From Rudaea sp. 3F27F6 (lineage in GTDB: Bacteria > Pseudomonadota > Gammaproteobacteria > Xanthomonadales > Rhodanobacteraceae): a stretch of 64,000 nt of DNA. Within the stretch, counting starts at the first letter, position 1. Each line of letters starts with the position of its first letter. Below are positions 1 to 64,000 of this stretch, in pieces. The stretch spans positions 248,001 to 312,000 of the forward strand of contig NZ_SCNG01000004.1 of NCBI RefSeq assembly GCF_005503555.1, given 5' to 3'. A program made the translations under genes and the position numbers. The notes below the pieces were generated by a model that was not told the origin of the DNA, did no database searches, and was given only the letters and a program-made list of their open reading frames with translations.

Positions 1-1295
1 AGGCACGCGGGCACAAGGTCATTCCCTCGGTGCGCACGATCAACGATCTGCGCAAGCGCGCGCTGTACGGCCTCGACATCGAAGATCTCAACCAGAAGCT
101 GATCAAGTTCCTGCCCGAAGGCGGGCGCGACACAACCGATTTCGGCGTACTCGTGTATTTCGGCGAGACCAGCTACGCGGCCCTGTCCGATCTCGCGCGT
201 CAGGTCTTCGAGAGTTTCCCGTGCCCGATCCTGCGCCTGGAATTCGAGCGCGAGAAGGTCTGGCAGATCAGCGCGATCAAACCGGCCGGTCTGCATACGC
301 TGACCGACCAGCAGGAAGACTCTTTCGCCGCCGCGCTCGACAAATTCTCGAAGAAGCTCTGGCGCAAGCCGCGTGCGCGCAAGGCCTACCGTTACGACAT
401 CGCGATGCTCGCCGACCCGAACGAGGCGATGCCGCCGTCGAACAAGCGCGCGCTGAAGTCCTTTATCGAAGCCGGCAAGGAGATCGGCATCGAGGTCGAG
501 ATCATCGGCAAGAACGACTACACGCGTCTGGCCGAATACGACGGCCTGTTCATCCGCGAGACCACCGCGCTCGACAACCACACCTACCGCTTCGCCAACA
601 AGGCGGAGAAGGAAGGCATGGTGGTGATCGACGATCCGGGCTCGATCCTCAAGTGCACGAACAAGATCTATCTGCACGATCTGCTTAAGTCGCGCAAACT
701 GGCTACGCCGAAAACCGAAATCCTCTACCGCGACGACGCGAAAAAGCTCGCCGAGCTACCCGACTTGCTCGGCTTTCCGATCGTGCTGAAGATCCCGGAC
801 GGCTCGTTCTCGCGCGGTATCGTCAAGGTGGAGACGCCCGAGCAGCTCAAGACCGCAGCCGACGATCTGTTTCAGCACACCGCCCTCGTGCTCGCTCAGG
901 AATTCATGTTCACCGAATTCGACTGGCGCATCGGCGTGCTCGACGGCCAGGCGCTGTACGCGTGCCAGTACTTTATGTCGCGCGGGCATTGGCAGATTTA
1001 CAACCATGGCGCGAACGCGTCGCAGAAGTCCGGTGGCTTCAAGACCTTGCCCGTGCGCGACGCACCGAGCGACGTCGTCAAGCTCGCCCTGAAAGCGACC
1101 TCCTCGATCGGCGACGGCCTCTACGGCGTCGACTTGAAGCAGAACGGCGACCGCATCGTCGTCATCGAAGTCAACGACAACCCTTCGATCGACGCCGGCG
1201 TCGAGGACGATTACCTCGGCGAAGACCTTTATCGCCGCATCATGGAAGAATTCCTGCGCCGGCTCGAACGCAAGCGGCTCGGCATCACCGATTGA
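1..1295 (+). CDS. RimK-like ATP-grasp ligase with RLAN domain (5' truncated)
   Basis: This is the C-terminal part of a RimK-family protein that would join amino acids to a peptide or protein end using ATP. The reading frame is open from base 3 and carries family-like residues (HKVIPSVRTINDLRKR) before the first possible start, a GTG at 30, so the gene begins outside the window. The visible part has the RLAN-type N-terminal region (to about residue 130 from the GTG), then an ATP-grasp fold with FPIVLKIPDGSFSRG, the RGHWQIYNH stretch and the metal-binding VIEVNDNPSIDAGVEDDYLG near the end. The true substrate is unknown; such proteins often sit next to a GNAT or peptidase gene that would be upstream, outside the window. 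The next gene lies on the other strand. Confidence 0.88.
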   Translation, partial: ARGHKVIPSVRTINDLRKRALYGLDIEDLNQKLIKFLPEGGRDTTDFGVLVYFGETSYAALSDLARQVFESFPCPILRLEFEREKVWQISAIKPAGLHTLTDQQEDSFAAALDKFSKKLWRKPRARKAYRYDIAMLADPNEAMPPSNKRALKSFIEAGKEIGIEVEIIGKNDYTRLAEYDGLFIRETTALDNHTYRFANKAEKEGMVVIDDPGSILKCTNKIYLHDLLKSRKLATPKTEILYRDDAKKLAELPDLLGFPIVLKIPDGSFSRGIVKVETPEQLKTAADDLFQHTALVLAQEFMFTEFDWRIGVLDGQALYACQYFMSRGHWQIYNHGANASQKSGGFKTLPVRDAPSDVVKLALKATSSIGDGLYGVDLKQNGDRIVVIEVNDNPSIDAGVEDDYLGEDLYRRIMEEFLRRLERKRLGITD

Positions 1296-1346
1296 GCGGA
1301 GCGCTCCGCGTCTCGAAATAAGTCTCTTCGGCGCACGTGCCCGCTC

Positions 1347-1721
1347 TTACCTGAGAAGCAACGCGGCCAGCAAGGCGCTGCTGCGACTCTCGGCACGCGC
1401 TCGCCGCCGCACGGCAGGCTTGCGCGAACGATGTGCGCGGCGCGAAGCGGGTTTTGCGCCGTGACGATGCAGCCGCGCCCAGGCCGAGTGCGACGCAGCG
1501 AACAGCGCGCGCCAACGCAGGATCAGCAACTGTGCCGCAGGCACGACCACGAGCCAGAGCGGCAGCCAGCCGATCCATTCGCTGCGACCGCGCAATGCCG
1601 GCAAGCACAACAGCGCAAGGCAGCCGAGCGCCAGCCAAGCCTGCGCGATGCGCACGGCGATTGCCGGTTCTTTCACGCCCATCGAGGGAATCGCACTTGA
1701 ATACAAGAACGTCGCACGCAT
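1347..1721 (-). CDS. Small membrane protein, unknown function
   Basis: A 124-residue protein with two hydrophobic segments (about residues 27-43 and 50-68: AWLALGCLALLCLPAL and GWLPLWLVVVPAAQLLIL) and a very basic C-terminal half rich in Arg and Ala. The start at 1721 is supported by an excellent ribosome binding site, GAGGAG six bases upstream (1728-1733 on the plus strand). I do not recognise a named family; small proteins of this look are common in Xanthomonadales. The basic tail would face the cytoplasm. It converges with the RimK-like gene and diverges from the Kef-type antiporter. Confidence 0.6.
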   Translation of the reverse strand: MRATFLYSSAIPSMGVKEPAIAVRIAQAWLALGCLALLCLPALRGRSEWIGWLPLWLVVVPAAQLLILRWRALFAASHSAWARLHRHGAKPASRRAHRSRKPAVRRRARAESRSSALLAALLLR

Positions 1722-1879
1722 GATCTACTCCTCGCCAGATTGCGGACGAGCTTGCCGCGCGACCATCTCAGCGCCTGAGATTGCGCGGGCTCGCATCCGT
1801 AGCGTCGACGCGGCGCGTCAAATTCCGCGGCACCGGCACATTCGGTGTCTATAATGCAGACAGGACTCGAGGACTCGTG

Positions 1880-3718
1880 ATGGAAGGTTCGCACTTCCTT
1901 CAGTACATGGTGATGTTTCTCGCCGCAGCGGTGATCGCGGTGGCGTTGTCGAAACGTGCGGGGCTCGGCGCCGTACTCGGTTATCTCGGCGCGGGCGCGC
2001 TGATCGGACCGAGCTTCCTCGATTTCGCACCGGACATGAGCCAGGCCAACGAGTTGTCCGAACTCGGCGTGATCCTGCTGCTGTTCGTGATCGGTCTCGA
2101 ACTGTCCCCCGCCCGCCTTTGGCTTATGCGCAAGGCCGTGTTCGGTGCCGGCCTGATCCAGGTCGTCCTTTCCGCGCTGATCCTCGGCGGCATCGCGGTC
2201 ACCGTCGGCGTGACGATGTCGAGCGCGGTCATCGTCGGCCTCGCCCTCGCTCTGTCCTCGACGGCAATCGGCTTGCAGATCCTTGCCGAGCGCAAGGAAA
2301 TCGGCGAACCGCACGGCCGCCTCGCCTTCGCCATCCTGCTGTTCCAGGACTTGGCCGCGATCCCGATCCTGGCCCTCGTGCCCTTGCTCGGCGTCCACGG
2401 CACGCCCGAAGCCGGCGGCAATACGTGGATCGCGGCCGCGGAGGCAATCGGCGTGATCGCGGTCGTCGCGGTCGGCGGCCGCTATCTTCTGCGCCCGGTC
2501 TTCCGCGCGGTGGCCGCAACGCAGATTCCCGAAGTGTTCACCGCGATGGCTCTGCTCGTGGTGTTCGGCGCGGCGTGGCTTATGGAACTGGCCGGCATGC
2601 AGATGTCGCTCGGCGCGTTTCTCGCCGGCGTGCTCCTCGCCGATTCGGAATTCCGTCACGAGATCGAAGCGCAGATCGAGCCGTTCAAAGGCCTGCTGCT
2701 CGGCCTGTTCTTCGTCGGTGTCGGCGTCTCGCTCGACCTGCATCTGGTCAAACAGCAGCCTGTCGCCATCGGCCTGATCGTGATCAGCCTGCTCGCGGTC
2801 AAGGCACTCGTGCTGCTTGCGCTCGGCAAGGTGTCCGGCAGGCTCGATTTCAACGAGTCGGCCAGGCTCGCGCTCGTGCTCGCCGGCGGCGGCGAGTTCG
2901 CCTTCGTCGTACTCAACCTCGCCCGCGACCATCGTCTGCTCGAGTCGGGCCAACACAGTTTGCTCGTCGTCGCGGTCACTTTGTCGATGGCACTGACGCC
3001 GTTGCTCGTGATCGGCGGCAGCAAGTGGCTGACCGAGCGAAAAAAGAAACCGCAGCCCGAATTCGACGTCATTCCCGACCAGCATCCGCGCGTCATCATC
3101 GCCGGCTATGGCCGCGTCGGCCAGATCATTGCGCGCGTGCTGCGCGCGCAGAAGATTCCGTTCACCGCACTGGAAAGTTCGGTCGAGCAGGTCGAACTGG
3201 TCCGCCGCTTCAATCAGAACATTTACTTCGGCGATTCGAGTCGGCCGGAGCTTCTGCGTGCCGCCGGCATCGAGAAGGCCGAGATCTTCGTCCTTACGAC
3301 CGACGATCCGGAACTCAATATCCGTACCGCGCGCATCGTCAAACGCCTTTATCCGCACATCAAAATCATCGCGCGCGCGCGCAATCGCCAGCACGTGTGG
3401 CGGCTCATGGATCTGAGCATCGACGGCATCGTGCGTGACACGTTCTATTCGAGTCTGGTCATGGCCAAGGGCGTGCTCGTCGATCTCGGCATTGCGCCCG
3501 AGATCGCAAAGGCGCGCATCGATATCTTCCGCAAGCGCGACGAACAATTGCTGCGCGACCAGCACCTCGTCTACGACGACGATGCGGCGCTGTTGCAGAC
3601 GGCCAAGGACGCGCTGGCCGACCTGGACCGGCTGTTCGAGGCCGACGAGCGCCCCGCGGAAATCGAAGCCAGCACTGAGGAAGAAGACGAGAAAGCGATG
3701 ATTCCGGGCACTCCTTAG
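1880..3718 (+). CDS. CPA2-family monovalent cation:proton antiporter (Kef type)
   Basis: A 612-residue inner-membrane K+(Na+)/H+ exchanger of the KefB/KefC group. About twelve membrane helices fill residues 1-385, with the family signature RHEIEAQIEPFKGLLLGLFF and GVGVSLDL. A cytoplasmic Rossmann (TrkA-N/RCK) domain follows at about 400-520, with the nucleotide loop IIAGYGRVGQIIARVLR. The C-terminal tail is acidic. In E. coli KefC this RCK domain senses glutathione adducts; whether this one does is not shown, and no KefF/KefG ancillary gene is nearby. The ATG at 1880 is preferred over the earlier in-frame start at 1781 because it has GAGGA at 1869-1873 and because the earlier residues resemble no antiporter. 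Confidence 0.93.
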   Translation: MEGSHFLQYMVMFLAAAVIAVALSKRAGLGAVLGYLGAGALIGPSFLDFAPDMSQANELSELGVILLLFVIGLELSPARLWLMRKAVFGAGLIQVVLSALILGGIAVTVGVTMSSAVIVGLALALSSTAIGLQILAERKEIGEPHGRLAFAILLFQDLAAIPILALVPLLGVHGTPEAGGNTWIAAAEAIGVIAVVAVGGRYLLRPVFRAVAATQIPEVFTAMALLVVFGAAWLMELAGMQMSLGAFLAGVLLADSEFRHEIEAQIEPFKGLLLGLFFVGVGVSLDLHLVKQQPVAIGLIVISLLAVKALVLLALGKVSGRLDFNESARLALVLAGGGEFAFVVLNLARDHRLLESGQHSLLVVAVTLSMALTPLLVIGGSKWLTERKKKPQPEFDVIPDQHPRVIIAGYGRVGQIIARVLRAQKIPFTALESSVEQVELVRRFNQNIYFGDSSRPELLRAAGIEKAEIFVLTTDDPELNIRTARIVKRLYPHIKIIARARNRQHVWRLMDLSIDGIVRDTFYSSLVMAKGVLVDLGIAPEIAKARIDIFRKRDEQLLRDQHLVYDDDAALLQTAKDALADLDRLFEADERPAEIEASTEEEDEKAMIPGTP

Positions 3719-3863
3719 CGGAATCCTGTCGTCTCCGTCGCTACCCAGACAACGCCAGGATGAACCGGTGCGCAACCGTGCCGTTCGGCACTCCCGCGCA
3801 CGCTTGCGCCGGCGTAGAGTGGCCCCACGTTGGCCGTGTTCCCCGGCTATCGAGAGATCGACA

Positions 3864-4067
3864 ATGCTGACCTTTATCCTCTGGCTGCTGCTCTTCGTGT
3901 TTTGCTGGCCGATCGCGCTGGCCGCACTGATCCTTTATCCGATCTTCTGGCTCGTGCTGCTGCCGTTCCGCCTCCTCGGCATCGCCGTCGAAGGCGTCTT
4001 CGAGTTTCTGCGCGCACTGCTGATGCTGCCGGCCCGCGTGCTCGGTGGAAAGCCCGCGGCGCGCTGA
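3864..4067 (+). CDS. Small hydrophobic membrane protein
   Basis: A 67-residue, almost wholly hydrophobic protein (FILWLLLFVFCWPIALAALI, then FWLVLLPFRLLGIAVEGVFEFL) with probably two membrane helices and a short basic tail (GGKPAAR). The ATG at 3864 follows GAGAGA at 3852-3857. It sits 145 bases after the antiporter gene on the same strand and could share its transcript. No function can be assigned; similar tiny proteins are widespread in gammaproteobacteria. Confidence 0.65.
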   Translation: MLTFILWLLLFVFCWPIALAALILYPIFWLVLLPFRLLGIAVEGVFEFLRALLMLPARVLGGKPAAR

Positions 4068-4088
4068 GCGCTCCGCTACTGGATCGAG

Positions 4089-5318
4089 CTAGCCGAAAAA
4101 CCAGTAGCAGACCAAGATCGACGCGAGGATGCCGGCCAGGTCGGCGACGACCGCGCAGCCGACCGCGTGCCGTGCGCGCTTGATGCCCACCGAACCGAAG
4201 TAGACGGCGAGCACGTAGAACGTGGTCTCGGTGCTGCCCTGCACGGTTGCGGCGACGAGCGCGGGGAAACTGTCGACGCCCTGAGTCTTCATCGTCTCGA
4301 TCAGCAGCGCGCGCGCTGCGCTGCCGGAAAACGGCTTGGCCAAAGCGGTCGGCAGCGCATCGACGAAGCGCGTGTCGAGCCCCACGCCCTGCACGGCGAG
4401 GCGCACCCCCTCGAGCAGGAAGTCCATCGCGCCCGATGCGCGCAGCACGCCGATCGCGCAAAGCATCGCGACGAGATACGGCAGCACGTCTTTGGCCACG
4501 TCGAATCCCTGTTTGGCGCCTTCGATAAAGCTCTCGTAGACCGGCACCTTCTTCACCGCGCCGACGACAAGGAACAGCAGAATGATCGCGAACATCGCGA
4601 GATTGCCCGCAAGCGATGAGAACGCGGCAAGCGCGGCCGGCGCAAGCGAGGCGAGCGTCGTGATGAAGATCGCCATCAGCACGGCGAAGCTGCCGAGATA
4701 GGCCAGCACGACAGGTGTGAACAGTTTCAGCTTCTGCACAAAGGCAACGGCAAGCAGCCCGGTCAAAGCCGAAGCGCAGGTCGCAAGCAGAATCGGCAGG
4801 AACACCGTCGTCGGATCGTGCGCGCCCTGCTGCGCGCGATACATGAAGATCGTCACCGGCAGCAGCACGAGTGAAGACGAGTGCAGCACGAGGAACAGAA
4901 TCTGGGCATTGCTTGCGGTATCGGGCTTCGGATTCAGCGTCTGCAGTTCGCGCATCGCGCGCAAGCCCATCGGCGTCGCCGCGTTGTCGAGGCCGAGCAT
5001 GTTGGCGGCGAAATTGAGCGTAATCAGGCCGATCGCGGGATGGCCGCGCGGCACCTCGGGCATCAGCCGAGCGAACAACGGTCCAAGAGCACGCGCGAGC
5101 AGATCGATCAGGCCAGCCTGCTCGGCGATGCGCAGAAAGCCGAGCCACAAGGTCAGTGTGCCGAACAGCAGGATCACGACTTCGACCGAGAGCTTGGCCA
5201 TGTCGAACAACGCGGCGATCATCGCAGCGAACACGGCCGCATCGCCGCCCAGGGTCCAGCGCGCAAGCGCCGAGGCGGCCGCGACGAGGAAAAAACCGAG
5301 CCAGAGTTTGTTGAGCAT
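4089..5318 (-). CDS. Nucleoside-recognition (SpmA-SpmB-like) membrane protein
   Basis: A 409-residue polytopic protein made of two Gate/nucleoside-recognition modules, equivalent to Bacillus SpmA and SpmB fused. The first half has FRIAEQAGLIDLLAR-like and LNFAANMLGLDNAATPMGL stretches, typical of SpmA. The second half has KKVPVYESFIEGAKQGFDVA, PLSGSAARALLIE-like (here KPFSGSAARALLIE) and GSTETTFYVLAVYFGSVG, typical of SpmB. Spore maturation does not apply in this lineage; the transported substrate is unknown. The gene stands alone, convergent with the small membrane protein and followed upstream by a 140-base gap to baeR. Confidence 0.85.
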   Translation of the reverse strand: MLNKLWLGFFLVAAASALARWTLGGDAAVFAAMIAALFDMAKLSVEVVILLFGTLTLWLGFLRIAEQAGLIDLLARALGPLFARLMPEVPRGHPAIGLITLNFAANMLGLDNAATPMGLRAMRELQTLNPKPDTASNAQILFLVLHSSSLVLLPVTIFMYRAQQGAHDPTTVFLPILLATCASALTGLLAVAFVQKLKLFTPVVLAYLGSFAVLMAIFITTLASLAPAALAAFSSLAGNLAMFAIILLFLVVGAVKKVPVYESFIEGAKQGFDVAKDVLPYLVAMLCAIGVLRASGAMDFLLEGVRLAVQGVGLDTRFVDALPTALAKPFSGSAARALLIETMKTQGVDSFPALVAATVQGSTETTFYVLAVYFGSVGIKRARHAVGCAVVADLAGILASILVCYWFFG

Positions 5319-5459
5319 CGCGCAAGAATAGCGGTTCGGCGCGCGAAGAGCGGCTTGCAGCGCGAGATCGAGGCCAATCGGAAACGATCGAAGCGGAGAC
5401 AGCCGCTTCTGAAACTACCCTAGCCGCAGTTAGTGCGCCTCGTTACGCCCCGATCTGCG

Positions 5460-6203
5460 TCAGGCCGTCTTTTCCGACGGCGGCTCGTCGTTCCACTCGA
5501 AGCGATAGCCGAGTCCGTAGATCGAGGCGATCGGATCGACGCCGACGTCGGCAAGCTTGCGACGCAAATTCTTGATATGACTGTCCACCGTGCGGTCACT
5601 GACCACGCGATGATCGCTGTAGAGCGCATCCATCAATTGCTGGCGCGAATAGACACGACCGGGCTGAGCGGAGAGTTTGCGCAGCAGACGGAACTCGACC
5701 GGAGTCAGCGCCAGCGGCTGACCACGCACACGCGCTTCGAAACGTTCGTCGTCGAGATCGATCGGCGGCTGCGGCGCATTCGCTCCGAGCGCCACGCGTC
5801 GCAGCACGGCCTTGACCCGGGCGACGACCTCGCGCGGACTGAACGGTTTGCAGATGTAGTCGTCGGCACCGAGTTCGAGGCCGAGCAGTCGGTCGATCTC
5901 TTCGACGCGCGCGGTCAGCATGAGAATCGGCACATCGGCCGCGCGCTTGTCTGGCAGCCCGCGCAAGGTGCGGCAGATCGTGAGCCCGTCGACGCCGGGC
6001 AACATCAGGTCGAGAATGACCGCGTCCGGAGCATGCTGCTGAATCCACTCGACCGTGCCTTCGCCCGTTTCGCGCACACTGACCTGGAAGGCCGATACGG
6101 CGAGGTAGTCGCGCAGCAAGGCGGCAATCTTCGGCTCGTCCTCGACGACGAGGACATGTTTGGGCGCATCGGATTTGGTCGAATCGTTCGCTGAAGTCGT
6201 CAT
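5460..6203 (-). CDS. baeR: BaeR-like OmpR/PhoB-family response regulator
   Basis: A 247-residue response regulator. The receiver domain (about 16-130) has the acidic pocket VVEDEP, phospho-acceptor Asp65 in ILDLMLPGVDGL, the TAR switch and the K in DDYICKPFSPREVVARVK. A winged-helix DNA-binding domain follows (about 145-240: LTPVEFRLLRKL, SDRTVDSHIKNLRRKL, YGLGYRF). DDYICKPFSPREVVARVK and the HIKNLRRKL helix match BaeR closely. Its ATG overlaps the stop of baeS by four bases (ATGA), so the two are translationally coupled. BaeR in E. coli turns on mdtABC and spy for envelope stress; no such target is adjacent here. Confidence 0.9.
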   Translation of the reverse strand: MTTSANDSTKSDAPKHVLVVEDEPKIAALLRDYLAVSAFQVSVRETGEGTVEWIQQHAPDAVILDLMLPGVDGLTICRTLRGLPDKRAADVPILMLTARVEEIDRLLGLELGADDYICKPFSPREVVARVKAVLRRVALGANAPQPPIDLDDERFEARVRGQPLALTPVEFRLLRKLSAQPGRVYSRQQLMDALYSDHRVVSDRTVDSHIKNLRRKLADVGVDPIASIYGLGYRFEWNDEPPSEKTA

Positions 6204-7699
6204 GCGAGAGTCTCCGTGCTGCGCGGCAGATCGATGAGGATGCGCAATCCGCCGAGGGGCGAGGTTTCGGCGCTTATCGTACCGCTATGCGCCTCGACGA
6301 TGGCGCGGCAAATAGCGAGCCCCAGGCCGGCGCCGCCGCTGTTGCGCGCGCGCGAGTTGTCGACGCGATACAGGCGCTCGAACAACATCGGCAGCGATTC
6401 GGCCGGTACGCCGGGCGGGGTGTCGTCGAGGATCAGGCGCACCGTCTCTTTGACGCGCGTCAATTCGATGCGGATTCGCCCCGGCGCGTCTGTGTAGCGC
6501 CGCGCGTTGGCGATAAGGTTGTCGAGCAACTGGCCGAGACGCCGCATATCGCCGCGGACGGCGAGGCCCTCGCCCGGCAGATTGAGTTCGAGCGCGAGGC
6601 CCGCGTCGGCACAGGCGCGCTTCTGCAGTTGCGCAGCGTCGCGCACCACTTCGACCAAGTCGAGCGTCTCGAAACGGTATTCGAGCGCGCCGGCGTCGGC
6701 GAGCGCGAGTTGATACAAATCCTCGATCAAACCCGACAAGCGATGGCCTTCAACGGCGAGCGAGTCGAACGCGGCCGGCGTCGGCGCGCGCACGCCGTCC
6801 TGCAGCGCGGAAATCTCGCCGCGCAATACGCTGAGCGGCGTGCGCAGTTCGTGCGCGATGTCGGCGCCCCAGCGCCGCCGTGCCTCGCGATGCGATTCGA
6901 GCGTCTGCGCGAGACGGTTGAAGTCGCGCGCCAGCGCACCGAGTTCCGCGCTGCCAGCCGGCGCGACGCGTTGTTTGTAGTCTCCCGCGGTCAGCGCATG
7001 CACACCTTGGGTCAGCGCGCGCACCGGCGCGAGCAGCCAGCGCGCGATCGCGAACGCGAAGCCGAGTGCGACGAGCAATGCGACCGCGCCGGCGATGATA
7101 GCGCCGTGCCGCTGTGCCATCGCGAAGGCGAGATCGGGGCCGCCGAAGGTGCGCGCGGGAATCTTGCGCATCAGCAGGTGGCCGACTTTTTTACCATCGG
7201 ATTCGATCGCGACGCGCAAGATCTCGGTCTCGTCGGCGATGCGTGGGTCGCCGATGACGGGTTGCTCCGCCGCGTCGATCAGCAATACCCGGCTGGCCAC
7301 GCCCATACGCATGCCCGGGCCTTCGCGCGGAGGCCCGTCGGGCGGCGGCGGACCCGGCGGAGGCACCGCGTCCGGTGGCGGCGGCTCGACGCGCGGCGGT
7401 TCAGGCGATACGGCTCGCGGCTGATTCTCCGCCGCGAGGCGGTGCTTCATGCGGAACGGATCGACATACCCCTCGAATGCGCGCACGTCGTTGCGCAGGA
7501 AATCCCAAGAGTTGTGATCGGCATAGGCGTCGGCCAGGCGCTCGCCGGCCGATTGCAGACGCTGCCGCGCGACTTCGTTGAGGTAGGTCGAAAAGCCCTC
7601 GCGGAAATTGCGCTGCTGCCAGACGACAAAGCCGGCAATGATCGCCACGGTCAGCACGGCGAAGGCGAGAAACAGGCGATGCCACAAACGCAGGCGCAT
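6200..7699 (-). CDS. baeS: BaeS-like sensor histidine kinase
   Basis: A 499-residue membrane kinase. From the chosen start it has an N-terminal helix (LFLAFAVLTVAIIAGFVV), a periplasmic loop, a second helix (IIAGAVALLVALGFAFAIA), a HAMP domain, HisKA with His283 in IAHELRTP, and a HATPase domain ending in SGGAGLGLAICRAIVEAHSG. The sensor start REGFSTYLNEVARQRLQ aligns with BaeS, which favours the ATG at 7699; the frame stays open to 7822 but the extra residues have no BaeS counterpart. Neither start has a good Shine-Dalgarno. The periplasmic loop is odd: about 40 residues are mostly Pro with Gly, Glu and Asp. Confidence 0.88.
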   Translation of the reverse strand: MRLRLWHRLFLAFAVLTVAIIAGFVVWQQRNFREGFSTYLNEVARQRLQSAGERLADAYADHNSWDFLRNDVRAFEGYVDPFRMKHRLAAENQPRAVSPEPPRVEPPPPDAVPPPGPPPPDGPPREGPGMRMGVASRVLLIDAAEQPVIGDPRIADETEILRVAIESDGKKVGHLLMRKIPARTFGGPDLAFAMAQRHGAIIAGAVALLVALGFAFAIARWLLAPVRALTQGVHALTAGDYKQRVAPAGSAELGALARDFNRLAQTLESHREARRRWGADIAHELRTPLSVLRGEISALQDGVRAPTPAAFDSLAVEGHRLSGLIEDLYQLALADAGALEYRFETLDLVEVVRDAAQLQKRACADAGLALELNLPGEGLAVRGDMRRLGQLLDNLIANARRYTDAPGRIRIELTRVKETVRLILDDTPPGVPAESLPMLFERLYRVDNSRARNSGGAGLGLAICRAIVEAHSGTISAETSPLGGLRILIDLPRSTETLA

Positions 7700-7972
7700 T
7701 GAGAACGAGGAAAATAATGAGTAGGCGGCCACGATAACGCGGCGCAGACGCCTGCGGAACATGGGCATTCGAGCTTTCAAGATTTCTCCATAGTTTCTGC
7801 GCGCTGACTGCGATATCCGCATGGAAGATAGCCTACGTCGAGATTAACGGACTCCCCACCGCAATCACGACAGGACGGGAACAGGTGTTGCGGCGGAAGC
7901 CGCTCGCGGAGCCGCCGTATCCGGCAAACCTACGGCGGTTCCGCGAATTTCCCCGCCCCCGGCGGCGCCGAT

Positions 7973-9016
7973 CTAGCGCTCCGAATGCCCTGAATCGTAA
8001 TAGTCCCGACGGCCGAACATGTCCGGCTTGATCAGGTCGATGAATGCGCGCGCCTGTTCGGACAGATACTTGCCCTTGCGCATGACGACACCATAGCTTC
8101 GCTGCGGAAAATATCGCCGCATATTGCGCGCGACCAGCCGCTCCTGGTCCGCCGGCTTGACGCAGATGCCGGTGACGATCGAGATCCCCTGCCCCATCGC
8201 AACGTATTGCTTGATCACCTCCCAGCCGCCGACCTCGATCGCGACGTGGTACGGCACCTTGCGCTGCTGGAAGACAAGATCGACCATGCGATACGTCGTG
8301 AGACGCTGCGGCGGCAGGATCAGCCCATACGGCGAAATGTCTTCGAGCGCGATGTCGGCCTTCTCAGCGAGTGCATGGCCGTGCGGCACGATCAGCATCG
8401 GATCGAACCAGCGCACCGCTTCGTAGTCGAGATCGTGCGGCACGTCGAGCATCGAGCCGACCGCGAAATCGACCTTGTCCGAACGCAGCAAGGCCAGGCC
8501 ATCGATGCCGGTGACGTTGGCCAGATCGAGGCGCACGTCGGGAAACTTCTCGCGATAGGCGCGCACCCATTCGGGCAGCAAATACTGGATCGTCGAGTTG
8601 CCGCAGGCGATGTGGATCTCGCGTGCCGGCGTGCCCGTGCGGCGGCTACGGAACTGATGGTCGAGATTCTCCATGCCCTCGACGAGCGGCCGTGCCAGTT
8701 CGTAAAGCACCTGACCGTCTGCAGTCAACACGAGACGCGGGCGCGTGCGTTCGAGCAGGCGCGCGCCGAATTCGGATTCGAGCGCCGACAACTGCAGGCT
8801 GACCGAAGACGGCGAGAGGAACAGCGATTCCGCCGCACGCACGACGCTGCCGAACTTCACCGCATAACAGAACGCGCGCAGCTGCTTGAGGCGGCTGCCT
8901 TTGTAATAGAACCGCGCCGACTCGGCATCGCCTGCGCGCTTCGCCGCCGGCGCGGCCTTGCCGCGGCGACGCCCTCGCGCGCTCGATTTCGCTCCCGTTG
9001 TATCCGAATTGCGCAT
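7973..9016 (-). CDS. LysR-family regulator divergent from aceA
   Basis: A 347-residue LysR-type regulator. A basic, Ala-rich tail of about 40 residues precedes the HTH (LKQLRAFCYAVKFGSVVRAA, LFLSPSSVSLQLSALE), followed by the substrate-binding domain (about 130-330). The effector is unknown. It diverges from the aceA transcription unit across a very AT-rich gap with inverted repeats, the classic arrangement in which a LysR protein controls both itself and the neighbour. In related bacteria a LysR gene also sits beside glyoxylate genes; control of aceA here is inference. Confidence 0.88.
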   Translation of the reverse strand: MRNSDTTGAKSSARGRRRGKAAPAAKRAGDAESARFYYKGSRLKQLRAFCYAVKFGSVVRAAESLFLSPSSVSLQLSALESEFGARLLERTRPRLVLTADGQVLYELARPLVEGMENLDHQFRSRRTGTPAREIHIACGNSTIQYLLPEWVRAYREKFPDVRLDLANVTGIDGLALLRSDKVDFAVGSMLDVPHDLDYEAVRWFDPMLIVPHGHALAEKADIALEDISPYGLILPPQRLTTYRMVDLVFQQRKVPYHVAIEVGGWEVIKQYVAMGQGISIVTGICVKPADQERLVARNMRRYFPQRSYGVVMRKGKYLSEQARAFIDLIKPDMFGRRDYYDSGHSER

Positions 9017-9140
9017 GAAATCCGTTTTGAAATCAAAATATTAGTTATTATTTGATTTTTTCAAAATATTTCATTGAAACATTCGATTTGTCAAATAGTT
9101 TTTCCAAGCCTAGTGTGCTGCTACGCAACATAGTGGGTAC
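9017..9140. promoter_or_regulatory. AT-rich divergent control region with inverted repeats
   Basis: The gap between the LysR gene and the aceA unit is far more AT-rich than its surroundings. It holds an inverted repeat AAATCAAA (9030-9037) / TTTGATTT (9051-9058) and an 11-base palindrome TTTCATTGAAA (9069-9079). A possible promoter toward aceA is TTGAAA (9074-9079) with TAGTTT (9096-9101), a 16-base spacer. These look like LysR binding sites (the left pair contains T-N11-A type elements), but the regulator assignment is inferred. Confidence 0.5.
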
Positions 9141-9152
9141 GGAGCGCGATTC

Positions 9153-9509
9153 ATGAGCTTGAGTGCGACCTCGACCGATGACTGGACTTGCCAGCAGCAG
9201 AGCCGGACTGCGCTCGCCGCACGCATGGCCGACGCGCCGGCAACCCGAGCGGAATTCGCCGCCAGCATCGATCGCTGCGTGCACGCGCTGATTTGCGCCA
9301 CGCCCGTTGCGACCGCTTTGACCGAACTGCGCCGTTGGCTGCGCGACGACGCGGTCACCCTCGCCGACGGCACACCGGTCGATTTCGCCCTGTTCGACGA
9401 CGCGATCCTCAGCATCGACGAACGCATCGCGCAGACCGGAGCACGCAGCCAGACGCAGCTTCTGCACGCCTCGCGCCAGCTCGCCGAGTCGATCTACGCG
9501 AAAACCTGA
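9153..9509 (+). CDS. Hypothetical protein ahead of aceA
   Basis: A 118-residue, soluble, mostly helical protein ([18 protein letters not shown]...) with a GGAG Shine-Dalgarno at 9140-9143 and strong GC bias at third codon positions. I recognise no family. It is 79 bases upstream of aceA on the same strand, so it is likely the first gene of that transcript. In related genomes this position often holds malate synthase (aceB); this protein shows no resemblance to malate synthase and is not an obvious remnant of it. Confidence 0.55.
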
Positions 9510-9588
9510 TTCCGCGCGAGCGGACCCGCCGACGGGAGATGTCTCCCGCCTTTTCCATCCTCCACCCCCGAAGACCAAGGAACGCAGC

Positions 9589-10884
9589 ATGAAACCGACT
9601 CTTCCCTCCGCCGAACAGATCAAGCTGGACTGGGCGAACAATCCGCGCTGGACCGGGATCAAGCGCAACTACACGGCCGAAGACGTCGTACGCCTGCGCG
9701 GCACCGTGCACGTCGAGCATTCGCTCGCGCGCCTCGGCGCCGAGAAGCTGTGGAAATCGCTGCACACCGACGACTTCGTCAACGCGCTCGGCGCGCTGAC
9801 CGGCAACCAGGCGATGCAGCAGGTCAAGGCCGGCCTCAAGGCGATCTATCTTTCCGGCTGGCAGGTCGCGGCCGACGCGAACCTTGCCGGACAGATGTAC
9901 CCGGACCAGTCGCTGTACCCGGCGGACTCCGTGCCGGCCGTGGTCAAGCGCATCAACAATGCGCTGCTGCGCGCCGACCAGCTCTATCACGCCGAAGGCG
10001 ACGACTCGATCGACTTCCTTCAGCCGATCGTCGCCGACGCCGAAGCCGGCTTCGGCGGCGTGCTCAACGCGTTCGAGCTGATGAAGGCGATGATCGAGGC
10101 CGGCGCCGCGGGCGTGCACTTCGAAGACCAGCTCGCCAGCGTGAAGAAGTGCGGCCATATGGGCGGCAAGGTGCTCGTGCCGACGCGCGAAGCCGTCGAG
10201 AAGCTCAATGCCGCGCGCCTCGCCGCCGACGTACTCGGCGTGCCGACCTTGCTCGTCGCGCGCACCGACGCGGAAGCCGCCGACCTGCTGACCAGCGACG
10301 TCGACGCGAACGACCAGCCGTTCACCACCGGCGAGCGCACGGTCGAAGGCTTCTACAAGACGCGCAACGGCCTCGACCAGGCAATCAGCCGCGGCCTCGC
10401 CTACGCGCCCTACGCCGACCTGGTCTGGTGCGAAACCGGCAAGCCCGACCTGAAGTTCGCCAAGGCGTTTGCCGATGCGATCCACAAGCAGTTCCCGGGC
10501 AAGCTGCTCGCCTACAACTGCTCGCCGTCGTTCAACTGGAAGAAGAATCTCGACGACGCGACGATCGCCAAGTTCCAAAAGGAAATCGCCAGCTACGGCT
10601 ACAAGTTCCAGTTCATCACGCTGGCCGGCTTCCATGCGCTCAACTACTCGATGTTCAACCTCGCGCACGGCTACGCGCGCCGTCAGATGAGCGCCTTCGT
10701 CGAACTGCAGGAAGCCGAGTTCGCCGCGGCCGAGCGCGGCTTTACCGCGGTCAAGCATCAGCGCGAAGTCGGCACGGGCTATTTCGACGCGGTTACGCAA
10801 ACGATCCAGCAAGGTCAGTCGTCGACGACCGCGCTCAAGGGTTCGACCGAAGAAGAACAGTTCCACGGCGAAAAAGCGGCGTAA
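9589..10884 (+). CDS. aceA: Isocitrate lyase
   Basis: A 431-residue enzyme that splits isocitrate into glyoxylate and succinate, the entry to the glyoxylate shunt used on acetate and fatty acids. The catalytic motif KKCGHMGGK is present with Cys188, along with the family stretches [19 protein letters not shown] and [13 protein letters not shown]. The length is normal for the short bacterial form. AAGGAA at 9578-9583 serves the ATG. A strong hairpin terminator follows. Malate synthase, the second shunt enzyme, is not in the window. Confidence 0.97.
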
Positions 10885-10933
10885 GTCTTCCATACGCCCG
10901 ATAAGAAAGGGCGGCTGGCAATCACGCCTCGGC

Positions 10934-10969
10934 AAAAAAAAGCGCGACTCGATGGAGTCGCGCTTTTTT
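10934..10969. terminator. Bidirectional intrinsic terminator
   Basis: A perfect 10-bp stem, AGCGCGACTC / GAGTCGCGCT, with a GATG loop (10941-10964), is followed by six T (10964-10969) and preceded by eight A (10934-10941). It can end aceA on the plus strand and the alpha/beta hydrolase gene on the minus strand. Confidence 0.92.
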
Positions 10970-11034
10970 GTTTATGCAGGCATCCACAACAGATTGAGCA
11001 GACCGACTCTCGGCCCGCGTGTGTGGCGGACCGC

Positions 11035-12180
11035 CTATTGAGCCGCTGAAGCAGGAGCAGGGCTCGGTACGTCGGGCTGGAGGGAAGGAGACGGCTCGCG
11101 CACCTGCGCCACGACTTTGCGCACCGCGGCGATCACCGCGTCGGGACGATCGAACTGAATATAGTGCGTCGCGTCGTTGAGCACTTCATGCTCGCCGCGC
11201 GAAGACCAGGTCGCTTCGTCATTGTGCAGTTCCAGCCACACGGCCACCATCCTGTTGACTTGTTCGCGGGTCATGCCGATCAGCTTCATCATTTCCTCGC
11301 TGTACGGCCTGGCGCCCGTGAGCACTACCAGGGGTCGATCGCCGAGCCGGCGCAATTTACCGGCCTCGGCGAACGTATCCGGCAGCGCGCTCATCTCCTT
11401 GGCCGCCGCGTCGAGTGAGATCGGGAAGAAATCCAGCATTTCCTTGTGCACCGAATCCAACAAAGGCGTCGGCCGCACGTTCGGCAAAGACAGCATGCTC
11501 GCCGCGGCGATGCGCACCAGTCCGCTCCAGGCGAGTTTCGCCCCTATCGACATCACCCTCGCTTGGTTCTCCTCCGCGGCTCTCTCTTTTTCGCCCTTGG
11601 GATTCACCGCCTGGAAACGCTGCAGTTGATCCGGATGCGAGGCATCGACGAAGACGAGGCCGGCAACCTGATCGCCGTAGTTTTTCGTGTAGGTCATGAC
11701 GTAGGGGCCGCCGAGCGAATGTCCGACCAGCACGAACGGTGGCTTCTCGCCGGCGTTTGCGAGCAGCGCATGCAGGTCGGCGACGACCGTGGTGCCGTTC
11801 TGCGGCCCCGCGTGAGGATCGCTCCACATGATGCCCGCGCGGCTGTAGGCGCAGGCGCGCGTGGTCTTGGCGACGTCATCCTGCACGGCGGCCCAGCTCA
11901 GCGAGCCGTGCGTGTCGAGGCCGGCCTCGAATACGACCGTCGGCGACCCGCTACCGCGGCAGTCGATCTGCAATCGACGCCCGCCGATGTCGACGAGTTT
12001 TCCCGGCACCGGATATTCGCGTGCGGCGCGCATGCGGCTGACGAATTCGTAGACCGTGCCGCACAGCGGTATGAACACGACGAGGCCGACGACGCCCCAC
12101 AACAGCCATTTCAACCAGCGCCAGCGCGAGCGCTGCGGGCGACTCGGACGATCCGTAACGGGAGAGACATTGATGGACAT
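11035..12180 (-). CDS. Membrane-anchored alpha/beta hydrolase
   Basis: A 381-residue hydrolase. A basic N-terminus and one membrane helix (WLKWLLWGVVGLVVFIPLCG, about 23-42) anchor it, with the catalytic domain outside or periplasmic. The nucleophile elbow is VLVGHSLGGPYVM, and the likely catalytic His is in LNDATHYIQFDRPD. The oxyanion region VVFEAGLDTHGSLSW is typical of the family. Substrate unknown. The ATG at 12180 has GAGG just upstream; an earlier in-frame start at 12252 adds unrelated residues. A pair of operator-like repeats lies 118-168 bases upstream, so it is probably under specific repression or activation. Confidence 0.85.
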   Translation of the reverse strand: MSINVSPVTDRPSRPQRSRWRWLKWLLWGVVGLVVFIPLCGTVYEFVSRMRAAREYPVPGKLVDIGGRRLQIDCRGSGSPTVVFEAGLDTHGSLSWAAVQDDVAKTTRACAYSRAGIMWSDPHAGPQNGTTVVADLHALLANAGEKPPFVLVGHSLGGPYVMTYTKNYGDQVAGLVFVDASHPDQLQRFQAVNPKGEKERAAEENQARVMSIGAKLAWSGLVRIAAASMLSLPNVRPTPLLDSVHKEMLDFFPISLDAAAKEMSALPDTFAEAGKLRRLGDRPLVVLTGARPYSEEMMKLIGMTREQVNRMVAVWLELHNDEATWSSRGEHEVLNDATHYIQFDRPDAVIAAVRKVVAQVREPSPSLQPDVPSPAPASAAQ

Positions 12181-12297
12181 GATGACCTCGGCGGCGCGCC
12201 TGTCGTTGACTAAGGTTCGTGTGGTTTCGAGTCGAACGAATCGCCGGCCCATGTCAACGGTTCCGACGCTGGAGCAGGCGCGGTTACGACCAAAAAC

Positions 12298-12348
12298 TTA
12301 TCCCAATCAGGACAAATAGAATACATCTTATCCTGATCAGGACAATAA
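12298..12348 (-). promoter_or_regulatory. Twin palindromic operator overlapping a promoter
   Basis: Two copies of an 18-base element, TTATCCYRATCAGGACAA, start at 12298 and 12328, exactly 30 bp (three helical turns) apart. The second contains the perfect 12-bp palindrome TCCTGATCAGGA. On the minus strand, toward the alpha/beta hydrolase, TTGTCC inside the upstream copy and TATTCT between the copies form a plausible -35/-10 with a 16-base spacer, so bound protein would cover the promoter. The regulator is unknown and no regulator gene is adjacent. Confidence 0.65.
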
Positions 12349-12654
12349 CGACCTAAAAGGGAACGACGATTACGACTGCGTCCGGGCCAGCTAGCCGATG
12401 AGAACCGAGCTCGTACGACCGTGCAGGGCATCCTCGAGAGGGAAGCGCCTGCGACGGCGGAGATCACCGGAGCAAACACAAGGAAATTTGCGCAAGTGCC
12501 GCCCGCCGCGACGAACATCGGATTCACCTCGACCGATGCAATCGGCGGTGTGTCGGGTTCGCCGGAGCCACCATCCGCGTTGCTCGCCCCTGGAAAGACG
12601 AGCATCAGAGGATTGAGAAATTCGGCCCGCGAATACGCGGCGCGAATCGGACCC
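12349..12654. other. Gap with no recognisable gene
   Basis: About 300 bases between the twin operator and the end of the MobA-like gene. Frames are open on both strands because the DNA is GC-rich, but none has a good ribosome binding site or a protein I recognise. It may be a long leader or a decayed gene. Confidence 0.4.
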
Positions 12655-13239
12655 TCAGGAAAGATGATGCAGATCGCCCGGAAGATCGATGTCGAACGCG
12701 AGCGCTTCGTTCGCGACGGCATCGATGCGATCGGAGCGCCGGACCAGCAGATCGCGCATGCCGCGGTCCGATTCGGCATCGATCGCACCGAACCAGGCAC
12801 GCGGCAGCAGAGCCGGCGCACCGAGCTGCCCGGCGTAGAAAGAAGCAGCCGCGCGATTGGGCGCGTTGCGCCAGCGATCGCGCAACGCGCGCAGATGCAA
12901 GGCATCGAGACGCGGCTGGTCGCATAGAACGACGAGAACACCTGAGCAACTCGGCGAGAGCGCATCGACTCCGGCGCGCAGCGAAGCGCCGAGTCCTTGC
13001 CGCCAATCGCCGCAATCGACCGGGCGAATCGGCAGATCCGTCAGTTGCGGGTAAATCCGATCGGCGTCGAATCCGAGCACGACCACCGCTTCGTGCGGCC
13101 GTGTCTCCAGCGCGAGCCGCGCGGCGCGGTGCACCAGTGTTTCATCGCGAAAAATCAAAAGCTGCTTGGACTGACCGAGCCGCGTCGATGCGCCCGCGGC
13201 GAGCACGACGACACCATGCTTGGCAAAATTCTCAGGCAT
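12655..13239 (-). CDS. MobA/MocA-like nucleotidyltransferase
   Basis: A 194-residue NTP transferase of the MobA-like group, which attaches CMP or GMP to molybdopterin. It has the signature VVLAAGASTRLGQSKQLL at the N-terminus, LVVLCDQPRLDALHLRAL in the middle and GDRGMRDLL-like (here ESDRGMRDLLV) and FDIDLPGDL near the end. The ATG at 13239 overlaps the stop of the xdhC-like gene by eight bases, so it is translated after it. The pair points to maturation of a molybdenum hydroxylase such as xanthine or aldehyde dehydrogenase, none of which is in the window. Confidence 0.85.
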   Translation of the reverse strand: MPENFAKHGVVVLAAGASTRLGQSKQLLIFRDETLVHRAARLALETRPHEAVVVLGFDADRIYPQLTDLPIRPVDCGDWRQGLGASLRAGVDALSPSCSGVLVVLCDQPRLDALHLRALRDRWRNAPNRAAASFYAGQLGAPALLPRAWFGAIDAESDRGMRDLLVRRSDRIDAVANEALAFDIDLPGDLHHLS

Positions 13240-14293
13240 CGACATTGGCGACGCGCTGCGCAACGACCAGACGCCTGCGCGCAGAAAAATACTGTTGCAA
13301 TTGCGCGGCGATCGCGAGCGCAACCGCTTCGCCGCCGTGGCCGCCGAGATCGAGCCCGATCGGTGCGCGCAGGCGCGAAGCGAGGCGCTCGCGCGCACCG
13401 GCATCGAGTTCGCTGAGCAGCGCCTCGCGACGTGCGGCCGGACCGAGCAGGCCGACATAAGCCGTTTCGGCCGCAGCGCAGAAGCGCAGCCAGGCCAAGT
13501 CGATCGAGTAGTTGTGGCTCATGACCAGCATCGCGTCGTAGCGATCGCCGGCCACGGCCTCAATGGCCGCTTCGGGCGCGAGATCGACCAGGCGATCGAT
13601 CGCCGCATCCTTGGCGAAGGCGGCCCAGCGTCCGCGATGTTCAACGACATCGACAAACCAGCCGAGCCGGCGCGCGAAAAGCGCGAGCGGCGCGGTTTCC
13701 GGACCGGCGCCGAGCAACAGTAGGCGCGGCGGCGCGGCGATCTCGACGTGCAGCGCGGTCTCGATCGGCACGTCGCTCGCATCGCCCTCGCGATTCCACT
13801 GCACCGCGATCGATCGCAGGCTCGCGGCGTCCGAATTCGATCTGCCTGCGCCGAGCTCGTTTTCGTCCATCGCGAAGGCCAATTGCAAGTCCAGGCCGCG
13901 ATCGAGCGCGGCGAACAGCGCGCGCGCCAACGGTGCACGCGGCGGCAACGGCAACAGCAGCATGTTCACGCGGCCGCGGCAGCCAATGCCGCTGCCGAAC
14001 AGCAGGTCTTCGTCGCTGCGTGTGTCGAAGTCGACCGTCGCGGCGCGGCCGCCGCGATGCACCCGCGCCGCCGCGTCTTCGAGCGCGGGTTCGAGACAAC
14101 CGCCGCTGATCACGCCATGCTTGAGTCCCTTGCCGTCGAGCAACACAAGCGCGCCGGGCTTCTGATAGGTCGAGCCTTCCGTCGCCGTCACGATGCCGAG
14201 CACCGCGGTCTCGTTGCGCGCATGAATGCGCCACAGCGCATCGAGCAGACCGCGCAGACCACCGGCGCTCGTATTCGTTTCGTCTTTGCCCAT
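13232..14293 (-). CDS. XdhC/CoxI-family molybdoenzyme maturation protein
   Basis: A 353-residue protein of the XdhC family, which in other bacteria binds and sulfurates the molybdenum cofactor before insertion into xanthine dehydrogenase-type enzymes. The N-terminal XdhC/CoxI domain contains TEGSTYQKPGALVLLDGKG and GVISGGCLEP; a C-terminal Rossmann domain has LLLLGAGPETAPLALFARRLG and ends VGLLGPAARRE...GLDLGGHGGEAVALAIAAQ. The ATG at 14293 fits the family start; the frame continues to 14353. It is the first gene of a two-gene unit with the nucleotidyltransferase. Confidence 0.9.
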   Translation of the reverse strand: MGKDETNTSAGGLRGLLDALWRIHARNETAVLGIVTATEGSTYQKPGALVLLDGKGLKHGVISGGCLEPALEDAAARVHRGGRAATVDFDTRSDEDLLFGSGIGCRGRVNMLLLPLPPRAPLARALFAALDRGLDLQLAFAMDENELGAGRSNSDAASLRSIAVQWNREGDASDVPIETALHVEIAAPPRLLLLGAGPETAPLALFARRLGWFVDVVEHRGRWAAFAKDAAIDRLVDLAPEAAIEAVAGDRYDAMLVMSHNYSIDLAWLRFCAAAETAYVGLLGPAARREALLSELDAGARERLASRLRAPIGLDLGGHGGEAVALAIAAQLQQYFSARRRLVVAQRVANVDA

Positions 14294-14416
14294 GCGCTCA
14301 TGGTAGCGCAGCAGAGAAAGCATCCGATCAGGCGGTTGGGCGCACAGAAACATCGAGAGCCGTGCCAGATGAATCGAACTTCCACGTGAAGCGACTCATA
14401 TTCAACGCCGCTCGCT

Positions 14417-15931
14417 TCATGTGCGCGGCGCCAGCCGCCGATACTGGATCGCCTCGCTCAGATGAGGCGTGGCGATCGCTTCGCTACCGGCGAGATCGGC
14501 GACTGTGCGCGCGACGCGCAGGATACGATGGTAGGCCCGTGCCGACAGACCGAGCTTGTCGAGTGCGCGTTCGAGCAAGGCGCGGTCGCTTGCCGACAGC
14601 GCGCAATCGCGCCGCAACTCATGCGAGCCGAGCAGCGTATTCGGCTTGCCGGCGCGCTGCATCTGCCGCGCACGTGCGGCGACCACGCGCTCGCGCACGA
14701 CCGCGCTCGACTCACCCAACGGCGCGGCATCGCCGAGTTCGGACAGCGGCACGCGTGGCACTTCGACTTGCAGATCGATGCGATCGAGCAGCGGACCGGA
14801 AATGCGCGCGCGATAACGGCGGATCGCCTCGGGCGTACACGCGCAACGACCCGACGGGTCGCCTGCATAGCCGCACGGGCACGGGTTCATCGCCGCGACG
14901 AGCTGAAACGCTGCCGGAAACTCGGCCTGCCGCGCCGCACGCGAAATCGCGACACGCCCCGACTCGAGCGGCTCGCGCAGCACTTCGAGCACATGACGGT
15001 CGAATTCGGGCAGTTCGTCGAGGAACAGAACGCCGTGATGCGCCAGCGAAATCTCGCCCGGTCGCGGGATCGAGCCCCCGCCGACGAGCGCGACCGCGGA
15101 CGCCGTGTGATGCGGTTGTCTGAACGGCCGGAGCTTCCAGGTACGCAGATCCATGCTTTGCCCGGCGACCGAGCGAACGGCGGCCGATTCCAGCGCCTCA
15201 CGCTCGGTCAACGGCGGCAGGATGCCGGGCAAGCGGCTCGCGAGCATCGTCTTGCCCGTGCCCGGCGGCCCGGAGAGCAACAGATGATGCGCCCCGGCAG
15301 CGGCCACTTCGAGCGCGCGGCGCGCCTGCGCCTGTCCGCGCACCTCGGCGAGATCGGGATAGTTGTGGTCGTCCCCGGCCGTATTCGCCCCCAACAAGAC
15401 AGCGCCGTCCGCGAGGCCACCCGCGCCGCGCAGGAAGGCAAGCACGTCGAGCAGGGTGTCGGCGCCGCGCACCTCCGCGCCGGAGACGAGCGCAGCCTCG
15501 GCCGCGTTGATTCGTGGCACGATCAGCGCGCGACCGGCGTGGGCGGTTTTCAACGCCGCGGGCAGCACGCCCGTGACCGCGCGCAGTTCGCCGGAAAGTG
15601 CGAGTTCACCGAGGAATTCGTACGCGGTCAGGGTCTCCTTGGGTATGTGGCCCGCGGCGGCGAGAATGCCGAGTGCGATCGGCAGGTCGAACCGGCCCCC
15701 GTCCTTCGGCAGATCGGCCGGCGCCAAACTGACGGTCACGCGCCGGGCGGGATATTCAAACTGCGCATTCTGAATCGCCACGCGCACGCGGTCGCGTGCT
15801 TCTTTCACCGCGGCCTCGGGCAGGCCGACGATCGAGGTGCCGGGCAGGCCGCCCGACAGATGCACTTCAACCGTCACCGCGGGCGCGGCGACACCGTCCT
15901 GCGCCCGGCTATGGACGGTGGCGAGACTCAA
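14417..15931 (-). CDS. comM: ComM/YifB-family Mg-chelatase-like AAA+ ATPase
   Basis: A 504-residue hexameric helicase that drives branch migration when transformed DNA is integrated. It has the ChlI-like N-terminal lobe (VEVHLSGGLPGTSIVGLPE), Walker A GPPGTGKT, Walker B VLFLDELPEF, the Cys-rich insert NPCPCGYAGDPSGRCACTPE and a C-terminal helical domain. Length is normal. The start is a TTG at 15931 giving MSLATVHSRA, which matches the family N-terminus. This suggests, but does not prove, natural competence. Confidence 0.95.
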   Translation of the reverse strand: MSLATVHSRAQDGVAAPAVTVEVHLSGGLPGTSIVGLPEAAVKEARDRVRVAIQNAQFEYPARRVTVSLAPADLPKDGGRFDLPIALGILAAAGHIPKETLTAYEFLGELALSGELRAVTGVLPAALKTAHAGRALIVPRINAAEAALVSGAEVRGADTLLDVLAFLRGAGGLADGAVLLGANTAGDDHNYPDLAEVRGQAQARRALEVAAAGAHHLLLSGPPGTGKTMLASRLPGILPPLTEREALESAAVRSVAGQSMDLRTWKLRPFRQPHHTASAVALVGGGSIPRPGEISLAHHGVLFLDELPEFDRHVLEVLREPLESGRVAISRAARQAEFPAAFQLVAAMNPCPCGYAGDPSGRCACTPEAIRRYRARISGPLLDRIDLQVEVPRVPLSELGDAAPLGESSAVVRERVVAARARQMQRAGKPNTLLGSHELRRDCALSASDRALLERALDKLGLSARAYHRILRVARTVADLAGSEAIATPHLSEAIQYRRLAPRT

Positions 15932-17122
<1,191 letters not shown>

Positions 17123-17285
17123 ATGCGAGCGTAGTCACGGGCGCGGGCGATTTCCGAATCGCGCGATGGATTTGCGCCTCGCATCGACTACTCGTATAGG
17201 CGTTTAGGCGTCTATTCGCGACAACCTTTGACGCGACGCAGCATTTGTGCTTTAGTCGTGCGAATGGAATAACGCATTAGTACAC

Positions 17286-17305
17286 GCGGCGCCCGGATGC
17301 GCCGC
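17286..17305 (+). terminator. Hairpin between P-II gene and gltB (possible terminator)
   Basis: A 7-bp GC stem GCGGCGC / GCGCCGC with a six-base loop lies 67 bases before gltB. Only a short CTTTG follows instead of a T run, so it is a weak terminator at best and might instead act in the gltB leader. Confidence 0.3.
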
Positions 17306-17372
17306 CTTTGTCGTCGCCAGATGCCGGCGGGCCGGAACGTTTCCGCCGCATCAAGCAAGATCGGGAAACACC

Positions 17373-20300
17373 ATGTCGCAAGCCGTTGCCAGCTCGCTTT
17401 ACCACCCTTCGTTTGAACACGACAGTTGCGGTTTCGGACTGATCGCGAACATCGATGGCAAAGCGAGCAAATGGCTCATCGACCAGGCGTTCTCGACCCT
17501 GGCGAAGATGTCGCATCGCGGCGGCATCGGTGCCGACGGCATCACCGGCGACGGCTGCGGCATCCTGCTTTACCGTCCGTTCGGCTGGCTGCGCGTGCTC
17601 GCCGCCGAGGCCGGCATCCGCCTCGGCGACCGCTTCGCGTCGGGACACGTCTTTCTCGACCGCAAGGACGCCGCGCGTGCCGCGGCGCAGAAAGCCGAGC
17701 TGGAAAAGCATCTGCGTGCGGAAGGTCTGAACGTCGCCGGCTGGCGCGAAGTGCCCGTCGACGCGCGCGCCTGCGGGCCACTCGGCGAAGCACACCGGCC
17801 ACGCGTCGAGCAGATCTTCGTCGACGCGCCGGCCGGTCTGGCCGAGGCCGCGTTCGACCGCGCCCTGTTTCGCGCGCGCCGCCTCGCCGAGAAAACCTTC
17901 GCCGACGACGTGCATTTCTACGTCGTCACTCTGTCGGCGACGACTTTCGCAGCCAAGGCGATGGTCGCACCAGGCCAGTTGCGCGCGGCCTTCCCCGATT
18001 TCTCCCATCCGAGCGTCGAGGCGAGCGCCGCGGTGTTCCACCAACGCTTCTCGACCAACACGATGCCGCATTGGCGTCTGGCCCAGCCGTTCCGCCTGCT
18101 CGCTCACAACGGCGAGATCAATACGATCAAGGCCAACCGCAACTGGGCGACGGCGCGCGCGGCCAAGTACAAGTCGCCGCTCGTGGACTTCTCCGACCTC
18201 GGCGAACTCGTCACGACCAAGGGTTCCGATTCGCAAAGCCTCGACAATATGCTCGAAGTGCTCGTCGCCGGCGGCCTCGACGTGCTGGTGGCGATGCGCG
18301 TGCTGATTCCGCCGGCGTGGTCGTCGCGCGAGGATCTCGACGAGGATCTCGAAGCGTTCTACGAGTACTACGCGCTGCACAGCGAGCCCTGGGACGGCCC
18401 GGCCGGCATCGTGCTCTGCGACGGGCGCCATGCGGCCTGCGCGCTCGACCGCAACGGCCTGCGCCCCGCGCGCTGGGCGCGTTCGGACGACAACCACGTC
18501 ATCGTCGCCTCGGAAGCCGGCCTGTGGGACGTGCCCGACTCGCGTATCGTCGCCAAGGGCCGCCTCGGGCCGGGCGAGATGATCGCGGTCGACCTGATCG
18601 AGCACAAACTGCTGAACAGCGCCGCGATCGATGCGGTCAATCGCGCGCGCGCGCCGTACAAGAAGTGGCTGCGCCAGGAGCTGATGTATCTCGAATCGCA
18701 CCTGATCGACCCGGCGCTTGCCGCCGAGCCGTTCTCGCCCGAGGTACTCGCGCGCTACCAGAAGCAGTTCGCGCTGACGCGCGAGGAACGCGACGTCATC
18801 CTCAAGACGCTGGCCGAAGACGAAGCCGAAGCGACCGGTTCGATGGGCGACGACACGCCGATCGCGGTGCTCTCGCAGAAATCGCGCCCGCTCTACGAAT
18901 ACTTTCGCCAGTCGTTCGCGCAGGTGACGAATCCGCCGATCGATCCGCTGCGCGAGCGCCTGGTCATGTCGCTGACCACCCAAATCGGCCTCGAGCGCAA
19001 CGTTTTTGACCTGTCGCCCGACAATGCGAAACAGGTGCTGCTCAATTCGCCGATCCTCTCGCAGCGCAAGCTGCGCCAGATCCTCGCCCTGCCGCACATC
19101 GCGCCGGCGAACATCAAGCTCGATCTTTACTACGACGAAAAGATCGGCCTCAAGGCCGCGATCGAAGATCTCTGCGACCGCGCCGAAGAAGCGGTGCGCA
19201 ACGGCACGATGCTGATTCTGCTGTCCGACCGTTATCCGGTACCGGGCCTGCTGCCGATCCACTCGCTACTCGCAACCGGCGCCGTACACGCGCGCCTGAC
19301 CCGCAAGCAGCTGCGCTGCGACTGCAACATCCTCGTCGAGACCGCGAACGCGCGCGACGCGCACCACTTCGCCTGCCTGATCGGCTTCGGCGCGACCGCG
19401 GTGTATCCGTACCTGTCGTATCAGACCCTGTTCGACATGAACCGGCGCGGCGAACTCAAGGGCCGCCAGGGCGAGCCGCCAAGCGAGATCGGGCGCAGCT
19501 ATCGCCGCGGCATCCAGAAAGGCCTGCTCAAGATCATCTCGAAGATGGGCATCGCGACGATCGCGGGCTACCGCGGCGCGCAATTGTTCGAGATCGTCGG
19601 TCTCGCCGACGAAGTCGTCGAGCTGTGCTTCCCGGGCACGCCGTCGCGCATCGGCGGCGCCGGCTTCGCCGACATTCAGAACGAGTACAAGGCGCAGTCG
19701 ATCGCCGCGCGCGACCCGAATTATGCGCTGCCCGCGGGCGGCCTTATGAAAGCGCTGCCGGGTGGTGAATTCCACATGTACAACCCCGAAGTCGTCGGCG
19801 CGCTGCAGCTCGCGGTACGCACTGGCGACGCGAAGCTGTATCGCCGTTACGCCGACGCGATCGACGGTCGCGTGCCGGCCGCACTGCGCGACCTGCTTGA
19901 CGTGCACGCGGTCGGTACAGCGGTACCGCTCGACGAAGTCGAGCCGATCGAGACCATCTTGAAGCGCTTCGACTCGGCCGGCATGTCGCTCGGCGCGTTG
20001 TCGCCCGAGGCGCACGAATCGCTCGCGATCGCGATGAACCGCCTCGGCGCGCGCAGCAATTCGGGCGAGGGCGGCGAAGACCCGGTGCGCTACGGCACCG
20101 AAAAGATGTCGAAGATCAAACAGGTCGCCTCCGGCCGTTTCGGCGTCACGCCCGCCTATCTGGTCAATGCCGAAGTTCTGCAGATCAAGGTCGCGCAGGG
20201 CGCAAAACCCGGCGAAGGCGGCCAGTTGCCGGGGCACAAGGTCAACGCCCTGATCGCACGGCTGCGCTATGCGCGGCCCGGCATCGGCCTGATTTCGCCG

Positions 20301-21827
20301 CCGCCGCATCACGACATCTATTCGATCGAGGACCTCGCCCAGCTGATTTACGACCTGAAGGAAGTGAATCCTTCGGCGCTCGTCTCGGTCAAGCTCGTCG
20401 CCAACGCGGGCGTCGGCACCATCGCCGCAGGCGTGGCCAAGGCCAACGCTGACCTGATCACGATCTCCGGCCACGACGGCGGCACGGGTGCCAGTCCGTT
20501 GACTTCGATCCGCTACGCCGGTTCGCCGTGGGAACTCGGCCTCTCGGAAACGCAGCAGACCTTGGTGCGCAACGGCTTGCGTCAGCGCGTGATCGTGCAG
20601 ACCGACGGTGGCCTCAAGACCGGCCTCGACGTGATCAAGGCGGCAATGCTCGGCGCGCAGTCGTTCGGCTTCGGTACCGCGCCGATGGTCGCACTCGGCT
20701 GCAAGTATCTGCGCATCTGCCATTTGAATTCCTGCGCGACCGGCGTGGCGACGCAGAACGACGAGCTGCGCAAGAAACACTATGACGGCCCGCCCGAGCA
20801 AGTGGAGAATTTCTTCCGCTTCGTCGCCGACGATGTGCGCCGGCACATGGCGCGTCTCGGCGTGCGCAAGCTCGATGAAATCATCGGCCGCACCGACTTG
20901 CTCAAGCAGCGCGTCGGCGCGACGGTCAAACAGAACAAACTGAATCTCTCCCCGCTGCTCGACAATGGCCTGAGCGGCGAAGCACCCGGCTGCGCTGCCG
21001 CGCCGATCCCGCAAAGCGATCTGGCCAAGCGCATCGCTGCCGACACGAAGGCCGCGGTCGAGAACGCGTCGGGCGGCGAATTCCAGTACGCCGTCATCAA
21101 CACGGACCGCTCGATCGGTGCGCGCCTCTCCGGCGACGTCGCGCGCCGGCACGGCGACCAGGGCATGGCGGCGAATCCGATCACGCTGCGCCTCACCGGC
21201 GCCGCGGGTCAGAGCCTCGGCGCCTGGAACGCGGGCGGCGTGCACATCGTCCTCGACGGCGAAGCCAACGACGGCGTCGGCAAGGGCATGGCCGGTGGCC
21301 GCATCGTCGTGCGTCCGCCGAAGAACGCGGGCTTTTCGAGCCACGAGTCGTCGATCGTCGGTAACACCTGCCTGTACGGCGCCACGGGCGGCGAGTTTTA
21401 TGCCGCGGGCCGCGCGGGCGAGCGCTTCGCCGTGCGCAACTCGGGCGCGCTCGCCGTCGTCGAAGGCGTCGGCGACCACTGCTGCGAATACATGACCGGC
21501 GGCACCGTGGTCGTGCTCGGCCGCTGCGGCGTCAACTTCGGCGCGGGCATGACCGGCGGCTACGCTTTCGTCCTCGACGAAGCGCGCGACTTCGTCGACC
21601 GCTACAACCACGAACTCGTCGACATCACGCGCATCTCGCACGAAGGCATGGAGAACTACTGGCAGCATCTGCGCACCCTGCTGCTGCGCTACGTCGAGGC
21701 GACCGAAAGCGCGTGGGGCCATCGCATCGTCGAGGAATTCCGCGAGCTGGTGCACAAGTTCTGGCTGGTCAAACCGAAGGCCGCCAGCCTCGACTCGCTC
21801 GCCGACGAACTGCGCCGCGCAGCGTAA
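17373..21827 (+). CDS. gltB: Glutamate synthase (NADPH) large subunit
   Basis: A 1484-residue large subunit of GOGAT, which makes two glutamates from glutamine and 2-oxoglutarate. The class II amidotransferase domain begins with a short propeptide before the nucleophile Cys19 (HDSCGFGLIANIDG). A central domain, the FMN-binding synthase domain (about 850-1240) with PPPHHDIYSIEDLAQLI and GHDGGTGASP, and the 3Fe-4S ligands in CKYLRICHLNSC follow, then the C-terminal beta-helix with repeating G-x-x-G turns (GGRIVV, GATGGEFYAAG). Length is normal. It forms an operon with gltD, separated by a hairpin repeat. Confidence 0.97.
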   Translation: MSQAVASSLYHPSFEHDSCGFGLIANIDGKASKWLIDQAFSTLAKMSHRGGIGADGITGDGCGILLYRPFGWLRVLAAEAGIRLGDRFASGHVFLDRKDAARAAAQKAELEKHLRAEGLNVAGWREVPVDARACGPLGEAHRPRVEQIFVDAPAGLAEAAFDRALFRARRLAEKTFADDVHFYVVTLSATTFAAKAMVAPGQLRAAFPDFSHPSVEASAAVFHQRFSTNTMPHWRLAQPFRLLAHNGEINTIKANRNWATARAAKYKSPLVDFSDLGELVTTKGSDSQSLDNMLEVLVAGGLDVLVAMRVLIPPAWSSREDLDEDLEAFYEYYALHSEPWDGPAGIVLCDGRHAACALDRNGLRPARWARSDDNHVIVASEAGLWDVPDSRIVAKGRLGPGEMIAVDLIEHKLLNSAAIDAVNRARAPYKKWLRQELMYLESHLIDPALAAEPFSPEVLARYQKQFALTREERDVILKTLAEDEAEATGSMGDDTPIAVLSQKSRPLYEYFRQSFAQVTNPPIDPLRERLVMSLTTQIGLERNVFDLSPDNAKQVLLNSPILSQRKLRQILALPHIAPANIKLDLYYDEKIGLKAAIEDLCDRAEEAVRNGTMLILLSDRYPVPGLLPIHSLLATGAVHARLTRKQLRCDCNILVETANARDAHHFACLIGFGATAVYPYLSYQTLFDMNRRGELKGRQGEPPSEIGRSYRRGIQKGLLKIISKMGIATIAGYRGAQLFEIVGLADEVVELCFPGTPSRIGGAGFADIQNEYKAQSIAARDPNYALPAGGLMKALPGGEFHMYNPEVVGALQLAVRTGDAKLYRRYADAIDGRVPAALRDLLDVHAVGTAVPLDEVEPIETILKRFDSAGMSLGALSPEAHESLAIAMNRLGARSNSGEGGEDPVRYGTEKMSKIKQVASGRFGVTPAYLVNAEVLQIKVAQGAKPGEGGQLPGHKVNALIARLRYARPGIGLISPPPHHDIYSIEDLAQLIYDLKEVNPSALVSVKLVANAGVGTIAAGVAKANADLITISGHDGGTGASPLTSIRYAGSPWELGLSETQQTLVRNGLRQRVIVQTDGGLKTGLDVIKAAMLGAQSFGFGTAPMVALGCKYLRICHLNSCATGVATQNDELRKKHYDGPPEQVENFFRFVADDVRRHMARLGVRKLDEIIGRTDLLKQRVGATVKQNKLNLSPLLDNGLSGEAPGCAAAPIPQSDLAKRIAADTKAAVENASGGEFQYAVINTDRSIGARLSGDVARRHGDQGMAANPITLRLTGAAGQSLGAWNAGGVHIVLDGEANDGVGKGMAGGRIVVRPPKNAGFSSHESSIVGNTCLYGATGGEFYAAGRAGERFAVRNSGALAVVEGVGDHCCEYMTGGTVVVLGRCGVNFGAGMTGGYAFVLDEARDFVDRYNHELVDITRISHEGMENYWQHLRTLLLRYVEATESAWGHRIVEEFRELVHKFWLVKPKAASLDSLADELRRAA

Positions 21828-21842
21828 GAAAAGAAATTGTTT

Positions 21843-21920
21843 GCCACGGATTGCACGGATGAACACGGATAGAGAACAAAATTTCGATTTTTATCCGTGC
21901 TTATCCGTGCAATCCGTGGC
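21843..21920. repeat. Dispersed inverted-repeat element in the gltB-gltD gap
   Basis: Two 29-base arms (21843-21871 and 21892-21920) pair at 27 positions around a 20-base loop. Each arm is built from a short repeated word, CCACGGAT / GCACGGAT / ACACGGAT. A second copy of the same family lies at 50038-50121. As RNA it would be a long, stable hairpin inside the operon, able to affect mRNA stability or relative gltD expression. Confidence 0.9.
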
Positions 21921-21944
21921 CAAAACCGCTCTTGTTTCTGGTGA

Positions 21945-23402
<1,458 letters not shown>

Positions 23403-23583
23403 GAATGTAGACCAGCATCGCGCGCAAACGAATCTCATCCGCCGCGAGAACACATGTTGCAGACAAGGCATAACAAGAGCCTTGTCACGCTTCCACTCGA
23501 ATGCGAATCGATATTTTCGGATTTCGTGTAGCTCTTACCTCATCGTCAGGCTTTTGTAAGCTACCTGCGACTATCGTACGCCT

Positions 23584-23671
23584 CGTAATGCAGGACTCCC
23601 CAGGTCGCTACCCCCGACCTCTGCATTGCGACCCCGAACGGCCCGCTCTCCCCAGCGGGCCGTTTTTATTT
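23584..23671 (+). ncRNA. Candidate C-rich small RNA (sX13-like) after gltD
   Basis: Downstream of gltD is a compact folded segment ending in a strong intrinsic terminator. Stem 1 is AATGCAG (23587-23593) with CTGCATT (23621-23627), enclosing stem 2 AGGTCG (23602-23607) with CGACCT (23615-23620). The terminator stem is 23639-23662. Four C runs fall where the fold is unpaired: the bulge (23598-23601), the stem 2 loop (from 23611), the linker (23632-23635) and the terminator loop (23650-23653). C-rich loops that bind G-rich ribosome sites are the hallmark of the Xanthomonas sRNA sX13. The 5' end is a guess; TATCGT at 23572-23577 might be a -10, without a clear -35. It could instead be the processed gltD 3' UTR. 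Confidence 0.45.
23639..23671 (+). terminator. Intrinsic terminator after gltD / sRNA candidate
   Basis: A perfect 9-bp stem CGGCCCGCT / AGCGGGCCG with the loop CTCCCC is followed by TTTTTATTT. It ends the gltBD transcript and any small RNA from this gap. Confidence 0.9.
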
Positions 23672-23680
23672 CCGGTCGCG

Positions 23681-23709
23681 AAAAAAAACGCCGCCCCGGA
23701 GGGCGGCGT
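23681..23709 (-). terminator. Intrinsic terminator for the YXWGXW gene
   Basis: On the minus strand the stem ACGCCGCCC / GGGCGGCGT (23688-23709) runs into eight consecutive U (A run at 23681-23688). It lies 19 bases past the stop of the 23728-24033 gene. Confidence 0.88.
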
Positions 23710-23727
23710 CGGACTCCTTTCGGTGGA

Positions 23728-24033
23728 TCAACGTTCCCAGCGGCCGGGCACGTAATGCCAACGCGGACCGCGCGGCTCCCATGCCGGCGCGACCCAGTGA
23801 TAGCCGCGGCGCTCGGACATCCAGTAGCCGCTGTGCCAGACGTGGCGGCTGCCGTTCCAGTACCAGTAGCCCGGCGCCCAGACGTAGCCTGCGCGCGGCG
23901 GCGGTACGGCGACGACGCGCGGCGGCGGCGGCGCAACACCGATGTCGACATAGACGCGCGCTTCGCCGGTCGACGGCGCGAGTGCGGCACCGGCTGCAAG
24001 CGTGGAGACAAGAAGAATGGCGGGCAAGCGCAT
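23728..24033 (-). CDS. YXWGXW-repeat-type exported protein
   Basis: A 101-residue protein with a signal peptide (LPAILLVSTLAAGAALA) and a mature part dominated by Tyr, Trp, His and Gly: YVWAPGYWYWNGSRHVWHSGYW, then YHWVAPAW and RWHYVPGRW (shown in pieces). This is the pattern of YXWGXW-repeat envelope proteins, whose function is unknown. A Pro-rich linker (APPPPRVVAVPPPRAG) sits between. It is a single-gene unit with its own terminator. Confidence 0.85.
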   Translation of the reverse strand: MRLPAILLVSTLAAGAALAPSTGEARVYVDIGVAPPPPRVVAVPPPRAGYVWAPGYWYWNGSRHVWHSGYWMSERRGYHWVAPAWEPRGPRWHYVPGRWER

Positions 24034-24165
24034 GACGATCTCCTGTTTGAGTGGTCGGCCCGGGCGCGGTCTGCGCCGCGGTGCCTTGTGCTCATTAATG
24101 CGCGGAGAAGATGAAAGCCGACCGAACGCGCGCCACCCGTTCAGGCGGCATTGCGGCGGAAACGC

Positions 24166-25155
24166 TCAGCGCCGCACCGGCACCTGCCAGTCGAGCAGCG
24201 CCTTGCGCGCCTGTTCGCGGCCGAGTTCGATCACTTCGGCCGCGCGATGGAATTCGTAGAACGCGCAGACATCGCGCGGCACGCTGATGATCAAATCGGG
24301 CGGTTGCGCCGCAAGTTTGTAGCGCGTGACGGTCTGCTGCACCACGTCGAGCGTGCGTCCGAACAATTCGAGCACGCCGGGATCGGCGGTGATTTCCGCG
24401 TGCTTCTTCTCGCGCTTTTCGAGCAGGCCGTCGATGAAACTGGCGATCTTGCGCCGCGGCGCCGCATGGGCGTGCTCCGTTTCGCCCGCGGCGACCGGCT
24501 GAATCGAGCCATGCTCGTCGGCGGCGGGCACCTCGTCCGTCATATCGCCGAACGTGGAGTCGGCGGCCGGCGAAGCGCCTCCGTCCGAATCGTCGGGGCC
24601 GTTGACGTCGATCGCGATGGTGCAGTCGGTCAGGTCGCGCAGGGTCGGCGTGATCGGCACCGGATTGAGCAGGCCGCCGTCGACGAGCGTGCGGCCCTCA
24701 TAATGATGCGGGCGGAACACGGTCGGAATCGAGATCGAAGCGCGGATCGCGTCGAACAGCGGCCCGCGCGAGAACCAGACCTCGCGCTGCGCGTAGAGAT
24801 CGACCGCTACGGCGGTGTAGCTGATCGGCAATTCCTCGATGCGGATGTCGCCGATCAAGGTCTTGATCTGCTCGATGATGCGATCGCCCTTGATGAAACC
24901 GCCGCCGGAGAACGTCCAGTCGAGCAGGCGCAGCACGTCGAGCCGCTGCAGGGTGCGCGACCAGTCGCGATACTCGTCGAGCTTGCCCGCGGCATAGATA
25001 CCGCCGATCAGCGCACCCATCGAACAGCCGGCGATGCTGCGGATGTCGAAACCCTGCGCGCGCAGCTCTTCGATCGCGCCGATGTGCGCATAACCACGCG
25101 CACCACCCGAACCAAGCACGAGCGAGACGGTCGGTGCCGCACGCGAAACACTCAC
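24166..25155 (-). CDS. Patatin-like phospholipase (RssA type)
   Basis: A 329-residue lipid acyl hydrolase. The oxyanion loop GSGGARGYAHIGA, the Ser nucleophile in AGCSMGALIGG and the Asp of the catalytic dyad in DGGLLNPVP are all present. An acidic, Ser-rich insert (about residues 205-245) separates the catalytic domain from a helical C-terminus, an unusual feature for RssA-type proteins. The start is a GTG at 25155 whose last bases overlap the stop of the WYL regulator gene (GTGA), so the two are coupled. Substrate lipid is unknown. Confidence 0.88.
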   Translation of the reverse strand: MSVSRAAPTVSLVLGSGGARGYAHIGAIEELRAQGFDIRSIAGCSMGALIGGIYAAGKLDEYRDWSRTLQRLDVLRLLDWTFSGGGFIKGDRIIEQIKTLIGDIRIEELPISYTAVAVDLYAQREVWFSRGPLFDAIRASISIPTVFRPHHYEGRTLVDGGLLNPVPITPTLRDLTDCTIAIDVNGPDDSDGGASPAADSTFGDMTDEVPAADEHGSIQPVAAGETEHAHAAPRRKIASFIDGLLEKREKKHAEITADPGVLELFGRTLDVVQQTVTRYKLAAQPPDLIISVPRDVCAFYEFHRAAEVIELGREQARKALLDWQVPVRR

Positions 25156-26135
25156 GCAGGCGCCCCGGCGTAGCCGCTGATCGTGAGCTGCAGCAGGATC
25201 TTCATTTCCTCGCGCAGACTCAGCGGCGAGAGAATCTCGGCATCGGGGCCGTACTTCAGCACATCCATGAGCAATTCTTTGGAATTGCTGTACGGCAGTT
25301 TCAACTCGTAGCGCCCATCCTTGAGCCACGTGCCCTGCTGTTGCGAATGCCAGTGCTCATCGGCGACCCAGCGCGCGGCGTGCGCGGAGAAGCGCACCGT
25401 CGCCCAGTTCTTCGGCGCACCGGAGAAAATGCCGTAGCTCGAGGCGAGATGCTTGTTCAACTCGTCTTCGGCACGATCGAGCGCAGGCGCATCGAGCACC
25501 TGCGCATCCTTGATGCGGTCGACGGCAAAGCTGCGCAGCGCTTCGCGGCTCTCATCCCAGGCGTCGAGATACCAGTTGTCGCGATAATGGCTCAGGCGCT
25601 GTGGCGACACTTCGCGCTGCGTCGCCTGGTCGGTCGAGCGCGCGCGATAGCTGAACTTCAGGCGCTTGCGTTCGAGCACGCTGCTCGCCACGTGGCGGAA
25701 CGTCGCTTCGTCGATTTTGCGCGTGCCATAGCCGATCACGCGGATGCGTTCAAGCGGCGCCTTGCGGGCGCCGCCGTCGGCCTGACTCGTCAATAGCTTG
25801 TCGATGCGCGTGCGGAACGGCGCGAGCGCCGAGGCGAGCACGCCCGGGCCGGTGCGCCCGATCAATTCGTTCAGCGCGAGGAGGGCCTGCAGTTCCTCGC
25901 TCGTCAGCCACAGGCCGGGCAGCTCGAAACGGTCGGCTTCGTCGGCCGCGTAGCGGAACGCCGCCTCGCCCTCGCCTTCGATCGGCGCGCCGAGCGCGTC
26001 ACGCAGGAAGGCGATGTCGCGGTAGGCCGTCGCGCGCGAACATTCGAGCTCGTCAAGCAGGCGCGCCAGCGGCACCGGATAGCGCGAGGCCTTGAGGATG
26101 CGATGCAGGGTGAGTATGCGTTCGTAACGGTCCAT
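25152..26135 (-). CDS. WYL-domain transcriptional regulator
   Basis: A 327-residue regulator of the YafY/PafC type. It has an N-terminal winged HTH (RILTLHRILKASRYPVPLAR, ECSRATAYRDIAFL), a WYL domain (KFSYRARST..REVSPQRLSHYRDNWYLDAWDE) and a WCX domain at the C-terminus. WYL domains bind nucleic acid or ligands and often control DNA damage or defence genes. Here it is followed directly by, and overlaps, the patatin gene, so it probably controls or partners that enzyme. The ATG at 26135 fits the family; the frame runs on to 26603 without resemblance. Confidence 0.9.
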   Translation of the reverse strand: MDRYERILTLHRILKASRYPVPLARLLDELECSRATAYRDIAFLRDALGAPIEGEGEAAFRYAADEADRFELPGLWLTSEELQALLALNELIGRTGPGVLASALAPFRTRIDKLLTSQADGGARKAPLERIRVIGYGTRKIDEATFRHVASSVLERKRLKFSYRARSTDQATQREVSPQRLSHYRDNWYLDAWDESREALRSFAVDRIKDAQVLDAPALDRAEDELNKHLASSYGIFSGAPKNWATVRFSAHAARWVADEHWHSQQQGTWLKDGRYELKLPYSNSKELLMDVLKYGPDAEILSPLSLREEMKILLQLTISGYAGAPA

Positions 26136-26614
26136 GCGGCTATTGTGCCCGCTCCCGCGCCGGCGGTCATGCGCGGGATGATGACAGGCGGCCCGACCGG
26201 CTCCGAGGGGCAGATTCGGCTTCGCAACCGCCATAACGACCCCGTGACTCGTCCGCCTCGCCGCGCGTCCGTTTCGGCAGGCATTCGCCGATTGTGCCGA
26301 AGCGGCGGCATGCCCTGCCGTCCGCAACCGGTTCATACGACCATCGCCAAGAAATCGCGCGACCCTTTTCTGCCGTGAATGCGGGCTCGTTCCGCTCACT
26401 GCACGTCGCAGCCGTTTGAAACATCGATCAAGAAAGACAAAGGATAAAAAGTTACTTATGTAAATTGTATATTTGTACGAAAGAATACAAATTAACGTTT
26501 TCCTGATGTATACCTGAATGAACGGCAGCCAAATCGGGGGCTTTCGCGCATTGCAGGGGCATAATGCGCGCCGTTTTGCGAACCCCCATCGCAACGACAA
26601 CAAGGAGACCTGAC
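26136..26614. promoter_or_regulatory. Long divergent gap with AT-rich promoter region
   Basis: A 479-base gap between the WYL gene and the DUF481 gene. The part nearest the WYL gene is GC-rich without a recognisable gene. The stretch 26430-26515 is markedly AT-rich and contains an inverted repeat ATTTGTA (26471-26477) / TACAAAT (26486-26492), likely a promoter or operator for the DUF481 gene. I cannot define a sure -35/-10. Confidence 0.45.
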
Positions 26615-27442
26615 ATGAACAAGAAGATCCTCGCCGGCGCGCTGGCGCTGGCCCTCCCCTTCGGCGCTTACGCGGCCGATACGAACACCAACGACGGCAA
26701 CTGGCACGGCAGCGGCGAAGCCGGCCTCGCTCTCGCGAGCGGCAATGCCAAGTCGCAGAACCTCAACGCCAAGCTGACGCTGAAGAAAGAAGACGAGCAG
26801 TGGAAGTACGACTTCTTCCTCGAAGCGCTGCGCAACAAGGCGAATGTCACTTCGACCACGATCGGCTATGTAAACGGCCAGCCGGTCCCTCAGACCACGA
26901 GCAAGTACGATCTGACCGCGAACCGCTACGACGCAGGCGCGTCGGCCGGTTACAAGTTCGACGAGCGCAGCTATATCGTCGGCGCGCTGCGTTACGAGCA
27001 CGACGGATTCTCGCCGTACCAGTACCAGTACACCGCGTCGGTCGGCTATGGTTACCAGGTGCTGAAGACCGCCGCGGACGAACTCTCGTTCGAAGTCGGC
27101 CCCGGTTACAAGGTGCAGCAGCCGAAGGGCGCCTACGACTACACGATCAATCCGCCGCAGTATCACAAGGACGATTCCGACAAGTACATCGTCGGCCGCG
27201 GACTGGTGAACTACAAGCACAACTTCAACGACACGACCTCGCTGGTCGAGACGTTCCTCGTCGAAGGCGGTAGCGACAACACCTACATCCAGAACGACAT
27301 CGGCCTGCAGGTGAAGATGAGCGACAAGCTCGCCCTCAAGGCCGGCTATCAGATCCGCCACAACACGGAAATCCCGGCGTTCTCCGGCTACACGAAGAAG
27401 ACCGACCAGTTGCTGACGACGAATCTCGTCTACGGCTTCTGA
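26615..27442 (+). CDS. DUF481 (YdiY-like) outer-membrane-type protein
   Basis: A 275-residue exported beta-barrel protein. A signal peptide (MNKKILAGALALALPFGAYA) is followed by alternating-strand sequence typical of DUF481: WHGSGEAGLALASGNAKSQN at the start and the final strand TDQLLTTNLVYGF ending in Phe, the usual C-terminal signature for outer membrane insertion. AAGGAG at 26602-26607 sets the ATG at 26615. E. coli YdiY of this family is acid-inducible; the function is unknown. A strong terminator follows. Confidence 0.9.
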   Translation: MNKKILAGALALALPFGAYAADTNTNDGNWHGSGEAGLALASGNAKSQNLNAKLTLKKEDEQWKYDFFLEALRNKANVTSTTIGYVNGQPVPQTTSKYDLTANRYDAGASAGYKFDERSYIVGALRYEHDGFSPYQYQYTASVGYGYQVLKTAADELSFEVGPGYKVQQPKGAYDYTINPPQYHKDDSDKYIVGRGLVNYKHNFNDTTSLVETFLVEGGSDNTYIQNDIGLQVKMSDKLALKAGYQIRHNTEIPAFSGYTKKTDQLLTTNLVYGF

Positions 27443-27469
27443 TCGACAGCGCTGTTCGATTCCAGTAAA

Positions 27470-27496
27470 ACGGGCTCCTCGCGAGCCCGTTTTTTT
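27470..27496 (+). terminator. Intrinsic terminator after the DUF481 gene
   Basis: Stem ACGGGCTC / GAGCCCGT with loop CTCGC, then seven T (27490-27496). The next gene's ATG begins at 27497, directly after the T run. Confidence 0.9.
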
Positions 27497-28243
27497 ATGT
27501 CCCGGATACTGGTCTTCCAACACGTCGCGGCCGAACCGCTCGGCACGCTCGATCCGCTGATCCGCCGGCGCGGGCATCGGGTCAAGTTCGTCAACTTTGA
27601 ACGCCAACCCGAGGCGAAGCCGCGGCTCGACCGCTACAAGGGCCTGATCGTCCTCGGCGGACCTATGAACGTGGAGGACCGCGCGCAGCGTGCGCACCTG
27701 CAGACCGAAATCGACGTGATCGGCGAGGCCGTCGCGCAGGGCAAGCCGGTGCTCGGTATCTGCCTCGGTGCGCAACTGCTTGCGCACGTGCTCGGCGGCG
27801 AAGTGCGCCGCCACCGGGTCAGCGAAATCGGCTGGTACGATCTGGCCACGACCGACGCGGGCCGCGGCGATCCGGTATTCGCGCCGCTCGGCGAAGCCTC
27901 GCCGATCTTCCAGTGGCACGGCTACACCTTCGACCTGCCCGCGGGAGCCACGCATCTCGCCCGCACTGCGACCTGCGAGAACCAGGCCTTCCGCCACGGC
28001 ACGAACGCCTATGGTTTCCAATTCCATCTGGAAATGGACAAGCCGCTGATCGAACGCTGGCTCAACCTGCCGAGCTACCGCGACGAGCTGATCGCCGCCG
28101 GCCTCGGCCGCGACGCGGAGACAATCCGCGCCGACACCTTTGCGCGCATCGATGCGATGCAAGGCAAAGCGCACGAGGTGTTCAACAATTTTCTCGACCT
28201 GATCGGTACGCCGGCGCGACGGCGCAAGCTCGCCACCACTTAG
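27497..28243 (+). CDS. Class I glutamine amidotransferase-like protein
   Basis: A 248-residue GATase1 protein. The nucleophile Cys is in GKPVLGICLGAQLLA and the His and Glu of the triad in GFQFHLEM. It resembles the GuaA-N-like group acting on small substrates such as gamma-glutamyl compounds; the substrate is not known. The ATG touches the T run of the upstream terminator and no Shine-Dalgarno is visible; the protein start MSRILVFQHVAAEPLG fits the family, so I keep it. Expression may need read-through or a promoter within the 3' end of the DUF481 gene. Confidence 0.88.
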   Translation: MSRILVFQHVAAEPLGTLDPLIRRRGHRVKFVNFERQPEAKPRLDRYKGLIVLGGPMNVEDRAQRAHLQTEIDVIGEAVAQGKPVLGICLGAQLLAHVLGGEVRRHRVSEIGWYDLATTDAGRGDPVFAPLGEASPIFQWHGYTFDLPAGATHLARTATCENQAFRHGTNAYGFQFHLEMDKPLIERWLNLPSYRDELIAAGLGRDAETIRADTFARIDAMQGKAHEVFNNFLDLIGTPARRRKLATT

Positions 28244-28247
28244 GTCG

Positions 28248-29459
28248 CTAGCGAGGCCAGGATTTACTCAAATCCGCACCTGCACATCGCGCATCGGCGT
28301 GGCTGTCTGCAGAGAACAAGGTCATAAATCCGTTCTGCCGCGTTTCGACTTGGAAAAAAGTCGCAAACCGCTGCTCCGAACCGGCTTCCGCATCGATTTC
28401 GACCTGTAGGTGCCTCGCACCGTCCGAGCAGGACCGCACGGGACCATATGAGAAAGCGAGTGCCGTCTTTGCGCTCTCTTGTGATGGCGAAAGTTTCTCG
28501 TGCAGCTCTTTCAGCTTGGCGATTGCGTTGCGCGAAGTCCAGTTCGCGGCTTCGTCCCACCGAGACTGAATCCATTCGTCCACGAAGTCGCGCACATTGA
28601 CCGCCACGGGCTGCACTCGGCGCATCGTCCTGTCGGCTCGCTCGTAACGATAAATATGCGCGCGCGTCATCATCTCGGCCTCGATGGTTGCGCCCTCCAC
28701 GCGCAATTCGAATCCGCCGCCGACAGCCTTCAAGGTCGGCTCGGGCAAAAAGCGCGTATAGCCATTTTCTTTGTGCCAGAGAACCGCCGGCTTGTCCTCG
28801 TCCGAAGTGGGTTCGAGCACGTCGACGGCGAATTTGCTCCAACGTGACGTGCACCAAGGTGTGCCATGCGCGGCGACGATACGCCAGCCGGGCGTGCGAT
28901 CTGCCGAAACGAAGACGTACTTGAAGAAATCCCCGAAAGCGCCTTTCACCTCATCGTAGGGAGCGCTTTGCCACCGCAACTTCCGCTTCCAACCATTCGA
29001 GTCAAACGCATAGACCAGAAGCATTTCGTCGTAGCCACAACCGATCTCGAAACTCGCCATAATCGCGATCAATTGGGACGTACCATTCGGCCGTTCCACG
29101 CGAAACCGCAAATGGGCTCCGTAGAAGAAATCGCTCTCGGATGCCGATTTCGGCTGCGAAGCACGAAGCAGGCCATCCAGTTCGGACTGAAGCGACTTCG
29201 GGTTCGCATCCCTGCCCTGACAGCGCATCGCCGCATCCGCCGTCTTAGCGAGCGCTTGCTTGAGCTGCGAAATCTTGCCCCGCATTTCTGCGGGCACGAG
29301 GTATCTCTCCTCTTCGGAAATTTGCGCTGCGGCCAATTGCCGCCGCAACGGAGCAAGGCTATTTGCCTGACTTTCCACCTGGAGCAGACAGGGCTGAGCA
29401 GCCAGCGTCATAACCGGCAATCCCAGCAAGAGAAACAGCACAAAGCTTCGCATCAGCAT
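28248..29459 (-). CDS. Exported protein of unknown function
   Basis: A 403-residue protein with a signal peptide (MRSFVLFLLLGLPVMTLAAQ). A helical region (about 25-100, rich in Gln, Ala and Leu) precedes a mixed domain with several Trp and Cys residues (EIGCGYDEMLLVYAF, APYDEVKGAFGDFFKYVFV, HGTPWCTSRWSKFAVDVLEP). I recognise no family. Base composition is visibly less GC-rich than its neighbours, with more A/T-ending codons, so it may be acquired. The start is 29459 or the second Met at 29453; neither has a strong ribosome site. Confidence 0.7.
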   Translation of the reverse strand: MLMRSFVLFLLLGLPVMTLAAQPCLLQVESQANSLAPLRRQLAAAQISEEERYLVPAEMRGKISQLKQALAKTADAAMRCQGRDANPKSLQSELDGLLRASQPKSASESDFFYGAHLRFRVERPNGTSQLIAIMASFEIGCGYDEMLLVYAFDSNGWKRKLRWQSAPYDEVKGAFGDFFKYVFVSADRTPGWRIVAAHGTPWCTSRWSKFAVDVLEPTSDEDKPAVLWHKENGYTRFLPEPTLKAVGGGFELRVEGATIEAEMMTRAHIYRYERADRTMRRVQPVAVNVRDFVDEWIQSRWDEAANWTSRNAIAKLKELHEKLSPSQESAKTALAFSYGPVRSCSDGARHLQVEIDAEAGSEQRFATFFQVETRQNGFMTLFSADSHADARCAGADLSKSWPR

Positions 29460-29658
29460 GGAAGCGCCCTAAAGACGATGCGACCGACGATGAAAGAGCA
29501 TGCTCGACTCACGATGCGCCATACCGTCACGTGCGAAAGTGTTATTTTCATGGAGAGCGCATGGCCGATTCCGTTCGGATTTGACGATATACGGAGATAT
29601 TGCCGGTCGCGCCGCAGCCGTCGAGACTGAGCGTGATGCAAGCAATCGATGTGTACGC

Positions 29659-30927
29659 TCACTCCGCGCGTATCGCCGCAATCGGATCGAGCAGGGCCGC
29701 CTGACGCGCCGGATAGATCGCGAACGCAAGGCCGATCGCCGCGCAGAGCGCGACCGACAGCAGAATGAGGATCGGCGACCAGGCCACCTGCCAGCCAGCG
29801 AACGCGGCAATCAGGTAGGCGAGCAGCGCGCCGAAAGCGAGGCCGATCAGCGCGCCTGCGGCGCAGATCACGACCGCTTCGCGCAGGAAACGCACGACGA
29901 TGTCGCGCCGCCTCGCGCCGAGTGCACGCAGCAGGCCGATTTCGCGGCGGCGTTCGAGCACGTTTGCGAGCATGATGTTCATGATGCCGATGCCGCCGAC
30001 GAGCAGGCTCACGCCGGCGATCGAGCCCATGACGATCGAGAAGATGCGCTGGGTTTTCTGATTCTGCTGATAGAGCTGCTGCGGCACGATCAAACTGTAG
30101 TCGCTCGCGCCGGCGTGGCGCTGATCGAGCACCTGGGTCATCACACGCGCGCCGGCGGCGAGACCGTCGGGATTCTTCACGCTGACAAGGATGCGGTCGA
30201 CTTCGTCCTCGAGCGGCGTGAAGCGGAACCGCGCCAGCGCGCTCGCGAGCGGCAGGTAGATGCGATTGCTTTCGACACCGAGAGCAACGCCCTCGAACTT
30301 GTCCGCGCCGAGATCGCGGTCGGCGAGCACGCCGACCACGCGCAGCCAGACATGGTTGACCTTGATCATGCGACCGATCGCGCCGCCGCTAGGGAACAGC
30401 GTGCGTGCCGCCTGCCAGCCGAGTACGGCGACCGCAGCGAGCGCCTGGTCGTCCTCGTTGGTCAACGCGCGCCCTTCGGCGAGATGCAGCGCGGCGAGAG
30501 AAAAATAGTTGGCGCTGACGCCGCTCGCCTGCACTTCGCCTGCGCCCTCGTCACTGAACACGGCGTAGCTGCGGACTTTTTTCTCGGCCGCGTAAAGCTC
30601 GGCATTCGGCACGACCTGCAGCGCTGAACGTGCGTCGGCAAGGGTGAGGCCGAGACTGCGCGCACGCGTTTCCTTGAGCGTCTCGGAATCCTGCTCTTTG
30701 CGCTCGGCGATCAGATTATGCAGGCCGAGGCTTTCGACCAGGCGCAGCGCTTCGCGCCGGCTGCCCTCGCCGACGCCCTGCATCGCGACGATCGCGCCGA
30801 CGCCGAAGATCAGACCGAGCAGGGTCAGCAGGGTACGCAGTTTGCGCCGGGTCAGCTCGTCGATCGCCTCGCGCCATGCAGACGGCATCCGCTGCAGCAA
30901 GGCATTGGGATGCTTCGCGGCATTCAT
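29659..30927 (-). CDS. MacB-like ABC transporter permease
   Basis: A 422-residue permease of the MacB/LolC-FtsX type. It has one N-terminal helix (LRTLLTLLGLIFGVGAIVAM), a large periplasmic MacB-PCD domain (about 60-290) and three C-terminal helices (SIVMGSIAGVSLLVGGIGIM, VICAAGALIGLAFGALLAYL, LILLSVALCAAIGLAFAI) ending YPARQAALLDPIAAIRAE. The coupling motif RRREIGLLRALGARRRDI is present. Its ATG overlaps the stop of the upstream adaptor gene (ATGA). It is the last gene of a four-gene exporter operon. The cargo is unknown. Confidence 0.9.
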   Translation of the reverse strand: MNAAKHPNALLQRMPSAWREAIDELTRRKLRTLLTLLGLIFGVGAIVAMQGVGEGSRREALRLVESLGLHNLIAERKEQDSETLKETRARSLGLTLADARSALQVVPNAELYAAEKKVRSYAVFSDEGAGEVQASGVSANYFSLAALHLAEGRALTNEDDQALAAVAVLGWQAARTLFPSGGAIGRMIKVNHVWLRVVGVLADRDLGADKFEGVALGVESNRIYLPLASALARFRFTPLEDEVDRILVSVKNPDGLAAGARVMTQVLDQRHAGASDYSLIVPQQLYQQNQKTQRIFSIVMGSIAGVSLLVGGIGIMNIMLANVLERRREIGLLRALGARRRDIVVRFLREAVVICAAGALIGLAFGALLAYLIAAFAGWQVAWSPILILLSVALCAAIGLAFAIYPARQAALLDPIAAIRAE

Positions 30928-32186
30928 GGCGCGGCCGCCGCCTTCGTCGCCGCGGCTGCGGTCGCCGGCTTCTTCTCCACGCCGGGGGCAGCGCCCTGCG
31001 TTTGCGGTGCGGCGAGCACGATCTCGTCGCCGCTGCTGAGGCCGTCGAGCACCTGCGAACGCGCGGGCCCGCGCACGCCGAGCTTGACCGGGCGCGTCGC
31101 CGTGCCGCCGCCCGTGCGCACCGATACTTCGCTGGTCTCGCCGCTCGCACGCACGGCGATGTTCGGCACTGTGATCGCGTCCTTCGCATCGAGCAGGACG
31201 ATGTCCGCGCGGAATCTCTGGCCGGGCGTCCACGCGTATTTCGCCACCGCGGCGGCATCGACTTTCGCCTTGAACGACAAATACTTCACCGGCGAATCGC
31301 GGCCGCGCGGCGCCGCGGCCGCGGCGATCCAGGCGATCTCGCTCACGACCTTCTGCTCCGGCGCGCCGAGCGGCGCGAGTTCGACGCGCTGGCCTTCCTT
31401 GAGGCCGCCGGCTTCGCTCTGCGGCAGCGCAAGTTCGACTTCCATGTTTTGCGTGTCGGGCAGCGTCGCGAAGTTGTTGCCGGCCCACATGCTCGCGCCG
31501 ACACGCGGCTTCTCGCCCGACCAGTCGGCTTCGAGCACGACGAGGCCGTCGTGCGGCGCTTTGAGTTCAAGCGCGGCGAGATCGCTGCGGCGGTCGCTGG
31601 CCAGTTTGTCGTTGGCTGCACGCTGTGCGTCGATCAAAGCGAACTCGGCCTTGCCGCGTGTCGTCGCCATCGATTTCTGCCAGTTGAGCGTGCCTTCTTT
31701 GACGCCGAGGAAATGTTCGTCCTGCACCGCGTCGAGAATGGTGTTGCGCGCGAGCAGACCGTCGCTCGCACCGGCATAGCGGCGCGCGATCGCGAGCAGA
31801 CCTTCGACCTGGGAGAGATCGACTTCGAGCTTGCCGGTCGCGCCGTCGAGCTCGCCTTCCTTCGCCGCACGCGCGAGCGTATTGCGCTGCAGATCGACGA
31901 GCGCCGTCGCCAGCTGCAGCTTGCTCGACTCCGCGGCGAAGCGCGCGACGAGGTCGCCCTGCTTGACCCGGCTGCCGTCGGGCAGCGCCCAGGCGAGCTG
32001 GCGCTGCGACCATTGCTGGCCCGGCACGGTCAGCGGCGTCGCCTTGGCCGACTTGAGTACGCCCTCCGCCTCGATCGTGATGCGCGCCGGCGCATGGACT
32101 ACGCGCTCGGTAACGGTCAAATCCGTCGGTGCCTTCGCACAGGCACCGAGCAGGAGAACGGCGGCGAGCAGCGGACGCGCGTTCAT
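30924..32186 (-). CDS. Lipoprotein periplasmic adaptor (HlyD/MacA family)
   Basis: A 420-residue adaptor with a lipoprotein signal (LLAAVLLLGAC). A split lipoyl domain, a coiled-coil hairpin (about 85-190) and beta-barrel regions (LKAPHDGLVVLEADW, VELAPLGAPEQKVVSEIAWI) are recognisable, ending in an Ala/Lys-rich tail. It bridges the inner-membrane pump and a TolC-type channel. It overlaps the gene before and after by four bases each (ATGA), so the operon is tightly coupled. Confidence 0.85.
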   Translation of the reverse strand: MNARPLLAAVLLLGACAKAPTDLTVTERVVHAPARITIEAEGVLKSAKATPLTVPGQQWSQRQLAWALPDGSRVKQGDLVARFAAESSKLQLATALVDLQRNTLARAAKEGELDGATGKLEVDLSQVEGLLAIARRYAGASDGLLARNTILDAVQDEHFLGVKEGTLNWQKSMATTRGKAEFALIDAQRAANDKLASDRRSDLAALELKAPHDGLVVLEADWSGEKPRVGASMWAGNNFATLPDTQNMEVELALPQSEAGGLKEGQRVELAPLGAPEQKVVSEIAWIAAAAAPRGRDSPVKYLSFKAKVDAAAVAKYAWTPGQRFRADIVLLDAKDAITVPNIAVRASGETSEVSVRTGGGTATRPVKLGVRGPARSQVLDGLSSGDEIVLAAPQTQGAAPGVEKKPATAAAATKAAAAP

Positions 32187-34087
32187 TTCGCCGCCACCTC
32201 GGTCGGTTTGCCGGAAAACTCCACGCGCACCGCCTGACCCGGTTTGAGCTTGATCCCGGTCGGATCGAGAGCGATGCGCACGTCGATCACCGGCACCGGC
32301 TCGACGCGCGACTTGCTGTGTATCGACAGGCCGATGTCGTCGACGCGGCCGCCGAGACTTTGTCCGGCACCGCCTTCGAGCAACACGCGCACCGCGTCGC
32401 CGCGATGCACGCGCGTCAGATCACGCTCGGCGAGGCCGACGCGCACGGCCAGCGAAGTCACGTCGGGAATTTCGCCGACCGACTGGCCGCGCCAGATCTG
32501 CTTGCCGATGTCGATCTTCTCGCCGTTCCAGCTCGTGCCATGCAGAAAAATGCCGTCGCGCGGCGCGGCCACGCTGAGCGAGGCGATCGCCGCCTGCATG
32601 CGTGCGACGTCTTCTTTCAGGCGCGCCGCACTGACGTCGACCAGGCGCTGCTCGGCGGTACGCCCAACCGCCGCCGCCTCGGCGCGCTTGTGGCTCGCCG
32701 CGGCTTTCTGCTCGGCCTTGCGCTTGGCGATCAGCAGTTTCTTGAATTCAACGCCGGGCACGTAGGCTTCGGGCTGGCTCGCCTTGCGCTGCGCCTTGGT
32801 CGCGTCGGCTTCGGCCTCAGCCACGGTCAGATCCTCGGTGCGCGCGCGTTCGACGAGTTCGAGACGCAACTTCTCCTGCTCGCGCAGCTTGGCTTCGAGT
32901 TCGCCCTGTTTGGTCGAAAGCGTCTTCATCGTTTCGCCGCCGTCGAACGAGACGAGCGGCTGGCCCTGCTTCACCGCCTCACCGTCGCCAGCCATCTGGG
33001 TGATCGTCAGCTGCCACAGATCCTCGACCTGCGGCGGCGAAATCGCCGCGGTCACCTGCGCATAGATTTCGCCGTTGGCGCGCACCGGTTCGCTGCGCAC
33101 CGTGGCCGCCGCCGCGAGCGGTTTCGCCTGCGCCTGCTCACTGTCGACGCGCACGCTCATGCCCGGCTTAAGGGCGAGGCCGAGATTCGCCGGCAGGTCG
33201 AGTTCGACGAGGAAGTACTTGCCCTCGCCCCACTGCGCGCGGCTTTCCGGCGCGCCGGAAATCGATGCGATCTTGCTCGCCACCGACGCGCCGGGCAGAG
33301 CATCGAAGCTCAGCTGCACGTTCTGCCCCGATGCAAGTCCGGCGCGGTCGGATTCGAGCACCCAGGCGCGCACGCCCATGCGCCCGCCGGCGTCGACGAT
33401 CTGGCCGACTTCGTTGCCCGGAAAGGCGGACGAGCCTTCTTCGTAGCGGCCCGTGCCGAACCAGCGGCTGAAACCGTGCACGACGGTGCCAGCGCGGTCC
33501 GCACGCACTTCCGCCTCGTCGACCTGGACCTGGTCGTAGTCGTGCTGCAGCTTCGATTTGCCGATTTCGAGTTTGCCGTCGTCGCGGCGCCGCGTGACCG
33601 CGTCCTGCGCGGCGGTGAGTTGCTGCTGCTTGAGCTGCAGGTCGTGTTCGGCGCGCTGCAACTCGGCGCGATAGCGGTCGTAGTCGAGCGCCGATACCAG
33701 CGTTTTCGGCAGCGCCGCGTCGATCTTCGCCGTATCGAGCGCGGCCTGTGCGTCGATCAGCGCGAGCTCCGCATCGGCGGCCTTGAGTTCGAGTTCGCTC
33801 GCTTCCTTGTCGATCTTCGCCGCGGTCTGTTCGGCCTGCGCGTCGAGCGTGCGCATCTCGGCGGCAGCCTGGCCCGCGTCGATGCGCAGGATCACGTCGC
33901 CTTTCTTCACCTGCGCACCCTCGGCCGTGTAATAGCGCAACACGACCGGCGAGGACATCGACGGCGGACAGAAAATCGGCTGCGCATCGAGCGCGCGCAC
34001 TTCGCCGGAAAACACCACGGCCACCGCCGGGCGTGCGGCGACGGCGAGCGCAGCCAGCAGCACGATCGAACTAGGTCGCGCGATCAA
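32183..34087 (-). CDS. Large HlyD-like adaptor, apparently two adaptor modules in tandem
   Basis: A 634-residue exported adaptor, far longer than the usual 350-420. After a signal peptide (IVLLAALAVAARPAVA), module 1 has a lipoyl half (VVLRYYTAEGAQVKKGDVIL), a coiled coil and the second half (RADRAGTVVHGFSRW). Module 2 repeats the plan from about residue 335: MAGDGEAVKQGQPLVSFDGG, a second coiled coil, VAAPRDGIFLHGTSWNG and a barrel (VRVLLEGGAGQSLGGRVDDI). I start it at a TTG (34087) because GGGAGG lies seven bases upstream; it overlaps the ATPase gene by 17 bases. An upstream ATG at 34150 would add residues read from inside that gene. Confidence 0.82.
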   Translation of the reverse strand: MIARPSSIVLLAALAVAARPAVAVVFSGEVRALDAQPIFCPPSMSSPVVLRYYTAEGAQVKKGDVILRIDAGQAAAEMRTLDAQAEQTAAKIDKEASELELKAADAELALIDAQAALDTAKIDAALPKTLVSALDYDRYRAELQRAEHDLQLKQQQLTAAQDAVTRRRDDGKLEIGKSKLQHDYDQVQVDEAEVRADRAGTVVHGFSRWFGTGRYEEGSSAFPGNEVGQIVDAGGRMGVRAWVLESDRAGLASGQNVQLSFDALPGASVASKIASISGAPESRAQWGEGKYFLVELDLPANLGLALKPGMSVRVDSEQAQAKPLAAAATVRSEPVRANGEIYAQVTAAISPPQVEDLWQLTITQMAGDGEAVKQGQPLVSFDGGETMKTLSTKQGELEAKLREQEKLRLELVERARTEDLTVAEAEADATKAQRKASQPEAYVPGVEFKKLLIAKRKAEQKAAASHKRAEAAAVGRTAEQRLVDVSAARLKEDVARMQAAIASLSVAAPRDGIFLHGTSWNGEKIDIGKQIWRGQSVGEIPDVTSLAVRVGLAERDLTRVHRGDAVRVLLEGGAGQSLGGRVDDIGLSIHSKSRVEPVPVIDVRIALDPTGIKLKPGQAVRVEFSGKPTEVAAK

Positions 34088-34745
34088 ATTCGATCCTCCC
34101 GTCGCGCAGATGCACCTGGCGCTGCGCGCGAGCGGCGACGTCGGCATCATGAGTCACGAGCACGACGGTCTGGCCCTGCGCATGCACTTCTTCGATCAGG
34201 CCGAGTACGTCGGCGGCGCTCTTCGAATCGAGATTGCCGGTCGGCTCGTCGGCGAGCAACAGAGCCGGCTGCATCAGCAATGCGCGCGCGATCGCCACGC
34301 GCTGCATCTGGCCGCCGGATAGCTGGTCGGGCCGGTGGTCGAGGCGCTGCGACAGGCCCATGCGTTCGAGCAGGCTGTGCGCGCGCGCTTCGAGTTGCGG
34401 TGCCGGCTCGCGCAGAAAGCGCTGCGGCAGCAGCACGTTTTCGAGCACGGTCAGGCGCGGCAACAGATGGAACGACTGAAAAACGAAGCCGATGCGGCGA
34501 TTGCGGAAATCGCTCGCGCGCTCGTCGTCGAAGGTCGATACGTCGGTCGCGTCGAGGTGGTAGCGGCCCGAACTCGGGCTGTCGAGACAACCGAGGATAT
34601 TCAGCAGGGTCGACTTGCCCGAGCCCGACGGGCCAACGATCGCGACGAACTGCCCCTGCGGGATATCGAGATCGACGCCGGCCAAGGCATGCACCTTCTG
34701 GCCACCGACCTGATAGCGCCGCGTCACCCCTTCGAGATTGACCAT
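34071..34745 (-). CDS. MacB/LolD-type ABC transporter ATPase
   Basis: A 224-residue ATP-binding protein with Walker [14 protein letters not shown]-loop [18 protein letters not shown], signature [15 protein letters not shown], Walker [14 protein letters not shown] and H-loop LVTHD. The [11 protein letters not shown] stretch is typical of the MacB/LolD group, which powers mechanotransmission rather than membrane transport. It is the first gene of the operon with two adaptors and the MacB-type permease. Confidence 0.93.
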
Positions 34746-34920
34746 TCCGCGCCCGACTCCCGCCTGTCCGTCATGGCAAGACTACGCGGCGCGGGAAATG
34801 TTCCGCAATGGCGGCAACTGCGTGGCGTCCGCTCGGTATCGATGCAGCAGGGCCGGCGAACGCCGGCGTGTCCGGCAAAGCGAGAACGGCAGTCGGCGCG
34901 TGGGCTCCCGCAGCCTTCAG

Positions 34921-35565
34921 TCAGTCAGCGGCGCGCCGCGGCCGGCGCACAACGCGCACCTTGGCGCTGCTGCCGCCGCCGCAGAAGAACCGCTCGCCGC
35001 CGTCAGATTCGAGTCCCGACACGCCGACGCCCGGTGGCATGTCGATCGTCTCCAGCACCTCGCCGGTCTGCGGGTCGATGCGGCGCAGGTCGCTCTTGTC
35101 GCCTTCCCAGGTGCCGTGCCAGAGATCGCCGTCGACCCAGGTGACGCCGGTGACGAAACGCTGCGCATCGATGGTGCGCAGGATTTTTCCGGTTTCGGGA
35201 TCGATGCGATGGATCTTGCGTTCGCGGTACTGGCCGACCCAGAGCGAGCCTTCGGCCCAGGCCAGCCCGGAATCGCCGCCGTTGCCGGGCGCCGGGATCG
35301 TGGCGAGCACACGCCCGCTCTGCGGGTCGATTTTGTGGATGCGATCCTCGGCGATCTGGAACAGATGGCGGCCATCGAAGGCCGTGCCGGCGTGCGCGGC
35401 CATATCGATGGAGCGCAGTGTCTTGCCACTCTCCGGGTCGAAGGTGCTGAGCCGGTCACGCGCGGCGAACCATACGTGCTGCCCGTCGTAGGTGACGCCG
35501 CCAACGTCTTCGGCACCCGAGAAGGGGCCGTACTCACGAATGATGTCTGCGTTTGATCGTTTCAT
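34921..35565 (-). CDS. Beta-propeller protein (Vgb/YncE-like)
   Basis: A 214-residue cytoplasmic-looking protein built from repeating blades, each with a Trp/aromatic strand and a D-P-x-S/T-G-x-x-L turn: FDPESGKTLRSID, IDPQSGRVLATIP, IDPETGKILRTID, IDPQTGEVLETID. This is the pattern of virginiamycin B lyase/YncE-like propellers; with four or five blades it is small. No signal peptide. It follows the HTH-protein gene by nine bases, so the two form an operon. Confidence 0.78.
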   Translation of the reverse strand: MKRSNADIIREYGPFSGAEDVGGVTYDGQHVWFAARDRLSTFDPESGKTLRSIDMAAHAGTAFDGRHLFQIAEDRIHKIDPQSGRVLATIPAPGNGGDSGLAWAEGSLWVGQYRERKIHRIDPETGKILRTIDAQRFVTGVTWVDGDLWHGTWEGDKSDLRRIDPQTGEVLETIDMPPGVGVSGLESDGGERFFCGGGSSAKVRVVRRPRRAAD

Positions 35566-35574
35566 GCGCTCATC

Positions 35575-36795
35575 CTAGCCGTTCGGCAGCGGCACGGAGA
35601 GTAACAAGGTCGTCGCGATTCCGGGCAGCGGCGCGGCCATCCAGCGCCGCGCGCGTCCGCGCCCGAGCGCCTGCACTTTACCGCCCGCCGCGAGTGCATC
35701 GAGTGCGCGTTGCACGTTGCGCTGGCTCGCACCGAGCGCGAGAGCGAGCGCCGAGCTCGACCACGACTCGCCGTCGGCGAGAAAGGCGATCACCGCGGCG
35801 TGCACGTCTTCGACCGGCGGAGCGAGGACGACGACCTCGCGCGCGCGGCGCGGCTGCAGCACGAAGCCGCCTGCGGTCGCACTGATCTCGGCGAGTTCGG
35901 CCAGCGCCTTGCGCAGGCGGCCGATTTCGACGCGCAGGCGTGCGCGGTAGGATTCGTCGGCGCGCTTTGCGCGGAACGCACGCGCGACAAGCGCATCGCG
36001 CGCGACGTCCTCGGGCCACGCTTCGGCGAGCGCACGCGCGAGCGCGAACAACACCGGCCGCGTCGCCAATGGGACTACCGTACCACCGACGCGGACGGCA
36101 CGACGGCAGGCATCGACGACCAGCGCTTTCGAAGCGAGCAGGGCTTCGACGTCGGCGAGCACGAGCAACCGCTCCTCGCCACGCGCGATGCGGCGCGCCG
36201 CGGGCGTAGCGAGAACGCGGGCGGCCTGCTCGACTTCCACCGCGAGCGCGGGAATGCCGGCCTCGCGCGCCGCGAGCGTGGCGCGCGCGAGCGCCGCCTG
36301 CGCGGTTTTCGTGCGCAGGCGGCGCAGGGCAATGCCTGCGGCGATCAATTCGTGCGTCGCGCGCAGTGCAGCCGGCAGCGAGGCGGAGTCGAGTTCGGCA
36401 AGCCGGCGCTCTGCCTCGTCGAGACGACCGATCAGCAGCAGGCGGCGGATTTCGAGGCAGCGCGCATGCGCCGCATTGGCGTCATCGCCATGCGCTTCCA
36501 AGGTCGCACGCGCCGTATCGAGCGTGCGCGCAGCCCAAGCCAGGTCGCGCGCGGCCAGCGCGACCTCGGCTTCGGCGACGACGCAGCGTGCACGCGCCAC
36601 GGCTTCCTTCGCACCGAACGCGCGTGCCGCACTGCGCAATAGCGCCTTGGCGCGCGCCCATTCGCCGAGCTGCGCCATCGCAATGCCGCGCAAGGCCAGC
36701 GCAGGCGCGTCGTCGCGCAGGGCGATTCGCTTCAATGCGCCGAGCGGATCCCCCGCGGCGAGCGCGTGCGCCGCGGCGCTGATCAGCGAATCCAT
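35575..36795 (-). CDS. HTH-domain protein with Ala/Arg-rich helical N-terminus
   Basis: A 406-residue protein. The first 220 residues are helical repeats rich in Ala, Arg and Leu, TPR-like (ALRGIAMAQLGEWARAKALL). The middle has LRVEIGRLRKALAELAEIS, like the winged-helix output domain of SARP/BTAD-type proteins. A C-terminal HTH (SSSALALALGASQRNVQRALDAL) ends it. It is probably a regulator. The ATG at 36795 begins MDSLISAAAHALAAGD; the frame is open much farther upstream but runs antisense through the DUF899 gene. Divergent from DUF899-DUF2182. Confidence 0.7.
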   Translation of the reverse strand: MDSLISAAAHALAAGDPLGALKRIALRDDAPALALRGIAMAQLGEWARAKALLRSAARAFGAKEAVARARCVVAEAEVALAARDLAWAARTLDTARATLEAHGDDANAAHARCLEIRRLLLIGRLDEAERRLAELDSASLPAALRATHELIAAGIALRRLRTKTAQAALARATLAAREAGIPALAVEVEQAARVLATPAARRIARGEERLLVLADVEALLASKALVVDACRRAVRVGGTVVPLATRPVLFALARALAEAWPEDVARDALVARAFRAKRADESYRARLRVEIGRLRKALAELAEISATAGGFVLQPRRAREVVVLAPPVEDVHAAVIAFLADGESWSSSALALALGASQRNVQRALDALAAGGKVQALGRGRARRWMAAPLPGIATTLLLSVPLPNG

Positions 36796-36933
36796 TTGAG
36801 CGAACCGGTCAATCGCGCCACACTTGTCACTCCCGCCGTTTCGATTCGCCGTTCTACGCTCTCTGCGACCGTCAACCCGCACGCCGCGACGCATACCCAC
36901 GTCCGGCCTGCGCCATCCAGAGGAGAGAATACG

Positions 36934-37728
36934 ATGACCACGCACACGACCGGAACACGCGAACAATGGCGTGCCGCCAGGCTCGACCTGCTCGCCGCGG
37001 AGAAAGAGCATACGCGGCGCGGCGACGAACTCGCACGGCGGCGCCAGGCGCTGCCATGGGTACGCATCGACAAGGCATACCGATTCGACACCGAGGCCGG
37101 CCCGGCGACGCTCGCCGACCTGTTCCGCGGGCGCTCGCAGCTTCTCATCTATCACTTCATGTTCGGCCCCGATTTCAAAGCGGGCTGCCCGTCGTGCTCG
37201 GCGATCGCCGACGGATTCAACGGCGTCGCCGTGCACCTGGCGAATCACGACGTCGCCTTCACCGCGGTGTCGCGCGCGCCGCTCGCAACCCTGCTCGGCT
37301 ACCGGCGGCGCATGGGCTGGAGTTTCCCGTGGGCGTCCTCGGGCGGCAGCGATTTCAATTTCGATCTCAACGTCTCCTTCAGCGAGGAACAGCAGCGCAA
37401 CGGCGGCATCGAATACAACTACGAGGACGACCGTTATCCAGTGGATGAGGCCAACCCGCCGGAAATCGTCGTGCGTCTTGCAGCGGGCTGCGGAACCAAC
37501 GCCGCCGCGTACACGCGCGACCGGCCCGGCGTGAGCGCGTTCGCGCTCGAAGACGGCGTCGTCTATCACACCTATTCGGCCTACGCGCGCGGCGTCGACG
37601 GCATCTGGGGCATGTACCAGTGGCTCGACCGCGCACCGAAGGGACGCAACGAGAGCGGCATCTGGTGGCGGCGCAACGACGAATACGCCGAGCCGGCTAA
37701 AACTGCGGGCGAGTCGTGCTGCGCCTGA
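36934..37728 (+). CDS. DUF899 thioredoxin-like protein
   Basis: A 264-residue cytoplasmic protein of the DUF899 family, with a thioredoxin-like fold. It has TREQWRAARLDLLAAEKEHTR at the start, a redox-type CPSC motif in DFKAGCPSCSAIADGFNG and the conserved YHTYSAYARGVDGIWGMYQWLD near the end. An unusual Cys-Cys pair (ESCCA) closes the protein. AGGAGA at 36921-36926 sets the start. It overlaps the DUF2182 gene by 13 bases. The substrate is unknown. Confidence 0.9.
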   Translation: MTTHTTGTREQWRAARLDLLAAEKEHTRRGDELARRRQALPWVRIDKAYRFDTEAGPATLADLFRGRSQLLIYHFMFGPDFKAGCPSCSAIADGFNGVAVHLANHDVAFTAVSRAPLATLLGYRRRMGWSFPWASSGGSDFNFDLNVSFSEEQQRNGGIEYNYEDDRYPVDEANPPEIVVRLAAGCGTNAAAYTRDRPGVSAFALEDGVVYHTYSAYARGVDGIWGMYQWLDRAPKGRNESGIWWRRNDEYAEPAKTAGESCCA

Positions 37729-38567
37729 GTCCATCAGGCTGCACCGCGATCGAAGCGGGCGAGGCTGCTCCGGCCTCGCCCGCACGCGCCTCGCGCCACC
37801 TCCACTTCGGCGTCTGCGCCCTGCTCTTCGTTGCTGCGACGGCGATCACGGTCCGCGCCTGCCTCGCGATGTCGGCGATGGCCGACGCGCCGATGCCCGG
37901 CGGCTGGGCGATGTCGATGATGTGGGCTCCGATGTGCGGGCAGACCTGGGCCGGCCTCGCCGCGTGCTTCGCCGGCATGTGGTCGGCGATGACCGTCGCG
38001 ATGATGCTGCCGGTGCTCGCGCCGGCGCTATGGTCCTACCGCACGGCGGTCGCCGGCACCGCGGCGACGCGCGCGGATCGGCTGACCGCGCTCGCCGGCC
38101 TCGGCTATTTCGCCGTGTGGACCGGATGCGGAGTCACCGTCTTCGCGCTCGGTATCGCGCTGACGCAGACGGCGCTGCGCTACGCGGCGTTTGCACACGC
38201 GGTTCCGATCGCGAGCGGCATCATCGTCATCATCGCCGGCGCGTTCCAGTTCTCGGCGTGGAAGGCACGGCTTCTGGCTTGCTGCTGCGCGATGCCGGAA
38301 TGCCGCCGTCATGCGCCTGCGACTGCCGGTGCCGCGTGGCGCCACGGCCTGCGTCTCGGCCTGCACTGCATTGGCTGTTGCGCCAATCTGAGCGTGATTC
38401 TGCTCGTCGTCGGCGCGATGGATCTGCGTGCGATGGCGCTCGTCACCATCGCCATCGCCGCCGAACGTCTTGCCGCCGACGGCATCTACATGGCGCGCAT
38501 CGTCGGCGCCGCCGCGATCGGCATGGGGCTGTCGCTCACCATCCAGGCCGTGCTCGGCGCGGCCTGA
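37716..38567 (+). CDS. DUF2182 metal-binding membrane protein
   Basis: A 283-residue membrane protein with about seven helices of the DUF2182 (COG5486) family. Met/Cys/His-rich motifs line it: MPGGWAMSMMWAPMCGQTW, CCCAMPECRRH and LGLHCIGCCANLSVILL. These look like soft-metal (copper-type) ligands, but metal binding has not been shown in the sequence. The GTG start at 37716 lies inside the end of the DUF899 gene, indicating coupled translation. Confidence 0.87.
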   Translation: MLRLSPSGCTAIEAGEAAPASPARASRHLHFGVCALLFVAATAITVRACLAMSAMADAPMPGGWAMSMMWAPMCGQTWAGLAACFAGMWSAMTVAMMLPVLAPALWSYRTAVAGTAATRADRLTALAGLGYFAVWTGCGVTVFALGIALTQTALRYAAFAHAVPIASGIIVIIAGAFQFSAWKARLLACCCAMPECRRHAPATAGAAWRHGLRLGLHCIGCCANLSVILLVVGAMDLRAMALVTIAIAAERLAADGIYMARIVGAAAIGMGLSLTIQAVLGAA

Positions 38568-38570
38568 ACG

Positions 38571-40208
38571 CTACGGCGACTTGATCTGCTGCGCGGCTTC
38601 GGCCACCGCGCGCGGCGCGGCGAACGTGTCGGTACGCGCGTTGCGCCAGAATGACTTGAACACGGCATGGTCGGGCATGCGGCCGTCCAACAGATCGCCC
38701 GGTTCGAGGTATTGATACAACGCAGCAAGCGAACGCACCTCGTCGGGCGATACGCGGCGGATGATGTGTTCGGGTCCCAGCTCACCCGGATGAGTCAAGC
38801 CGGCCGCGGCGATCAGTTCCTTGAGCGCGTGCAGAGTGTTGTCGTGGAAATTCTTCACCCGTGTGGATTTGTCCGGCACGTTGAGCTTCTTCCAACGCCC
38901 CGCGTTCTGCGTGGCGACACCGGTCGGGCAGCGGTCGGTGTGGCAGTTCTGCGACTGGATGCAGCCGAGCGCGAACATGAAGCCGCGCGCAGCGTTGCAC
39001 CAGTCCGCGCCGAGCGCGAGCGTACGTGCGAGGTCGAACGCAGTGATCACCTTGCCGCTCGCGCCGATGCTGATCTTGTCGCGCAGGCCGAGCCCGATCA
39101 GCGTGTTGTGGATCAGCAGCAGCGCCTCGCGCAGCGGCACGCCGACGTGGTCGGTGAATTCGAGCGGCGCCGCGCCGGTGCCGCCTTCGCCGCCGTCGAC
39201 GACGATGAAGTCGGGCAGGATGCCGGACTCGTGCATTGCCTTGGCGATGCCGAACCATTCCCAGGGATGACCGAGGGCGAGCTTGAAGCCGGTCGGCTTG
39301 CCGCCCGATTTTTCGCGCAGCATGGCGATGAACTGGAGCAGGCCGAGCGGCGTAGAGAATGCGCTGTGCGCGGCCGGCGACACGCAGTCCTGACCGATCG
39401 GCACGCCGCGCGCCTCAGCGATCTCGGGGCTGACCTTGACCCCTGGCAGCACGCCGCCGTGGCCGGGTTTGGCGCCCTGCGAGAGCTTGATCTCGATGAG
39501 CTTCACCTGCGCATTCGTCGCATTCTCGGCAAAGCGTTCGAGGCTGAAACTGCCGTCGTCGTTGCGGCAGCCAAAATAACCCGAGCCGATTTCCCAGCAG
39601 ATGTCGCCGCCCATCTCGCGGTGGTAGCGCGACATCGAGCCTTCGCCGGTGTCGTGATAGAAACCGCCGAGGCGCGCGCCTTCGTTGAGCGCGCGGATCG
39701 CGTTCGCCGAGAGCGCGCCGAAACTCATCGCCGAGATATTGAACACGCTCGCCGAATACGGCTGGGTGCACTGCGGGCCGCCAATGGTGATGCGGAAATC
39801 GTGGCTGTCGATTTTTTTCGGCGCGAGCGAATGGTTGATCCATTCGTACTGCGTGCGGTAGAGGTCCTGCTCGGTGCCGAACGGACGCTTGTCTTCGACG
39901 TCCTTGGCGCGCTGATAGACCAGCGAGCGCTGCGAATGCGAAAACGGCGCCTCCTCGGTGTCTGACTCGACCACGTACTGACGCAGCATCGGGCGGAAGA
40001 ATTCGAAGAAGGTGCGGAAGTGACTGGTGATCGGAAAATTGCGTCGCAGCGTGTGCCGGGTCTGCGAGAGATCCCAGATGCCGACGAGGGTCAAGGCGCC
40101 GAAGATCGCCGTCGACCAGCGCCAGATCGGCCCGTCCCAGAGCATCGCGACCGAGAGCGCGAACAAAACGATAGAGGCGGCGAAGGGCAGGTAGCGCGAT
40201 GGCAGCAT
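38571..40208 (-). CDS. FMN-binding glutamate-synthase-like protein
   Basis: A 545-residue protein equal to the FMN/Fe-S synthase domain of GltB, with two N-terminal membrane helices ([33 protein letters not shown]). It contains [30 protein letters not shown] and the 3Fe-4S ligands C-x5-C-x4-C in [16 protein letters not shown]. It lacks the amidotransferase domain, so it cannot use glutamine by itself. Such stand-alone proteins are common and mostly uncharacterised. It stands alone, convergent with the DUF2182 gene three bases away. Confidence 0.9.
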
Positions 40209-40317
40209 GATTGGCGTCTCCGGGGCGAAGGCTTGCGCGAGGATACTCCGTTGCGTTTACCGCGTGCGCTCACCGCGATTGGCCGAGCTGAAACGGAAAA
40301 CGCGTAAACTTGCGTCA

Positions 40318-41433
40318 ATGGATCGACCCGCTCCTCCGCAGAAACCCCGCCGTCCGCGCGCCAAGCCGAATCCGCCGGATTCCGCGCCGCCGCCCGCGCC
40401 TGCGCCGAAAGCCGCGGCAAAACCCGCCAAGACCGCGGCCGCTGCGGCGAAGCCGAAGCGCGCCGATCTCAACACACGCCCGCAGATTTCGGTGCCGCCG
40501 GTCGGCGCGGTCAAGCGTCCGCCGGGGCGCGTGCAGATCGAGAAGCAGCCGCTCGCGCGCGTGGACTGGGCGCGCGTGCGCGAACGCCTCGGCGAGTACG
40601 CCAAACTCGCGCGCATGCACAAACCGATCGGCACGGTGCTGCTGCTGTGGCCGACCTGGTGGGCGCTGTGGCTCGCCGCGGGCGATTTTCCGCCGTGGCC
40701 GGCGTTGATCATCTTCACCCTCGGCGTATTCCTCATGCGCTCGGCCGGTTGCGTGATCAACGACTATGCCGACCGCAAACTCGACCCCGAAGTGAAGCGC
40801 ACGCGCGAGCGCCCGATCGCCGCGGGCACGGTCAGTCCGCGCGAAGCACTCGCGGTCTTCGCCGTCCTGCTCGTGTGCGCGTTCGTGCTCGTGCTGTTCA
40901 CCAACACCTTGACGATCGAACTGTCTTTCGTCGGCGCATTCCTCGCCGCGACTTACCCGTTCACCAAGCGCTATACGCACCTGCCGCAGGTCTATCTCGG
41001 CGCCGCGTTCGGCTGGTCGATCCCGATGGCGTTCGCCGCGGTGACGAACTCGACGCCGCCGCTGTGCTGGCTGCTGTTCCTCGCCAACGTGCTGTACTCG
41101 ACCATCTACGACACCGAGTACGCGATGGTCGACCGCGACGACGATCTGCGTGTCGGCGCGAAATCGACCGCGATCCTGTTCGGCGACGCCGACCTGCCGA
41201 TTCTCGGCGTGCTGATGGCGATGTTTCTCATCGCGATGGCGCTCGTCGCCCAGCGCGGACACCTGCATTGGCCGTACTTCGTCGGCGTCGGCGTCGCCGC
41301 CACGCTGTTCGCCTACCAGCTCTGGATCATGCGCGGCCGCGACCGCGACGCTTGTTTCGCCGCATTTCGCAACAACAACTGGGTCGGTATGGCGCTGTGG
41401 GTCGGCATCGCCATCTCGCTGGCGATGAAGTAA
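40318..41433 (+). CDS. ubiA: 4-hydroxybenzoate polyprenyltransferase with long N-terminal extension
   Basis: A 371-residue UbiA enzyme that attaches the polyprenyl chain to 4-hydroxybenzoate in ubiquinone synthesis. The membrane domain (about 95-371) has [18 protein letters not shown], the prenyl-diphosphate motif [15 protein letters not shown] and the second Asp motif [16 protein letters not shown]. Unlike typical UbiA (about 290 residues) it starts with roughly 85 residues of Pro, Ala, Lys and Arg. The ATG at 40318 has no clear Shine-Dalgarno; a GTG at 40531 would remove most of the extension. Confidence 0.93.
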
Positions 41434-41542
41434 CGACAAAATTCGCGGCCGTTCGTGGCGAGGCATCGAACCACGCGCAGCCATCCGATGACGACGTTCG
41501 CCGTTCGATACCTCGCGGCGGACGGATTGGGAATTTGCAGCT

Positions 41543-42484
41543 TTGAAAGATACGCAGCAGCACCAAGAAAACGCCATCCGTTATATGCAGGTCGACGTCT
41601 TCGCCGAGCGCGCGGGCGGCGGCAATCCGCTCGGCGTCGTGTTCGGCGCGGACTCGTGGAGCGACGCCGACATGCAGCGCTTCGCCGCTTGGACGAATTT
41701 GGTCGAGACCACGTTCGTGCTCACGCCGAGCAGGGAGCAGGCAAGCTATCGCCTGCGCATCTTCACGCCGAGCAAGGAAATTCCGTTCGCCGGCCATCCG
41801 ACGATCGGCAGCGCGCACGCCGCGCTTGAAGCCGGCCGCGTGCACGCGCGCGACGGCGGCCTGATCCAGGAATGCGGCGCCGGGCTGCTACCGATCCGCG
41901 TCGAAGGCGAAAGCGCCGCGCGCCGGCTCTACGTGCAGGCACCCGCGGCGCGCGTGCTGCGCAGCGGCGCGGACGATATGCTGCTGCAAGCCGTGCTCGG
42001 CGAAGTCCGCCTCGGTGCGCTACCGCCGGCCTTCGTCGAAGGCGGCCGCCGCTGGTGGGTCGCCGAGTTCGCCGACGAGGCGAGCCTGCGCACATGGAAA
42101 CCCGATCACGCGGCGATTCTCACACTCGCGCGCGCGGGCGACAGTCTCGGCCTGTGTGTTTTTGCTCGTGCTTCTGCCAATCCCGAATCGCGAATCGCGA
42201 ATTCCGGCTACGACGTCGTCGTGCGCGCGTTTCCGGCCGGCGTCGGCATCGTCGAAGACCCGGCCTCGGGCGCAGCGAACGGGCTTATCGCCGCCTACAT
42301 CGCCGAACGCGAACCGCAAGGCACGCTCGCACGCGGCTATCGCGTCAGCCAGGGCCGCGAAATGGGCCACGACGCGACGATCGACGTGCGCATCGACGCG
42401 CGCGACGGCGCTGACGCGGCGATCTGGGTCGGCGGCCGTTCGCATACGATCATCGACGGCACGGTCGCGCGCAAGATCGACTGA
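41543..42484 (+). CDS. PhzF-family isomerase
   Basis: A 313-residue PhzF-type protein (diaminopimelate-epimerase fold). Family motifs are VDVFAERAGGGNPLGVV, the catalytic Glu in NLVETTFVL, FTPSKEIPFAGHPTIGSAHA and the C-terminal GVGIVEDPASGAANG. Phenazine genes are absent, so it is one of the many PhzF relatives of unknown substrate. The start is uncertain: a TTG at 41543 keeps the residues before the core strand, while an ATG at 41585 gives MQVDVFAE. A 10-residue insert (SANPESRIAN) near residue 215 comes from a small tandem repeat in the DNA. Confidence 0.87.
   Translation: MKDTQQHQENAIRYMQVDVFAERAGGGNPLGVVFGADSWSDADMQRFAAWTNLVETTFVLTPSREQASYRLRIFTPSKEIPFAGHPTIGSAHAALEAGRVHARDGGLIQECGAGLLPIRVEGESAARRLYVQAPAARVLRSGADDMLLQAVLGEVRLGALPPAFVEGGRRWWVAEFADEASLRTWKPDHAAILTLARAGDSLGLCVFARASANPESRIANSGYDVVVRAFPAGVGIVEDPASGAANGLIAAYIAEREPQGTLARGYRVSQGREMGHDATIDVRIDARDGADAAIWVGGRSHTIIDGTVARKID
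42184..42204. repeat. Small tandem repeat inside the PhzF-like gene
   Basis: Three successive 7-base units CGAATCG, CGAATCG, CGAATTC. They encode the end of an in-frame insert in the PhzF protein. Words like this (AATCCCGAATC) are common in intergenic repeats of Xanthomonadales, so a repeat may have invaded the coding region. Confidence 0.55.
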
Positions 42485-42558
42485 ATTTTCCGCCGCCCCT
42501 AGATCCGCGGCGCAGCGTCGGACCTTGTCGATGCGCCGCGGTTGCAAACATTCCGGCG

Positions 42559-43218
42559 CTAGGCGGATTTTTCCTGCGCTTTGTAGCCGGGCTGGCGGAA
42601 CGGATGCGCGTCGGCAAACTCTGAAAGCTCGAAGCAGCGCTTCGACAACGCGGCCACGTTCGGAAACGGCGCGATGTCGAGTTTGTAGAGATCGGCCATG
42701 ATGACTTGGCCGGCGATACAGATATCGGCGACGCCCGGCGCTTCGCCCAGCGCGAACGGCGCAGCCGGGCGCCGGCTGAGCAGCCGCTCGTAAGTCGCCA
42801 ATCCTTCCGCGACCCAATGCCGGCACCACGCTTCGATCGCCGCCGCGTCGGCGCCGAATACCGCCGCGAGATGCTTGCGCACGCGCGGCACGACGAGAGG
42901 ATGCGCGTCGGCAACCGCAACAAGGGCGAGCGAGCGCGCATAGGCGCGTTCTTTCGCGTCGGCCGGCAGCAGCCGCGGCTGCGGCCGAATGTCGTCGAGA
43001 TACTCCATGATCGCGAGCGACTGGAAAAGTCGATGACCTTCGTGCACGAAGGTCGGCACCACATGCTCGGCGTTCAACTCGGCGTATTCGGCGTCGAACT
43101 GGCGGCCCGACAAGATATCGACTTCGATTTCTTCGAACGGGAGTTGCTTCAGCGCGAGCGCGGCGCGGACGCGGAAGGCCGCATTCGAACGCCAGAAGCC
43201 ATAGAGCTGGATAGTCAT
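42559..43218 (-). CDS. maiA: Zeta-class glutathione S-transferase (maleylacetoacetate isomerase-like)
   Basis: A 219-residue GST. The N-terminal thioredoxin-fold domain has MTIQLYGFWRSNAAFRVRAAL (the active-site Ser is in RSNAAFRVR), VVPTFVHEGHRLFQSLAIMEYL and a helical C-terminal domain with PGVADICIAGQVIMAD. Zeta-class members turn maleylacetoacetate into fumarylacetoacetate in tyrosine breakdown. The usual SSCS motif is altered here and no hmgA or fahA gene is adjacent, so it could be a general GST. It lies downstream of aceF on the same strand. Confidence 0.8.
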   Translation of the reverse strand: MTIQLYGFWRSNAAFRVRAALALKQLPFEEIEVDILSGRQFDAEYAELNAEHVVPTFVHEGHRLFQSLAIMEYLDDIRPQPRLLPADAKERAYARSLALVAVADAHPLVVPRVRKHLAAVFGADAAAIEAWCRHWVAEGLATYERLLSRRPAAPFALGEAPGVADICIAGQVIMADLYKLDIAPFPNVAALSKRCFELSEFADAHPFRQPGYKAQEKSA

Positions 43219-43283
43219 GGGATCGGTCCTTTGTGCAAATTTCAGGAATATCTTCGTGGGATCGTAGCGCCGCTGCGCGTCAT

Positions 43284-44612
43284 TCAGAGCAGCACGCGGC
43301 GAAAGTCGCCGAGCAAGCGTGCGAGTTCAGCGGTAAAGCGCGCCGCCGCCGCGCCGTCGATGACGCGATGGTCGTAAGACAGCGAAAGCGGCAGCAGCAG
43401 GCGCGGCTGGAACGCACTGCCGTCCCAGACCGGTTCGATCGACGACTTGGAAACGCCGAGAATGGCGACCTCGGGAACATTGACGATCGGCGTGAACGCG
43501 GTGCCACCGATGCCACCCAGCGAGCTGATCGAGAAGCTACCGCCCTGCATGTCTACGGGCACCAGCTTGCCGTCGCGCGCCTTTGCGGCGAGCGCCGCGG
43601 TTTCGCGCGCGATCTCGCCGAGGCCTTTTTGATCGGCGTCGCGCAGCACCGGTACGACGAGGCCTTGCGGCGTGTCGGCGGCAAAGCCGATATGAAAATA
43701 CTTCTTCACGGTCAGCGTTTCGCCGTCCGCATCGAGCGATGCGTTGAAACGTGGGAATTGCTTGAGTAGCGCAGCAGCAGCCTTGATCAAGAACGCCAGC
43801 ATGGTGAATTTGATACCGGACTTTTCGAATTCTTGATTGAGCCTTAGGCGCAAGGCTTCCAGCTCGGTGATATCGGCGCGGTCGTGCTGAGTGACGTGCG
43901 GCACGACAGCCCAGTTCCGCGAAAGATTCGCCGCGGAGAGTTTCTGGATACGACTCAGCGATTGCACTTCGACCGCGCCGAATTTGGCGAAGTCGACATT
44001 CGGCCACGGCAGAAGCGTCGGCCCTGCGCCGGATGTGGGCGAAACCGCAGTTTCGGCGCGCTCGGTCGCAACCGATGAAACGCTGCGCGCATGGGCTTCG
44101 ACGTCGCCGCGCACGATGCGGCCGTTGCGGCCGCTGCCGAAAACTCGGCTCAACTCCACGTCGAGTTCGCGCGCCAGGCGGCGCACGGCGGGGCTCGCAT
44201 ACGGCACCTTGTCCGGCATGACGAACGCGGCATTTCCTCCTGCGAACGCCTGGGTATCTTCGGCGAGCGCTTTTTCGACCGGTGTCGCGGTGGCCGTCAT
44301 CGGCGAAGGGGCGGCATCGGCTTCGTCACCCAGTGTCGCAGCGTCCGGCACAGTGACATCGACGGCGGCTTCTGCCGTTTCGATCAACGCAATCACGTCG
44401 CCTTCGGACAGTGTGTCGCCGATGCGCACCTTCCATTCTTTGACGACGCCGGCCACGGACGACGGCGCTTCCATCGTGGCCTTGTCCGACTCCAGCATGA
44501 TGATGCCCTGGTCGACCGCGACGCGATCGCCGACTTTGACCAGCAACTCGATGACCGGTACGTCGCGCGAACCGCCGAGGTCCGGCACGCGTACTTCTTT
44601 CAGGTTTTGCAT
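43284..44612 (-). CDS. aceF: Pyruvate dehydrogenase E2 (dihydrolipoamide acetyltransferase)
   Basis: A 442-residue E2 subunit that moves the acetyl group to CoA. It has one lipoyl domain with lipoylated Lys44 (ESDKATME), a peripheral-subunit-binding domain (about 135-172: ASPAVRRLARELDVELSRVFGSGRNGRI) and a catalytic core ending SLSYDHRVIDGAAAARF, with the catalytic His and Asp. Enterobacterial E2 has three lipoyl domains; a single one is a shorter layout. The two alanine/proline-type linkers are normal. It follows aceE by 63 bases; lpd (E3) is not in the window. Confidence 0.95.
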   Translation of the reverse strand: MQNLKEVRVPDLGGSRDVPVIELLVKVGDRVAVDQGIIMLESDKATMEAPSSVAGVVKEWKVRIGDTLSEGDVIALIETAEAAVDVTVPDAATLGDEADAAPSPMTATATPVEKALAEDTQAFAGGNAAFVMPDKVPYASPAVRRLARELDVELSRVFGSGRNGRIVRGDVEAHARSVSSVATERAETAVSPTSGAGPTLLPWPNVDFAKFGAVEVQSLSRIQKLSAANLSRNWAVVPHVTQHDRADITELEALRLRLNQEFEKSGIKFTMLAFLIKAAAALLKQFPRFNASLDADGETLTVKKYFHIGFAADTPQGLVVPVLRDADQKGLGEIARETAALAAKARDGKLVPVDMQGGSFSISSLGGIGGTAFTPIVNVPEVAILGVSKSSIEPVWDGSAFQPRLLLPLSLSYDHRVIDGAAAARFTAELARLLGDFRRVLL

Positions 44613-44675
44613 ATTTGTCTCTATGGTTGCGCCGCGTGTATCGGCGCCTCTGCCGAATCGCCGCGGCGGCTCGCG

Positions 44676-47348
<2,673 letters not shown>

Positions 47349-47438
47349 AAACGGCTCCGAATGGGCTGATTGGTCCGATCGCGCGAAGCGAAGGCGGAAA
47401 GAGGAATCGGGACGGCGGCGCTAGGCGCGTCGCCAGAC

Positions 47439-47496
47439 GATTGCAATTGCAATCGATACACCACGATCATGCCGCGATACAATTGCGATTGCAACT
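47439..47496. promoter_or_regulatory. Two MarR-type operators between aceE and marR-like gene
   Basis: A perfect 16-bp palindrome GATTGCAATTGCAATC (47439-47454) and a near-copy AATTGCGATTGCAACT (47481-47496) start 42 bp apart, four helical turns. Both share ATTGCRATTGCAA. They lie between divergent aceE and the MarR gene, so the MarR protein most likely binds here, and this may regulate pyruvate dehydrogenase as well as itself. The binding protein is inferred. Confidence 0.65.
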
Positions 47497-47520
47497 CAAG
47501 GCACGCGGGAGGCATCGCCC

Positions 47521-47976
47521 ATGGCAAACAAAGAACCGGATTTGTGGTTCTCTTTCGTGCGCTCGCATCGCGTGCTGATCCGCGAAATCGAACGCCGGCT
47601 CGCCGCCGCCGGCCTGCCGGCTTATGCCTGGTACGACGCGCTGTGGGGCGTGGAAAGCGGTGAGGACGGCACGCGCCGCATGCACGAACTCGCCGATGCG
47701 ATCGTGATCGAGCGCTACAACCTGACCCGCTTGGTCGACCGCCTCGAACAGGAAGGACTCGTCACGCGTGCGCGGTCGCCCGAAGACGGCCGCGCCGCTT
47801 ACGTCACCATCACCGACGCGGGACGCGCGCTGCGCAAGCGTATGTGGAAGATCTACGAGACAACCGTGGCCGAGCTTTTTCTGCCGCAGTTCGACGCCAA
47901 GGCGCAACGCAGCGTTTCGCAGGCCCTGGATCGTGCCGCGCTGGCCGCGCGGCGGTCATCGCAGGACGCCCAGTAG
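47521..47976 (+). CDS. MarR-family transcriptional regulator
   Basis: A 151-residue MarR protein. The winged helix is seen in MHELADAIVIERYNLTRLVDRLEQEGLVTRARSPEDGRAAYVTIT (given in part), with the wing DGRAA. Helical ends form the dimer interface. GGGAGG at 47507-47512 supports the ATG at 47521. Divergent from aceE across two operators. The ligand is unknown. The TetR-led exporter gene set follows 194 bases later on the same strand. Confidence 0.9.
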   Translation: MANKEPDLWFSFVRSHRVLIREIERRLAAAGLPAYAWYDALWGVESGEDGTRRMHELADAIVIERYNLTRLVDRLEQEGLVTRARSPEDGRAAYVTITDAGRALRKRMWKIYETTVAELFLPQFDAKAQRSVSQALDRAALAARRSSQDAQ

Positions 47977-48027
47977 CGCGCGACGCGTTCGCATATCGGC
48001 GGTCGACGGTTCGAACGGACTTCCCCT

Positions 48028-48087
48028 GCCTCTGCGGTCGCCTCTGCGGTCGCCTCTGCGGTCGCCTCTGCGGTCGCCTCTGCGGCT
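48028..48087. repeat. 12-bp tandem repeat (five copies)
   Basis: CCTCTGCGGTCG is repeated four times exactly (48028-48075) and a fifth time with a two-base swap (48076-48087). It lies in the gap between the MarR and TetR genes and is a slippage-prone array whose copy number may vary between strains. The repeated strand is not preceded by a good start, so I do not think it is translated. Confidence 0.92.
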
Positions 48088-48133
48088 GCGAGCCGCCGTC
48101 TGCCTGCATCGGTCGCCCGGTCGCGATGCTGCG

Positions 48134-48164
48134 AATTGAAATTAATTAAGCGTTCAATTATAAA
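48134..48164 (+). promoter_or_regulatory. TetR-gene promoter with overlapping operator, likely leaderless
   Basis: A strong promoter, TTGAAA (48136-48141), 17-base spacer, TATAAA (48159-48164). Seven bases after the -10 comes the ATG of the TetR gene (48171), so transcription should start at or beside the A of the ATG, giving a leaderless mRNA. An inverted repeat AATTGAA (48134-48140) / TTCAATT (48153-48159) spans the promoter and is the likely binding site for the TetR protein itself. Confidence 0.7.
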
Positions 48165-48170
48165 GACGCC

Positions 48171-48959
48171 ATGAAAACCAAACCCGGCAAAGCGGCGGCC
48201 GCGAAATCGCCGAAGCCCGGCAGCGGCGGCAAACCGCGCCGCCCCGGTCGCCCGAGCGCCAAGGCCAACCCCGATCAGCGCGCGCGCCTGCTCGATGCCG
48301 CGGTCGCGTTGTTCGGCGAACGCGGCATCGCCGCGACCACGCTGCGCGCGATCGCGCAGCGTGCGAAGGTCACACCGGCGCTGCTGCACTACTACTTTGC
48401 GAGCAAGAACAGCCTCGTCGAGACCATCCTCGCCGAACGCGTCGCGCCGTTCGTCGCCGTCTCGGTCGCGCCGCTGCTCACGCCGCAGGCGAGCCCGCGC
48501 GCAACCTTGCGCAGCTTCCTCGAAGGGCATATGCGCAATATCGCGGCGAATCCGTGGATGCCACGCCTGATGGTGCGCGAGGTGCTCAGCGAAGGCGGCG
48601 CGCTGCGCGACCAGATCCACGCCCAGTTCGCGATGACGGTCGCGCCGAAGATGCTCTGGTTGATCGTGTCCGCGCAGCGCAAAGGCGAGATCCGCACCGA
48701 TCTCAATCCGGTGCTGATCGGCGTGTCGCTGATCAGTCTCGCGGTGTTTCCGTTCGCCGCCGCGCCGCTGTGGCGCAGTGTGGCTGCCTCGCTGTTCGAA
48801 GGCTTGCCCGAGCAGACAATGCAGAACGTGCGCACGCAATTGGCCGCCGCCAAGGGCTCGTTCGGCCTCGTGCCCACGACGCAGGACGATCTGATCGAAC
48901 ACACCCTGACCCTGTTCGACAGCATGCTGGAGAAGCCGCGTGCAAAATCGAAGCCTTGA
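48171..48959 (+). CDS. TetR-family regulator (CecR-like)
   Basis: A 262-residue TetR protein. A basic, Pro/Lys-rich tail of about 35 residues precedes the HTH (LLDAAVALFGERGIAATTLR, AIAQRAKVTPALLHYYFASK). The C-terminal domain (about 100-260) binds an unknown ligand. The gene order TetR, HlyD-type adaptor, ABC ATPase, ABC-2 permease is that of E. coli cecR-ybhGFSR, a drug exporter set, so it is probably the local repressor. No Shine-Dalgarno is present, in keeping with a leaderless message. Confidence 0.9.
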   Translation: MKTKPGKAAAAKSPKPGSGGKPRRPGRPSAKANPDQRARLLDAAVALFGERGIAATTLRAIAQRAKVTPALLHYYFASKNSLVETILAERVAPFVAVSVAPLLTPQASPRATLRSFLEGHMRNIAANPWMPRLMVREVLSEGGALRDQIHAQFAMTVAPKMLWLIVSAQRKGEIRTDLNPVLIGVSLISLAVFPFAAAPLWRSVAASLFEGLPEQTMQNVRTQLAAAKGSFGLVPTTQDDLIEHTLTLFDSMLEKPRAKSKP

Positions 48960-48971
48960 AGTTCAAAAGCT

Positions 48972-49049
48972 GTCATTCCAGCGCAAGCTGGAATCCAGCT
49001 CTTACATAGCGAAAAGAAAAAGCTGGATTCCAGCTTGCGCTGGAATGAC
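48972..49049. repeat. Inverted repeat between TetR and adaptor genes
   Basis: Two perfectly complementary 29-base arms (48972-49000 and 49021-49049) flank a 20-base loop. Each arm is itself palindromic (TTCCAGC-GCAA-GCTGGAA). The outer word GTCATTCC is shared with the repeat at 51122-51240. Elements of this type (GTCATTCC...GGAATCC) are widespread in Xanthomonadales and other proteobacteria. It contains the start codon of the next gene. Confidence 0.93.
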
Positions 49050-50028
49050 GAGACAAAATCTCCGGCTTTTTGCGGTCTTTTTTCTTGTCGCGGTCTCGCT
49101 CGCCGGCTGCGCGCGCAACAACGGCGAGGCGCCGCTGCTCGGCACGCTCGAATGGGACCGCATCGCGATGCCCGCGGAAGTGTCCGAGCCGATCACGCAG
49201 ATCCTGGTCAAGGAAGGCGACATGGTCGCCGCGGATCAGTTGCTGCTCGCGCTCGATCCAAGCCGCACCCAGGCGCAGGTCGACGCGGCGCAGGCGGACG
49301 TGACGCGTCTGACCGCGGCACTCGACGAACTGCGCCACGGCGCGCGCGTCGAGACGATCGACGCCTCGCGCGCCGCACTCGCGCGCGCGCAGGCCGGCGC
49401 GGTCAACGCCAAGCTCGCGCGCGACCGCGCGGCGGAAATCCGCAAGCGCGGACTCAACAGCCAATCCGATCTCGACAACGCCGACGCCGCGCTGCGTCAG
49501 GCGAACGCCGATGCGAACTCCGCGCGCGCGAATCTCGACGAGCTGCTGCACGGCACGCGCATCGAAGACGTCAATCAGGGCGAAGCCGCGCTCGCGCAGT
49601 CGAAGGCGACGCTCGCGCAACTCGAAGTGACCTTGTCGCGCCTGAGCGTGCGCGCGACGCGCGCGGGCCGCGTCGACACGCTGCCGTACAAGCTCGGCGA
49701 CCGCCCCGCGCAGGGTGCAAGCCTGGTCAGCCTGCTCGTCGGCGATGCGCCGTACGCACGCGTCTACGTGCCCGAACCGCTGCGCGCGAGTCTGCGGCAA
49801 GGCGCGCGCTTCCAGGTCAAGATCGACGGCGCCGCGCAGCCGTTCAACGCGACCGCGCTGCGCATCGCAAGCGAAGCGACGTTCACTCCGTACTACGCGC
49901 TGTCCGGCGACGACGCGAGTCGGCTCGCCTGGCGCGCGGAACTGGCGCTCGACGCATCGGATCAGACCAAGAATCTGCCCGCCGGCATTCCGTGCCAGGC
50001 GACGCTTGTCGGTGAGACGAAACATTGA
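49045..50028 (+). CDS. HlyD-family lipoprotein adaptor (YbhG-like)
   Basis: A 327-residue adaptor. The lipoprotein signal LFAVFFLVAVSLAGC fixes the N-terminus, and the only fitting ATG (49045) lies in the right arm of the inverted repeat. A lipoyl half (ITQILVKEGDMVAADQLLLALD), a coiled-coil hairpin (about 65-190) and the second lipoyl half (LSVRATRAGRVDTLPYKLGD) follow. It should link the ABC-2 pump to an outer membrane channel. An in-frame start at 48940 would translate through the repeat and give non-homologous residues. Confidence 0.88.
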   Translation: MTRQNLRLFAVFFLVAVSLAGCARNNGEAPLLGTLEWDRIAMPAEVSEPITQILVKEGDMVAADQLLLALDPSRTQAQVDAAQADVTRLTAALDELRHGARVETIDASRAALARAQAGAVNAKLARDRAAEIRKRGLNSQSDLDNADAALRQANADANSARANLDELLHGTRIEDVNQGEAALAQSKATLAQLEVTLSRLSVRATRAGRVDTLPYKLGDRPAQGASLVSLLVGDAPYARVYVPEPLRASLRQGARFQVKIDGAAQPFNATALRIASEATFTPYYALSGDDASRLAWRAELALDASDQTKNLPAGIPCQATLVGETKH

Positions 50029-50037
50029 AGAGCATTG

Positions 50038-50121
50038 GCCACGGATTATGCGGATGACACGGATAAAGCAGAAATATTTATTGCTTTGTTCTTTATCCGT
50101 GTCATCCGTGTAATCCGTGGC
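50038..50121. repeat. Dispersed inverted-repeat element between adaptor and ATPase genes
   Basis: Arms 50038-50068 and 50091-50121 (31 bases, 29 paired) around a 22-base AT-rich loop. It is the same family as the element in the gltB-gltD gap: both begin GCCACGGATT and repeat CGGAT words. It lies 10 bases after the adaptor stop. Confidence 0.9.
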
Positions 50122-50149
50122 AAAAAATGCTCCTAGCAGAACACCACAA

Positions 50150-51100
50150 ATGGACAAAGCCAACGACAATGCCATCGTCGCGCGCGGACTGACCCGGCGC
50201 TTCGGCGATCTCGTTGCGGTCGACCATGTCGACCTGACCGTTGCGCGCGCGCAGGTTTACGGCTTTCTCGGACCGAACGGCAGCGGCAAGTCGACGACGA
50301 TCCGCATGCTCTGCGGCTTGCTCCTGCCGACCGAAGGCGACATCGACGTGCTCGACTGCAAGATTCCGCAGCAAGCCGAAGCGCTCAAGCGCCGCATCGG
50401 CTACATGACGCAGAAGTTCTCGCTCTACGACGACCTGACCGTCTACGAGAATCTCGACTTCGTCGCTGCCGTGCACGAACTGTCGCGCACCGACGCGCGC
50501 AAGCGCATCGACGAATTGTTGACGACTTATTGGCTGACGCAGCAGCGCGACCAGCTCGCCGGCACCATGTCGGGCGGACAAAAACAGCGCCTCGCCCTCG
50601 CCGCGTCGGTGCTTCACAAGCCGGAACTGCTGCTGCTCGACGAGCCGACCTCGGCGGTCGATCCGCAGTCGCGGCGCGAATTCTGGGACTCGCTGTTCGC
50701 GCTCGCCGACCAGGGCACGACGATCCTGGTCTCGACGCACTACATGGACGAGGCCGAACGCTGCCATCGTCTCGCCATCCTCGACCACGGCCGCCTCGTC
50801 GCCGACGGTAGCCCTCGCGATCTCTGCGCCGCGCTGCCGGGCCAGGCGTTGCTGATCGAATGCGCCAATCCGCGCCGCGCTCAGACCGCACTCGACGGCG
50901 AGCCCGCGATCGTGTCGATGGCGCAGATCGGCGCGCATCTGCGCGTGCTCGTGCACGACGGCGCCGATGCGCGCGCGACGATCGCGGCGAAGCTCAAGGC
51001 GCAGGGTATCGATGCACGCATCGACGCGGTCGAGGCGAATCTCGAAGACGTGTTCGTCGTCGCGACGCAAAGGCCGAAGAACAAGGCGGTCGCCGCATGA
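50150..51100 (+). CDS. ABC-2 exporter ATPase (YbhF/CcmA-like)
   Basis: A 316-residue ATPase with Walker A GPNGSGKSTTIRM, Q-loop YMTQKFSLYDDLTVYENL, signature MSGGQKQRLALA, Walker B LLLLDEPTSAVDP and the H-loop STHYMDEAERC. A C-terminal regulatory domain (about 225-316) ends NLEDVFVVATQRP, typical of drug-exporter ATPases. E. coli YbhF has two such domains fused; this one is single. Start chosen at 50150; an earlier GTG at 50117 is inside the repeat. Confidence 0.93.
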   Translation: MDKANDNAIVARGLTRRFGDLVAVDHVDLTVARAQVYGFLGPNGSGKSTTIRMLCGLLLPTEGDIDVLDCKIPQQAEALKRRIGYMTQKFSLYDDLTVYENLDFVAAVHELSRTDARKRIDELLTTYWLTQQRDQLAGTMSGGQKQRLALAASVLHKPELLLLDEPTSAVDPQSRREFWDSLFALADQGTTILVSTHYMDEAERCHRLAILDHGRLVADGSPRDLCAALPGQALLIECANPRRAQTALDGEPAIVSMAQIGAHLRVLVHDGADARATIAAKLKAQGIDARIDAVEANLEDVFVVATQRPKNKAVAA

Positions 51101-51121
51101 ACTCGCGCACCTCTTCCCGGT

Positions 51122-51240
51122 GTCATTCCTGGGCGAACGGGATTTTCAACAGCCGGCGAGCTGGTCTTCTCGTGCTATTTGCTGTCCGATCCACACAAAG
51201 CAAAGTCGCTGGATTCCCGCTAAGAGCCTGCGGGAATGAC
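51122..51240. repeat. Degenerate inverted repeat between ATPase and permease genes
   Basis: The ends GTCATTCC (from 51122) and GGAATGAC (to 51240) match as an inverted pair and repeat the outer words of the element at 48972-49049. The right end also carries its own hairpin (ATTCCCGC / GCGGGAAT). The middle is unlike the other copy. Confidence 0.75.
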
Positions 51241-51266
51241 GAGCGATATTTTCCGGGCAGTGTGCC

Positions 51267-52385
51267 ATGAACCTGCGCCGCCTGTTCTCAATCGTGCTCA
51301 AGGAGCTGCGCCAGCTGCGCCGCGACCGGCTCACTTTCGCGATGATCGTCGGCATCCCGACGATGCAGTTGCTGCTGTTCGGCTACGCGATCAATCTCGA
51401 CATTCGCCAGTTGCCCGCGGCCGCGCTCGATCAGGCGCAGACCGCGCACGCGCGCGAAGTCGTCGCTGCGCTCGCGGAAACCTCGGTGATGGATTTCCGC
51501 TATCACCTGAAAACCCCGCAGGAACTCGATGAACTGCTGCGCGGCGGCAAGATCAGCGCGGCGCTCGTGATCCCGGCCGACTTCGAGCGCCGGCTCGCCG
51601 AACAGAACCTCGACACGCAGCCGTGGCCGCGGCCGCCGCTGCAGATCGTCGTCGACGGCTCCGACCAGGTCGTGCAGCAGGCGGCAGCGCAGCTCGCCCT
51701 GCTGCCGCTGCAGAACCTGCTCAACCCGGCCGCGCCGACGCCGGTGAAGAACGTCGAGATCGTGAACTTCTACAATCCGGCGCGGCTCGCGCCGGTGAAT
51801 ACTGTGCCCGGCCTGATCGGCGTGATCCTGACCATGACCATGGTGCTGTTCACCGCGATGGCGATCGTGCGCGAACGCGAGCGCGGCAATCTCGAATTTC
51901 TCATCGCCACGCCGGTGTCGCCGTTCGAGCTGACCCTCGGCAAGGTGCTGCCGTTCGTCGGCATCGGCCTCGTCCAGGTCACGGTCGTGCTGCTGCTCGG
52001 CATGCTGATCTTCCATGTGCCGATCCGCGGTTCCCTGCTCGACGTGTACGGCGCCGCGCTCGCCTTCATCGTCGCGTCGCTGTCGCTTGGCGTGTTCTTG
52101 TCGACCCTGGCCAAGACGCAATTCCAGTCGATGCAGCTCGCCTTCTTCACCTTTCTGCCGCAGATCCTGCTATCGGGCTTTATGTTCCCGTTCGCCGGCA
52201 TGCCGAAACCGGCGCAGTGGCTCGCGGAAATTTTCCCGATGACGCATTTCATCCGCCTGATCCGCGGCATCATGCTGCGCGGCGCACGCCTGTCCGAACT
52301 GTGGCCGGAACTGGCGGCACTCGCCGCGTTCTGCGTCGTGACCCTGACGATCGCCGTGCTGCGCACGCGCAAGCGCCTCGACTAG
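51267..52385 (+). CDS. ABC-2 type exporter permease (YbhS/YbhR-like)
   Basis: A 372-residue inner-membrane permease. One helix at the N-terminus (LTFAMIVGIPTMQLLLFGYA), a large external domain (about 45-180) and five C-terminal helices (IGVILTMTMVLFTAMAIV, VLPFVGIGLVQVTVVLLLG, FIVASLSLGVFLSTLA, then GFMFPFAGMPKPAQWLAEIFPMTHFIRLIRGIMLRG) define the ABC-2 fold. RERERGNLEFLIATPVSPFEL is the family coupling motif. E. coli has two permeases, YbhS and YbhR; only one is here, so it would work as a homodimer. Confidence 0.92.
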   Translation: MNLRRLFSIVLKELRQLRRDRLTFAMIVGIPTMQLLLFGYAINLDIRQLPAAALDQAQTAHAREVVAALAETSVMDFRYHLKTPQELDELLRGGKISAALVIPADFERRLAEQNLDTQPWPRPPLQIVVDGSDQVVQQAAAQLALLPLQNLLNPAAPTPVKNVEIVNFYNPARLAPVNTVPGLIGVILTMTMVLFTAMAIVRERERGNLEFLIATPVSPFELTLGKVLPFVGIGLVQVTVVLLLGMLIFHVPIRGSLLDVYGAALAFIVASLSLGVFLSTLAKTQFQSMQLAFFTFLPQILLSGFMFPFAGMPKPAQWLAEIFPMTHFIRLIRGIMLRGARLSELWPELAALAAFCVVTLTIAVLRTRKRLD

Positions 52386-52394
52386 GCCCGTGCG

Positions 52395-53879
52395 CTACGG
52401 CTTTTTCGCCGCTTCGCGTTTCGCTTTCTCGACGACAAGCGCAAGAACCGGAATGTCGACGTAGGCATACGACGGCGGATCGAAATTGCCCAACACGACG
52501 ACGGTGTACGGCGAATCGAGCACGAGATTGAGATCCGTGCTCACGCCCGGATAGCCGCCGCTGTGGCCGACGACGGTGCGGCCGTACACATCTTCGATTT
52601 GCATCGCGTAGCCGTAGTGTTCGCCGGAACGCCACGGTTTGGTCATCTGTGCGAACACGCCCTTGCTCACGAGTTTGCCGCTGCGCAAAGCCTCGGCAAA
52701 ACGAACCAGATCGTCCGCCGTGGAAAGCGCACCACCGGCCGGGCTGCCGATATCGCCTTCGGCTTCGTGCCAGTCGGCCGAGAGATCTTTATCGGTCATC
52801 TTCGTGTACGGGGTAACCATATGCGCACTGCGATGCGGAATATTGTTGGCATCGCTGTGAGTCATTCCGGCCACGGCGAAGATATGTTTGCGCAGATAGT
52901 CGGGATAGTCCTCGCCCGATGCTTTCTCGACGATCGCGCCGGCGAGCACGAGGCCGGCATTGCTGTAGTCCCAACTCGTTCCGGGCGCGAACTTTGGCTC
53001 GTCTTTGTCGAATAGCGGCAGAAATTCCGCCGCGCGTTTCGTGCCGTCCTTCATCATCGCCGGCGTGCGCTGGCCAAGAAAATCGCCGAGGCCCGACGTA
53101 TGCGACAGCAGCATGCCGACCGTCACCTTGTTGCGCACGGTCTGGTTCGCATAATCGGGGAAGAACTTCCCGACCTTGTCTTCGAACGACAGTTTGCCCT
53201 GGTCGACGAGCTGGCCGATCGCGGCCGCGGTGAACATCTTGCCCATTGACCCCAAGGTGAACTCGGTCGAGCCGTCGATCGGCGTTTTCTTTGCACGGTC
53301 GGCGTAACTGAAGCTCGAACTGACGATGACTTGGCCGCCGCGCGCGACGCTGACGATGCCGGAGAACACGCCGTCACGCGCGCGCTGCCGGGCGATGTCG
53401 ATCACCGCCGCGACCAAACGCGCATCGCTCAGATCTTTCGGTAGTGAAGATTCGGGAGGCGGCGTCACGATGATGCCGGCATTGACGATCTTGCCCGCGG
53501 CGTCGGTGTTGAATTCCATCTGGTACCAGATGCCGGACTGCAGACCGATCATGAGCCATGAACCGGACTGCTCTTCGGACTTCTCGGTCTCGGCGACGCG
53601 GAAGCCACCGTTCAGCATGCAGGTTTCTGCATCGCGCTGCACGATCCTGTCGACCGGGGCGTGCTTCGCGGTCTCGGCGGACAGATGCGCGAGCGTCCAT
53701 GTCCGGATCTGCGCGATGTCCTTCGTAGCACAGGCTTTGAGCCAGCCTTCGCCCAAACGCCCTGCCTTCGTGTCGGGCAAATACACACTGGCGGCGGATC
53801 CATCGGCCGCCGGCACAACCGGGGCAACGCCGAAGAGAAGCAGCAGAATCGACAACGACAGAGAGAGGCGGGTTCTCAT
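52395..53879 (-). CDS. Exported serine hydrolase (class C beta-lactamase family)
   Basis: A 494-residue exported protein. After the signal peptide (LSLSLSILLLLFGVAPVVPA) comes an extra N-terminal domain (about 25-165) and then the beta-lactamase/D-Ala-D-Ala carboxypeptidase-type domain. Active-site motifs are S-M-G-K with Ser211, YSN in WDYSNAG, and HSG in VGHSGGYPGVS. Members range from esterases to peptidases; resistance is not implied. The ATG at 53879 with AGGGAA upstream fits the signal peptide. Convergent with the ABC permease. Confidence 0.88.
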   Translation of the reverse strand: MRTRLSLSLSILLLLFGVAPVVPAADGSAASVYLPDTKAGRLGEGWLKACATKDIAQIRTWTLAHLSAETAKHAPVDRIVQRDAETCMLNGGFRVAETEKSEEQSGSWLMIGLQSGIWYQMEFNTDAAGKIVNAGIIVTPPPESSLPKDLSDARLVAAVIDIARQRARDGVFSGIVSVARGGQVIVSSSFSYADRAKKTPIDGSTEFTLGSMGKMFTAAAIGQLVDQGKLSFEDKVGKFFPDYANQTVRNKVTVGMLLSHTSGLGDFLGQRTPAMMKDGTKRAAEFLPLFDKDEPKFAPGTSWDYSNAGLVLAGAIVEKASGEDYPDYLRKHIFAVAGMTHSDANNIPHRSAHMVTPYTKMTDKDLSADWHEAEGDIGSPAGGALSTADDLVRFAEALRSGKLVSKGVFAQMTKPWRSGEHYGYAMQIEDVYGRTVVGHSGGYPGVSTDLNLVLDSPYTVVVLGNFDPPSYAYVDIPVLALVVEKAKREAAKKP

Positions 53880-54049
53880 GACGTGTTTCCCTGGGTGGCG
53901 GGAGGGGGGCGAACGCGGCAAGGATGCCGCAATTCGTTGTCTCTGCGTTAAAAAAGCCTAAGCATCCCGTCAATTCAGCGCACATGCGTGGAATGCGTGC
54001 GTAGCAACGACTACACTGCGTCGCCGTTGTATCGAAATCCGCCGTATTC

Positions 54050-54931
54050 ATGATGCTTTCCCCGACTCTTCGCGCCGTGCCGCGAAGCCTCCAATTCGCG
54101 CTGTCGTTTGCCCTCGCCGTCATCTGCGCGGCTTGCAGTCAGGCGCCCGCGCCGGCGCCTGCCGCACCGGCGCAGCCGTCGCCGACAATCCCGCGCATCA
54201 CCGACAAGGTCGAGGCCGCCGGCAGCGACGGCGTCGAAGTCGCCGCGCGCTATCCGTCGATGCGCAACGAACTCGCGCCGCTCGAAACCGCGATGCGTGC
54301 CTACACCCAAGCACAGCAGGCTGACCTGGCCGCGCGCGTCAAACAGCTCAAGCCCGAAGCCGAGCGCGCCGAGCGCCCGGCCAAGCTCGATCTGGACTTC
54401 ACTGTCGCCACGCAGACCGTCGCTTTCGTCAGCGCGATCGCCCAGGGCCAGGCCGACATCGGCGACGCCAAGCCGGCCGCGCTGCGTGCGACCTTCAACC
54501 AACATCTGCCGAGCGGCAAGATCGTCGGCTTCGCCGATCTGTTCACCGATCCCGCGGCCGCGCTGAAGATTTTCAGCGACGAAGTGCGCCGCCGTCTCTA
54601 CGCCGAGTACGAAGCGCGCCTGTACAACCAGAATCTTCCGCAGGCCGAACTGACCGCGCGCCTGAAGACCATGCACGCACTGGTCGACAAGGGCACCGAG
54701 CCCGCGGCGGAGAATTTCGCCGGCTTCCTCGTCGATGGCGTCGAAGGCAAAGCGATCGGCATCACCGTGATCTTCCCGCCCGGGCAGGTCGCCGCCGATA
54801 CCGACGGCCCGCAGCAGGTCGAGGTGCCGGTGAAGCTCTTCGTCGACGCGGTCAAGCCCGAGTACCGCGACGCGTTCGACAAGGACAGCTCGGCGCCGGC
54901 CGCGCCGCCGTCGAATCCCGCTTCGCGCTGA
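54050..54931 (+). CDS. DUF3298-like lipoprotein
   Basis: A 293-residue lipoprotein (lipobox AVICAACSQ) with a Pro/Ala linker. The body resembles the RsiV/PdaC C-terminal fold (DUF3298): LDLDFTVATQTVAFVSAIA, FNQHLPSGKIVGFADLFTD and GITVIFPPGQVAAD. The typical G-G-A-H motif before this block is missing, so function may differ. It is followed by a hydrolase gene 13 bases later. Confidence 0.72.
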   Translation: MMLSPTLRAVPRSLQFALSFALAVICAACSQAPAPAPAAPAQPSPTIPRITDKVEAAGSDGVEVAARYPSMRNELAPLETAMRAYTQAQQADLAARVKQLKPEAERAERPAKLDLDFTVATQTVAFVSAIAQGQADIGDAKPAALRATFNQHLPSGKIVGFADLFTDPAAALKIFSDEVRRRLYAEYEARLYNQNLPQAELTARLKTMHALVDKGTEPAAENFAGFLVDGVEGKAIGITVIFPPGQVAADTDGPQQVEVPVKLFVDAVKPEYRDAFDKDSSAPAAPPSNPASR

Positions 54932-54944
54932 GCCGCAGCGCCGC

Positions 54945-55646
54945 ATGAGCGTCGCCGTCCTGCTTCCCGGACTGGACGGCACCGGCGCCCTGCTCGAGCA
55001 TTTCGCCGAGTCGCTCGGCTACACGCTGCCGGTCGGGATCGTGCGCTACCCGGCCGATCTCGCCGCGAGCTACGCCGAACTGGAGGAAATCGCCAGGGCA
55101 GCACTGCCCACCGATAAACCGTACCTGCTCGTCGGCGAATCGTTTTCCGGTCCGATCGCCATTTCGCTCGCGGCCAAGGCGCCGCCGGGCTTGCGCGGGC
55201 TCGTGCTCTGCACGACCTTCGCGCGTTCGCCCGTGCCGTACCTGCGGCCGTTCTCGCCGTTCCTGCAGATTGCGCCGACGCATCTGCCGGCCGCCGTGCT
55301 GCGTTACCTGCTGCTCGGCCGCTGGGCGACGCCGGCGATCGACCGAATGCTCGAGGCGGCGCTCGCGGAAATCTCGCCCGAGGTGTTGCGCAAACGCGTC
55401 GACGAAGTGCTGCGCGTCGATGTTTCCGCCCAACTGCGCGCCGTGCGCGTGCCGGTGATGTATCTTCAGGCGAGGCAGGATCGGATGATTCCCGCCTCCG
55501 CCGCGGAGCACCTGCGCCGGATCGTGCCGTCGATCGACATCGTCAAGATCGACGGCCCGCATTTCTTGTTGCAGGCGGCCGGGGAACATTGCGTGGAGAA
55601 AATTCTCGACTTCGCCCGGCGCGTCGGTTTGTCCGCCGGGGCCTGA
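54945..55646 (+). CDS. Alpha/beta hydrolase
   Basis: A 233-residue hydrolase with the oxyanion start VLLPGLDGTGALLEHF, nucleophile elbow LLVGESFSGPIAISLA, Asp region QARQDRMIPASA and the catalytic His in DGPHFLLQ. Small hydrolases of this type occur in esterase and thioesterase families; the substrate is unknown. It is close behind the DUF3298-like gene and 23 bases before the DUF456 gene, so the three may share a transcript. Confidence 0.87.
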   Translation: MSVAVLLPGLDGTGALLEHFAESLGYTLPVGIVRYPADLAASYAELEEIARAALPTDKPYLLVGESFSGPIAISLAAKAPPGLRGLVLCTTFARSPVPYLRPFSPFLQIAPTHLPAAVLRYLLLGRWATPAIDRMLEAALAEISPEVLRKRVDEVLRVDVSAQLRAVRVPVMYLQARQDRMIPASAAEHLRRIVPSIDIVKIDGPHFLLQAAGEHCVEKILDFARRVGLSAGA

Positions 55647-55669
55647 CGTTCCGCCAGCCGGGGAGATGT

Positions 55670-56158
55670 ATGCAAACGGCGCAAGTCTTGTACTTCGTAT
55701 TGAGCGCAGTCCTGATCCTCGCCGGCCTGGCCGGCACCATCGTGCCGGCGCTGCCCGGCGTGCCGCTCGTGTTCGCCGGCATGCTGCTCGCGGCGTGGGC
55801 CGATCATTTCGAGCACGTCGGCACGGTCACCCTGATCGTGCTCGGTGTGCTTTGCCTGCTCGCGATCGCAATCGATTTCGTCGCCGGCCTGCTCGGCGCG
55901 AAACGTGTCGGCGCGAGTGCCTGGGCGATCTGGGGCGCGATGATCGGCACCGTCGTCGGCCTGTTCTTCAACCTGCCGGGTCTCGTGTTCGGCCCGTTCC
56001 TCGGCGCGGTCGTCGGAGAACTGCTGGTCGGCAGTCATCTCGGTCGTGCGACCCACGTCGGCATCGGCACCTGGCTCGGCCTGTTGTTCGGCACCTTGGC
56101 GAAGATCGCGCTGTGCTTCGCCATGCTCGGTATATTCGCGCTGAGTTTTCTGTTCTGA
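55670..56158 (+). CDS. DUF456 membrane protein
   Basis: A 162-residue membrane protein with about four helices and the Gly-rich DUF456 pattern: LAGTIVPALPGVPLVFAGML, FVAGLLGAKRVGASAWAIWGA and GLVFGPFLGAVVGELLVG. GGGAG at 55661-55665 sets the ATG. Function unknown. Last gene of a small plus-strand unit. Confidence 0.88.
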   Translation: MQTAQVLYFVLSAVLILAGLAGTIVPALPGVPLVFAGMLLAAWADHFEHVGTVTLIVLGVLCLLAIAIDFVAGLLGAKRVGASAWAIWGAMIGTVVGLFFNLPGLVFGPFLGAVVGELLVGSHLGRATHVGIGTWLGLLFGTLAKIALCFAMLGIFALSFLF

Positions 56159-56178
56159 CTTCACCGCGACGCGCGCGC

Positions 56179-57141
56179 TCAAGTCGCGTGCGCTTCGGCT
56201 GCGGCGGCCTCCGGCTGCACGCGCACGGCGCAGATGACGCCGATGATCAGCAAGGCGATGCCCGCGAGCGTCGGCCACGGCGGCACGGCGCCGCGCAGGA
56301 TGAATGTGTAGGCGAGCGCGGCGAGCGTCTCGAACACGATCAACTGCCCGACCAGGGCGGTCGGCAGGCGCTGGCTCGCCGCGTTCCAGCACAGCGTGCC
56401 GACCCACGAGGCGAGCAGGCCGATCGCCGCCATCAGGGCGAGGAACACCTGCGGCCACGGCCCGAACGGCAGCGGGAACGACTGGCCGGTCACGGTGAAT
56501 CCAATCCACAACACGGCGTAGCCGGCGAGCGCGAGCGGCAAGGTCGCGAGACCCTGCGCGGTGGCCCAGGTGCGCGGGCTGTGCGTCGGATGACTGCGCA
56601 GCCAGTCGGCGTTGCGCAGCGGATACCAGGTCCAACAGGCAACGCCGACGAGGGCGAGCGCAGCGCCTGTGGCGTAGCGCAGATAGTCCGGATTCGCCGT
56701 CGCGCGCAGCGCGGCGAGTTCGTCGAGGTTGACGCAGGCCAGCCCGGCCGCGATCAGCAGCAGCGACGGCGCGAGCTTGCGCCAGGTCAGGCGCCGCGCG
56801 CGTTCGCGTCGGTTGGCGCAGATCGCGATCACCACCGGCAAGGTGCCGATAATCACCGTCGGCACCGGGCCGCCGGCGCGCTGGATCGCGCTCGCGAGAC
56901 AGAGGTAGTAGAGCAGGTTGCCGATCGCGACGAGTTTGAGCGCTTCGATCCAATCCGCGCGTGCGAGCTGGCGCAAGCGCGCGCGGTCGAACCAGGCGAG
57001 CGGCAGCGCGATCAGACCGAAAGCGACGTAGCGGCCGACCGACTGCAGCGCGGCCGGATAATCCGGCAGCCACAGCGGGCCGACGAAAACCAGGCCCCAC
57101 ATCAGGCCGGCGGCGAGTGCGTAGAAGATTCCGATCCACAT
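56179..57141 (-). CDS. EamA/DMT-family transporter
   Basis: A 320-residue transporter with ten helices in two EamA repeats (GIFYALAAGLMWGLVFVGPL and the second repeat ATAQGLATLPLALAGYAVLW onward). Such proteins export amino acids or other metabolites; specificity is unknown. The ATG at 57141 matches the first helix; the frame stays open far upstream through the AraC gene. It follows the AraC gene by 71 bases on the same strand, which may regulate it. Confidence 0.88.
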   Translation of the reverse strand: MWIGIFYALAAGLMWGLVFVGPLWLPDYPAALQSVGRYVAFGLIALPLAWFDRARLRQLARADWIEALKLVAIGNLLYYLCLASAIQRAGGPVPTVIIGTLPVVIAICANRRERARRLTWRKLAPSLLLIAAGLACVNLDELAALRATANPDYLRYATGAALALVGVACWTWYPLRNADWLRSHPTHSPRTWATAQGLATLPLALAGYAVLWIGFTVTGQSFPLPFGPWPQVFLALMAAIGLLASWVGTLCWNAASQRLPTALVGQLIVFETLAALAYTFILRGAVPPWPTLAGIALLIIGVICAVRVQPEAAAAEAHAT

Positions 57142-57212
57142 GGCGCGCAGCGTAAGTGCCGGCGCGCGCGGCGTCTTGTACCGGATTGCGCTCGCGCCGT
57201 GACGGCGGAAAT

Positions 57213-58058
57213 TCAGCCGCGGACTTGCTGCCGGTAGCGCGCCGGCGTGACGCCGTAACGGCGCAGGAAAGCGCGGGTCAGATGCGCTTGGTCGACAAGC
57301 CCGGTCGCTGCGGCGACCTGCGCCGGTGGCGTGCCGCCCGCGAGCAGGCGCTTGGCCTCGTACAGACGCAGCGCCATAAGCATCTTCTGCGGCGTCGCGT
57401 GATGCTGCGCCTTGAAGCTGCGCAGGAAATGGAACGGACTGAGGCCGGCGACCGCGGCGAGTTCGTCGAGCGTGATGCGCCGCGCAAGATGCGCGCGCAG
57501 ATAGTCGATCACCGGCGCGAAGCGCGGCGCGGCCTCGGCCTTCGCCGCGCGTCCGATCCGCGCATGCGCGCGGAACTCGTCGAGCAGGAGCTGCAGCAGG
57601 CTGTCGAACGCGAGCGGCTCGGTCGTCCGCCACAACTCGTCGAGCAGCATGCCGACACGGCGCGCGGTGACCGCGCGATCGCGCACCGCGTCGGCGAACC
57701 ACCAGCCGCTGTCGCCGGCAACGCGTTCGAGCGCGGCGCGCTCGACGTAGATCATGCGGTAGCGCCAGCCGCCTTCGGTCTCGGCGCGGCCGGTATGCAG
57801 CTCGTCGGGATTCATCATCACGAGCGAATCGCGCGGCGCGAGATGATCGGCGCCGCGATAGCGGAAGCGCTCGGTACCGGTTTCGATCGCGCCGAGGCCG
57901 AAGGCTTCATGCGTATGCGGCTCGAACGCGTGGCGCACGATGTGCGCGCGGTACAACTCGACGCCCGCGCAATGCGCCGCGCGGCGGAACTCGGCGCGGT
58001 CGAGCGCGTTGTCGAATCGCTCCGCGGCGACCTGCATCGGGTTCACATTCGCGGCCAT
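57213..58058 (-). CDS. AraC-family regulator
   Basis: A 281-residue AraC protein. An N-terminal cupin sensing domain (HTHEAFGLGAIETGTERFRYRG, LHTGRAETEGGW) is followed by two HTH motifs (ITLDELAAVAGLSPFHFLRSF and TPPAQVAAATGLVDQAHLTRAF). AraC genes of this shape are often next to EamA or LysE-type exporters, as here, and control them. The ATG at 58058 lies one base past the TrhA stop. Confidence 0.92.
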   Translation of the reverse strand: MAANVNPMQVAAERFDNALDRAEFRRAAHCAGVELYRAHIVRHAFEPHTHEAFGLGAIETGTERFRYRGADHLAPRDSLVMMNPDELHTGRAETEGGWRYRMIYVERAALERVAGDSGWWFADAVRDRAVTARRVGMLLDELWRTTEPLAFDSLLQLLLDEFRAHARIGRAAKAEAAPRFAPVIDYLRAHLARRITLDELAAVAGLSPFHFLRSFKAQHHATPQKMLMALRLYEAKRLLAGGTPPAQVAAATGLVDQAHLTRAFLRRYGVTPARYRQQVRG

Positions 58059-58059
58059 G

Positions 58060-58737
58060 TCAGGCGCGCGCGGGCGGCAGCACGTAAAGCAGGATCGAAA
58101 AGTACTGCAGGGTGCTGCCGGCAAGCACGAATAGATGCCAGATCGCGTGGTGATACGGCAGCGAGCGCATCTTGTAGAAAATCACGCCGAGTGTGTATGC
58201 CGCGCCGCCGCCGAACAGCAGCCACAGGCCCGCGGGCGCGAGCGCGGCGACGAGCGGCTTGATCGCGACGAGCCCGACCCAGCCCATACCGATGTAGAGC
58301 GCGACCATCGCGCCGCGGAAGCGGCGCAGCGAGGTCAGCTCGAAGATCGCGCCGAGCGCGGCGAGCGACCAGACGATCGCGAACAGGCTCCAGCCCCAGA
58401 CGCCGCGCAAAGTGACCAGGACGTAAGGCGTGTAGGTACCGGCGATCAGCAGGAAGATCGCGATGTGGTCGAAGGCGCGCAGGCGCGGGCGTTCGGGCGC
58501 GGCGCCGTCGAGGTGCTGGATGCCGGCGCCGTGGTACAGCGTGGAGGCGAGATAGAGCACGATCATCGTCGCGCCGTAGACCGCGCAGGCAACGAACGCA
58601 TAAGGCTCGCCGCTCGCACGCGCGGCGTAGAGCAGCACGACCGTGCCGACCGCGGCGAGGACGATGCCGAGGCCGTGGGTCAGCGTGTTGGCGATTTCCT
58701 CGCGGTCGGCGTAGGACTGGACGATCGATGCGGACAT
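58060..58737 (-). CDS. trhA: Hemolysin III family membrane protein (TrhA)
   Basis: A 225-residue membrane protein of the PAQR/hemolysin III group with seven helices. Conserved metal ligands are in ANTLTHGLG, ASTLYHG and YHHAIWHLFVL. TrhA of E. coli affects membrane energetics and lipid homeostasis. It is the first gene of a minus-strand unit with the AraC gene and EamA gene; it diverges from a TonB-dependent receptor across a 52-bp palindrome. Confidence 0.93.
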   Translation of the reverse strand: MSASIVQSYADREEIANTLTHGLGIVLAAVGTVVLLYAARASGEPYAFVACAVYGATMIVLYLASTLYHGAGIQHLDGAAPERPRLRAFDHIAIFLLIAGTYTPYVLVTLRGVWGWSLFAIVWSLAALGAIFELTSLRRFRGAMVALYIGMGWVGLVAIKPLVAALAPAGLWLLFGGGAAYTLGVIFYKMRSLPYHHAIWHLFVLAGSTLQYFSILLYVLPPARA

Positions 58738-58787
58738 GCTCAGACCTTAGCTGCAGTCGCGTTTGAAAGAAAGCAACGCGTTCTCTG

Positions 58788-58839
58788 TCTCGATTGTCAG
58801 AAACGTAATGTTATATCATTACATTTCTGACAATCGAGA
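58788..58839. promoter_or_regulatory. 52-bp near-perfect palindrome before the TonB receptor
   Basis: Arms 58788-58810 and 58817-58839 (23 bases each) match at 22 positions around TTATAT. The core is GTAATG-TTATAT-CATTAC. It lies between divergent trhA (51 bases away) and the TonB-receptor gene (8 bases away). It may be an operator for a dimeric repressor or, as RNA, a hairpin covering the receptor's ribosome site (GAGAAA overlaps the right arm). Confidence 0.75.
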
Positions 58840-58846
58840 AACTCCC

Positions 58847-61051
58847 GTGTCCCAACGATTCCTGTTCCGCGCCCTCTTCGTCTGCAACGCGTTCACCCTG
58901 CTCGTACCGCGCCCCGGTTCGGCGCAGGCCGATCCGCAACCGCCGCAGAGCACGACCGAGCTGGAAAGCATCATCGTCACCGGCAGCAAGCGCGACACGC
59001 CGTATCTGCAGAGCGATCTTTCGGTGACCGTGCTCGACCGCAAGGCGCTCGTCGACGCCGGCGTGCGCGATCTGCGCGACGTGGACAAGCTCGTGCCCAA
59101 CGTGAAGTTCAACGCGATGGGCCAGCTCAGCAACATGTTCATTTCGATTCGCGGCATCGAATCCAATCCGTTCCTGGTCAACCGCGCCTCGGTCTACGTC
59201 GACGGCATTCCCTTTCGCGAGCTGAGCAACGCCGTGCTCAATCAAGTGGAACAGATCGAGGTCCTGCGCGGGCCGCAGGGCACGCTGTACGGCGCCAACA
59301 GCGAATCGGGCCTGATCCTGATCCGCACGCGCGGGCCGGGCGACAAAGTGGAGGGCGAAGCCAACGGCATCGCGACCGGCCATCCCGGCGGACAGGGTTT
59401 GTCGGCCGACGGCTTTCTCGCCGGCCCGCTCGGCGACGGCACGCTGTCGGCGTCGCTCGCGCTTAAGCGCGAAGGCGACGACAGCTATCTGCGCAATCTG
59501 ACCCCGTATGCCGGCATCGCCGGCCATCTCACCGAGACTTATCTGCAGGGCCGCCTGCGCTGGCATCCGAACGCGGCGATCACGCTCAATGCGCTGGCCT
59601 ATCAACTGCGCACGACCGCGCCCGGCATGTTCGAATACGAATACGTGCCGCTCGATATCGGCTTGTACAACCGCACCTACGCCGATCTGTACAACGGCGG
59701 CCGGCGCGGCGGCGATTTCACTTATCTCAACGACGCGCCGAAGAAGACCTCGGAGCTGGAGACGGTCGCCGGCGCGAGTCTCGCCTGGCAACTGGAGTCA
59801 GGCCGCATCGACGCCGCGCTTTCCTATCGGCAGAAACGCGACACCTCCGCTGGCTACGATTTCGACATGACCGCCGCGCCCGTTCTCGCCGGCCGCATCC
59901 ACAACGACAATCGCTATCTCTACAGCGAGCTGCGCTACAGCTCCGCGGAAGAGCAGCCGCTCATCTACGTCGCCGGCGTTTCCGCCTATGACGAACGCAA
60001 GAACTCGATTCTCGGCACGATGGTCGGGCCGGGCACATTGCGCGACTACCGCCTCGCGCCCGCGCAGGGCTCGGACGGGCGCGACTACAGCGTGTTCGCC
60101 ACGGCCAGCTACACGCCGCCGGCCTGGTCGAAGTGGACGGCCAGCCTCGGCATGCGTTTCGACCGCGCGCAGCGCTCGACGCGGCAGCAGGCCGGTATGC
60201 TCGATCTCGGCCCCGGCGGCAAGGTGTTCTACCGTTCGGCCGAACTCGCGCACACGTTCGACGCCGTGCTGCCGCGCTTCTCGCTGCGCTACGACGCGTC
60301 GGCCGATCTGACGTTCTATTCGAGCATCGCCAAGGGATACATCCCAGGCGGCTTCAACCTCGCTGCCGCACAGAAAGACGTGATCAACGACAAAGTGCTG
60401 CGCTACGAGTCGGAAACGATGTGGAACAAGGAAGCCGGCTTCAAGGCGAATCTATGGAACGGCGCTGGGCGTATCGGCGGCGCGGTCTTCCACATCGCCT
60501 CGAACAACTGGCAGGAGATCCAGGTCGCGACCGACGCGAACGGCCGGCCGATTTCTTCGGACTACGTCGGCTCGGATGCGTCGATCGTCTCCAAGGGCGT
60601 CGAGGTCGAAGGCGAGGTCAATCTCGGCAAAGGCTTCAGCCTGACCGCGAACGCGGCCTACGTCGATGCGACCTACCGCGACCTGCTCGCCGCGCCCGGA
60701 GTGAACCTGCGCGGCAACCGGGTCAAGCTGACTCCGCGCGGCGACGCGTATCTCGCCGCGCGCTATACCGATCCGTCCGGCTTCTTTGCGCGCATCGACG
60801 CGTCATTCACCGGCCGCACCGCGCTCGACGAACGCAATCGCGCGTTCCAACCCGGCGTCGTCGTGTACGGCGCACAACTCGGCTACGAAACCGCGCACTG
60901 GCGCTTGCGCGTGTTCGGCGAAAACCTGTTGAACGCGCGCCGCTTCAACGGTCTGATCTTCGACAACCTCGCTTTCGGCCGTGACGGCAACTACTACGGC
61001 CCGCTCGACCGGCCGCGCATCGTCGGCGTCGAAGTCGGCTATCGGCTCTGA
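58847..61051 (+). CDS. TonB-dependent outer membrane receptor
   Basis: A 734-residue receptor. A signal peptide (RALFVCNAFTLLVPRPGSAQA) precedes the TonB box region ELESIIVTGSKR, the plug (VRDLRDVDKLVPNVKF, VNRASVYVDGIP, VEQIEVLRGPQGTLYGANS) and a 22-strand barrel ending GVEVGYRL. The plug and YIPGGFNL stretch resemble siderophore or cobalamin-type receptors; the ligand is unknown. I start it at a GTG (58847), which follows the palindrome and gives a sound signal peptide. Confidence 0.92.
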   Translation: MSQRFLFRALFVCNAFTLLVPRPGSAQADPQPPQSTTELESIIVTGSKRDTPYLQSDLSVTVLDRKALVDAGVRDLRDVDKLVPNVKFNAMGQLSNMFISIRGIESNPFLVNRASVYVDGIPFRELSNAVLNQVEQIEVLRGPQGTLYGANSESGLILIRTRGPGDKVEGEANGIATGHPGGQGLSADGFLAGPLGDGTLSASLALKREGDDSYLRNLTPYAGIAGHLTETYLQGRLRWHPNAAITLNALAYQLRTTAPGMFEYEYVPLDIGLYNRTYADLYNGGRRGGDFTYLNDAPKKTSELETVAGASLAWQLESGRIDAALSYRQKRDTSAGYDFDMTAAPVLAGRIHNDNRYLYSELRYSSAEEQPLIYVAGVSAYDERKNSILGTMVGPGTLRDYRLAPAQGSDGRDYSVFATASYTPPAWSKWTASLGMRFDRAQRSTRQQAGMLDLGPGGKVFYRSAELAHTFDAVLPRFSLRYDASADLTFYSSIAKGYIPGGFNLAAAQKDVINDKVLRYESETMWNKEAGFKANLWNGAGRIGGAVFHIASNNWQEIQVATDANGRPISSDYVGSDASIVSKGVEVEGEVNLGKGFSLTANAAYVDATYRDLLAAPGVNLRGNRVKLTPRGDAYLAARYTDPSGFFARIDASFTGRTALDERNRAFQPGVVVYGAQLGYETAHWRLRVFGENLLNARRFNGLIFDNLAFGRDGNYYGPLDRPRIVGVEVGYRL

Positions 61052-61073
61052 GTTTGCGCGCTGCGGCGCGGGA

Positions 61074-62090
61074 TCATGCCCGTTTCGCTTTCGTGACGTC
61101 GGCGAGGATCTCGAACGAGCGCAGGCGCGCGGCATGGTCGTGCACCATCGCGGTGACGATCAATTCGTCGGCCCCGGTGCGCGCGAGGAACTCGTCGACG
61201 CCCTTGCGTACCGTGTCGGGCGCACCGACGACCGAGCACGACAGCGACTGTTCGAGTAGGACCTTCTCCGGCGTGGTCGCGACCATGCCGATGTCCTCGA
61301 TCGGCGTGGGCAGCCGTCCCGGCGTGCCGCGGCGCAGATTGAGGAACGCCTGCTGCAGGCTCGTGAACAGTCGCCGCGCCTCGCCGTCGGTGTCGGCGGC
61401 AAACACGTTCAGCGCGACCATCGCGTACGGCTTCGCCAGCGTCGCCGACGGCTTGAACAGGCGCCGGTACAGTTCAAGCGCGTTCATCAGCTCGGCCGGG
61501 GCGAAATGCGAGGCGAAAGCGAACGGCAGGCCGAGCGCCGCGGCGAGCTGCGCGCCGTAGAGACTCGAACCGAGCATCCACAGCGGCACTTCGGTGCCTT
61601 CGCCCGGAATCGCGCGCACCGGCAGCGGTGCGGCGCCGGCCTGCGGCGTGGCGAAATAGGCCTGGAGCTCGAGTACGTCCTGCGGGAAGCGGTCGACGTC
61701 GCCGGCGAGATGCCGGCGCAGGGCGAACATGGTGCGCTGGTCGGTACCCGGCGCGCGGCCGAGGCCGAGATCGATGCGGCCCGGATACAGCGTCGCCAGC
61801 GTACCGAACTGTTCGGCGATCACGAGCGGCGCGTGGTTCGGCAGCATGATGCCGCCGGCGCCGACGCGGATCGTATTCGTGCCCGCGGCGACGTGGCCGA
61901 TCACGACCGACGTGGCCGCGCTGGCGATGCCGGGCATATTGTGATGCTCGGCCAGCCAGTAGCGGTGATAGCCCCAGCGTTCGGCGTGCCGGGCGAGATC
62001 GAGCGTGTTGGCGAGCGACTGCGCGGCGGTCGAACCGGCGCAGATCGGCGAAAGGTCGAGGAGCGAAAGCGGCACGCGTAGAGGTTCCAT
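61074..62090 (-). CDS. Luciferase-like (LLM) flavin oxidoreductase
   Basis: A 338-residue FMN-dependent enzyme of the bacterial luciferase-like superfamily, YhbW/MsnO8 subgroup. It has [52 protein letters not shown] and GLGRAPGTD, all conserved in the group. Function unknown. Convergent with the TonB receptor and upstream of soxR on the same strand. Confidence 0.93.
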
Positions 62091-62166
62091 CGCGACGACA
62101 TGGCGCCGCCGCGGCGCCGATCAAGGGAGCCGGCGATGCAGTTTTCGTTTCGTGACTTGCGCCGCG

Positions 62167-62637
62167 CTAGACCACCGGCGGATCGCCGAGCCAGCGCCGC
62201 GCGCCGGGCCCGTTGCGCCCGGCCAGATCGTTCGGGTTGCTCAGCTTGCAGCGTTTCAGCGACAGGCAGCCGCAGCCGATGCACTGATCGAGACCGATGT
62301 TGAGCAACTGCAGCTCGGCGATGCGCGCTTCGACGCGGCGCTTCCAGCCGCTCGACAGGCGCTGCCAGTCGCGGTCGGTCAGCGCACGGTCGTGCGGCAG
62401 GGCCGCGAGCTGATCGATGATCTCGCCGAGGGTGTAGCCGATGCGCTGCGCGAACACGATGTAGGCGATGCGGCGCAGCACCGCGCGCGGATAGCGGCGC
62501 TGCCCCGATGGCGCGCGTATCGAACCGATCAAACCGCGCGCTTCGTAGAAGCGCAGCGCCGTCGCGGCGACGCCGCTGCGTCGCGCGACCTCACCGATCG
62601 CGAGCATCGATCCACCGGTGGAACGCTGCGTCTTCAC
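62167..62637 (-). CDS. soxR: Redox-sensitive activator SoxR
   Basis: A 156-residue MerR-family activator. The HTH is IGEVARRSGVAATALRFYEARGLI, followed by a dimerisation helix and the 2Fe-2S cluster Cys set C-I-G-C-G-C-L-S-L-K-R-C (about 124-135). The cluster is oxidised by redox-cycling drugs. The start is a GTG at 62637 with AAGGAG six bases upstream. It diverges from the RND pump genes with a SoxR box between, so the pump is its likely target, as in many non-enteric bacteria. Confidence 0.95.
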   Translation of the reverse strand: MKTQRSTGGSMLAIGEVARRSGVAATALRFYEARGLIGSIRAPSGQRRYPRAVLRRIAYIVFAQRIGYTLGEIIDQLAALPHDRALTDRDWQRLSSGWKRRVEARIAELQLLNIGLDQCIGCGCLSLKRCKLSNPNDLAGRNGPGARRWLGDPPVV

Positions 62638-62646
62638 GCCATCTCC

Positions 62647-62677
62647 TTGACTTAGAGTTAACTCTAACTTGCAGACT
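62647..62677 (+). promoter_or_regulatory. SoxR-type promoter driving the RND pump
   Basis: The 16-bp palindrome TTAGAGTTAACTCTAA (62652-62667) sits between TTGACT (62647-62652, -35) and CAGACT (62672-62677, -10) with the 19-base spacer typical of MerR-family promoters. The core GTTAAC is shared with the E. coli sox box. The pump genes begin 42 bases downstream. Confidence 0.75.
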
Positions 62678-62708
62678 GCCGCCCCGCAAGCCGAACCGAG
62701 GAAGCATC

Positions 62709-63875
62709 ATGTTGCACATTCAACGCATCATTGCGCGCGCATCGCTCGCCGCGATCGTCGCCGGCGCGGCGCTCGCCGCTGCGGGCTGCGGGCCCAGCAC
62801 GGCGACCACGGCGCCGCCTGCGCCCGAGGTCGTGGTCGCGCCGGCGCAGGCGAAGCCGGTGCGCCAATGGGACGAATTCAACGGCCGCGTCGCCGCGACC
62901 GATTCGGTCGAAGTGCGCGCGCGCGTCAGCGGCTACATCGAACGCGTTGCGTTCAAGGAAGGCGACGAGGTCAAAGCTGGCGATCTGCTGTTCGTGATCG
63001 ATCCGCGCCCGTACCGCGCCGCCTACGACAGCGCCGTGGCTCAGCTCGAACGCGCACGCGCCGCGGCACAGCTCGCCCAGGCGCAGGACCAGCGCGCGCA
63101 GGCGCTGATCGCGGCCAAGGCGATTTCGCGCGAAGAGTTCGAGACGCGCCGCGCCGGCCTGACCCAGGGCAACGCCGACGTGCGTGCGGCCGAGGCCGCG
63201 GTCGCGACGGCCAAGCTCAATCTCGGCTTCACCGAGTTGCGCGCGCCGATCGCCGGACGCGCGAGCCGCGCACTGCTGACCGTCGGCAATCTCGCCCAGG
63301 CCGACCAGACCGCGCTGACCAGTGTCGTCTCGCAAGATCCGATGTACGTCTATTTCGATGCCGACGAGCACAGCTATCTGCGCTACAAACAACTCGAACG
63401 CCGCGGCGAACGCAAGGACGGCGCGAGCCCGGTGCGCGTCGGCCTCGCCGACGAAGACGGGTTCCCGCGCGAAGGCAAACTCGATTTCCTCGACAACCAA
63501 GTCGATGCACGCACCGGCACGATCCGCGTGCGCGCCCTGCTCGCCAATGCCGACCGCACGCTCACCCCGGGGCTCTACGCCCGCGTGCGGCTCGGCGGCG
63601 GCGAAGCCGCGGCAGTATTGATCGACGACAAGGCCGTGCTGACCGACCAGGACCGCAAGTACGTCTACGTGCTTGGCGCCGAGAGCAAGGCACTGCGTCG
63701 CGACATCGTGCTCGGCCGCACGAACGACGGCCTGCGCGTGGTGCAGTCGGGTCTCGATGCGGGCGACAAAGTCGTCGTCGCCGGCATGCAGAAGATTTTC
63801 TACCCGGGCATGGTCGTACGCGCGAGCGAAGCCGGCGCGGTGGCGCCGCCCGTTGCCGCGAACGCGGCACGCTGA
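62709..63875 (+). CDS. RND efflux periplasmic adaptor (MexE/AcrA-like)
   Basis: A 388-residue lipoprotein adaptor. Lipobox LAAAGCGPS. A lipoyl domain (RVSGYIERVAFKEGDEVKAGDLLF), a coiled-coil hairpin (about 95-170), a second lipoyl half (LRAPIAGRASRALLTVGNLAQADQ), a beta-barrel and MP domains follow. GAGGAA at 62698-62703 sets the ATG. It is first in an operon with the RND permease 12 bases later and is predicted to be activated by SoxR. Confidence 0.93.
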   Translation: MLHIQRIIARASLAAIVAGAALAAAGCGPSTATTAPPAPEVVVAPAQAKPVRQWDEFNGRVAATDSVEVRARVSGYIERVAFKEGDEVKAGDLLFVIDPRPYRAAYDSAVAQLERARAAAQLAQAQDQRAQALIAAKAISREEFETRRAGLTQGNADVRAAEAAVATAKLNLGFTELRAPIAGRASRALLTVGNLAQADQTALTSVVSQDPMYVYFDADEHSYLRYKQLERRGERKDGASPVRVGLADEDGFPREGKLDFLDNQVDARTGTIRVRALLANADRTLTPGLYARVRLGGGEAAAVLIDDKAVLTDQDRKYVYVLGAESKALRRDIVLGRTNDGLRVVQSGLDAGDKVVVAGMQKIFYPGMVVRASEAGAVAPPVAANAAR

Positions 63876-63887
63876 GGAGACAGACAC

Positions 63888-64000
63888 ATGGATTTCTCCA
63901 AATTCTTTATCGACCGGCCGATCTTCGCGATCGTGCTGTCGATCATCCTGTTCGCTATCGGCCTCATCGCGATTCCGCTGATGCCTTCGGGCGAGTATCC
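63888..64000 (+). CDS. RND efflux permease (AcrB/MexF-like), 5' end only
   Basis: The first 37 codons of an RND pump: MDFSKFFIDRPIFAIVLSII and then LFAIGLIAIPLMPSGEYP, the typical N-terminal helix of AcrB/MexF permeases. GAGGAG at 63874-63879 is the ribosome site. The rest lies beyond the window. Confidence 0.9.
   Translation, partial: MDFSKFFIDRPIFAIVLSIILFAIGLIAIPLMPSGEY

Follow-up and report, generated by a model that had tools for sequence, protein, structure and literature searches.

The window, that is, the whole stretch of 64,000 nucleotides of Rudaea sp. 3F27F6 DNA that was analyzed, carries a candidate small RNA gene on the forward strand at 23584–23671, between gltD, which ends at 23402, and a convergent gene encoding a WXXGXW-repeat protein. 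The features of the locus are listed below, the parts of the RNA being those of its predicted fold.

21948..23402, + strand: gltD, the upstream neighbor
23532..23583, + strand: upstream block (CTCTTAC, TCGTCAGGCTTTTGTAAGCT, TATCGT), putative promoter region, aligned in five of six loci
23572..23577, + strand: −10-like TATCGT, putative
23584..23671, + strand: small RNA gene, ca. 85–88 nt with a putative 5′ end, assigned from fold, homologs and pair counts
23584..23630, + strand: 5′ hairpin of 47 nt (10-bp basal stem, 8-nt bulge, 6-bp upper stem, 7-nt loop)
23594..23601, + strand: bulge GACTCCCC with C-run 1 (CCCC, 23598–23601)
23608..23614, + strand: apical loop CTACCCC; C-run 2 is CCCCC, 23611–23615
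23631..23635, + strand: 5-nt linker ACCCC with C-run 3 (CCCC, 23632–23635)
23636..23665, + strand: intrinsic terminator, whose loop (23648–23653) contains C-run 4 (CCCC, 23650–23653)
23687..23710, − strand: terminator-like site, distinct from the RNA and assigned to the convergent gene
23728..24033, − strand: convergent gene for the WXXGXW-repeat protein, also in four of six homologous loci
24166..25200, − strand: gene for a patatin-like phospholipase, also in five of six homologous loci, the sixth contig ending before it

Predicted fold and rarity of the unpaired C-runs

The RNA is predicted to fold into a bulged hairpin, a linker and an intrinsic terminator, followed by a T-rich tail. Its minimum free energy was −43.4 kcal/mol, versus −21.7 ± 3.0 kcal/mol for 200 dinucleotide shuffles (z −7.3), none of which was as low, and in a separate run none of 3000 shuffles reached it. 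Sequence and fold thus agree with the initial annotation, which had described a compact two-part fold with a strong terminator and four CCCC(C) runs unpaired in bulge, hairpin loop, linker and terminator loop, except that the last C of the run at 23611–23615 is paired, its other four being unpaired.

Runs were scored as unpaired when they contained at least four unpaired Cs, a threshold passed by all four runs of the RNA; four such runs arose in 3 of 5000 dinucleotide shuffles of the RNA. With one scoring rule, 1.66 Mb of the same genome was surveyed together with the locus of sX13, a small RNA of Xanthomonas (Rfam RF02232), which was added on purpose and without gene calls. Home-made gene calls (1272 genes, 87% coding) were used, and 288 terminator-like sites lay outside called genes. 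Unpaired C-runs were absent from 280 of these; six sites had one, sX13 had two and RNA 23584–23671 had four, the latter two being the only ones among the 288 with at least two. G-runs, scored as a control at the same sites, gave 279 with none, eight with one and one with two.

Distribution of homologs

When 60 genomes, the own one among them, were searched at the DNA level, the program counted 11 as matching at E ≤ 0.01. Strong homologs were found in the own genome and five others of the genus (E 3.1e-22 or better), the homolog of genome G001 was weaker (E 1.5e-7), and the remaining genomes had nothing beyond short matches, which fell on antisense tRNA or, in G006, on a terminator. An exact-pattern search of named genomes gave five records, corresponding to Rudaea cellulosilytica DSM 22992 and four metagenome-assembled genomes. 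When a covariance model built from six sequences (alignment A3) was run over 233 genomes of the family, 82 matched at E ≤ 0.1. Seven of the 16 same-genus genomes, the own one included, scored 49–114 bits, and the next best score among the 233 was 39.5 bits. The weak matches outside the genus, which make up 75 of the 82 matching genomes, were rejected as true homologs, since 19 of the 23 loci inspected showed no unpaired C-run; the other four did.

The patatin gene had 41 matches among the 60 genomes, and 30 of these loci were scanned downstream for a C-rich RNA. Six carried the RNA, one (L096) held a weak candidate and 23 had none, L086 and L090 among the latter offering only 230 and 61 bases of flank. 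A search of plasmids for the RNA gave no match, and a search of the open-access literature gave no description of it. The RNA appears to be a small RNA gene restricted to the Rudaea group and apparently undescribed so far.

Conservation of stems and C-runs

Between the RNA of the window and those of four species, 82–83 of 87 positions were identical (94–95%), as against 64–74% of third codon positions in the patatin gene nearby for the same four species, a comparison from which G013 and G001 were left out. In alignment A3, 98.8% of the cells were paired, falling to 35–56% once partners were slid. Changes on both sides were observed in 3 of 28 pairs (columns 4–44, 20–36 and 22–34, in the 5′ hairpin), a number reached by 15 of 500 shuffles; further pair types were no higher than in the shuffles (112 of 500 as high). 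Coming from as few as six sequences, these compensatory changes support the predicted stems rather than prove them.

The motif ACTCCCCA of the bulge, the apical loop CTACCCC and the linker ACCCC were invariant across the six rows of A3, the linker being also found in the diverged homolog L008. The terminator-loop run was missing from one row (L007), that of the G013 homolog (L007/L018), which also lacks the upstream block. For the most diverged homolog, that of G001 (L008/L056), the predicted 5′ structure is a rebuilt, branched one, and ACCCC, TACCCC, the ACCCC linker and a CCCCC terminator loop are again unpaired. Four or more unpaired C4/C5 runs were kept in six of seven homologous loci, G013 having lost one. 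The initial annotation had proposed looking among relatives for conserved loops with compensatory stem changes; the C-runs kept and the three compensatory pairs answer in its favor, and the run lost in G013 goes against it. Judging from the aligned sequences, the unpaired C4/C5 runs are under selection, as in an sX13-like design, and the data suggest a tighter constraint on the displayed C-runs than on the stems presenting them.

It is scarcely credible that the RNA is an antisense regulator of tRNA-Ala(CGC), to whose anticodon and T arms the hairpin's 3′ arm is complementary: in four other genomes, 21 of the 22 nucleotides at 23610–23631 match antisense tRNA-Ala(CGC), but the match fades to 20/22 and 19/22 with the homologs' sequences, although compensatory changes preserve the hairpin pairs, and no such match is listed in the own genome.

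Probable transcription unit and gene neighborhood

Alignable sequence starts some 50–65 nt before the hairpin. The upstream block was conserved in five of the six loci compared, being absent from L018, and there was little alignable sequence farther upstream. Its −10-like element TATCGT (TATTGT in L016) would lie 6 nt ahead of the hairpin in the window. The absence of a proven promoter had already been pointed out, and neither a consensus sigma-70 promoter nor a recognizable −35 element was found upstream of the RNA. A search of the genome for the upstream motif gave one other match, with three mismatches, versus two matches for the reversed control.

Control by PhoB was considered and rejected: the block and the genome's own phoA promoter have CGTCA-N3-TTTTGT in common, but the block scored far too low with a matrix made from 12 pstS and phoA boxes. 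The best Pho box upstream of the RNA reached 4.9 bits in the window, a score matched by about 1 in 1000 genome positions, and 7.7 bits in the best homolog, versus 17.6–32.5 bits for the matrix's own boxes, which score themselves; these values do not place the RNA in the PhoB regulon. Pho-box-like direct repeats were seen upstream of pstS in all nine loci looked at (L219–L227), with a variant upstream of phoA (L140).

The gene upstream of the RNA varies: the window has gltD, R. cellulosilytica a methionine sulfoxide reductase (msrA-type) gene, L015 and L056 a sensor kinase gene, and L016 a GGACT gene on the opposite strand; in L017 and L018, the upstream frames that were tried gave no Pfam match. 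By tblastn over nine loci, of which two are the same place and one is a terminator-only match, GltD was found within an upstream reach of 1.3 to 7.5 kb only at the window's own locus. As the upstream genes differ while the upstream block and the RNA persist, gltBD looks incidental and gltD a chance neighbor, which removes the ground for the link to nitrogen metabolism that the position after gltBD had suggested. The pattern of conservation indicates that the RNA is probably transcribed as an independent unit. On the patatin side of two loci, some kilobases off, there is a frame 31% identical to part of GltB (L017, 780–1859 (+); L015, 1482–2447 (+)), which probably encodes another protein with a glutamate-synthase domain.

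These observations make it improbable that the element is nothing more than the gltBD operon's terminator and 3′ end, devoid of any separate function. Transcripts of gltBD may end there, as between 23300 and 24000 no forward-strand terminator-like site lies between the gltD stop and the element. Against this, the element persists beside msrA-, sensor kinase- and GGACT-type genes with its upstream block kept, and for termination alone both the 47-nt hairpin, with its compensatory changes, and the C-runs conserved in unpaired positions would be superfluous.

Relation to sX13

According to the accessible part of its description (PMC3771888), sX13 is an RNA of 115 nt with three C-rich loops, always located after polA and occurring in Xanthomonadaceae genera only; it acts on 4G motifs independently of Hfq, and regulation needs both the C-rich loops and the G-rich motifs. 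The likeness to sX13 drawn in the initial annotation is apt by lineage, because Rudaea belongs to the Rhodanobacteraceae (Lysobacterales) and sX13 occurs in these genomes, and it holds for the design: both RNAs are intergenic and carry C4/C5 runs in the loops of strong hairpins, terminator loop included, and CTCCCCA in a loop is common to both. By contrast to sX13, with its ca. 115 nt, three stems and place downstream of polA, the RNA has 87–88 nt and two main stems, displays C-runs also in a bulge and a linker, and has gltD, WXXGXW and patatin genes as neighbors.

Identity with sX13 did not hold. The covariance search with the sX13 family that had been proposed gave 15.9 bits, versus a cut-off of 50, and covered one hairpin only (model positions 45–74 of 115); no Rfam family reached its gathering score in the window. 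Moreover, the own genome has a separate sX13 (56.3 bits), which starts 247 bp after the DNA polymerase I frame (DNA_pol_A), beside polA. Falling short of 50 bits, lying away from polA and lacking three C-loop stems at ca. 115 nt, the RNA is not sX13. Within the genus, sX13 scored over the cut-off in 8 of 16 genomes and was found at E ≤ 1e-5 in 14 of 16. Occurrences of sX13 with polA upstream in Rhodanobacteraceae (L028, 1501–1616 (+); own genome, G000:C8:1821519-1821634) lie outside the genera of the 2013 paper, and in several genomes of the family sX13 scored just under the Rfam cut-off.

The RNA could instead be a diverged paralog, that is, a duplicated sX13 shortened to stem 2 and terminator. 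Model R1 matched precisely these parts in 4 of 10 sX13 loci (20–24 bits, E 0.004–0.02), three of family f2 and one of f1, and CTCCCCAG is common to the RNA and loop 2 of the sX13 of the genus. However, none of the five same-genus sX13 loci matched R1, which speaks against a recent duplication, and both the single hairpin covered by RF02232 and the different locus also count against this origin, which we regard as unlikely. The R1 matches support a like design of the two RNAs.

Candidate targets and proposed mode of action

The following mode of action is proposed. Two strong hairpins would keep the four short C-runs single-stranded, leaving them to pair with G-rich (4G) motifs at or near ribosome sites in several mRNAs, among which those for exported and membrane proteins would probably be favored; this pairing would block translation and thus repress the targets.

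With starts called with some Shine-Dalgarno credit, GGGG occurred at −25..−1 of 102 of 1271 called genes, and a hydrophobic N-terminus was encoded by 56 of these 102 (55%), versus 399 of the 1169 others (34%; p 5.5e-5, from a first ribosome-site test in which 22 motifs were tried without correction). Because such credit could build in a GGGG peak, the test was repeated with starts chosen without it. GGGG then preceded 74 of 1271 genes, with a hydrophobic N-terminus in 38 (51%) versus 357 of 1197 (30%; p 2.3e-4), and the peak at −15..−6 stayed. G-rich ribosome sites are thus present at 6–8% of called genes. AGGAG and CCCC showed no lean to hydrophobic N-termini (p 0.44 and 0.57 with credit, 0.41 and 0.57 without), GGAG and GGAGA leaned to exported proteins too in both modes of start calling, and GGGGAG alone was not significant (p 0.08 with credit, 0.16 without). 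The link between 4G motif and hydrophobic N-terminus was drawn from the C11 and C8 stretches of G000.

Longer motifs were also counted. CTGGGGAG made up 4 of 29 GGGGAG sites, about two being expected. CTGGGGAGT-N0-14-ATG occurred 16 times in six of seven genomes, versus twice for the reversed control, an excess that a general Shine-Dalgarno signal also explains; nine of the 16 sites open frames of at least 90 aa, exported or membrane-bound by eye, and seven open short frames.

The best predicted duplexes included those with the genes for an S15 peptidase (−24.0 kcal/mol), an amidohydrolase (−22.2), a DUF1304 protein (−21.5) and, in eighth place, an alkaline phosphatase (−18.2). Over 1162 gene starts, 40 duplexes reached −16 kcal/mol and six reached −18, which is no excess over the controls: the counts were 39–100 and 7–29 for eight sets of shuffled segments, and 39 and 12 for reversed ones. 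With the real segments, the counts inside genes were 20 and nine. The top-duplex genes were therefore discarded as targets, their energies being no better than those of shuffled segments. At the S15 site, G001 reads AAGGGGAGTACG and G003 reads ACGGGGATTGCGC, and the distant S15 homologs of G002 and G008 had no 4G that could be placed; at the phoA site, G008 reads AAGGGGTCCGCTC and G002 is without 4G. Exact complementarity was thus not conserved at these two candidate genes, and as the sites differ among relatives, at best a 4G core would be kept. hfq, a reported target of sX13 in Xanthomonas, was dropped too, no 4G motif having been seen around its start in six genomes. By analogy with sX13, short-seed pairing of the C4–C5 runs might escape a test based on duplex energy.

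The lack of better-than-chance duplexes fits equally well an RNA that acts not by base-pairing but as a protein decoy, for CsrA/RsmA, Rho or a cold-shock protein. Rho or pyrimidine binders could be drawn to unpaired stretches rich in C and poor in G, and one GGA adjoins the bulge. CsrA/RsmA decoy RNAs carry several conserved GGA motifs in loops, a pattern that the RNA does not show, its GGA by the bulge being lost in L007; moreover, it is almost fully structured, unlike Rho sites. A decoy role is accordingly rather unlikely, and pairing is the most likely mechanism by analogy with sX13. Taken as a whole, the reading that we favor, with moderate confidence, is that of a genus-restricted, independently transcribed, sX13-like regulator that would act in trans by pairing with 4G ribosome sites. 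If expressed, it would be a second C-rich regulator in bacteria already having sX13, and could allow a test of whether several C-rich RNAs share targets through G-rich ribosome sites.

Other C-rich RNAs

RNAs of comparable design are known from other bacteria, the likeness being one of description only and limited to the accessible parts of the sources. RepG of Helicobacter pylori has a C-rich terminator loop aimed at a long G-repeat (PMC8295292); the RNA likewise has a C-rich terminator loop, which could target G-runs, and differs from RepG in that the latter uses this loop on a long repeat. In lineages unrelated to that of the RNA, C-rich loops are aimed at Shine-Dalgarno regions by C-rich sRNAs of Staphylococcus such as RNAIII and RsaA (PMC3771888) and by the alpha-r7 sRNAs (PMC3961350). 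A broader view is put forward only tentatively, and we consider it possible but doubtful: C-loop sRNAs may form a recurrent, fast-turning class in Rhodanobacteraceae, in which two-hairpin RNAs unrelated to one another but alike in their C-run design would arise lineage by lineage in addition to sX13 (the Rudaea group; the look-alikes L058/L068, L063 and L061), all drawing on one envelope-biased pool of 4G-site mRNAs, with the 4G ribosome site as a shared regulatory address.

A 70-nt two-hairpin RNA is common to two genomes of another genus of the family (L058, 1501–1570 (+); L068, 1501–1570 (+)); its C-runs lie in a hairpin loop and in either the linker or the loop of the terminator, and it is likely another C-loop sRNA. 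Two-hairpin terminators with C-rich loops were also observed in other genera (L063, 1501–1579 (−); L061, 1501–1570 (+)).
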